Positions 1-33,750 of a stretch of 33,750 nucleotides of DNA are shown piece by piece. The number at the start of each line of letters is the position of its first letter. The first letter of the stretch is position 1. Position numbers and translations under genes: made by a program. Under the pieces are notes generated by a model. The model had not been told where the DNA came from and searched no databases. It saw nothing but the letters and a program-made list of their open reading frames with translations. Location: positions 1 through 33,750 of IMG/VR virus record IMGVR_UViG_3300033429_000013; one strand, given 5' to 3'. This DNA is from a virus.

Positions 1-1
1 T

Positions 2-337
2 TTTTTTATGAGCTTAATGAATTCAAATATAAAAAGAATATGCGTAGAAAATCCCGTTGGATATATGAATACTTCTTTTAGGAAACCAGACCAAATCGTA
101 CAACCCTACTATTTTGGAGATACGGAACAAAAAAGAACTTGTTTATGGTTAAAAAATTTACCATTACTAAACAAAACTAACGTAGTTACCCCAAAAATAC
201 ATTGGATCAGCAAAAAGGGAAACCCTGTATACTTTACTGAAGCTTTAGTAGGCTCTAAACATAGGTCTGCCAAACGAAGCAAAACATTTCCAGGGATCAC
301 AAAAGCTATGGCTAACCAATGGAGTATGTTTTTATGA
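2..337 (+). CDS. DNA cytosine methyltransferase-like protein, C-terminal part (5' truncated by window)
   Basis: The reading frame is open to the left edge (the codons before the ATG at 8 are Phe-Phe), so the visible part is the C-terminal half of a longer protein. It matches my knowledge of a small phage family annotated as cytosine-methyltransferase-like. The diagnostic stretch is CVENPVGYMNT, then a KPDQIVQPYYFGD segment and a TCLWLKNLPLL segment. The ENP triplet corresponds to motif VI (ENV) of C5-cytosine methyltransferases. The N-terminal S-adenosylmethionine-binding motifs and the PC catalytic motif would lie outside the window, so activity cannot be judged. The stop overlaps the next gene's ATG (ATGA), which suggests translational coupling to the UDG-fold gene. 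The family call is fairly confident; the biochemical role is inference. Confidence 0.8.
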   Translation, partial: FFMSLMNSNIKRICVENPVGYMNTSFRKPDQIVQPYYFGDTEQKRTCLWLKNLPLLNKTNVVTPKIHWISKKGNPVYFTEALVGSKHRSAKRSKTFPGITKAMANQWSMFL

Positions 338-930
338 TTATACATTCAGTTTTAGAAAATTGTACAGCATGTGATCTATCAAAAAATCGCACGAATATAG
401 TTTATGGAGAAGGATCGCCAAATTCACATATTATGTTTGTTCGTAGTCATCCTACTGAGGAAGAAGACATAGCAGGTAGTCTTTATGAAGGTGATTCAAG
501 TAAAAAATTTGTTGAACTACTCAAAGAAGTAGGATTCGATACAGCATTAACGTACACAACATTTGCAAATAAATGTCATGCAACAAGGAAAAAAGGTCCG
601 TTACCAAAAGAAATATTTGAGTGCAAAGAATTTTTGTTCAGAGAAATGGAGTTTATAAAACCACACCTAATAGTTGCTTTGGGGAAGCAAGCGATTAGGT
701 CAGTATTAGACAAAACATACCCATCTGAGCATATAGATAAGCATCGTCAGAAAATACTTAAAACTCCTACAAATCCCAGTACTGTCCGATTTAACTTACT
801 TCCAACAGACGTTATAGTATCTTATGATACCTTAATGGTATATCTTCATATCCAAGTTAGAGAAAAAGTTAAAGAAGATTTACAATTTGCAAGAACACAT
901 TATCTAAAACAAATGGTAAATGAGTTATGA
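334..930 (+). CDS. Uracil-DNA glycosylase superfamily protein, Fe-S (family 4-like), catalytic motifs altered
   Basis: About 198 residues from the ATG at 334, which overlaps the upstream stop as ATGA; an in-frame ATG at 319 is a less likely start. Cysteines at about 10, 13, 81 and 97 match the spacing of the four [4Fe-4S] ligands of family 4 uracil-DNA glycosylases. A GEGSPN segment and ALGKQA (about 115-120) fit the fold. However, the loop that normally reads GE(A/G)PG before the acidic run is RSHPTEEED here, and I see no C-terminal HPS/HPA motif. The protein may be an inactive or re-purposed member, or an enzyme with another base specificity. It would act on phage or host DNA in the cytoplasm. 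Fold assignment is good; glycosylase activity is doubtful. Confidence 0.75.
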   Translation: MIIHSVLENCTACDLSKNRTNIVYGEGSPNSHIMFVRSHPTEEEDIAGSLYEGDSSKKFVELLKEVGFDTALTYTTFANKCHATRKKGPLPKEIFECKEFLFREMEFIKPHLIVALGKQAIRSVLDKTYPSEHIDKHRQKILKTPTNPSTVRFNLLPTDVIVSYDTLMVYLHIQVREKVKEDLQFARTHYLKQMVNEL

Positions 931-1142
931 AAGACTATGATATTCAAGAATACGAAGATATGGTTTTGGATTCGGGAAATTCATATGTATATAGAGAATA
1001 TATAGAATATGAAAATGTAACTGATTGTCCTAATGATTATTTAACTATTATTCCTCCTAATGAAAATGTAATGATACGTATATCTGGTAAAAATAAGCAA
1101 GTTGTTTGTGATAAATTAAATAACTTCTTTAAACCCTACTAG
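927..1142 (+). CDS. Hypothetical protein, 71 aa
   Basis: Not recognised. The ATG overlaps the stop of the UDG-fold gene (ATGA), so it is probably translated by coupling. It is acidic and tyrosine-rich in its first half (several Tyr-Glu pairs around residues 20-30), then more basic, with an IRISGKNKQVV segment. No membrane segment or cysteine motif is evident. It ends with TAG, one of the TAG stops showing this codon is not reassigned. Confidence 0.6.
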   Translation: MKDYDIQEYEDMVLDSGNSYVYREYIEYENVTDCPNDYLTIIPPNENVMIRISGKNKQVVCDKLNNFFKPY

Positions 1143-1158
1143 ATTTATATTAGTAATT

Positions 1159-1347
1159 ATGTCTACATTCAATATAGAAACTATACAAAAGTCAGATACT
1201 ACTACTGGACAGATGAAGAAAATCACTATCACAATTAAAGACAAAGATTCAACTATATACTTCACCGGTGAAGGTGCCACAGAACTATATCATGTTGTAC
1301 GTTATTTATTTGATACATATTTAACTCCATATCAAATCAAAGAGTAA
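1159..1347 (+). CDS. Hypothetical protein, 62 aa
   Basis: Not recognised. A soluble, Thr/Ile-rich small protein with an alternating pattern (KKITITIKDKDSTIYF) that predicts a beta hairpin, followed by a probable helix (ATELYHVVRYLFDTYL). It starts 16 bases after the preceding stop. Codon use resembles its neighbours. Confidence 0.55.
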   Translation: MSTFNIETIQKSDTTTGQMKKITITIKDKDSTIYFTGEGATELYHVVRYLFDTYLTPYQIKE

Positions 1348-1380
1348 TTATATATTTCAATTTTTAAATAAGAATATAAT

Positions 1381-1443
1381 ATGAATAATTCTCTACCAAA
1401 TATAATACCTCCGTTTATACATATAACACAAACCTTTGAGTAA
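1381..1443 (+). CDS. Possible 20-aa micropeptide upstream of the RNA ligase
   Basis: An ATG frame of 20 codons that fills most of the 101-base gap between two larger genes and ends six bases before the ligase ATG. The peptide carries Pro-Asn-Ile-Ile-Pro-Pro and is neutral. There is no convincing ribosome binding site. It could be a small phage protein, a leader peptide, or chance. Confidence 0.3.
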   Translation: MNNSLPNIIPPFIHITQTFE

Positions 1444-1448
1444 TAATT

Positions 1449-2714
1449 ATGATTGATCATCACAAAGCATTGATTGCACCAATCCGTGTGTTTCGTCATC
1501 CTAATGCAGATAGAGTTCAGTTAGGGATAGTATCGGGCTTTCAAGTAATTGTAGGTATGGAAGTAAAAACCGGCGACATCGGTGTCTATTTCCCGGAAGA
1601 TACAGTTATAGGAAAGGATTATGCAGAAAAAAATATGGATTTACTTGAATATTTTGAAAAGAATCTAAGAGTACGTACACAAACTTTCAGAGGGCAGAAG
1701 TCAGAAGGATTTTGGGCACCTTTGGAAACACTATATGATGTACTCTCGCCTATTGATTACTATTTAGAAGAAGGAAATACTCTCGGTGTTGTGGGAACTA
1801 AAGAAATATGCAAAAAGTACATTAATCCAGAAACGGAACGTGTGAGACAAAGGGCAGGACTCAATAAAAAGTTAAGTAATAAACAATTACCAAACTTTAG
1901 AAAACATTTTGATACCGAACAAGTAAAACTTAATTGGAAACATATTAATAAATTAATTGCTGATGGTATTCCAGCAATTTTAACCTGGAAACTACATGGA
2001 ACTAGCGCAAGGACCGGAAACGTATTAGTACCGAAAGTATTACCTTGGTATAAAAGATTACTTAAAGGATTAGGAGTTAATATTGAAACGAATGAATATA
2101 GGTATATTATTGGATCTAGAAACGTAATGTATCTTGGAGACGCGGAGGATGCTTGGTATAATAACGAGATTCGTACAAAAGCAGCCAAGCCCTTCATCGG
2201 TAAGTTATTTGATAATGAAGTAGTTTACTATGAAATCGTGGGCTATCAGCCCAATGGTAGTTCGTTATTTTCTCATACAACCACTCATATTAAAGATAAA
2301 AAGATTAAAAAACAATTAAAGAATTTATTTGGCGATAAGTTTGATTATTCTTATGGGTGTGAACCTGGAGAGTTTAAAATATTCGTTTATAGAATAGCGA
2401 TGGAGTATCCTAATGGTATAATTATTGATCGTACATGGGATCAACTCAAACAACGATGCAAGGATATGGGAGTAGAACACGTGGTAGAAATCCCACATAA
2501 GTATAAATTATATGATATTAATCAAGATTTTCTTGATATGATAAATAGTGATATTGTTGATCCAATAGATGATCGTCATGTAAAAGAAGGAGTATGTTTA
2601 CGATTCGATGATCCACTAAATCTAGTAATTTTTAAAGATAAAACTTATACATTTAAGTTACTGGAAGGTATTGTTAAAGAACAAAATGTGGTTGATATTG
2701 AGGAGGCTGGTTGA
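1449..2714 (+). CDS. RNA ligase (Rnl5 / DraRnl-like, N-terminal OB-like domain)
   Basis: 421 residues. Residues 1 to about 125 resemble the OB-like domain of Deinococcus-type RNA ligases (ALIAPIRVFRHPNADRV near the N-terminus, then GVYFPEDTVI). The nucleotidyltransferase core follows, with catalytic motif I KLHGT at 181-185 (Lys181 would carry AMP), motif III YYEIVGY at about 260-266, motif IV EGVCLRF at about 380-386, and motif V around residues 396-405 (lysines at 396, 398 and 403). The domain order fits the DraRnl/Rnl5 group, which seals nicked or broken RNA with ATP. In a phage a likely job is repair of tRNA cut by host anticodon nucleases. The 3' end runs into the SD of the next gene. 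The ligase call is strong; the substrate is inferred. Confidence 0.88.
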   Translation: MIDHHKALIAPIRVFRHPNADRVQLGIVSGFQVIVGMEVKTGDIGVYFPEDTVIGKDYAEKNMDLLEYFEKNLRVRTQTFRGQKSEGFWAPLETLYDVLSPIDYYLEEGNTLGVVGTKEICKKYINPETERVRQRAGLNKKLSNKQLPNFRKHFDTEQVKLNWKHINKLIADGIPAILTWKLHGTSARTGNVLVPKVLPWYKRLLKGLGVNIETNEYRYIIGSRNVMYLGDAEDAWYNNEIRTKAAKPFIGKLFDNEVVYYEIVGYQPNGSSLFSHTTTHIKDKKIKKQLKNLFGDKFDYSYGCEPGEFKIFVYRIAMEYPNGIIIDRTWDQLKQRCKDMGVEHVVEIPHKYKLYDINQDFLDMINSDIVDPIDDRHVKEGVCLRFDDPLNLVIFKDKTYTFKLLEGIVKEQNVVDIEEAG

Positions 2715-2715
2715 T

Positions 2716-2931
2716 ATGACTGAGCAATTTGAAGTAGAGGATTCTACTTACAGACTGAACACAATACTTGGAGACACAAGAGACGTATCTGAAGATATAC
2801 GATACGAAGCCGGTACCGACCTGCACACCATTCAAAAGTTGTACCTAGCCGCAGAACTTCTAGATGAGGCGGTATCGAAATTAAAAGATGCTCATACACA
2901 GTTACACTCTAGCATAGACTTGGTACAATAA
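2716..2931 (+). CDS. Hypothetical protein, 71 aa, acidic, helical
   Basis: Not recognised. The start is the ATG at 2716, chosen because a strong AGGAGG lies about 10 bases upstream inside the end of the ligase gene and the ATG follows the ligase stop by one base. The C-terminal half is a predicted amphipathic helix with regular Leu/Ala spacing (KLYLAAELLDEAVSKLKDA), suggesting a helical dimer. No membrane segment or metal motif. Confidence 0.65.
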   Translation: MTEQFEVEDSTYRLNTILGDTRDVSEDIRYEAGTDLHTIQKLYLAAELLDEAVSKLKDAHTQLHSSIDLVQ

Positions 2932-2932
2932 A

Positions 2933-3154
2933 ATGTCATTAACTTATGAACCGGATATGTATACAGATTACCAACACCATGTATATAAATATATAGGTAA
3001 TATGGGCGGTAACGTTTGGCTAGGCAGTATAAATTTTATACCTAATAAAAATAAAGTAGTATTTTACAGCGGATCTGATAGCGAGGATTGGAGTATATCC
3101 GAATTAAAAAATCTAATCAAACATATGAAGAAATTAAAAAAGGAAAATAAATAA
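2933..3154 (+). CDS. Hypothetical protein, 73 aa
   Basis: Not recognised. It begins one base after the previous stop. The N-terminal half is rich in Tyr and Gly (HVYKYIGNMGGNVWLG) and looks beta; the C-terminus is a lysine-rich helix (NLIKHMKKLKKENK). Its stop overlaps a following ATG as TAATG. Confidence 0.6.
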   Translation: MSLTYEPDMYTDYQHHVYKYIGNMGGNVWLGSINFIPNKNKVVFYSGSDSEDWSISELKNLIKHMKKLKKENK

Positions 3155-3222
3155 TGTCTGACGAAGAATTTGGAGGTATTGCTTCTCGTATACAGGAATT
3201 TGAAAATGAACACAATATATAA
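3154..3222 (+). CDS. Possible 22-aa acidic micropeptide
   Basis: An ATG shares its A with the preceding TAA stop (TAATG), an arrangement used repeatedly in this genome for coupled translation. The frame runs 22 codons and encodes an acidic helix-like peptide starting MSDEEFGG. It ends inside the next gene. It may be real, or may only carry ribosomes to the next start. Confidence 0.35.
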   Translation: MSDEEFGGIASRIQEFENEHNI

Positions 3223-3415
3223 TATACCTAACGAAACAGTAACAATATATGATTTTGATAACGTTATATATAATCTAAAAAAACAAGGTATATTTACAAA
3301 ATCATGGGAATTTATATTTGATTTAATTGTTTTATTTAAAGAACATAATTTTCATGATTTTTATAAAAGTAAATATTATGATGAGTTACCCAATAACGCA
3401 AAGATGGTGCATTAA
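3206..3415 (+). CDS. Hypothetical protein, 69 aa
   Basis: Not recognised. The ATG at 3206 is preferred over an upstream TTG at 3170 because an AGGA lies about 9 bases before it and the earlier residues look unlike a protein start. Content is high in Phe, Tyr, Asn and Ile, with a DFDNVIYNLKKQG segment. Soluble alpha/beta prediction; no motif. Confidence 0.55.
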   Translation: MNTIYNIPNETVTIYDFDNVIYNLKKQGIFTKSWEFIFDLIVLFKEHNFHDFYKSKYYDELPNNAKMVH

Positions 3416-3730
3416 ATGAATAGAGATATTGAATTCACGTACTCAATAGAGATACTTGCTAAAGATATTACGGATGATATAGCAGCATCCATAGATTCAC
3501 TCAAGTTATCTCGTCATAGACAATTAGGTAGAGATGAGACTTATTGTTTCCACTATAAAATAGGAATTATGGACTCCTTAACTAATCTACCTATCGTAAT
3601 AAAACTTTTTAAGAAATTAGGAAAACCAATACCAAGAAGTGAACTAATTTGTCTATATGACAGGTTGGAAGAGCTGCAAACTATCGTAGTGAAGGCAATG
3701 GATAATTCACGGGATAGTTATTTTAAATAA
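3416..3730 (+). CDS. Hypothetical protein, 104 aa
   Basis: Not recognised. The ATG directly follows the previous stop. The N-terminus is a likely beta strand (DIEFTYSIEILAKDI), followed by helical segments ending CLYDRLEELQTIV. The last part resembles the C-terminus of the next small gene (a helix ending in a D-[RK]-L-E-E-L pattern), so the two may be diverged relatives, but this is too short to be sure. Confidence 0.6.
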   Translation: MNRDIEFTYSIEILAKDITDDIAASIDSLKLSRHRQLGRDETYCFHYKIGIMDSLTNLPIVIKLFKKLGKPIPRSELICLYDRLEELQTIVVKAMDNSRDSYFK

Positions 3731-3744
3731 AAAATAATTTGACT

Positions 3745-3975
3745 ATGGCAGACTATTACTTTGACGAGTGCGAAAATATGTTAGAATATAAAAAACAAGT
3801 TACAGGAAACAATAAAACAATTTATGAAGTATACAATTGTTATAATTTTTTAGGAGAGATACATAAAGTTATAGATAAATACTTTTTTTCAGCTAATGAA
3901 AAAGTATTTGTTATTTACTCAGAAGCAATGTTAAGAGAATTATCTGATAAATTGGAAGAATTAAATAAACAATAA
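3745..3975 (+). CDS. Hypothetical protein, 76 aa
   Basis: Not recognised. The ATG at 3745 is preferred to a TTG at 3739. The protein is acidic and Tyr/Asn-rich and ends in a helix containing LSDKLEELNKQ. It lies 19 bases upstream of the ribonucleotide reductase start and is probably in the same transcript. Confidence 0.55.
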   Translation: MADYYFDECENMLEYKKQVTGNNKTIYEVYNCYNFLGEIHKVIDKYFFSANEKVFVIYSEAMLRELSDKLEELNKQ

Positions 3976-3984
3976 TTACTGATT

Positions 3985-3990
3985 AGGAAA
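3985..3990 (+). promoter_or_regulatory. Ribosome binding site that fixes the TTG start of the reductase
   Basis: AGGAAA lies 4-6 bases before the TTG at 3995. No ATG occurs in frame until about residue 49, which would remove conserved N-terminal sequence, so this site supports the non-ATG start. Confidence 0.55.
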
Positions 3991-3994
3991 CCTA

Positions 3995-6067
3995 TTGAAT
4001 AATAAATCACCATTAGAAACAGATTATCAAAAATATATACATTTATCTAAATACTCACGATGGAATTACGAGAAGGAACGTAGAGAGACTTGGGAAGAAA
4101 CTGTATGGAGATGGTGTAGATATTGGTATGACAAGGAAATGATTACTTTTATGGAGGCATTAGAATTTTTTGAGGTTATACATAATCTTGAAGTTATGCC
4201 TTCTATGAGATCTTTGATGACTGCCGGTCGTGCTCTTGACGTTGATAATATGGCAGGATACAATTGTTCATATTTAGCAATTGAAGGAAAGGGAAAAGAA
4301 TATGAATTAACTCATCAAGATTTAGATGAAAAAGTAACGATTGCTATGAAGTCTCCTGTAGACTTCGATGAGTTACTGTATATTTTAACTTGCGGTACAG
4401 GAGCAGGATTTTCAGTAGAACGACAATATATAAATAATTTACCTACTATTGGTAAAGTATTATCTAGACATATCTGTAGACGAACTAATCATAACTATCC
4501 AGGAGTAGTAAAAGATGACTTGTCACACATCAGTAGAAGCAAAAATGAGATTATTGTCGAAGACTCGAAATATGGGTGGGCATCAGGACTCAGAATCCTT
4601 ATCACGGAATTGTACAACGGTAATTTCGAGATCAGATGGAACTTACATAAGATTCGCCCCGCAGGTGCCATCCTTAAAACATTTGGTGGTCGTGCCTCTG
4701 GACCAGACCCACTACATCAGTTATTCAGATTTGTAAAAGAATTATTTATAAAAGCAAATGGAAGAAAATTAAACTCGCTAGAAGTACATGATATATGTTG
4801 TAAGATTGCTCAAGTTGTTGTGGTGGGGTCTGTACGTCGTTCTGCTCTTATATCACTTTCTAATCTATCCGATATACGAATGAGAGAAGCTAAATCAGGA
4901 GAATGGTGGAGAGAGGAAGGGCAACGAGCATTATCAAATAATTCGGTATGTTATACTGAAAAACCAGATATAACTATTTTTATGGAAGAATGGTTATCGT
5001 TAATGAAATCTGGTAGTGGTGAGCGTGGTATATTTAATAGATATTCTGCTAAGAAGAAGTTAGAAAAACTACCTCGTAGAAAAGTGTATGAGGTTGGTGT
5101 AAATCCTTGCGGTGAAATATTATTACAATCAAATCAAGTATGCAATTTAAGTGAAGTAATTATAAGAGAAAATGATACATATGAAACATTACAACGTAAG
5201 GTATATTACGCTACAATATTTGGTACATTACAATCAACCTTAACTGATTTTGTATATTTACGTCCTATATGGAAACAAAAATGTGAAGAAGAACGGTTAT
5301 TAGGAGTATCGTTAACTGGTATTATGGATAACAAATCAATGAGTAACAATTCTATTTTTGTAGAAGGAGACGGAGAAGAATCTATTACTAATGTAACTAC
5401 AACTATTTTACCTTTACTGAAAGGACAAGCAATAGAAACAAATAAAAGATGGGTGAATCGATTAGGTATTAATCAATCTACTGCAATCACAACCTGCAAG
5501 CCCAGCGGAACCGTGTCACAACTAGTTAATAGTTCCTCCGGCATACATCCCAGATTTAGTAAATATTATTTACGTACTGTCCGTGCTGATAAAAAAGATC
5601 CATTATCTAAATTTATGGTTAATTCCGGGATATATCATGAGGACGACGTAACTAATAAAGATCAATCATATGTATTTTATTTTCCAATTAAATCACCTGA
5701 GGGAGCAATACTTGCCGATGAGGTATCCGCCCTTGACCAATTAGAGTTGTATGAACAATATTCCAACAATTGGACAGAGCATTCAGTATCTATTACAGTA
5801 TATGTAAAGCCGGACGAATGGCTAACCGTAGGCTCTTGGGTATATGAAAACTGGGATGATATTACAGGAGGATTGACATTCTTACCATATTCTGAACATG
5901 TATATGAGCAGGCACCTTATCAGCAAATTACTAAGGAAGAATATGAAATATGGTTAAGGAAATCCCCTTCTAATATAGATTGGAGTACCTTATCCGATTA
6001 TGAAAAAGAAGATTACACTGTGGCTAGCAGTGAACTAGCTTGCACTTCAGGAGTATGTGAATTATGA
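3995..6067 (+). CDS. nrdJ: Adenosylcobalamin-dependent (class II) ribonucleotide reductase, monomeric type
   Basis: 690 residues from a TTG start; the well-studied Lactobacillus leichmannii enzyme is 739. It reduces ribonucleotides (triphosphates in that enzyme) to deoxyribonucleotides using a thiyl radical generated with coenzyme B12. All expected cysteines are present: Cys91 (GYNCSYL) and Cys383 (QVCNL) as the reducing pair, Asn370-Pro-Cys372-Gly-Glu374 as the radical-site motif, and a C-terminal CTSGVC (Cys683/Cys688) that shuttles electrons from thioredoxin. The Cys372-Cys383 spacing of 11 equals that in the Lactobacillus enzyme (408/419). CGTGAGFS (about 133-140), VGSVRRSALISL (about 278-288) and TTCKPSGT are also conserved. 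No B12 synthesis gene is visible, so cobalamin must come from the host. The stop overlaps the next ATG as ATGA. Confidence 0.96.
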   Translation: MNNKSPLETDYQKYIHLSKYSRWNYEKERRETWEETVWRWCRYWYDKEMITFMEALEFFEVIHNLEVMPSMRSLMTAGRALDVDNMAGYNCSYLAIEGKGKEYELTHQDLDEKVTIAMKSPVDFDELLYILTCGTGAGFSVERQYINNLPTIGKVLSRHICRRTNHNYPGVVKDDLSHISRSKNEIIVEDSKYGWASGLRILITELYNGNFEIRWNLHKIRPAGAILKTFGGRASGPDPLHQLFRFVKELFIKANGRKLNSLEVHDICCKIAQVVVVGSVRRSALISLSNLSDIRMREAKSGEWWREEGQRALSNNSVCYTEKPDITIFMEEWLSLMKSGSGERGIFNRYSAKKKLEKLPRRKVYEVGVNPCGEILLQSNQVCNLSEVIIRENDTYETLQRKVYYATIFGTLQSTLTDFVYLRPIWKQKCEEERLLGVSLTGIMDNKSMSNNSIFVEGDGEESITNVTTTILPLLKGQAIETNKRWVNRLGINQSTAITTCKPSGTVSQLVNSSSGIHPRFSKYYLRTVRADKKDPLSKFMVNSGIYHEDDVTNKDQSYVFYFPIKSPEGAILADEVSALDQLELYEQYSNNWTEHSVSITVYVKPDEWLTVGSWVYENWDDITGGLTFLPYSEHVYEQAPYQQITKEEYEIWLRKSPSNIDWSTLSDYEKEDYTVASSELACTSGVCEL

Positions 6068-6231
6068 CTACAAATAACATAAACGAACAACCAAACATAA
6101 ACAAAATTTTACAACAAATCATATCTGAATTGGAGAAAAATCTTTCTTTGAGTGTAGACGATTGGGAGGAAGGATTTGATGTAGGAATACGAGAAGCACT
6201 TGTTATTGTAAAAAAATATGAACAAAAGTGA
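6064..6231 (+). CDS. Hypothetical small protein, 55 aa
   Basis: Not recognised. The ATG overlaps the reductase stop (ATGA), and the frame fills the space to the HNH gene, overlapping its start by 14 bases. An N-terminal Asn/Ile-rich part precedes an acidic helix with VDDWEEGFDVGIREAL near residues 31-45, reminiscent of many small phage proteins with a GxREAL helix. Translational coupling makes it likely to be real. Confidence 0.6.
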   Translation: MTTNNINEQPNINKILQQIISELEKNLSLSVDDWEEGFDVGIREALVIVKKYEQK

Positions 6232-6661
6232 TGGGAGGATGTGTAGTAACTGTAAAGAATGGAAACCTTTTACAGACTACCACAAAAATTCTGCTAGACA
6301 TACTTTGACGGATTCCTATTGCAAAAAATGTAGACGTACCGTAAATAATAAGTGGAGGCGTACTAATACCGTAGGCAACTTGTTACATAAGTCCAAAGCT
6401 AGAGCAAGACTTAAAAATATAGAACATACTATTACTAAACAAGATATTATACTTAATGATATTTGTCCCATACTTAACGTACCTTTAGAATATGGTACAC
6501 CTTATTCTCCTTCTTTAGATAGGACAAACAGCTCTAAAGGTTATATTCCGGGCAACGTTCAAGTAGTATCATGGAGAGCAAATACATTGAAGAATAACTC
6601 CACACTTACCGAACTTAAACAATTAGTAACATATATGGAGAATATTGAAAACAATGGTTAA
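6218..6661 (+). CDS. HNH-type endonuclease with N-terminal zinc-binding cysteines
   Basis: 147 residues. Two Cys-x2-Cys pairs (Cys9/Cys12 and Cys35/Cys38) form a probable zinc site. The C-terminal half carries SPSLDRTNSSKGYIPGN (about 97-113) followed by VQVVSWRANTLK, the diagnostic stretch of a common phage HNH family that starts its nuclease domain with a CP(V/I)LN segment (83-87). It cuts DNA and could be a homing-type nuclease or take part in recombination or packaging. The family often appears beside nucleotide-metabolism genes as a mobile intruder, but here it sits in its own slot after an intact reductase gene. Start at 6218; an in-frame ATG at 6239 is possible. Confidence 0.85.
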   Translation: MNKSDGRMCSNCKEWKPFTDYHKNSARHTLTDSYCKKCRRTVNNKWRRTNTVGNLLHKSKARARLKNIEHTITKQDIILNDICPILNVPLEYGTPYSPSLDRTNSSKGYIPGNVQVVSWRANTLKNNSTLTELKQLVTYMENIENNG

Positions 6662-6962
6662 ACTTACTAAGATGATCTCGTCTAATGATTTACTAGAGAC
6701 AGATATAGTGGGCGAGATTTTTATGTTTCGTTTAACGAATCGAGGACTAAACGATCACCACCAAATTGTAAGTATTTATATGGAGGATGATGAGTTCTGG
6801 CATCTAAAACAAGTCATCTCCTCCTATTGGTTGGATGATTTATTAGAAGTAATTAATAAAACAAAACAAATATTAAACAATAAAAATAAGTACGAAAAAA
6901 TTAAATATGGTTACAAAAGAATAGAGACTGCAAATGAGAAACAAGAAAGCAAAACTGATTAG
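6654..6962 (+). CDS. Hypothetical protein, 102 aa
   Basis: Not recognised. The ATG at 6654 (overlapping the end of the HNH gene by eight bases) is preferred over a TTG at 6645. The N-terminal half has strand-like segments (VGEIFMFRL, QIVSIYME) and the C-terminus is a basic lysine-rich helix. It ends in TAG. Confidence 0.55.
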   Translation: MVKLTKMISSNDLLETDIVGEIFMFRLTNRGLNDHHQIVSIYMEDDEFWHLKQVISSYWLDDLLEVINKTKQILNNKNKYEKIKYGYKRIETANEKQESKTD

Positions 6963-7092
6963 AAAACTTGTAAATAAACATTTAGATTTTACTAATACAA
7001 CTTATAAAAAAGATAATAAAGGAACTATTACATTAAATTTTGATTGTACTCGTGCAGTATATCAACGAATGAAACGTGTCTTTAAGCAATAA
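6934..7092 (+). CDS. Small basic conserved-type phage protein, 52 aa
   Basis: It overlaps the end of the previous gene by 29 bases in another frame. Basic N-terminus (RNKKAKLIRKLV), a central GTITLNFDCTR strand segment, and a C-terminal RAVYQRMKRVFK. This pattern of basic N-terminal helix plus C-terminal Arg-Ala-x-Tyr-Gln-x-Met-Lys recurs in small phage proteins I have seen, whose function is unknown. The basic character suggests nucleic-acid binding, which is inference. Confidence 0.6.
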   Translation: MRNKKAKLIRKLVNKHLDFTNTTYKKDNKGTITLNFDCTRAVYQRMKRVFKQ

Positions 7093-7117
7093 TAACTTAA
7101 ATAAAAAGGTATAAAAT

Positions 7118-7519
7118 ATGAGAATAGGTATTTTTGGTAGTCGGAATATTACAGAGTTTGATGTAGGAGCTGTCTTAGAAGATATAAATATAGATATGGA
7201 GGGCAGTATATTTTTATTAGGAGGAGCAAAAGGAGTACAAGCTATTATCAAGGATTATCTAGATGAGTATAAAGATCGTTATGGTAAATGTCTATACATA
7301 TTATTCAAGCCATGGCATCTAGTCAACACTAAGTTAGCCTTCAACACTGATTTATTTTTCTATCGCAATAAACAAATTATACAAAATTCGGATCTTGTTG
7401 TTGTTATTAGAAAATATGATGAGGAAGATGACTCGGAAATATTAGGAGCACTATCTTACGCAGGTCGTTTAAACAAAGAAATCACCACAATGGATCTTCG
7501 AGACTACACAATAGCATGA
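7118..7519 (+). CDS. SLOG / YspA-like Rossmann-fold nucleotide-binding protein
   Basis: 133 residues. N-terminal strand and loop RIGIFGSRN (2-10), a glycine-rich GGAKG loop at 35-39, and RNKQII (83-88) followed by SDLVVVI (91-97) are the order expected of the SLOG superfamily (DprA/LOG/YspA type), which binds nucleotides or nucleotide-derived ligands. The ligand cannot be read from sequence. SLOG domains occur in DNA uptake, cytokinin activation and as sensors in anti-phage systems; in a phage they may process or sequester a nucleotide signal. It is grouped with MazG and reductase genes, so a nucleotide-related role is plausible. A weak AAGGT precedes the start by about 7 bases. Confidence 0.78.
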   Translation: MRIGIFGSRNITEFDVGAVLEDINIDMEGSIFLLGGAKGVQAIIKDYLDEYKDRYGKCLYILFKPWHLVNTKLAFNTDLFFYRNKQIIQNSDLVVVIRKYDEEDDSEILGALSYAGRLNKEITTMDLRDYTIA

Positions 7520-7677
7520 CACAAGCACCTTACGTTAATTATATAGAGGATTTTTATCATACGTATTTATATACGTTAGATCCTTTACTTAATGAAAATT
7601 ACATGGATATTATCGCAGTACTAGGTGTATTAATAGTAGCAGGATTTATATTTATTTGTTTATATAAAGATAAATGA
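7516..7677 (+). CDS. Small single-span membrane protein, 53 aa
   Basis: The ATG overlaps the stop of the SLOG gene (ATGA). A soluble, tyrosine-rich N-terminus (about 1-30) precedes one strongly hydrophobic segment (DIIAVLGVLIVAGFIFICLY, 31-50) and a short charged tail KDK, which fits N-out/C-in insertion in the inner membrane. Function not recognised; candidates include a superinfection or lysis-related membrane peptide. Confidence 0.6.
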   Translation: MTQAPYVNYIEDFYHTYLYTLDPLLNENYMDIIAVLGVLIVAGFIFICLYKDK

Positions 7678-7678
7678 T

Positions 7679-7750
7679 ATGGAATTATTTATCTTTTTGG
7701 TATTTATTTTAGCGATAATACGATATTTTTACAATCAACGAGAGAATTAA
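7679..7750 (+). CDS. Possible 23-aa membrane micropeptide
   Basis: Starts one base after the preceding stop. About 14 hydrophobic residues (LFIFLVFILAII) are followed by a charged tail with Arg, Tyr and Asn. The hydrophobic run is long enough for a short membrane helix. There is no clear ribosome binding site, but tight packing between two genes and a good ATG make it worth listing. Confidence 0.4.
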   Translation: MELFIFLVFILAIIRYFYNQREN

Positions 7751-7753
7751 TTT

Positions 7754-8086
7754 ATGAACCTCAAAGAATATAATAACTTTACTAAAACTACTGCAATTTA
7801 TCCGGAAGCTGGTTCTGGTAACCTAAACGAAGTTATGTATTTAACGTTAGGACTATCGGGAGAGGCAGGAGAGATTTCAAATAAAGTTAAGAAGCTATAT
7901 AGAGATGGGAATTCTTCTGGGAACAGACAGCAGTTGTCCGGAGAGTTAGGAGACGTATTTTGGTATCTAATTAGATTATGTGATGTACTCAAATTAGATC
8001 CAGAAATGGTTATGTTGAATAATGTAAATAAACTAACCAGTCGAAAGAACCGTAATGTATTAGGTGGTAGTGGAGATACTAGGTAA
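7754..8086 (+). CDS. MazG-like nucleotide pyrophosphohydrolase
   Basis: 110 residues, the size of a single-domain all-alpha NTP pyrophosphatase. The metal-binding motif is clear: Glu37-x2-Glu40 in GLSGEAGEI and Glu64-x2-Asp67 in ELGDVFWYL, followed by the usual KLTSRKNR and a terminal GGSGDTR. The enzyme removes pyrophosphate from nucleoside triphosphates; in phages it may clean the dNTP pool or lower host alarmone levels. Its place between the reductase and Thg1-like genes supports nucleotide metabolism. The exact substrate cannot be told. Confidence 0.9.
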   Translation: MNLKEYNNFTKTTAIYPEAGSGNLNEVMYLTLGLSGEAGEISNKVKKLYRDGNSSGNRQQLSGELGDVFWYLIRLCDVLKLDPEMVMLNNVNKLTSRKNRNVLGGSGDTR

Positions 8087-8099
8087 TTATTAAATTGAT

Positions 8100-8336
8100 A
8101 TGAATATTTATAAATTTTCGGTAGATCAACACAGGGGCACATATTATGTCTGTAACCGACCAGGAGATAATTCAGGACAATATATAAATTTTGATGAATT
8201 AAATAATTACATACAAGATAAAATATTCGAAATTCAAAAAGAAGCAGATAGGAATATGATAGAAGTATCTACATTTAGAGTGGGTCAACTAGATATATTA
8301 AAAGAACTTATTTCAAATTGTCGTGACATTAAATAA
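8100..8336 (+). CDS. Hypothetical protein, 78 aa
   Basis: Not recognised. The N-terminal half is strand-like (IYKFSVDQHRGTYYVCNR), and the second half a long helix containing NNYIQDKIFEIQKEAD. Soluble, roughly neutral. It starts 13 bases after the MazG stop without a strong ribosome binding site. Confidence 0.55.
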   Translation: MNIYKFSVDQHRGTYYVCNRPGDNSGQYINFDELNNYIQDKIFEIQKEADRNMIEVSTFRVGQLDILKELISNCRDIK

Positions 8337-8340
8337 TATT

Positions 8341-8640
8341 ATGAAATCTACAAAATTTGATAAAGAAATATTAAAAGATTTAGCAGATTGTTTAGTTGGA
8401 GATGAACCTATTGAATATGACGGCGACTTTTACAAACTTGTGGAAAATGACATAGCGGATCGCGGAAGGTGGACTATTACATATGAAATGGTATTTAAGT
8501 ATAATGATGATTTCTATAGGACTTACTATAATATAGGTGCTACGGAACAACAATACGAAAGTCCTTTTGAATATGAAAATGATTTAATTAAGTGTAAAAA
8601 AGTAAACCGAGTAGAAAAAACAATTATAGTCTATGAATAA
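8341..8640 (+). CDS. Conserved-type phage hypothetical protein, 99 aa
   Basis: The ATG at 8341 is preferred to a GTG at 8323, which lies in the previous gene. The pattern RRWTITYEMVF-like core (here GRWTITYEMVFKY, about 45-57), then FYRTYYNIGATE, PFEYE and a closing VEKTIIVYE is one I recognise from a widespread small phage protein of unknown function. It is probably a compact beta-sandwich. No catalytic motif is evident. Confidence 0.65.
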   Translation: MKSTKFDKEILKDLADCLVGDEPIEYDGDFYKLVENDIADRGRWTITYEMVFKYNDDFYRTYYNIGATEQQYESPFEYENDLIKCKKVNRVEKTIIVYE

Positions 8641-8839
8641 TATACATGAAGTTGTAAAAAGTATTGTTTCCCTTAATATATATTATGTATATACAAAATA
8701 TGACGAGGGGAATTACAAATATCTTAGAGCATCTCCAGAGTTATGGATACAAATAACAGATGAATTATCTTGGGTTGTTTCAGACGCAGAAGAATTGGAA
8801 AGACTTGAAAATATATATAACAATTTTTTCTTAGAATAA
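8633..8839 (+). CDS. Hypothetical protein, 68 aa
   Basis: Not recognised. It overlaps the preceding gene by 8 bases. Acidic; begins with a helix or strand (EVVKSIVSLNIYYVYTKY) and ends with an acidic helix (DAEELERLENIYNNFF). It ends five bases before the Thg1-like gene. Confidence 0.55.
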   Translation: MNNIHEVVKSIVSLNIYYVYTKYDEGNYKYLRASPELWIQITDELSWVVSDAEELERLENIYNNFFLE

Positions 8840-8844
8840 AATTA

Positions 8845-9546
8845 ATGATGACTTTAGCAGATAGAATTAAACGATATGAACTTGTAACTCATCACCATCT
8901 TACTCCGAAAGTACCAGTAATTATACGAGTGGATGGAAAAGCGTTTCATACCTTCACTAAACACATGAAACGACCCTTTGATCCTAATTTTATGAATGCA
9001 ATGGTAGAATCTGCAATAGAAACAGCAAAACAGCTACAAGGATTCAGGGTGGGGTATGTGCAGTCGGATGAAGTTACTTTCTACTTGACAGACAACAATA
9101 AAATAGATAGCATTATAGGAAGAGTGGTAGAAACACAAGGATGGTTCGGCTATGATCTATCCAAACTAATATCAATATCTGCTGCAATAATGTCGGCCGA
9201 GTTTTCCTCTTATTTTAACGAAACCGCAGTATTCGATAGTAGAGCATTTAATATACCAAGACATGATATTGTAAATACACTCCTCTGGAGGGCACAAGAC
9301 TGGCATAGGAATAGCTTACAAATGTATGCTGCAACTTATTTCTCCACAAAAGAATTACATAGAAAGAAAAGAAATGATATACATAAGATGTTGCATAGTA
9401 TTGGCAAAAATTGGAGTACTGATTTATCTGATAGAGAAAAGAATGGAACTTTCTTAGTTAACGAAGATAATTTTATACATGTATATTATCATATAAAACC
9501 TACATATTCATCAATAGATGACGCAATTGGAGAACATATTATATAA
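8845..9546 (+). CDS. Thg1-like 3'-5' nucleotidyltransferase (tRNAHis guanylyltransferase family)
   Basis: 233 residues; the start is one of two tandem ATGs (8845 or 8848). Thg1 enzymes add nucleotides in the reverse 3'-5' direction to the 5' end of tRNA. Metal ligands are conserved: IIRVDGKAF with Asp30, and VQSDEVTF with Asp75-Glu76, matching Asp29 and Asp76-Glu77 of the human enzyme. Also typical are VFDSRAFNIP (about 129-138) and WRAQDWHRNSLQM (148-160). The last aligns with the HINNLYN motif of eukaryotic Thg1 and keeps the His and one Asn but differs elsewhere, as expected for a Thg1-like protein that repairs truncated tRNA rather than only adding G-1. With the RNA ligase it suggests a tRNA repair set. 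It is the last + strand gene. Confidence 0.93.
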   Translation: MMTLADRIKRYELVTHHHLTPKVPVIIRVDGKAFHTFTKHMKRPFDPNFMNAMVESAIETAKQLQGFRVGYVQSDEVTFYLTDNNKIDSIIGRVVETQGWFGYDLSKLISISAAIMSAEFSSYFNETAVFDSRAFNIPRHDIVNTLLWRAQDWHRNSLQMYAATYFSTKELHRKKRNDIHKMLHSIGKNWSTDLSDREKNGTFLVNEDNFIHVYYHIKPTYSSIDDAIGEHII

Positions 9547-9549
9547 TAT

Positions 9550-9684
9550 TTATTTCTTTTTATTTTTAAAATATTGTACTTGACGTTCACGTTTGGCTGC
9601 TCCTGCTTTAGAGTGGGAGCAGCCTAAGTTACGTTTAGTTTTCTTACTTTTAAGACAATAACCTTTTTTAGTTTTTGTAATCAT
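9550..9684 (-). CDS. Small, very basic hypothetical protein, 44 aa
   Basis: The ATG shares its A with the stop of the upstream gene (TAATG), the same coupling used at other junctions of this operon. The product is dominated by Lys and Arg with only one acidic residue, holds two Cys and one His (CLKSKKTKRNLGCSH), and continues with KAGAAKRERQVQYF. The charge suggests RNA or DNA binding. It ends 3 bases from the convergent + strand gene. A 9-bp inverted repeat lies inside it and encodes GCSHSKAGAA. Confidence 0.6.
   Translation of the reverse strand: MITKTKKGYCLKSKKTKRNLGCSHSKAGAAKRERQVQYFKNKKK
9595..9624. terminator. GC-rich hairpin at the convergence of the two arms (possible bidirectional terminator)
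   Basis: A perfect 9-bp inverted repeat, GGCTGCTCC / GGAGCAGCC, with a 12-base loop. It is the most GC-rich spot nearby and lies where the + and - operons meet. No U-run follows on either strand, so it is not a classical intrinsic terminator. It also falls inside the 44-codon gene, so the repeat may be coding coincidence. Confidence 0.35.
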
Positions 9685-10190
9685 TATCTATCGTCTATAT
9701 TTTTTTGGTTTACTCTACCTTCCTCATCAACTTCTATAAAGAACCTACGTTGGAATGATGTAACAGTGTATTCTAATTGAGCATGGCGATCCGACCATGC
9801 TTCAAACCTAACATCTAGATACTTGGTGTGATCTGCTTTCCATGCCAGAAACTCTTCTTTAGTAAACCTATCCCTAGTTTTTACTTCTATCGCATCTCTT
9901 ATTGCTCTTTGCTCGTCTTCCAGTCTATCCAGTGCGACTTGTACTCTGGCTATCTCAGAATTAGGATCGCCCAACAGTACCAATGAACTCGATAACTCTT
10001 TCTGCGTAGTTACCATATTATCAACTTTTGTACTAATTTCAGCCGCCCACCAAACAGTATATATTAGTTGTATTATTACTAATAAAAGAACAGTTAGCAT
10101 TGATTTGTTAATTTTTATTACATCTTTATCTACGGTATTAATAGACTCTTCCAGAGAACTACCGGCCTCATTAGACTGTAATGGATTCAT
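9684..10190 (-). CDS. Membrane-anchored coiled-coil protein, 168 aa
   Basis: A polar N-terminus (about 1-29) precedes one hydrophobic segment (MLTVLLLVIIQLIYTVWWAA, about 31-50). About 115 residues of charged helix follow, with coiled-coil character in the first half (ARVQVALDRLEDEQRAIRDAI). One N-terminal membrane span with a long helical outer domain is the layout of inner-membrane spanins, and its place at the end of the virion operon fits a lysis or late role. A holin-associated or virion membrane protein is equally possible. A GGAGAGAGG lies about 14 bases upstream of the ATG. Confidence 0.6.
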   Translation of the reverse strand: MNPLQSNEAGSSLEESINTVDKDVIKINKSMLTVLLLVIIQLIYTVWWAAEISTKVDNMVTTQKELSSSLVLLGDPNSEIARVQVALDRLEDEQRAIRDAIEVKTRDRFTKEEFLAWKADHTKYLDVRFEAWSDRHAQLEYTVTSFQRRFFIEVDEEGRVNQKNIDDR

Positions 10191-10245
10191 ATTTATAGGC
10201 CTCTCTCCGATATATATGGTTTCTGGTTACGTTTTTTGTACGGTT

Positions 10246-13200
10246 TTATTGACTTTTTTGCAGATATTCATTCCTTTCTTGTCTGAATCGAGCCAGCATT
10301 ATATTATAATCTTTTATCAATGATGCTTGTTTCTCAGGATTAGCTTGTAAGTTACGATCACGTAACACTTTAGCTTTAACTTGTTTAGTTTTTCTTATTC
10401 TATTAGTATAAAATTTAATATTATTTTGTTGTTGTTTTTGTAAATTTAATGTATGTATATTAACACCAAATAATCTACCGGATACTTGTCCCCAACTTTC
10501 AGTTACTTTACCGGTAACAGGATCAAGTTCTTCTCCTAGTGTTTTATCGAATACGTGTCCTCTAAATCCACTCTCGGTTAACCAAGTCGGCATCGTCATA
10601 TTGCCTAGATATGCTGCTAGAGCGTTTGCTTGTTCGTAAGGAGTGGCAAATTCCGGTACTATATCCTGACCAGTAAATGTATTTTTATTGGTTGCCAATG
10701 CTGCAACAGCATCTATAGCAGGTCCAGCGAATAACCCAAGGTCATTGACACTTCCCAATACTTCGCCAGCTTTCTGTAATCCTGTTAACTCAACCGGATC
10801 ATTGGCTATCTTAGATACCATATTCATGAACATAGCTGGTGGAAAAAACTTATCGATATGCATAACTCCTAAATCGCCATTATCCTTTTTATAAGGTATC
10901 ATAAACATATTAAGTTTTTCTTTTGACCAAGAAGGATAACGTTCCTGTATCTTCTTTAAATCGTCCTCATCGAAATCTTCACCAGCCATCATTGCCGACA
11001 TCATTGCAGGAACCATTGCCCATTGTGCGGTCTTAATAGGATGCTTTAAAGTATTTCGTACCATTATAGGAAATACTTTATATGGAAACGTTATAAATGG
11101 AGCAATGGGAGTTCTACGTAATTCACGTACCCACTGAGGTACTGCACTATAATCAATTAATGAATTTTGTGCTTCTACTGCTGCACGAGAATATACCTGT
11201 GTTGCTGCTGCTTTGTCTTGATTATATAATGTTTTTAATTTGACTCCATGTGCTTTTTCCCATTGACGTAGATAATCCTTCATCTTTACTATTTTAAATA
11301 CTTCTTCTTCCTTTTGATATAACTCAGCCATCCCATCCCATATATCCCTCCATCCAAAAGCTATTCTAAATTGTAGCTTCCTCAGCTTCCCCTCCTGCGC
11401 TGTATCTACCTCTTTTACCAACTCGTTAATCTTGCTAGCCAAGGACTTAGCCTTATATGCCTCTGCTGCTGTAAAAGAAGTATCAAGTATCCCGGTTTTA
11501 GTCGCGATCTCGGTCAAGGTCATCGGGCCAAACTCGCGAGCGGCTTTATCTGGATTAGCAGTTTCGTTTACAACACCAAGTAAATCCTTAACAATAGTCA
11601 ATGAATTGGTGCTAGTACTGGTGTCTAGCATATACCAGTTACCAACCATATTAACAAAGTGAGTTGGTGGATTAGCTACAGTCTTTAATCGTTTCCATAT
11701 TCTTGTGGCATCGTCCATATAACCACCCTTAGCAAACATCTTCTCCATAGGACTTTCGCCGGCAGCAACAAAACCTGCTAATTCTTGCAAATCATCCTTT
11801 AATGATTTATGTACAAATGAACCATTTAATTGACCGTATTGTTTACCTTTTAATGGTACAAACTCACCACTCATCATAGAATTAAATATATAATCTTCCA
11901 TATTGATACCTTGATTTACCATATCTTGTACGATAGGTAAATTTTGTATCTCAGGTAATCTATTACGTATATTATTACGTATAGTTTCTTCCATGTTTTG
12001 TGATTCTGTTATGAATGCTTGGTAATTAGGAGTACCTCTGCTTGCCCTTTCTTGTTTTAATTTTCTACGTAATGAGGAAACTAAATCCATTGTTTGATCA
12101 CCGGCAAACTTCTTAGCTTGTCCTTCTGCTTCAAGATTAGGACTTGACCATAACCATACACCCTCACCATTCTCCTGCATTTGGTTAAACATTTGCAACA
12201 ATGCTGCATCCTTTCCTACAACGCTTAAATGAGATATAGCTAAGATTCTTGGATCTTCTATAACACGTAGTGCTTTTATATGTTCATCAGTTAGATCTGA
12301 ATCTCTCTTCTTCATCCAGTCTCTAGGGGATAGTCTCTTACCTCCGCGAACGTTACGAGTCTCTGGGTCCAACATATACTCCATAAACAGCCTAGGCATA
12401 TACAACTCTCCCGTAGCTCCTCTAAGAGCTGCAACTCTGTCCGCATTGAGCCCTCCCAAACTAATAAGCAGCGCCTCAAGCTCCCGCATACGTTGCTTAC
12501 TCTTCTCCGTAATCTCCCTTTCCTTCTCTGTTAGAAACGATAACGTATTTACATCCACTCCTTCCGTTCGATAATAATTACTAAGTTCTTCTAATTGTGC
12601 AGCAGTGATTGGTCCTTTGCGGTCAATCATAATTTTACGTAAATCTTCCGCTACAGACTCGAAGGGATGCTTTATGCCGAGGGCCATACCTCGGATTCTC
12701 TTGTAGTCTTCGATACCCCTAACATTTCCATATGTGGTCAACGCCTGAATTGGTGACAGTTCTTTAGTAGCCTCTGCCAACCTATCCACATAGTTCTGCC
12801 ACCATCCTTGTTTGAGGTCTGTGTCTATAACACTACGTGCTCTTTGCTTAGTAGTAGCAGGAGTAAACGTACTAAACGTTTCTTGAAAATTATTAATATC
12901 ATTCATAAACCCACCTACAGCACTTTGCCGTAGGCGTGTAGGCATGTCTTTGGACTCTTGTTGCTTTTGCTCAGCTAACGATATATTAGTATCTATATTA
13001 GTATTTAATGAGAAATCTATATCTTGTTGTTCTTGTGTTTGTGCCCTCTGACTACCACTAGTAGGATCAACATTAAGCCCCAACCTATCACCAGCAGTCA
13101 TAAGCATATCCCTAATATCATTATCGGATAGATTAACTAAACCTAACTTACGTAACAAATGACGAAACTTAGCTATAACTCGCTTCCATAATGGAAGATT

Positions 13201-16080
13201 TCTATTTGGATCTTCTGCTAGGTTGGCAATGTATTCCTTAACGGCAGTGCGCCTATCCTCTATTTTAGAAGTATCTATCTTATAAATACTTTCAATCTCG
13301 CCTAATAATTTATCATTTTGTAACATAAAATAAGATCTATCTAAAAATGGATTTAAATCTTTTGGTTTAAATAATTGATAAAATCCATGGTGACCTATCA
13401 ATTCATGGGAAACTAATCGTTCTAAATCTTGTACAAAACCTTTTTTTTGTAAGTTACCACCAACTATATGAATCGTATTTGTATCGTTATTTATATAACC
13501 TCTAACATTATTAAGATCTATTTTTTTAAATTCTATATATTCAAGATCTGATTCGGGTAACGTATTAGTATTTTCATGATATATTATTTTAACATCTGAA
13601 CCGGTTATACGTTTATTTAACTTATTTAGTTTTGCTCTTGCAAAGGTATGCTGTTGTCCTGTAATAGCAGGTTTAGAAGTATCTGCTTGTGTATCTGTAG
13701 GTATTCCTTCGGTTCTGGAAAGATTAACATTAGGAGTAGTACTTGTGGGAGCATTGGTGGATATATTAGATATATTATCTGGATCTTCTTGTACTGGAGG
13801 AGCTTCTTGTGCTGGTGGAATATCGGTACCGAGGGCACGTTCCTCTTCTTCCAGCTCTCTTAAAAATCTCTCAAGTTCCTCCGAAATAGGAGGTTCTACT
13901 CCTTGGCCAGGTACTAGGGTAACTTCTTGCTGCCCTGGAGCAATAATAGGAGTCAAGGTAGATACCTCTTCCTCAGGAAGAGTTCCTACTTCCTCTTCAA
14001 CGACCCCTGATGCATCTGGCACAGTCTGGAACTCTTCCGGTATACTCTCTTGCTCTTGTTGTTGGGCCGCTTCTATACGAGCACCGCTAACTGGTGCTAG
14101 TTCTTCTTCCTGTATCTCATCTACCTGAGTACCAGGTAGCTCTAGAGTCTGAGTAGATACTATATCACGATACTTATCCTCAATAACTTGAGTTTCATTT
14201 TTAGCAACAAGGAATCCAGCAAGTCTGGTGCCGGATAATGATTCTTCTATCTTATTGAGATTTAATAACTTAGTATTATTAAATTTATTATAACCGGTTT
14301 TAAATTGTTTCCAATCGCCTTTAGTTGCTTTTAATTCGTTATTTTGTACTTGTGTATAAAACTTATCGAATATTTCTTTTTCTTCGTTAGTAGAATCTAC
14401 TGCATTTTTTGTTTTTATATAATCCGGTTCAGTAGATAATACTTCTGCGGAAGCTTCTTGCTTTGCTAAAGCTGCATCTTCCTCTGCTATTCTACCTTCT
14501 CTTGCCGCTGCTGCTTTCTCTTGAGATTTTATAAAATTTTCTTTTTCTTTTTTAATAGCACCCATAGTACGCTTATGGCTGGTATCTACTAAACCTTCCC
14601 TTTGTTTCTTTATACCTTCTTCTTGTGCTTTACGAATAGCTTCTTGAGTTTTCTCATCTAGTAAACGAGCCTGTTTAGCATCCTTGTAACCTTGTGCTTT
14701 CTGTCCTTTAAATCCTTTCGATGACTTATTATTTCTGAATGCATCGTAGCCTTTGTTATAAGCTTCCCAATCCTTAGCTACGTTCGGTTGCTTGCCTGTT
14801 CCTCTAGCTTCTTCCAGCGTAGGTGTATACGAATTAATAAAACGTTGAAATGCGGGATCATCATTATCTTGTATGTTAAGTTCTTCTTTTAAACTAACAT
14901 ATAGGCGTCTATCTGTAACTTCTACCGGACGTTCTTCTGGATTAGCAGATAATGTATTACCTCTTTTTGTGGCCTCTGCTTGGTCGAATGCACGGTTAAA
15001 CTCTGTTTCTTCTGCTGCGACAGATTCTTGTTCTGCTAGGGCAGCCTCTTGCTCAGCTACAGCAGCCTCTTCTTGCTCTATACGCTGTACTTCTTGCTGA
15101 ACTCTCGCCTGTTCTTCTTGTTGAATACGTATGCCACGCTTGGCACCTAACCATCCCGTTACCGCTCCTAGGATAACACCTACTCCACCACCGGCAGCAG
15201 CCGATTCCTCCAGTTGGTCAAATAATTTACGTTCTTGATCAAAGTTTGCTTGTGCATACAAATTCATTAAGGTGTTCTGTGCACCTTCTTGTAATGCCTC
15301 TGAAGCACCCTGAGCCGCAGCACCTTTGCCTATCCCTTTTATTATTTCATTTTTACGTTTCCCTACCTTTTTAGAGGCTTCTTTAGCCAGTTCTTCAAAC
15401 TTATCTCTACCTACAAAACCTCCACGTTTGGCCAAACTGTATAAAGGCAGCATTTCGGAAATACCAATAACACCTCCCCAAAAAGCTGCCTTACTCTTTT
15501 CTTCCGCAGTAGCAACTCTTCCTTGTTCCAGTCTAGTCTGTTCTAGATCTCTCTTTAATTCCTTCCCGCCCAAACCAAATCCAGATGCTCCTGTGGTTAG
15601 TGTAGCACCTCGACCAAAAGATTTTTCTTTTAATTTACTTATGGTTTTTGCTGTCTCAATAGTAGGTTTAGCTGCATGAGCAGCTTTTGCGGCTTTAGCA
15701 GCTTTGCCGCTAGCCATTAAAGCTCTTCCAGCTACACCACCCACTCCACCGCCTACAAACATCCCTCCTACTTGACCTATACCACGGGCGATCTGCCCAC
15801 CCAATGACTTGGAGAACTCAGGATCAACCTCTCCAATAACATCATCTTCAAGAAAATCACCAAAATCTATTCCTGCCTGTTCTATAGTTTTAGAACCAAC
15901 CAAAGCACCTAACGTTTCAGGCAAAGCAGACACGGTTTCAGCAGCACCAGCACCTACTGTTTTACCTATTTTTTCATATAAAGGAGCAGATGCAAGTTTC
16001 TCTTTACGAATCCTTCCACGTAGAGTATCTACAGCTTCAGGAGTTTCCGCAGATAAAAAGTCCTCAAGTAATGTGGTCAT
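10246..16080 (-). CDS. Giant polyvalent virion protein, 1944 aa, with zincin-type metallopeptidase motif
   Basis: Three parts can be seen. Residues 1-315 hold several Gly/Ala-rich hydrophobic stretches (such as GGMFVGGGVGGVAG, and AAAGGGVGVILGAVTG before 315) and a helix EALQEGAQNTLMN, typical of internal virion proteins that cross membranes at ejection. Residues about 318-800 are E/Q/K/A-rich, coiled-coil and low-complexity linker. Residues about 830-920 form a zinc-peptidase-like domain with His892-Glu893-Leu-Ile-Gly-His897-His-Gly, the HExxGHxG motif of metallopeptidases in phage polyvalent proteins. The C-terminal third is helical with NPPTHFVN at 1470-1477 and a hydrophobic PFITFPYKVFPIMV stretch near 1660, resembling LPD38-type polyvalent regions. 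It is probably ejected with the DNA. It overlaps the upstream gene as ATGA. Domain names rest on motif recognition only. Confidence 0.82.
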   Translation of the reverse strand: MTTLLEDFLSAETPEAVDTLRGRIRKEKLASAPLYEKIGKTVGAGAAETVSALPETLGALVGSKTIEQAGIDFGDFLEDDVIGEVDPEFSKSLGGQIARGIGQVGGMFVGGGVGGVAGRALMASGKAAKAAKAAHAAKPTIETAKTISKLKEKSFGRGATLTTGASGFGLGGKELKRDLEQTRLEQGRVATAEEKSKAAFWGGVIGISEMLPLYSLAKRGGFVGRDKFEELAKEASKKVGKRKNEIIKGIGKGAAAQGASEALQEGAQNTLMNLYAQANFDQERKLFDQLEESAAAGGGVGVILGAVTGWLGAKRGIRIQQEEQARVQQEVQRIEQEEAAVAEQEAALAEQESVAAEETEFNRAFDQAEATKRGNTLSANPEERPVEVTDRRLYVSLKEELNIQDNDDPAFQRFINSYTPTLEEARGTGKQPNVAKDWEAYNKGYDAFRNNKSSKGFKGQKAQGYKDAKQARLLDEKTQEAIRKAQEEGIKKQREGLVDTSHKRTMGAIKKEKENFIKSQEKAAAAREGRIAEEDAALAKQEASAEVLSTEPDYIKTKNAVDSTNEEKEIFDKFYTQVQNNELKATKGDWKQFKTGYNKFNNTKLLNLNKIEESLSGTRLAGFLVAKNETQVIEDKYRDIVSTQTLELPGTQVDEIQEEELAPVSGARIEAAQQQEQESIPEEFQTVPDASGVVEEEVGTLPEEEVSTLTPIIAPGQQEVTLVPGQGVEPPISEELERFLRELEEEERALGTDIPPAQEAPPVQEDPDNISNISTNAPTSTTPNVNLSRTEGIPTDTQADTSKPAITGQQHTFARAKLNKLNKRITGSDVKIIYHENTNTLPESDLEYIEFKKIDLNNVRGYINNDTNTIHIVGGNLQKKGFVQDLERLVSHELIGHHGFYQLFKPKDLNPFLDRSYFMLQNDKLLGEIESIYKIDTSKIEDRRTAVKEYIANLAEDPNRNLPLWKRVIAKFRHLLRKLGLVNLSDNDIRDMLMTAGDRLGLNVDPTSGSQRAQTQEQQDIDFSLNTNIDTNISLAEQKQQESKDMPTRLRQSAVGGFMNDINNFQETFSTFTPATTKQRARSVIDTDLKQGWWQNYVDRLAEATKELSPIQALTTYGNVRGIEDYKRIRGMALGIKHPFESVAEDLRKIMIDRKGPITAAQLEELSNYYRTEGVDVNTLSFLTEKEREITEKSKQRMRELEALLISLGGLNADRVAALRGATGELYMPRLFMEYMLDPETRNVRGGKRLSPRDWMKKRDSDLTDEHIKALRVIEDPRILAISHLSVVGKDAALLQMFNQMQENGEGVWLWSSPNLEAEGQAKKFAGDQTMDLVSSLRRKLKQERASRGTPNYQAFITESQNMEETIRNNIRNRLPEIQNLPIVQDMVNQGINMEDYIFNSMMSGEFVPLKGKQYGQLNGSFVHKSLKDDLQELAGFVAAGESPMEKMFAKGGYMDDATRIWKRLKTVANPPTHFVNMVGNWYMLDTSTSTNSLTIVKDLLGVVNETANPDKAAREFGPMTLTEIATKTGILDTSFTAAEAYKAKSLASKINELVKEVDTAQEGKLRKLQFRIAFGWRDIWDGMAELYQKEEEVFKIVKMKDYLRQWEKAHGVKLKTLYNQDKAAATQVYSRAAVEAQNSLIDYSAVPQWVRELRRTPIAPFITFPYKVFPIMVRNTLKHPIKTAQWAMVPAMMSAMMAGEDFDEDDLKKIQERYPSWSKEKLNMFMIPYKKDNGDLGVMHIDKFFPPAMFMNMVSKIANDPVELTGLQKAGEVLGSVNDLGLFAGPAIDAVAALATNKNTFTGQDIVPEFATPYEQANALAAYLGNMTMPTWLTESGFRGHVFDKTLGEELDPVTGKVTESWGQVSGRLFGVNIHTLNLQKQQQNNIKFYTNRIRKTKQVKAKVLRDRNLQANPEKQASLIKDYNIMLARFRQERNEYLQKSQ

Positions 16081-17234
16081 CTGCCCACTTGTATCCTATT
16101 AACCAGATCTCGTTTAATATTAACTATATCGTCGTTAGTTAATCCACTATTTATTAATTTTTCCATTGAATCTCTTGACGTATCTTCATCCCCACCTAAT
16201 AAATCAAAAATATCAATATCTAAATAACCTAAACCTTCAACAATATCGTTATCTTGGAATGCTTCTTCTGCTAAAGCACTGCGACTAAAACCTTCTTGTG
16301 CCCTCTGTGCTCTACTTGACCTACGCTGCCTTAACTCAGAGTTGGCAGCTATACCTTCTCTAGACAGTCTGCCCGATAAATCTCTTCGTTCTTCACTGGC
16401 CAGCTTAGTTTGATCAAAACCAAGTCCAAGTAACTTATCTCCGGTAGGAGTTTGTTTTAACAGTAACTCTTCCTCGAAAGTCTTCCCTCTTCTTCCTCTG
16501 CTTCCGTCCCCTGCGCCTCTCCCTCCTCCTGAAAGAGCCAAATCCCCCACAGCTTCATTGAAGCCAGATATAGCAGCGATTCGTTCACGAGCAGTAGATT
16601 TACCTAAACCTAATGTATTGTTTAATACATCGTCTCTATCTGTACGTAATTGATCAAGTAATTGGTTAGTACGTTTATTACGTTGTGATTCTGCCAACGT
16701 AGATGCACGTTGCTCAAGATTACGTTGTACACGTTGATCAAATTGGTTAACTAGGTTAGTTCCGCCGAATCTAGTACTTTGTGGCTTAGTTTGTAAACTT
16801 GATTCAAATTTAGAACCGATTAAGTCCTTGCTTGTTAGATCTTCAGACGAGCCTAGTCTTTGTGATAAATTAGTAGTTCGCGCTGCACGTTCTTCGTTTT
16901 CACGTTTAAGCTGTGCTACTCCTGCTGCTACAATAGCTGCTTCTTGTTTTGGTGGAAATCTTAATAGAGGTTGTGTAGTATCTGAAGTACTTGGTGCAGT
17001 ACCAGTAAATCCTGTACGAACCTCTTGCCCGAACTCTCCTAGACTTTCAGATAGACGGCTGCCTTCTTCCGCAATTCCCTCTCCTGTAATTGCCGCAATA
17101 GCACCTATGCGCTCTCCGAGTGTCTTAGATCGTTTTAATCTATCAGCACGTTTCCTAATTTGCTCGGCACGATCTGGCCTATCTTGTAGTGCTGCTTTTC
17201 CAACTTTAAAAAGTGCTAGTTGTGGGAATGCCAT
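16077..17234 (-). CDS. Internal virion-type protein, 385 aa, Arg/Gln-rich
   Basis: Not assigned to a named family. It begins with a short hydrophobic N-terminus (MAFPQLALFKVGKAAL) and continues as a highly charged helical protein rich in Arg, Glu, Gln and Leu. A glycine-rich linker GGGRGAGDGSRGRRG lies near residue 240, and an acidic stretch near the end contains LDIDIFDLLGGDED. Its place between the 14-residue-repeat protein and the giant polyvalent protein, with a 4-base overlap to the latter, resembles the order of ejection-protein genes in T7-like phages. An AAAGGT precedes the start. Role inferred from context. Confidence 0.6.
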   Translation of the reverse strand: MAFPQLALFKVGKAALQDRPDRAEQIRKRADRLKRSKTLGERIGAIAAITGEGIAEEGSRLSESLGEFGQEVRTGFTGTAPSTSDTTQPLLRFPPKQEAAIVAAGVAQLKRENEERAARTTNLSQRLGSSEDLTSKDLIGSKFESSLQTKPQSTRFGGTNLVNQFDQRVQRNLEQRASTLAESQRNKRTNQLLDQLRTDRDDVLNNTLGLGKSTARERIAAISGFNEAVGDLALSGGGRGAGDGSRGRRGKTFEEELLLKQTPTGDKLLGLGFDQTKLASEERRDLSGRLSREGIAANSELRQRRSSRAQRAQEGFSRSALAEEAFQDNDIVEGLGYLDIDIFDLLGGDEDTSRDSMEKLINSGLTNDDIVNIKRDLVNRIQVGR

Positions 17235-17247
17235 TATTATTTACCTT

Positions 17248-19779
17248 TTAACCTGAATCTACCAATACCGGGAATGCTGCTGAGTCTCCTGGAAAGTTAC
17301 TCCAATCTTGTCCAGAACGTGTACCGAATTGATATTGTGTGCTTATTTGTGCCCCAGCATCCAATGCGTTGATAGAAGCAGATGCTATGCTACTGGATAC
17401 TTCACCAATAGATTGTAACGATTGTAACAATAATCTATATTTTTCAACAGCAGCAGTTACGGTTGCCGTAGCTTCTTGTAACGCTATTTGAGTTTGTTGT
17501 AACGATACTTCGTTATGTGCTTTTACCACTTCCACATTAACTCGTGCCTCCGTCTCGCGTAAGCCGACTTCCGAGTTATATCTATCCAAAGTAGCATTCC
17601 ATACCTTAACACGTTGGTCCAGTTCAGCAGATTCAACTTCGTTATCCGATTGTAATTTTTTTAATCTATTTTCAAAATCAGTATTTTTAAGTTGATTTAC
17701 TTCGTTATCAATTTGAGCATTTAATTTCTGAGCATCCAGTTCAGCACCATACGCTTGCACTCGACCTAAAAATGCCCGTACCTGAGAATCATATTGATTA
17801 ATTTCCGTATTGTTGGCATCTACTTGTTTGCCGTATAATTCAATTTTTTGTGAATCCGCTTTAAGATTCTCGCCATACGCAGCTAACTGAGCCTCATAAA
17901 CCTGTATTTTATTTTTATCGAAATCGTATTGTTTTTGTACGGATTCCAACTGAGCGTTATATAAACCAATAATAGTATTTAACGAATTAACTCTTGAATT
18001 ATAAATATCAATATCTTGTGCGTAAGCCGCTAATTGAGCCGAATAAATATCTATTTTTGTTTTTTCACCTTGTAACTGTGTATTAAATATATTGTTACGT
18101 ATATTATCAGCTTCCAATTCTCCGGTATACAAGTCAAGTCTTAACTTTTCTCCCTCTAAACCAGCATTAAACGATGCCAATTTGAGATTCTCATTCTCGA
18201 CTTGTGCTCTATATACGTCAACCAGTATTCTATTACCGTCTAATTGTTGATTATTTATCGTTGCTTGTGTAGAAGCTCCTTGCAACTCAGCAGTATAAAT
18301 ATTAATTAGTTGATTGTTGGCGTCAATCTGTGCTTTGTACAAAGCAATCTGACTTTCATCAATATTAACTTTTATTTTCTCTGATTCAAGTACAGCCAAT
18401 TCTGCTTGTAATTCGGAATTATATTGTTCAATTTTAGCACGATTCATTTCAATAACTAAGGATTGAGCTTGTATCTGTGCTTTAAATAACTCTACCTTAT
18501 CTAGCTCGGCCTGTATCTGAGTACGATACACATCAGCTTGTGTTTTATAAATATCAAGTTCCAAATTATAACGTTTTATTACGTAATCAATATATTGTAA
18601 TGAACCATTATATGTAGCAACTGCTGCATCTAATGCACGCTGTTGCGTTGTGTTGAAATTATTAACCAGTATTTGTTCATACTGTATGGCTTGCTGTAAC
18701 GCTGTTGTGGCCAATGTTATGCCCGCCTGAGTCTCGGCCTCAACCCCACGAGCAATCCCGCCAGCCAGCTCCGTAGATACCTGTCGTTCTATCTCTTCCA
18801 AGTGTACTTGCAAAGGTCCATCCGGCGCGACAAACCCTCGTCCAGCGTAATCAGTATAAGCTCTATACTTAGCTTCCTTCAAAGTTTGTGCAGCTTTTGC
18901 CTGCGCTTGCGCCCATATAGGTTCGGATAATCCGGCAGGTACACCATATACCCAAGTATTTAATAACGAAGTAACCGTATCTTGAAATTGATACGAATCA
19001 TAAGAAGAATTATCATATACAAATGTGGGTACTTCCGGTAACGCAATAGTAGGCAAAACGCCATCAAATGTAATAGTGTCCGTAGAAGGAGTATCGGGTA
19101 CACTTGCTTCTACTAAGCTTGGTTTATTTGGGTAATCTATCGCGGTAGATATAGCCGAAAGTGTAGGCAAAGCGGGATTAGTTATCGAAGGCGAATCAGG
19201 TATAGCTACAGTGCTTAACTGTAAATTTAAATCAGGAAATGCAGGAGAAATGACGCCGGTACTTGTAGGAATAGTTAGTGTAGGTGCAGTAGCAGTAACA
19301 GCCGGTGCTGTAGGAATTGTTATACTTGGAGCAGCAGCACCACCATCGCCGGGAGCTTCAGGAATAGATATTGTAGGTGCAGTCGGTAACGTCTTCTCGG
19401 TTATTCCTGGAGCTTCTCCGCTAAACTCTTTGTTGGTTAATGTAGGACTTGTGGGAAGTGCAGGATTAGGAGCAGTAAGGTCCAATGCAGGAGTAGTGCC
19501 TGTATTAATATCAATTTCGTTGTAACTAGGTAATGGTATGTCTGCACCGGTTGTATACGTAACAGTTAAATTGGGTAATTCTGGATCGGATACTTCTAAT
19601 GTAACAGGTACATATTGTATCGTTGGAAAATTAATATTACTAAATTTTATATCTGATTCTATATCGCTTGACAAAGCAGTTATATCGGCTATATTTTCGT
19701 TAGCCGTGTTTATCTGATCGTTGGCGTAGTTAATCACCTTATCGTATATATTGTTAACTACTTGTACTGGACCTGCCAT
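17248..19779 (-). CDS. Virion protein with Pro-rich N-terminus and 14-residue helical repeats, 843 aa
   Basis: Residues about 50-250 are rich in Pro, Thr and Ala with short PTAP-, PTLTIP-like units and look extended. Residues about 250-400 are mixed, with a WAQAQAKAAQTLKEA helix. Residues about 405-690 are an array of 14-residue units with consensus (I/V/L)-x-(I/L/V)-Y-x-A-(Q/E)-(L/I/V)-(E/Q/D)-x5, for example IDIYSAQLAAYAQD, with occasional 7-residue half units. This is a double-heptad repeat and predicts a long rod-like coiled coil. Similar phage structural proteins exist, usually without assigned role; ejection tube, tail needle or fibre are candidates. Start overlaps the upstream stop (TAATG). 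Confidence 0.7.
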   Translation of the reverse strand: MAGPVQVVNNIYDKVINYANDQINTANENIADITALSSDIESDIKFSNINFPTIQYVPVTLEVSDPELPNLTVTYTTGADIPLPSYNEIDINTGTTPALDLTAPNPALPTSPTLTNKEFSGEAPGITEKTLPTAPTISIPEAPGDGGAAAPSITIPTAPAVTATAPTLTIPTSTGVISPAFPDLNLQLSTVAIPDSPSITNPALPTLSAISTAIDYPNKPSLVEASVPDTPSTDTITFDGVLPTIALPEVPTFVYDNSSYDSYQFQDTVTSLLNTWVYGVPAGLSEPIWAQAQAKAAQTLKEAKYRAYTDYAGRGFVAPDGPLQVHLEEIERQVSTELAGGIARGVEAETQAGITLATTALQQAIQYEQILVNNFNTTQQRALDAAVATYNGSLQYIDYVIKRYNLELDIYKTQADVYRTQIQAELDKVELFKAQIQAQSLVIEMNRAKIEQYNSELQAELAVLESEKIKVNIDESQIALYKAQIDANNQLINIYTAELQGASTQATINNQQLDGNRILVDVYRAQVENENLKLASFNAGLEGEKLRLDLYTGELEADNIRNNIFNTQLQGEKTKIDIYSAQLAAYAQDIDIYNSRVNSLNTIIGLYNAQLESVQKQYDFDKNKIQVYEAQLAAYGENLKADSQKIELYGKQVDANNTEINQYDSQVRAFLGRVQAYGAELDAQKLNAQIDNEVNQLKNTDFENRLKKLQSDNEVESAELDQRVKVWNATLDRYNSEVGLRETEARVNVEVVKAHNEVSLQQTQIALQEATATVTAAVEKYRLLLQSLQSIGEVSSSIASASINALDAGAQISTQYQFGTRSGQDWSNFPGDSAAFPVLVDSG
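17720..18565 (-). repeat. Tandem 14-residue (42-base) protein repeat array
   Basis: The coding stretch for residues about 405-690 reads as consecutive 14-residue units (LDLYTGELEADNIR, IDIYSAQLAAYAQD, IGLYNAQLESVQKQ and others) with at least three 7-residue insertions that keep the heptad register. The repeat is clear at protein level but much diverged at DNA level, so it is old or selected for structure rather than recent slippage. Borders are approximate. Confidence 0.75.
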
Positions 19780-22478
19780 TAGCGTACCTTTCTACTTAGA
19801 ACTATTGGGTAAAATTCTAGTGAATCCACATCAAAGTGTTCAGCATCTTTATCCACTAGTTCAAACTGGAAGTATCTTCCAACTAATCCTTTTCCTATTT
19901 TTTGCCTATGTGTAGGAACATTGTAACTTGGCGATACAACCTCATACCAGACCTCCACTCCATTATCACTTATCACTTTAAGTACAATATTACCATCGGT
20001 CGATATACCTAAATATACTTGTTCAATATACTTCATGTCGGAAGTCTTAAAATCCAACTTAGCGGTACGTAACGTTGACCTAATATAATCTGAATCATCG
20101 GTTGACCCTGTTACTTTATATATACCATCTTTTTTAGCTAAGAACGTTGTATCGTTTATAGTATCTATCGAATTAAAATCATAATTAGAATACGTTGTAA
20201 CAGCGGATGAAGTTGGATGCAGTACCCATCCTTTATAAATATCTTCATTGTTAATTTGAATTAATAAATTACAAGGTATATTAAGAGTATCGGATAATAA
20301 ATTATACAATTCTTGTACAAAAGTTAAGGATTCGGTGACAGTACTTGTCTCTGTAATTACGTTATATAACCATACTTTGTTGGTTGCTGTTTCTGTAGCT
20401 GTAACTAGTTCAGTTAATAACGTAAAGAAATTAACTACTGGATTTACTGATTCCGTTATAGTTAATAGTTCAGTGATAACATTTGTAGGAAGACCTATCA
20501 GTTGTTCGGTAATAGTTATAAGCTGGTTAACAGCTAGATTAGCCTCGGCATCGTCGGTATATGTTTCAGTTACAGTTAATGTTTCAGCGATAACAGTTAG
20601 TGTGTTAACTAATTCAGTTTCAGTTTCAGTTAACGTTATAGTTTCCGTTAATAATTCAATATAAGTAAGATACATTAAATCGGTTATAGATAACGTTTCC
20701 GTATCCGTAACTAACTCAATTGTACTTGTATCTAAATCATGTACTATAGTTACGTCTTCTTCCATAATAATATTAAGTGTACCAATACCTTCTTCCGTAA
20801 TAGTTACGGTATCTGATAATGCTAATCCAAACCCTCTAACAATATTTTCTATTATATTAAATAATGAACTTACTGATATATATTCTATGCTGGCGTGGGC
20901 CAGTATAGGAGTTAATACTAAAGTATCTATCAATTGAATAATAGCTACAGCGGTAGAGACTTCCGTTACTCCCAACGTTTCAGTTAGAGTTGAAGTGCTA
21001 TCGGTATTATTGGTTGTATCCGTAGTAAATACTATAGAATCTTCTATACCGGTTCCGGCATTTACGTTAACAAATAAAGTATCTTGTCCTTCTGTACTAC
21101 TAAAATTACCATATAATTTTGCTAATATATCGAAAGATAATGTATCGTTACTTTCTTGTATACTATATGGACCTGAGAAAAAATCTCCGGATTCTTCAAC
21201 TGCATTAAGTACGCCTAAGAAGTCTCCAGATTCCGTTACGGCTATGTCTACAATTACAGGAGGTTGTAATGTCGTTATAGTAAATGATTCGGAAGGTATA
21301 TAGTAATTTACAAACGTTGGTAAAAATACACTTTGTTCCGTTATAGTAAACGTTTCTACTGGAATAGACCATACATAATCTAATGTAGGAGCTACTTCTG
21401 TGATAGTAACTGCTTCTGCTGGTACATCATAGGGATGCAACCACGCAGGATTACTAGCTATGATTCTAATTACATCCGGTATATCAGATATAACAGCACC
21501 ACATAAATCATCATTTAATGGAAAACTTTGAGAATAACCCGATTGTATATTATCAACTATATTAGATGAATTTTCGTAACATTCTAGTATATATCGTTCT
21601 ACATCGCACACTACGAATGCAGTGCTGCTCGGGCTAGATTCGCTTATTATAAAATCAGCAGGAGAAATAGGAGTGCTAAATAAGCCGTAACCAGTAGTTT
21701 GCTCTGTAATAGTAAAAGTTTCTACAGTAGGATCTACAATATAAGGACTCCATGTTGGAGTCAATTCTGTAAATGCTACTGAGTCAAGATAAGGGATAGA
21801 GAAATCTTGTTCTGGATACTCTGGATCTTCTCCATCATCGGCGACTGAATACCAAAAAAACGAAGTATCTATAGTATTGTTACCAGACAATCCCCATAAT
21901 CCTGCGTTTAGCGCGGGTATCGTTGTATCAATATCCCACACAAAGGGTTCTTGTGTGAAATATTTCCAGGACCTTACACGTATCCTTGTATTTCCCCCGC
22001 CCGCATCCGTTACCCTTACCTTTACATATAAATAATCCGAGGGGCTATTTCCTTGTTCACCACTATAAGTTGTTGATACTGGACTAAGGTTACTTATAGA
22101 AGATATAGAAAAGAAATTTGCTGGACCATATGGATAATAAGCCAATTCATATAGCTTTTCCGCTCCATCTATATTCCCACTAAAAAAAGCAATAGGAAGA
22201 TATTGTAGATTATTAGTTAAATGATATGAATTAGGTCTAAATACTATTAAAGCCTCTCCATATTGACGTTCGGTTCCTACATCTGCAACGTTCTTCCAAT
22301 AGTAATCAGATATATTGCTACCAATACCAGTAGCACTAATATTTAGTATATCGGCTGTTGTACCAGTTACAGGAGTATAATCTTGATATATCCAAGAATT
22401 AACAGGATTTCTATATCCTAAGTCATCCCACTCAGATACCGTAATCCCGTTTGAAATATCTTCTGTATAAACAGTCAT
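19779..22478 (-). CDS. Tail fibre/adhesin-like protein with lectin-like N-terminus and TxTxTE repeats, 899 aa
   Basis: Residues 1 to about 225 look like a LamG/concanavalin-type beta sandwich (aromatic and Gly/Asn-rich, with a WKYF...PFVWDID region). From about 230 to 735 a motif of the form (E/D)-T-(L/I/F)-T-(I/V)-T-E recurs, loosely at first, then nearly every 19-20 residues from about 573 onward (ETLTVTETYT, LITITEQLIG, LLTITESVNP). This predicts a beta-rich fibrous stalk. The last 150 residues form a separate domain that may sit at the tip. A host-binding or surface-displayed role is likely by composition and position among tail genes, but no receptor or enzyme motif is visible. Confidence 0.65.
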   Translation of the reverse strand: MTVYTEDISNGITVSEWDDLGYRNPVNSWIYQDYTPVTGTTADILNISATGIGSNISDYYWKNVADVGTERQYGEALIVFRPNSYHLTNNLQYLPIAFFSGNIDGAEKLYELAYYPYGPANFFSISSISNLSPVSTTYSGEQGNSPSDYLYVKVRVTDAGGGNTRIRVRSWKYFTQEPFVWDIDTTIPALNAGLWGLSGNNTIDTSFFWYSVADDGEDPEYPEQDFSIPYLDSVAFTELTPTWSPYIVDPTVETFTITEQTTGYGLFSTPISPADFIISESSPSSTAFVVCDVERYILECYENSSNIVDNIQSGYSQSFPLNDDLCGAVISDIPDVIRIIASNPAWLHPYDVPAEAVTITEVAPTLDYVWSIPVETFTITEQSVFLPTFVNYYIPSESFTITTLQPPVIVDIAVTESGDFLGVLNAVEESGDFFSGPYSIQESNDTLSFDILAKLYGNFSSTEGQDTLFVNVNAGTGIEDSIVFTTDTTNNTDSTSTLTETLGVTEVSTAVAIIQLIDTLVLTPILAHASIEYISVSSLFNIIENIVRGFGLALSDTVTITEEGIGTLNIIMEEDVTIVHDLDTSTIELVTDTETLSITDLMYLTYIELLTETITLTETETELVNTLTVIAETLTVTETYTDDAEANLAVNQLITITEQLIGLPTNVITELLTITESVNPVVNFFTLLTELVTATETATNKVWLYNVITETSTVTESLTFVQELYNLLSDTLNIPCNLLIQINNEDIYKGWVLHPTSSAVTTYSNYDFNSIDTINDTTFLAKKDGIYKVTGSTDDSDYIRSTLRTAKLDFKTSDMKYIEQVYLGISTDGNIVLKVISDNGVEVWYEVVSPSYNVPTHRQKIGKGLVGRYFQFELVDKDAEHFDVDSLEFYPIVLSRKVR
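20270..20770 (-). repeat. Array of about 20-residue TxTxTE protein repeats
   Basis: Seven to eight consecutive units start with a T-x-T-(I/V/A)-T-E-like strand and continue for 18-20 residues. On the DNA this appears as recurring GTAACAGTTAATG-like and TTTCAGTTA-like strings. Looser copies continue toward the gene's 5' half. The even spacing suggests a beta-solenoid or repeated beta-hairpin stalk. Borders are approximate. Confidence 0.65.
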
Positions 22479-22481
22479 GTG

Positions 22482-22808
22482 TTATACTTCGGGAGTTAGA
22501 TGTTCATATATTTTATAGTTATATCCTTCATAACCTGAACCTTTATAAAATGCAGTTATCCTATATTTATTATTTTCATTTAAATTTGGAAAAGAAAACG
22601 TACTTCCTACGCTGATTACGCTCCATTCGCAACATTTGTTAACTCCCTCTACAATAACTACAACATTAGTGTTGGATGCGGATAATACGATCACAACATC
22701 ATCAGACTCTACTCCACCTGCTGTAATAACCCCATATATAGTACCGTCTCCTTGATCGTCCCCCGGCCAAGTATCACCTACGATTCCTTCCAATAACGTA
22801 TTTGCCAT
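22482..22808 (-). CDS. Small virion protein, 108 aa, beta-rich
   Basis: Not recognised as a named family. It is acidic, with strand-like segments (GTIYGVITAGG, DDVVIVLSASNTNVVVIVEG) and a YRITAFYKGSGYEGYNYK segment that looks like the last strands of an Ig-like or fibronectin-like fold. Two adjacent cysteines occur at about 58-59. It lies between the lectin-like fibre gene and a tail protein and starts at a TAATG overlap, so it is probably a tail or fibre accessory component. Confidence 0.55.
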   Translation of the reverse strand: MANTLLEGIVGDTWPGDDQGDGTIYGVITAGGVESDDVVIVLSASNTNVVVIVEGVNKCCEWSVISVGSTFSFPNLNENNKYRITAFYKGSGYEGYNYKIYEHLTPEV

Positions 22809-23758
22809 TAGGCTCTCCAGTTAGTATCGTACTGAATCAACATCTGTCCAAGAGATTCTCCGGTTCCAGAATTAGGAGTAGTTGGAAAAACTACCATTGA
22901 CTTTCCATTGTCATCTCCATCATCTCCTGTAACTGTTGTGAAGTCCGTGTAAGGTCTATTTTCAATAATATGTCGTAACCCAGGCATAGTTCCTCTAATA
23001 ATACTTTTTTGAAGAGTATCGCCTACATACACCTCACAGTGAGTAACCTTGCCTGTTAATGGATTAGATGTTATATTTTTTGTTCCTAGGGAATCTGGAC
23101 CTCCTGATCCGGTGCCTCCAAAGTTATTCATCATATATGCTAAACTTGAACAACCTATTTCAACCGACTTGTCTACCCCTGTATAATCTCTAGCTATATA
23201 TGAATCCGACGCATCAGTTAAATAATATCCTGGATAGGCAATCATTCCTTTACTATGTGTAGCAATACAATGATAAGAATCAGCACCCTCGTTCCATGAA
23301 TTTATATCACCAAAATAATATTGTTTAAAATTACTTCCTGGAGTTGTGTATAACCCGTTATCATTCCATAAATATAGTCCACGATCATCGGCAACTATTC
23401 TCCAATATCCATACGAAGCATTTGGACTAACTCGGTGTACGGTAGATGATAATGGAAATGGGTCTGTTACTACCCCAGACCCGGAATTAACATCCTCTGC
23501 CATATATACATCCGCCCAGTTTGCTGTGCCTGAATCATCTACAACAAAATAAAAACCAGTTGCAGTACCAGCAGTACTCATCCTATATGCAACTCTGGAT
23601 GCATCACTATAATGTTTTGTCCACCCTGCGGCAGACTTTGCACCGTACCCATTCACAAGTACAGCGTCAAGGATTGTTTCTAACTGAGCAAATGCATCGC
23701 CTGTTAGTCGGGTCGGCGCACTACCATCTGCATACGTATAAAGCGTAGCTGTACTCAT
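22808..23758 (-). CDS. Phage tail/virion structural protein, 316 aa
   Basis: I recognise the N-terminal pattern LDAVLVNGYGAKSAAGWT (about 31-48) from a common phage virion family found among tail or fibre genes; its members lack an assigned biochemical role. The rest is Gly/Ser/Asp-rich and aromatic, beta in character (YWRIVADDRGLYLWNDNG). Eight bases of spacing and an AAAGGT-like site precede the ATG. The stop overlaps the next start. Structural call from family memory and context. Confidence 0.65.
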   Translation of the reverse strand: MSTATLYTYADGSAPTRLTGDAFAQLETILDAVLVNGYGAKSAAGWTKHYSDASRVAYRMSTAGTATGFYFVVDDSGTANWADVYMAEDVNSGSGVVTDPFPLSSTVHRVSPNASYGYWRIVADDRGLYLWNDNGLYTTPGSNFKQYYFGDINSWNEGADSYHCIATHSKGMIAYPGYYLTDASDSYIARDYTGVDKSVEIGCSSLAYMMNNFGGTGSGGPDSLGTKNITSNPLTGKVTHCEVYVGDTLQKSIIRGTMPGLRHIIENRPYTDFTTVTGDDGDDNGKSMVVFPTTPNSGTGESLGQMLIQYDTNWRA

Positions 23759-23768
23759 TTATGTACCT

Positions 23769-24197
23769 TTATGAGAAAGTAAGAATGCCACTGGCATTCC
23801 AACGTACTTCAAAATCCGCAGCAGTAACCGTAATCGCACTGGAGTCAAAAGTTACACAAGCAATTAGAGGATTTACAACAGTTTCAACTGTACCAACTAA
23901 ATATAATACACCATATTTAAATGTTTTTGTTAGTGCGGTCCACGGTACATCATCTGCATCCCATGCATCCGTATCCACCGTCATAGTGGTTAATGTTTCA
24001 CCTCCCGTAGTATAACCAGACCCGGTTGCTACCTCGTCTCCGGATACATCAGCCCATATTGCATCTCCGGTACTAGTATAATCTGGAGTATAAGTATCAG
24101 CTACCAGTGCTAGTTTTATTGTTCCATCTCCCAAATCCACGATACCTTCTCCAAGATATTCCTTCAACTTAGCATATTTAGTTAGTGTAGTAGCCAT
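23769..24197 (-). CDS. Small phage structural protein, 142 aa
   Basis: Acidic beta-rich protein with DLGDGTIKLALV (about 21-32) and SGYTTGGETL (about 59-68), a pattern shared by a family of small phage virion proteins (GxGYxxGGxxL). It continues with a FKYGVLYLVGTV segment and ends IRWNASGI-like (here VRWNASGILTF). Located in the tail gene run with TAATG coupling from the upstream gene. No enzymatic motif. Confidence 0.65.
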   Translation of the reverse strand: MATTLTKYAKLKEYLGEGIVDLGDGTIKLALVADTYTPDYTSTGDAIWADVSGDEVATGSGYTTGGETLTTMTVDTDAWDADDVPWTALTKTFKYGVLYLVGTVETVVNPLIACVTFDSSAITVTAADFEVRWNASGILTFS

Positions 24198-24610
24198 TAT
24201 TCATTACCCTCTGTAAGTGTTCCGGTAAGAACCTCTACAGGCACCCCGGTTGTAATCGAAGTAGTATTCAGTATTAAGTCCCCACCGCCACCAGCAGCAC
24301 TTACAGTGCTATCGAATACGAATACACCATCGCTATCGGTTGCCCTGGCCCATGTAGCGGTTCCGGTATTAATTGCTACAACTTGTGCAATAGTGTCTAA
24401 AATAAGCACGCCACCTGCAACAGATGCTTGCGGTGGCGATGAAAATAATATCTGTACCAGTAAAGTATTATCTGATAACGCTCCACCAGATGCACTTGGT
24501 TGTGTTCCAGTATATATATTTAACTTACCAGCAGCACCACCAGCATCAATAGCCTCGGCTACGACAGTAAGCCTATCGTTCCTAACATCTGTACTATAAC
24601 CTATAGCCAT
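24197..24610 (-). CDS. Small phage structural protein, 137 aa
   Basis: The sequence fits a common phage family with an N-terminal RNDRLTVVAEAIDAGGAAGKL helix-turn segment (listed here in part), LNIYTGTQPS, then ATWARATDSDGVFVFDSTV and a GGGGDLILNTTSI end. Members occur next to tail-fibre genes and may decorate or cap tail parts. No function is established that I know of. It starts as TAATG on the 901-residue gene. Confidence 0.65.
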   Translation of the reverse strand: MAIGYSTDVRNDRLTVVAEAIDAGGAAGKLNIYTGTQPSASGGALSDNTLLVQILFSSPPQASVAGGVLILDTIAQVVAINTGTATWARATDSDGVFVFDSTVSAAGGGGDLILNTTSITTGVPVEVLTGTLTEGNE

Positions 24611-27315
24611 TAAACTACACCTCGTTCATCGTAATGAGGACTTTGGTCCTCTATTTGTTTAATTTCTTGTCCAATTTTATTATTCATGAAATCTATTAAT
24701 GTAATATTTGCCAACCAATTAGTAGAACTTGGTGTAATCTCAATAATTTCAAAAGGAGGAACATATTCTCTTGGAATCAACTCCTCAACTCTTGGATACA
24801 ATAAATCAGTTCCAGTAGAAAATTTATTATTTAATCGTTTACTTAAATCATATTTGATAGAAAATAATACGTTATTAAAAAAATCACTTGTATGTGTAGA
24901 AGTAAAATCTACAAATTCCAATAATTGTTCTTCAGGTAATATAAAATGAACACGTTCTTGATGATCTTGTATATTATAATTGTAACTAAACCAAGAATAA
25001 AATTGATCAGGATATGCGAAATATAACCCGTCGTTTTCTACTGTATACGAAAATGGGTCTGCATCGACTATTTCTTTAGTCCATCCGGTTTTTGGATCAT
25101 GTTGTACTTCTTTAATAGTAACGTTATCTATAGATTTATCTACTTCACTATAAAATACTTTAGAATATAATCTTGTTTTTTCTGCATCTTCTTCCCAATA
25201 GGAGTTCTCATCTTCGTCAAAATTAATAGGTCTATATACTGCATAATAATTTACTATACGTATCGGATATACTTTCTTAGTAGTAAACCAACGATAACCA
25301 TTTCCTATAGGTTCATAAGGCAGTGTCCATACCTCCCAACCATCGAATGGCACTAGTGCACTTGTATCTTTATCCGTATCATAATAATCTTCTAATATAA
25401 TAGTGTCGGTTTCCATACTACCCAATTGTTCTTCTATATCTTCGGTATTTGGATAATCTTCTATATAATGTAAATCGTTATACGTTTTATCTATAATTTC
25501 TTCATATAAATATATATCTGGATTTCTTCTATCAATAAAAAGTTTACATCTTTTAATAACTTCACTTTCTCTATTCTCTCCAGTGATACGATCTAATACG
25601 TTATTTTTTTCTACACGATAAGCTGGCAATCTGCCGAATTTAGTTCTAAAGTCCAACCAAGTAGATTCAGTGTCCTCTTTTCTCCATGTATGATTTCGGT
25701 AATCTACTATATTTCTTAATTGAGGAATAGTCATGCCTCCGGTATCCCTACCCAACCTCTCCCCATCTGGATCGGGTTTATATACTGTATTATAATAACT
25801 ACGGCTGGCTATATAAGCTCCACGCTTCTCTACAGTAGTATGACAATCTACATCCCTGGCTACAGACTGTTGCCCTTCTAAATAAATCTCCATCTTTGGG
25901 TTGGAGAATATCTTCAAACTTCCTGTAGAACCAGTAATTTCATCTGCGTTACTTGGAACTTTAAAATCTAAATTTTCGTATTCGTAATTATATATTTGAG
26001 AATATGCATTTGGTCCTAAGAATACAGTTTGTGTATTTGTACTATTAGGAAAATCTCTAAAACAAGTAGAAGCATCCTGCGTCCTGGTGTCCGGGTTTAT
26101 CTGTACTATTTGTCCGGCGGCACCTGCATACAATCTCATATTACCATGAAATAAAGGTTCTTGTCCCATTCCACAAGGATCTGGATAATATGGACCTACC
26201 TCCGGACTAAACGTAGGACTATCCGCTTCATACGTATCCGTAAACTCTATACTATCTTCCAACGTCTCTTTTGTTTCACCAAATATATAAATAACATCCG
26301 GCTTTCCGACTATAGCATCTGCAAAATCGGTAACGTGACCTGATTCGTATAATGGATATTCTAATTCTATACTATTTAATACAAAATCGGTTTCTATCTG
26401 TTGTAACCATAAATTAGGATCTATCGGTGCATTATCTTGTATATTAGTTCTTAATTTATAATTATTATATTTATATATTTCGTCTGTAACTTGTTCCAAT
26501 ACATAATCACCTTCTTCTGTAAAATTAGGAGTTCCTTCTATTTTCGTAAAATCGAAAACGTAAGGTAATATAAAGTTAGTATTGGGTATCGTGGGATAAT
26601 CTATTGTACTTATATTATATCTTTCCAATGGATATAAACTACCACGATACGATATAATATCATTTACAGAATAACCAGGAGGTAAAAGCTGAGAGTATAT
26701 AACAGAAGCTATAGGTTCTTCTTTATTTTCTTGAAACTTTACTGCAAAAAACATTCTTCTGTTGTTTATATAACCAACGGAAGCATAATCCATTCCTACT
26801 TCCGATAAATAACTATTAAAATTACCTAATGGCTCAGGAGATACCAGTATCCTATTTTTATAATAAATAGTTTGTTTATCAAATGATAAAGTATCCATAA
26901 TATTTGTTCCATGTGAATACTCACCAGTATAATTATATTTTTGATATTGTGCATACGATCCTATATTAAATAATCCTTGACTATTAAATTTAATTATAGG
27001 TGTATTAGGATATATAATACTACCATTGGATATATATTCCGGTTGAGATAATATACCTCCAAACTGTAATATAAATTCCTGTTGTTCTATTGGTATAGTT
27101 ATATTTACTTCGTTTATACTATAATACTTTCTAACATCAATTTTGATTCCATTAGGAAGTATTTGTTTTCTTCTTGCTACCTTATTTTTACCTTTGTGTA
27201 ACTGTCCAAGTAAGATTCTTCCTATATTTACATACTGTCCTACAAAGGTACGAGAGGCTACTCCAGCATTTTCAGGATATACATTTACCTTGATAGGGCC
27301 GGAGTAAGCCTGCAT
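24610..27315 (-). CDS. Large unrecognised virion-cluster protein, 901 aa
   Basis: Not recognised. The ATG at 27315 is chosen because it overlaps the stop of the GGQ-protein gene (ATGA); a TTG three codons upstream is less likely. The protein is rich in Tyr, Asn, Ile, Asp and Glu and beta-like over most of its length. It carries a basic KGKNKVARRKQ segment near residue 45, a region with C/G/N/P-rich loops (about 380-480), and a long acidic tyrosine-rich C-terminal third. No transmembrane segment, catalytic triad or zinc motif is evident. Size and position suggest a baseplate-like hub, tail spike or fibre-attachment protein, but nothing in the sequence decides this. Confidence 0.6.
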   Translation of the reverse strand: MQAYSGPIKVNVYPENAGVASRTFVGQYVNIGRILLGQLHKGKNKVARRKQILPNGIKIDVRKYYSINEVNITIPIEQQEFILQFGGILSQPEYISNGSIIYPNTPIIKFNSQGLFNIGSYAQYQKYNYTGEYSHGTNIMDTLSFDKQTIYYKNRILVSPEPLGNFNSYLSEVGMDYASVGYINNRRMFFAVKFQENKEEPIASVIYSQLLPPGYSVNDIISYRGSLYPLERYNISTIDYPTIPNTNFILPYVFDFTKIEGTPNFTEEGDYVLEQVTDEIYKYNNYKLRTNIQDNAPIDPNLWLQQIETDFVLNSIELEYPLYESGHVTDFADAIVGKPDVIYIFGETKETLEDSIEFTDTYEADSPTFSPEVGPYYPDPCGMGQEPLFHGNMRLYAGAAGQIVQINPDTRTQDASTCFRDFPNSTNTQTVFLGPNAYSQIYNYEYENLDFKVPSNADEITGSTGSLKIFSNPKMEIYLEGQQSVARDVDCHTTVEKRGAYIASRSYYNTVYKPDPDGERLGRDTGGMTIPQLRNIVDYRNHTWRKEDTESTWLDFRTKFGRLPAYRVEKNNVLDRITGENRESEVIKRCKLFIDRRNPDIYLYEEIIDKTYNDLHYIEDYPNTEDIEEQLGSMETDTIILEDYYDTDKDTSALVPFDGWEVWTLPYEPIGNGYRWFTTKKVYPIRIVNYYAVYRPINFDEDENSYWEEDAEKTRLYSKVFYSEVDKSIDNVTIKEVQHDPKTGWTKEIVDADPFSYTVENDGLYFAYPDQFYSWFSYNYNIQDHQERVHFILPEEQLLEFVDFTSTHTSDFFNNVLFSIKYDLSKRLNNKFSTGTDLLYPRVEELIPREYVPPFEIIEITPSSTNWLANITLIDFMNNKIGQEIKQIEDQSPHYDERGVV

Positions 27316-27698
27316 CACACACAAGCACGTCGTCTTGCCTCTATCATCTCGTCCATTATACCATCAATCACTACATGTTTGTAAGAAGAATGAACACCAC
27401 TTGCTTTATCTTGTACATCATTACGCACACCATGATAATTACGAATAACTTCTACTGAAATTGGTTTAATTTCTTCTTGTGAGTAATAAGCAATTATTAA
27501 GTTAACAAGCCTAATAAATGCTTTTTTCTGATTAGCAACTCGTTCTCTTGACTCGGTTCCTTGTGCTCTAAGTCCACTATCTATATGAGTTATTCTACAA
27601 CAGTTTTGATGTTTGTTGCGATGTTGTCCACCTTTGCCCGTGCCAGAAAACCACTCTAGTTTAAAATCCTTTTTTGTTAAATGTAATTCTGGAATCAT
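27315..27698 (-). CDS. Stand-alone GGQ (RF-1 domain) peptide-release-factor-like protein, 127 aa
   Basis: The class I release-factor catalytic loop is complete: GTGKGGQHRNKHQN at about 19-32 with Gly23-Gly24-Gln25, followed by CRITHIDSGLRAQGTESRE and an NQKKAFIRL helix. GGQ proteins hydrolyse the ester bond between peptide and tRNA in the ribosome. At 127 residues it lacks the codon-recognition domain of RF1/RF2, like ArfB or phage RF-1-domain proteins. It may rescue stalled ribosomes, boost termination or act on free peptidyl-tRNA. It is embedded between virion genes, six bases after a tail gene, and overlaps the 901-residue gene as ATGA, so it is expressed late. No recoding of stops is seen. 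Confidence 0.88.
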   Translation of the reverse strand: MIPELHLTKKDFKLEWFSGTGKGGQHRNKHQNCCRITHIDSGLRAQGTESRERVANQKKAFIRLVNLIIAYYSQEEIKPISVEVIRNYHGVRNDVQDKASGVHSSYKHVVIDGIMDEMIEARRRACV

Positions 27699-27703
27699 TT
27701 TAA

Positions 27704-28213
27704 TTAACTGGAAGCAGTATTAAGAGTATAAGTAACTTTTAATACATCATCATCGTATAGTACACGAGCATTCGCAAACAAAGCTGCCGACATCAACGTA
27801 CCGGAAGTACCACTCTTGGTGTTGTCGGAACAAAGAAAAGCACCGTATACAGTTGAACTGTCTACACTGATTGTAAAATCCATTGTAGTGGTATTAGTTA
27901 CACTGCCGGCAGCAGGAGTATCTTCTACGTAAGACTCTCGAACTGCTTCATCATAATTGGTAAACTCGGTAATATCAGTCATAGTCCAACCAGCGGCGGG
28001 AGAAGTGGCAGCACCAAGTAGCCCACCAAACCAGGTAGTTACTTGTGATCCCTGGTTAAATCCTACGCTCAAGAGGTGAGTACGTCCCTCGGTTACAACT
28101 AGATTATCCGCTACTTCCCAAGGAGTAATCCGAACCCCTTTACGAAATACAGCATGTTTATAAACTCCCCCAAATTCTAGATCGTCCGAAGATGCGTTGA
28201 TTTCATTGGTCAT
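27704..28213 (-). CDS. Phage virion protein, 169 aa
   Basis: Matches the pattern of a widespread phage structural family: an N-terminal basic-hydrophobic segment, then NLVVTEGRTHLLSVGFNQG (about 42-60), QVTTWFGGLLGA, AGWTMTDITEFTNYDEAVRE, and a beta-rich C-terminus with VDSSTVYGAFLCSDN. Such genes usually lie close to head-tail and tail genes. A role in the tail is inferred. It overlaps the upstream gene as ATGA. Confidence 0.7.
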   Translation of the reverse strand: MTNEINASSDDLEFGGVYKHAVFRKGVRITPWEVADNLVVTEGRTHLLSVGFNQGSQVTTWFGGLLGAATSPAAGWTMTDITEFTNYDEAVRESYVEDTPAAGSVTNTTTMDFTISVDSSTVYGAFLCSDNTKSGTSGTLMSAALFANARVLYDDDVLKVTYTLNTASS

Positions 28214-29244
28214 GTCAATTCTACCCCATTTCTTATTACTGTTGATGACACTGAATCAGTGAAAACCGCTCTATCAGTATCGTTATTATCTAGAATAGAA
28301 ATATATCTATCCACACCATCACGTTGAAAATAACCAGAAGCGCCTGAAGGCGAAAATGGTATTGTAACTCTATCTTCTGTTAAATTAATAACAAATTCGT
28401 TATCTTTAAGTACTAATATACCTTTATCTGTAGTAATTAACCATTGTTCTCCTAGTGGAGAATTTTCTACTCTAACCACTTCACTGGATACTAATTGTTC
28501 ACTTCGTTTTACAGTACGTATATGATCTATGATACTTAATTTCCAAGATTCTTGATTTAATCCTGATAAATAATATAATGTTAGTTCAGTAGCTATATAC
28601 ATGCCAGAACTTACAGGCATTAAAGAAACTACTTTACTAGGAAACTGAAAATACATTCCACCAAACCAAGAAGGAGCAAATGGTTCTGAAAAATACAATA
28701 TTGTTCCGTTACCTATAAAGATTCTATTATAAAAAGTTTCCATAACATCCCCTAATGGAATGCTACTTTCCAAAGCAGGAGCACTGTTTATCTCATATTC
28801 TTTTGTATAAGAAGATCCGTCTACTTTTATATATGACCTTTCTACAGTAGATTGCGTAGGTGCAGCCCATACTTGATATGCTTTATTGGTTATAATTCCA
28901 TTATATGAAAATGAATTAAAAAATATACTTCCGTTATATTCACAATATACTATTTCTTCCGTATTCGCTACCGTACCTAAAGTACCCGTACTAAATGCCT
29001 CATCTATCCAAGTTAGTAAGCCATCATCGTTAAATAAACAAAAGTTATTAAAACATTTTATACTGTTTACGTCGGCTCCACTATATACTTTTTCATATCC
29101 AGGACGTTTTTTATAAGATAATTGTTCGTCTATATCAACGTTGTCCGCTGTATGATATAACTCTAAAGGAGTTCTTTTAGGAGCAACTATATTAGTTAAA
29201 CCCCTAAACTTATCTGTTTTGACTGTCCGCTGTTGTTTAGGCAT
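28210..29244 (-). CDS. Beta-propeller-like tail/structural protein, 344 aa
   Basis: The N-terminus reads FRGLTNIVAPKRTPLELYHTADN (part), then VDIDEQLSYKKRPGYEKVYSG, the form of a family of podovirus-type structural proteins that begins with a (R)GLNN...NVDxD...RRPGY signature. After that come repeated strand-loop units of about 40 residues (SIKCFNNFCLFNDDG, IVYCEYNGSIFF, RIFIGNGTILYFS, WLITTDKGILVL), consistent with a beta propeller. It follows the adaptor gene, overlapping by eight bases, so it probably belongs to the tail nozzle or head-tail connection. Confidence 0.7.
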   Translation of the reverse strand: MPKQQRTVKTDKFRGLTNIVAPKRTPLELYHTADNVDIDEQLSYKKRPGYEKVYSGADVNSIKCFNNFCLFNDDGLLTWIDEAFSTGTLGTVANTEEIVYCEYNGSIFFNSFSYNGIITNKAYQVWAAPTQSTVERSYIKVDGSSYTKEYEINSAPALESSIPLGDVMETFYNRIFIGNGTILYFSEPFAPSWFGGMYFQFPSKVVSLMPVSSGMYIATELTLYYLSGLNQESWKLSIIDHIRTVKRSEQLVSSEVVRVENSPLGEQWLITTDKGILVLKDNEFVINLTEDRVTIPFSPSGASGYFQRDGVDRYISILDNNDTDRAVFTDSVSSTVIRNGVELT

Positions 29245-30001
29245 CTCTTAATCCATAAGGATTCCGTCTGTAACGTTCATATTCTATAGGAAGGCCACCA
29301 TAACGAGAGTTAACCGGAAGACGCCTACGTTTCTTAGTTTCGGAATATACCGACTCTTTGGGACCGTACTCTTCTTCAAACTTATTTAGAAAATATTCTG
29401 CCCTATCTAAATCAGCAGTGTTTGCTTCATCTTTTAGATAAGCTAAATAAGCAGCATAATAAATCATATAATAATGATGTCTTTCCGGGATTTCAGGAGT
29501 TATTTTATCTGCTGTAGTAGAATCCCACGATAACGAATTAATTGGATACCTATATACAATTAACCGTAACGTATCGTCTTCCGTTGGTATAACATTGAAT
29601 CGTAATTTATTTGAGTTCCAATCGTAAATTATACAACTTGGTAATCCTGTCCTTGTATCCCAATCTCCTTGATCCAATACTTCCTTTATTGAAATTATTT
29701 GTAATACACGTTCCGAAGTAACTAATTTTGCATGTAACGGTTGTATAATTTTATCTGAATAATTATAAGAAGCTTTATCCGCTTTTACTGCTATCCGTGT
29801 TACTGAAGGATTTTCAGCTTCCTTTAGAATCTTTGCTCTCCTAGCAATCTCCTTTTCAGCTTCGTTTAGATAGCGAACTATTTGTGTGTTCGACCACCGA
29901 AGTAATGGCTCAGACGTAGAAGTGGTCCAGTCAACACCGTAACCGCCCTCGTCATCCAATATGTCTTCTCTTGCAGCAGTTACCAACTCTAATAAGTTCA
30001 T
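29237..30001 (-). CDS. Head-tail adaptor protein (tail tubular protein A-like), 254 aa
   Basis: The motif LLRWSNTQIVRYLNEAEKEIARRAK (about 33-57, given in part here) is the N-terminal helical signature of the phage adaptor family related to T7 gp11. A beta domain (RVLQIISIKEVL, LRFNVIPTEDDTLRLIVYRYP) and a C-terminal helix EIPERHHYYMIYYAAYLAY follow. The adaptor forms a ring below the portal and joins head to tail. The last 30 residues are Arg/Tyr-rich. The ATG overlaps the previous stop (ATGA), and the family is usually next to the propeller-like gene, as here. Confidence 0.8.
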   Translation of the reverse strand: MNLLELVTAAREDILDDEGGYGVDWTTSTSEPLLRWSNTQIVRYLNEAEKEIARRAKILKEAENPSVTRIAVKADKASYNYSDKIIQPLHAKLVTSERVLQIISIKEVLDQGDWDTRTGLPSCIIYDWNSNKLRFNVIPTEDDTLRLIVYRYPINSLSWDSTTADKITPEIPERHHYYMIYYAAYLAYLKDEANTADLDRAEYFLNKFEEEYGPKESVYSETKKRRRLPVNSRYGGLPIEYERYRRNPYGLRDA

Positions 30002-30408
30002 TTAGCAGGCTCCGGAGCTTTGAAACCTTCCTCTACTAATCCTCTCCAAACTGTATTCCTTTCTTGTTGACCAAATTCTACACCGAAACCAAACTCATTG
30101 CGTATAGCCTTCAGTGTAGGAGCACCTTTATAAAATTTTGTTGCATCTCCTAAAATACACCAGCCTTTAATAATATCTCTTACCTTAGTACTGGACTCCA
30201 CCCGATTCTGCATAGCATCCATTACTTTTTGACTATATTCTGTGGTCAAAGCAGCTTTCATCACCATATCATCTGAGATACAACCTCCGGCATAAGCAGC
30301 AGATTCAAAATGTTGGGGTATTTCCCTAAACTCATTGCCGACAAGGCAAACCTCCCCTCCATAAATAAGGCGTTTGGTTAGTCCGTCTCTTGATTTGAAT
30401 CTTTTCAT
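29998..30408 (-). CDS. Hypothetical head-tail region protein, 136 aa
   Basis: Not recognised. It starts just after the intrinsic terminator near 30460 with no clear Shine-Dalgarno. The first third is basic (RFKSRDGLTKRLI), with a GGEVCLVGNEF strand pair; the second part is helical. Three cysteines but no metal motif. It overlaps the adaptor gene by four bases, which ties it to the connector module. Confidence 0.6.
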   Translation of the reverse strand: MKRFKSRDGLTKRLIYGGEVCLVGNEFREIPQHFESAAYAGGCISDDMVMKAALTTEYSQKVMDAMQNRVESSTKVRDIIKGWCILGDATKFYKGAPTLKAIRNEFGFGVEFGQQERNTVWRGLVEEGFKAPEPAK

Positions 30409-30449
30409 ATATGTTACTAAAGTTATCGTATTCTGTTATTAAATTAAGG

Positions 30450-30472
30450 AAAAAGCCGGAATCCATTCCGGC
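30450..30472 (-). terminator. Intrinsic terminator behind the decoration gene
   Basis: On the - strand GCCGGAA-TGGA-TTCCGGC forms a 7-bp stem with a four-base loop and is followed at once by TTTTTCC. It lies 10 bases after the stop of the gene ending at 30483, as expected of a rho-independent terminator. Because connector and tail genes follow on the same strand, it may be leaky or be bypassed by antitermination or a downstream promoter. Confidence 0.85.
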
Positions 30473-30482
30473 AAAACCACTT

Positions 30483-30881
30483 TTAGGTTTCTTGGGCGAA
30501 GAAGGAACGACCCTCAACAATATAAGTTACTACTAATTCACCAGTACCAGCGGTGGCTGGATCGGCAGTATCTACCATAATACCAATGGTATCTGCTGAG
30601 GTATACTTATATCCAGTTAAAGTAAGAGCAGTTAATGCAACCGCAGCGCCATCTACGTTATCTGCGTACCGATTATCATCATCACCATCGCCTACATGAA
30701 TATCCACTGTTGCAGTGGTAGCATCGGAGATATTCACAAAACCTCCGATTACAATTGCATCATTGGGCACGTCGATTGCGCCATAAGTTCCCTCAACTGC
30801 TATATCGTTACCAGTACCAAAAGTAAAAGTAACACGAGCAGTAATGGCCTCTTGACGGCCTTGATCTTTAGTTATAGCCAT
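30483..30881 (-). CDS. Head decoration-type protein, 132 aa
   Basis: I recognise the family pattern: an N-terminal basic helix, a beta segment DAIVIGGFVNI (about 41-51), ATVDIHVGDGDDDNRYADNVDG (part) and LTALTLTGYKYTSADTIGI, closing with GTGELVVTYIVEGRS. Such small proteins occur near the capsid gene of many phages and are thought to decorate the head; this is family context, not proof. A GGT-type ribosome binding site (AATAGGT) lies about 8 bases before the ATG. It is the last gene before a strong intrinsic terminator. Confidence 0.7.
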   Translation of the reverse strand: MAITKDQGRQEAITARVTFTFGTGNDIAVEGTYGAIDVPNDAIVIGGFVNISDATTATVDIHVGDGDDDNRYADNVDGAAVALTALTLTGYKYTSADTIGIMVDTADPATAGTGELVVTYIVEGRSFFAQET

Positions 30882-30972
30882 TTTTTTACCTATTCATCAT
30901 CAGTTGGTTATTATTTAAAATCCATTTAACAATTAATTAAATCAAATCCTTTTGATCTAATATATTTACTAA

Positions 30973-31656
30973 CTAAGCATTAGTATTGGTTCCTGGAGTA
31001 GAAGCAGTGCTTGGGGAGTCTGGCACATCAGGTACAGGAATCGACTGAGGAGCCTCTGGACCGGGTTCACGAATCTGGGACTCTCCCATATTCTCAGGAG
31101 GACTGACGGTGCCTAGATGCGTGTGTGCGGGAATCATCATTCCACGAGTATACTCTTCCCCTGAAATAGAGCCTACATAATCACTTAGAACGCTATTAAT
31201 ATAGGCGAAATGCTCACTTATATCGTGTTCATCAACGGTCTGAATATCATATTCAAGCGAAGAAGAATCGGAATTAATAATACGTTCTCCCAAGTTCCAA
31301 TACGCTTGCACTACTCGCTGTGCCCGTACATTCCGAATCATCAACATCTGATTTTGAGTCATCATAAGAATAGAATATACAGCCTCCAACCCTCCTGTTG
31401 GAGCAAGGCTTCTATGTTGTAGAGCACGTTGCCATTCAGTATTAATACGGCTCCAATCTGCATTTATAGCGGAGGCTTCCCCTTGAGAAAGACCACTACC
31501 ACTATTACCCATATCCATTTCGATAATAGCGTTCATGCTACGGCTAATAGTGTTAAGCACCTGGTGTAAATGGACATTGCGAATATTATATTCTTGTACC
31601 TGGATCTTTTCTCCAGGAGTTACTACATGAGGAACAAGTTCCAATTCTGTGATCAT
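30973..31656 (-). CDS. Virion protein of unknown role with Pro-rich tail, 227 aa
   Basis: Not assigned. Residues 1-180 are helical and Met/Gln/Asn-rich (ILMMTQNQMLMIRNVRAQRVV). Residues 185-227 are a Pro/Ser/Thr-rich disordered tail (IPVPDVPDSPSTASTPG). It has the strongest ribosome binding site in the arm, AGGAGA nine bases before the ATG, suggesting high expression. Position among capsid decoration genes suggests a head component or assembly factor. Confidence 0.6.
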   Translation of the reverse strand: MITELELVPHVVTPGEKIQVQEYNIRNVHLHQVLNTISRSMNAIIEMDMGNSGSGLSQGEASAINADWSRINTEWQRALQHRSLAPTGGLEAVYSILMMTQNQMLMIRNVRAQRVVQAYWNLGERIINSDSSSLEYDIQTVDEHDISEHFAYINSVLSDYVGSISGEEYTRGMMIPAHTHLGTVSPPENMGESQIREPGPEAPQSIPVPDVPDSPSTASTPGTNTNA

Positions 31657-31665
31657 ATTTTTATA

Positions 31666-31671
31666 TCTCCT
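31666..31671 (-). promoter_or_regulatory. Strong Shine-Dalgarno site of the 227-aa virion gene
   Basis: AGGAGA on the - strand, nine bases before the ATG at 31656. It is one of the few full-length Shine-Dalgarno matches here (another precedes the gene at 2716); most genes in the window rely on overlap with the previous stop. Confidence 0.7.
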
Positions 31672-31722
31672 AACAAATTCTCTACATCCTTGTATTTATT
31701 TTTCTTATTATCAGTTAATGTT

Positions 31723-32217
31723 TTAGTAAATTTCGTAACCTTGTATCATAAAATAATGACTAAGTAAACCTTGTAAATCATCATTTACACGTGCAATTAC
31801 TTTATCACCAGATTCTAATAGTATTGGAGTTCCAGATTTAGAGAAAGTCCATCGGACAAGCAAAACGTCATTTCCACTTCCCCAAGATGCCCCGGTTATC
31901 TGGGTATCATAGCAAGTGGTTCCCCACCCAGCATTTGTTTTTATTGGAACACCGTCACATAAATCGTACTCCGTTCCATCAAGTTCCGCTAAAATTGATA
32001 CGCCATTGGTTAAAGCAGCCCCAAGATTTCCATACTCTTGGGCAGTCATACCCGTAGTATCTTCAGCAGATACGATTAATCTAGAAATAACCAAGGGATT
32101 ATCCCCTGCCTCTATATAAAAATCATCCGCTGCTAAAGAATAGTCACCAATCGCACTTTTTGTCCCGGTTCCGTCTCCATTTGTATCTAGAAACCTAGAG
32201 ATAATTCTTTTTGCCAT
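31723..32217 (-). CDS. Phage head decoration/structural protein, 164 aa
   Basis: Clear match to a widespread virion family by its ordered signatures: RFLDTNGDGTGTKSAIGDYS (7-26 approximately), EEYGNLGAALTNGV-like (here QEYGNLGAALTNGV), DLCDGVPIKTNAGWG, CYDTQITGASWGSGNDVLLV and a final SHYFMIQGYEIY. The family is found downstream of capsid genes in many phages and is believed to be a head or fibre component. A GGAAA site precedes the ATG. No enzymatic residues. Confidence 0.78.
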   Translation of the reverse strand: MAKRIISRFLDTNGDGTGTKSAIGDYSLAADDFYIEAGDNPLVISRLIVSAEDTTGMTAQEYGNLGAALTNGVSILAELDGTEYDLCDGVPIKTNAGWGTTCYDTQITGASWGSGNDVLLVRWTFSKSGTPILLESGDKVIARVNDDLQGLLSHYFMIQGYEIY

Positions 32218-32232
32218 TGTATTATTTCCAGG

Positions 32233-32874
32233 TTAAACTACAAACTTCCAATTGATCACAGCGGTCCCGCTTAAATCTCCTGTTAGGTCTGTACCGGCAG
32301 TATTCCCCCAAGTAGATGCAATATTGAAGAATACAGTATGCGCCCCAGCAGCAGCAATCAATATATCGGTTGCAAGCATAGTTACTACTTCTGCTGCACC
32401 ATCACATGTAATAGAAGCAGCAGGGCCGGAAATGTCCTCTGAGGTAGCACCAACTGCACCAAGAGTTGCATTAGCGCCCGCACCTACCACAGTCCCTAGA
32501 GCGGCTTCGGCGGCAGAGTTGGTAGTATCTTCCGCTACGGAAATAGCAGCGGATAGGTAACCTGAGTTAACGATAATAGCACCGGCAGGAAAAGTATACA
32601 CCAAATGCCCATCGGCGAGAGCTGCGTTATCGGCAACCGTTACTGCATCGGTAGCAGCTATGGTTAATACAGTGGTATGGTTATGTCCATCACCGTACTC
32701 TACGGCGGTAACTCCGGTGCCTGCTACACCCACATTTACGGCAGTTTGTACGTCGCTGTCTGCATCTGTAATTACGGCAGAGTCGCTAATGTCACGAAGA
32801 ATTTTCCTAACAGGCGAAGTTACAGGAGTACGCTGTATCCGCGCCGCTAAGTTTGCTGCTGTGAAAGCTGTCAT
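32233..32874 (-). CDS. Ala/Val/Thr-rich head decoration-type protein, 213 aa
   Basis: An N-terminal basic segment AARIQRTPVTSPVRKIL precedes a long acidic, Ala/Thr/Val-rich beta domain (VTVADNAALADGHLVYTFPAGAI in part) and a C-terminus with DLSGTAVINWKF. Composition and place directly behind the major capsid gene suggest a decoration or head-fibre protein. GAGGAT about 10 bases before the ATG serves as ribosome binding site, and an intrinsic terminator separates it from the capsid gene, so read-through would set its level. Confidence 0.65.
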   Translation of the reverse strand: MTAFTAANLAARIQRTPVTSPVRKILRDISDSAVITDADSDVQTAVNVGVAGTGVTAVEYGDGHNHTTVLTIAATDAVTVADNAALADGHLVYTFPAGAIIVNSGYLSAAISVAEDTTNSAAEAALGTVVGAGANATLGAVGATSEDISGPAASITCDGAAEVVTMLATDILIAAAGAHTVFFNIASTWGNTAGTDLTGDLSGTAVINWKFVV

Positions 32875-32900
32875 TTATTTTTATCCTCATTGATCACGTT

Positions 32901-32935
32901 AATTTAAAAAATACCCCTTCATCAACAAGGAGTAT
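32901..32935 (-). terminator. Intrinsic terminator behind the major capsid gene
   Basis: On the - strand ATACTCCTT and AAGGGGTAT pair over 9 bp (one G-U) around a 7-base loop, followed by a run of six T. It starts 9 bases after the capsid stop. This is a standard rho-independent terminator at the expected place, probably partial because more virion genes follow on the same strand. Confidence 0.82.
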
Positions 32936-32943
32936 TATATTTG

Positions 32944-33750
32944 CTAGATAGCGTGATCCAATGCAATCACACCAAAATCTTCAACAGTATCACTATATAT
33001 ACTATGGAACTTTGGTTTAACCAGACCAAACATTTTATCGACATTAATACCATAACGTGATTTATATTGGAAAGTTTCCTCTGCCCATTCCGGATTACCT
33101 AGGTCGGCAACACCAAGAGCCTGTGCACCACACACCAATGCGCGGGAGCCCTCGATTGCAGTACCAGCACCCCATTTACCATAAGGAGAAGCACCAGCGG
33201 TAGCTTCAGTAGTATTAAACACTAGTCGATGCTCGTGAAGAATAAGACCGTCAACAGTTACGGTTCCACCAGAGAAGAAAGGATTCATTTCACTGCGTGG
33301 TAGACCGGTAACAACGGCACGTTGATATTCGTCATCCTTCTTTAGTTGAGCCAGCGCCTCTGGACGACAGAATACTACATATAATTCCTTTCCACCACTA
33401 CGTAATGGTTTTACGTAATTAACCTTTGCTTTAGTGCATATATCAACCAATGCACGATAAGACAGAGTATCGGTAGCATCTACTGAGGTGGTATCTCCTG
33501 CTGCTAGACCGGTATATACACCGGAAGCATCATTAGTAACACGATAATGACGATTGGTGGTAGGTGCGCTAACATCAGTATTAAATGCTAGTGCTGAGAA
33601 AGCGCTAGAAGAACGCTGTGCTCCACCAGTGGTATGGTTATAATCATAACCGGACAGAGTTAAGAACATTAGTTGGTCTAGGCGATTAGCTAACCAATAA
33701 GCCAACTTATCCTTAGCCTGACTACGGAAATCAATAACGCTCTTCTGATC
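32944..33750 (-). CDS. Major capsid protein, N4-gp56 family (5' end outside window)
   Basis: The frame is open to the right edge; the apparent TTG start at 33705 is internal, since 15 more in-frame codons (DQKSVIDFRSQAKDK) precede it. The visible 268 residues include KLAYWLANRLDQLMFLTLSG, a hallmark of the N4-gp56-type (Phage_capsid_3) HK97-fold capsid proteins. Other family-like parts are a KPLRSGGKELYVVFCRPEA segment, TVTVDGLILHEHRLVF and a DFGVIALDHA ending. It forms the icosahedral shell. The N-terminal arm and any scaffold gene lie to the right of the window. Family call is firm. Confidence 0.92.
   Translation of the reverse strand, partial: DQKSVIDFRSQAKDKLAYWLANRLDQLMFLTLSGYDYNHTTGGAQRSSSAFSALAFNTDVSAPTTNRHYRVTNDASGVYTGLAAGDTTSVDATDTLSYRALVDICTKAKVNYVKPLRSGGKELYVVFCRPEALAQLKKDDEYQRAVVTGLPRSEMNPFFSGGTVTVDGLILHEHRLVFNTTEATAGASPYGKWGAGTAIEGSRALVCGAQALGVADLGNPEWAEETFQYKSRYGINVDKMFGLVKPKFHSIYSDTVEDFGVIALDHAI

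What the first reader, a model, noticed from the sequence alone, without database searches (positions are those of the whole stretch)
1449..9546. RNA ligase and Thg1-like 3'-5' polymerase in one phage cassette: a possible tRNA end-repair set
The + strand arm holds an Rnl5/DraRnl-like RNA ligase (1449-2714, catalytic KLHGT) and a Thg1-like protein (8845-9546, Asp30 and Asp75-Glu76). Ligases reseal nicked RNA; Thg1-like proteins rebuild missing 5' nucleotides of tRNA in reverse polarity. Together they could repair tRNAs damaged by host defence nucleases in ways that ligase alone (as in T4) cannot. No kinase/phosphatase partner is visible in the window, so the pathway would need host or off-window enzymes to heal ends.
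Basis: partly seen in the sequence, partly recalled or inferred. Interest (0 to 1): 0.72.

Follow-up and report, generated by a model that had tools for sequence, protein, structure and literature searches.

The report
Phage RNA ligase plus Thg1-like polymerase
This fragment of an uncultured phage carries intact-looking genes for an RNA-joining enzyme and for a reverse-direction tRNA end-builder; phages with the second enzyme usually also carry other RNA-repair enzymes, so the pair is most likely part of a known kind of toolkit for mending tRNAs cut by bacterial defences.

Summary
1449-2714 (+) encodes a 421-aa Rnl5-type RNA ligase: phrog_968 1e-48, best fold match Naegleria NgrRnl, nucleotidyltransferase motifs intact. 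8845-9546 (+) encodes a 233-aa Thg1-superfamily protein: PF04446 5e-27, best sequence and fold match Bacillus thuringiensis TLP, D30/D75/E76 intact. It is of the TLP (5'-repair) type rather than the eukaryotic tRNA-His Thg1 type.
The repair reading is partly supported, at family level. Of 50 Thg1-bearing viral contigs, 31 carry this ligase family, 32 a polynucleotide kinase, 30 RlaP, and 45 at least one. Of 20 random large contigs the figures are 1, 3, 1 and 4, with 0 Thg1. Thg1 genes often sit beside RlaP, kinase-HD, CCA-adding enzyme, HAD "Swiss army knife" genes or tRNA arrays. However, ligase and Thg1 are not usually neighbours, the closest Thg1 relatives include several without any of these genes, and no kinase or RlaP was found in the ~50 kb of this phage now known.
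The idea is in print (2010, 2021). This is a new member of a known kind. tRNA-His maturation and phage tRNA 5'-editing were tested and found unsupported. What cuts tRNA 5' ends during infection is still unknown.

The parts
1449..2714 (+). Rnl5-type (DraRnl/NgrRnl-like) ATP-dependent RNA ligase: N-terminal OB domain, then nucleotidyltransferase domain; motif I K181-LHG, Ia R224, III E262, IV E380-G381, V K396
8845..9546 (+). Thg1-like protein (TLP), predicted 3'-5' polymerase; D30, D75, E76 catalytic carboxylates; invariant in 42 phage homologues
3995..6067 (+). Ribonucleotide reductase (class II-like) lying between the two genes; context only
6218..6661 (+). Endonuclease VII/HNH-like protein; context only (an endonuclease VII gene also lies near Thg1 and kinase in Omegavirus Klein)
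7754..8086 (+). MazG-like pyrophosphohydrolase; context only
8323..8839 (+). Two small ORFs of unknown function (8323-8640, phrog_6343; 8633-8839) packed directly upstream of Thg1
9595..9624 (.). 9-bp G+C-rich hairpin between the convergent ends of the + arm (Thg1 is its last gene) and the - strand genes; terminator-like by position, but with no T run and not called by the terminator scan
   Evidence: read by eye

Best explanation
The phage encodes two separate RNA-repair tools of known families. The Thg1-like protein is a TLP: it activates the 5'-phosphate end of a 5'-shortened tRNA and adds nucleotides in the 3'-5' direction, using the 3' strand of the acceptor stem as template. The Rnl5-type ligase seals 3'-OH/5'-PO4 breaks. 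Both belong to a dispersed RNA-repair repertoire (with polynucleotide kinase, RlaP, CCA-adding enzyme, phosphatases and tRNA genes in related phages) that most likely keeps translation going when host RNases attack tRNAs. Shown here: identity, fold, intact catalytic residues, and co-occurrence plus neighbourhood with repair genes across phages. Inferred: activity, substrate, and the anti-defence role. End-healing would be done by a kinase/phosphatase outside the known ~50 kb or by the host.
For: Ligase and Thg1 families and folds. BtTLP, the closest solved relative, has the same D30/D75/E76 and repairs 5'-truncated tRNAs in vitro (PMC3701042, PMC6471195). 45 of 50 Thg1-bearing contigs carry ligase, kinase or RlaP against 4 of 20 random large contigs (Fisher 3e-8; 4e-6 after collapsing Thg1s at 65% identity, 0.01 at 55%). 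Thg1 neighbours: RlaP in 24 of 80 loci (16 within 3 kb), kinase-HD 11, CCA-adding 10, HAD_SAK_2 7, phosphoesterases. tRNA genes within 10 kb in 28 of 80 loci and within 750 bp in 9. In Omegavirus Klein (Thg1 52% identical) a kinase follows Thg1 two small genes later. P0001 relatives: ligase directly next to a kinase in Bacillus phage vB_BcoS-136 and 3.5 kb from one in Mycobacterium phage Chaser; XacN1 has Thg1 and ligase 4.2 kb apart plus a tRNA array.
Against: No kinase, phosphatase, RlaP or tRNA gene found in the window or the extra 16.7 kb of the same phage. Three of the closest Thg1 relatives tested (L002, L004, L009) carry none of ligase, kinase or RlaP. Ligase and Thg1 are not preferential neighbours. 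The RNR neighbour is not repair-related. The random controls are size-matched only roughly and not lineage-matched. No activity data exist.
Confidence: 0.66

Rival explanations
1. The Thg1-like protein matures tRNA-His by adding G-1, as the database names say, and the ligase is unrelated to it.
For: PHROG/GenBank name 'tRNA-His guanylyltransferase'; P0002 happens to carry a His (H154) at the position of the His of HINNLYN.
Against: The eukaryote-specific HINNLYN motif is replaced (HRNSLQM; WRQQDxxRNSIQM in phage homologues). Closest structure is a bacterial TLP. The three tRNA-His genes seen near Thg1 genes (L054, L071, XacN1) have G at -1 in the DNA. Bacterial tRNA-His also encodes G-1 (PMC3701042).
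Confidence: 0.06
2. The Thg1-like protein edits the 5' ends of the phage's own tRNAs, which would be encoded with mismatched acceptor stems as in amoeba mitochondria.
For: Thg1 genes often abut phage tRNA arrays; the DdiTLP3 precedent (PMC6471195).
Against: In 160 tRNAs near Thg1 genes, mismatches at acceptor positions 1-3 are rare: 5 position-mismatches, against 5 in 35 control tRNAs. ARAGORN may miss badly mismatched genes. No tRNA genes in this phage's known 50 kb.
Confidence: 0.06
3. The ligase works in DNA or mixed RNA/DNA nick sealing with the neighbouring DNA-metabolism genes (uracil-DNA glycosylase, RNR, endonuclease VII), and its presence with Thg1 on one arm is coincidence.
For: It lies among DNA-metabolism genes. 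From general knowledge, DraRnl-type enzymes can seal nicks in duplexes with a 3'-OH ribonucleotide. Ligase and Thg1 are not preferential neighbours.
Against: In Thg1-bearing contigs the ligase lies within 5 kb of a polynucleotide kinase in 14 of 22 contigs that have both, and ligase relatives in cultured phages sit beside or near kinases (PMC5511906).
Confidence: 0.17

Closest known systems
Bacillus thuringiensis TLP (BtTLP, PDB 4kgk/4kgm)
   Same: Same family and fold, same catalytic residue numbers (D30, D75, E76), same RNS-type motif in place of HINNLYN.
   Different: About 30% identical; bacterial chromosomal gene; this one is phage-borne and unassayed.
Rnl5 ligases (Naegleria gruberi NgrRnl, Deinococcus DraRnl)
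   Same: N-terminal OB domain then nucleotidyltransferase domain; catalytic motifs I, Ia, III, IV, V; best fold match.
   Different: Only ~16% identity to NgrRnl on the structural alignment; longer (421 vs 340 aa); substrate untested.
T4 Pnkp + Rnl1 tRNA repair
   Same: Presumed purpose: undo host tRNA cleavage.
   Different: Different ligase family, no kinase in the known sequence, and an added 5'-end polymerase.
Jumbo-phage RNA-repair repertoires (Iyer et al. 2021, PMC7824862); Thg1 with kinase and RNA ligase neighbourhoods and the anti-defence suggestion for phage 201phi2-1 (Anantharaman et al. 2010, PMC2904730)
   Same: Same enzyme classes and the same proposed role.
   Different: Here in an uncultured phage fragment with a small co-directional arm; co-occurrence is now counted against a control.
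Omegavirus (Mycobacterium phage Klein)
   Same: Closest annotated phage Thg1 (52% identity); polynucleotide kinase two small genes downstream; endonuclease VII nearby.
   Different: Klein has the kinase; no ligase of this family was annotated in the stretch read.

Membership tests
Thg1 superfamily | PF04446 catalytic domain over the curated cut-off | tested here: met
   94.9 bits vs 29.2; fold match to all solved Thg1/TLPs
Thg1 superfamily | Three metal-binding carboxylates | tested here: met
   D30, D75, E76 present and invariant in 42 homologues
Thg1 superfamily | 3'-5' nucleotide addition activity | not testable with these tools
   Needs purified protein
Eukaryotic tRNA-His Thg1 | HINNLYN motif for His-anticodon recognition | tested here: not met
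   HRNSLQM in its place; motif defined as eukaryote-specific in PMC6471195
Thg1-like protein (TLP) | Closer to bacterial/archaeal TLPs than to Thg1 | tested here: met
   BtTLP E=7e-31 vs eukaryotic Thg1s E>=1e-7; same order by fold; no tree built
Rnl5 RNA ligase | N-terminal OB module before the nucleotidyltransferase domain | tested here: met
   PF21189 7e-6, marginally under its cut-off; NgrRnl OB match; model and NgrRnl fold match
Rnl5 RNA ligase | Nucleotidyltransferase motifs I, Ia, III, IV, V | tested here: met
   K181xHG, R224, E262, E380-G381, K396 conserved
Rnl5 RNA ligase | Nick-sealing activity with 3'-OH RNA | not testable with these tools
   Needs purified protein
T4-type tRNA repair (kinase/phosphatase + ligase) | Polynucleotide kinase/phosphatase encoded with the ligase | tested here: inconclusive
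   None found in the ORFs scanned in the window or in contig G061, which extends it, but the genome is incomplete; present in 32/50 Thg1-bearing contigs

The most novel reading that the evidence does not exclude
Phages with a TLP face a host defence that removes or damages tRNA 5' ends or acceptor stems (not only anticodon loops), and the TLP is the specific counter-measure, acting in parallel with ligase, RlaP and CCA-adding enzyme so that every part of a tRNA can be rebuilt.
Probability: 0.22. Interest if true: 0.7.

Novelty: new member of a known kind. Interest (0 to 1): 0.36.

Why it matters
The natural substrate of bacterial-type TLPs is an open question. Phages that carry a TLP within RNA-repair neighbourhoods and next to tRNA arrays give a genetically tractable setting (for example Omegavirus phages of M. 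smegmatis) in which to find it, and would point to a still undescribed host RNase that attacks tRNA 5' ends. The counts here turn an earlier comparative-genomics suggestion into a controlled association.

Tried and rejected
(1) A two-gene ligase-Thg1 operon: rejected, proximity not above random. (2) tRNA-His maturation: disfavoured. (3) 5'-editing of mismatched phage tRNAs: no excess of acceptor mismatches at positions 1-3. (4) A tRNA-intron-endonuclease-like protein at 7118-7519: E=0.025, below cut-off, treated as chance. (5) Close phage relatives by DNA: none in 50,697 phage records. (6) Extending the left end with an exact 30-mer: no contig. (7) Extending the right end: L245/L246 (contig G061, 97-99.9% identical over 7.8 kb) adds 16.7 kb with terminase, portal and pentapeptide-repeat genes but no repair gene in the ORFs scanned. 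(8) Ligase-seeded contigs: 0 of 5 have Thg1, so the ligase is the more widespread partner and does not predict Thg1. (9) RNR-seeded control set: only 4 contigs found, too few to use. (10) Burroughs & Aravind 2016 (RNA damage review) is not held in the library.
Full report
What is there. Both genes are at the stated places with full-length open frames. The record is an IMG/VR virus fragment of 33,750 bp, about 30-42% G+C, with no near DNA relative in 50,697 phage records. Two other contigs are the same phage: L247 (99.95% identical over 13.2 kb) and L245/L246 (97-99.9% over 7.8 kb). The second extends the window by 16.7 kb past its right end through major capsid, portal and terminase genes. In total about 50 kb of this phage is known. 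No tRNA or Rfam RNA (window only) was found, no kinase by profile search of the extending contig, and no RlaP or phosphatase among the ORFs scanned.

The ligase. P0001 matches the RNA ligase family phrog_968 over nearly its whole length (1e-48), has an N-terminal OB domain (PF21189, marginal; NgrRnl OB) and keeps every nucleotidyltransferase motif: K181xHG, R224, E262, E380-G381, K396. An AlphaFold2 model (mean pLDDT 80) has Naegleria NgrRnl, an Rnl5-type ligase with a solved structure, as its best PDB match (3.5e-15), well ahead of trypanosome and T4 Rnl2-type ligases. The Rnl5/DraRnl-like label is therefore supported.

The Thg1-like protein. P0002 is a Thg1-superfamily member (PF04446, 5e-27). 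Its best solved relative by sequence and by fold is Bacillus thuringiensis TLP, whose catalytic residues carry the same numbers, D30, D75 and E76 (PMC3701042). The eukaryote-specific HINNLYN motif used to read the His anticodon (PMC6471195) is replaced by HRNSLQM. It is thus of the TLP type. Published in-vitro work says bacterial and archaeal TLPs prefer templated repair of 5'-truncated tRNAs of many kinds over G-1 addition. The three tRNA-His genes seen near phage Thg1 genes (L054, L071, XacN1) encode G-1 in the DNA, so phage tRNA-His maturation would not need the enzyme.

Do the two families co-occur? Of 50 Thg1-bearing viral contigs (49 of them at least 57 kb), 31 carry phrog_968 (25 with strong matches). 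Of 20 random contigs of 57-353 kb drawn by an arbitrary 14-mer, 1 carries the ligase and 0 carry Thg1: Fisher 8e-6, or 3e-4 with strong matches only. Polynucleotide kinase (phrog_505) is in 32/50 vs 3/20, and RlaP in 30/50 vs 1/20. At least one of the three is in 45/50 vs 4/20 (3e-8). Collapsing Thg1 sequences at 65% identity leaves 34 groups and p = 4e-6; at 55% it leaves 13 groups and p = 0.01 (kinase alone then 0.11). The controls are size-matched only roughly and not lineage-matched, and viral contigs can be fragments. In the other direction, 0 of 5 ligase-seeded contigs had Thg1: the ligase is common and Thg1 is the rarer addition.

Neighbourhood. Clustering all proteins within 10 kb of 80 phage Thg1 genes gives RlaP as the commonest family (24 loci, 16 within 3 kb), followed among others by kinase-HD (11), CCA-adding enzyme (10), metallophosphoesterase (9), NADAR-NAD synthase (8) and HAD_SAK_2 'RNA repair' (7). 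tRNA genes lie within 10 kb in 28 loci and within 750 bp in 9. The ligase is not a preferred Thg1 neighbour: 6 of 31 within 10 kb against about 4.4 expected. Its preferred neighbour is the kinase (14 of 22 within 5 kb). Cultured phages show the same: Klein, Thg1 then kinase; vB_BcoS-136, ligase directly followed by kinase; XacN1, Thg1, rIIA, rIIB, ligase, with a tRNA array nearby; Weasels2, RtcB, phosphoesterase, tRNA-Met, Thg1 and a '2'-5' RNA ligase'. A cautionary point: contigs with three of the closest Thg1 relatives (L002, L004, L009) carry none of ligase, kinase or RlaP.

How it most likely works. The ligase would seal breaks (after 3'-phosphate removal and 5' phosphorylation where needed). 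The TLP would restore missing 5' nucleotides on the acceptor stem. They act at different places on the tRNA and are better seen as members of one repertoire than as a two-step pathway. The damage source (a host RNase defence) is inferred. The kinase is probably in the unsequenced part of the genome, since related phages mostly carry one, but this is not shown.

What is known. Anantharaman and colleagues (2010, PMC2904730) linked bacterial Thg1 to polynucleotide kinase and RNA ligase neighbourhoods, proposed RNA repair roles, and suggested for phage 201phi2-1 a repair mechanism aimed against host defences. Iyer and colleagues (2021, PMC7824862) placed Thg1 in the RNA-repair sets of jumbo phages and called it sporadic. 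The present locus is a new member of that known kind. The additions here are the counted association, the separation of ligase-kinase from Thg1-RlaP/tRNA neighbourhoods, and the tests against tRNA-His maturation and 5'-editing.

Noticed in passing
L245:59-4843 (same phage, beyond the window's right end): Five paralogous pentapeptide-repeat proteins in a row on one strand (59-616, 665-1372, 1421-2008, 2267-2701, 4301-4843), with a similar start (MRTLSKEELKESINQH in the first three) and a conserved C-terminal block (HPWEITVYPESLAIG); possibly DNA mimics or a diversified array.
   Followed up: partly
L245:4850-8100: About 3 kb with almost no plausible coding sequence in an otherwise dense phage genome.
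   Followed up: no
L054:15097-15447: A phage contig with 24 tRNA genes next to Thg1 also carries a tmRNA gene (tag ANDFAFAA).
   Followed up: no
L048:5597-5671; L054:14405-14479 and 14924-15000; in-frame stops in L009 (Thg1) and in ligases L089, L097, L112: CUA-anticodon tRNAs (called tRNA-Pyl) and in-frame stop codons in Thg1-bearing contigs, which may point to stop-codon reassignment or to sequencing errors.
   Followed up: no
G024 (L029:4039-6399): The phrog_968 ligase is part of a 786-aa open frame in this contig; a fusion partner is possible.
   Followed up: no
window 8-337: Small protein matching the phrog_757 'DNA methyltransferase' profile at positions 115-219 only; likely the end of a gene cut by the window edge, or a stand-alone domain.
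   Followed up: no
P0002 residue 154 (window 9304-9306): P0002 has a His at the place of the HINNLYN His, unlike most phage TLPs (Thr, Glu or Ile); probably coincidental.
   Followed up: partly
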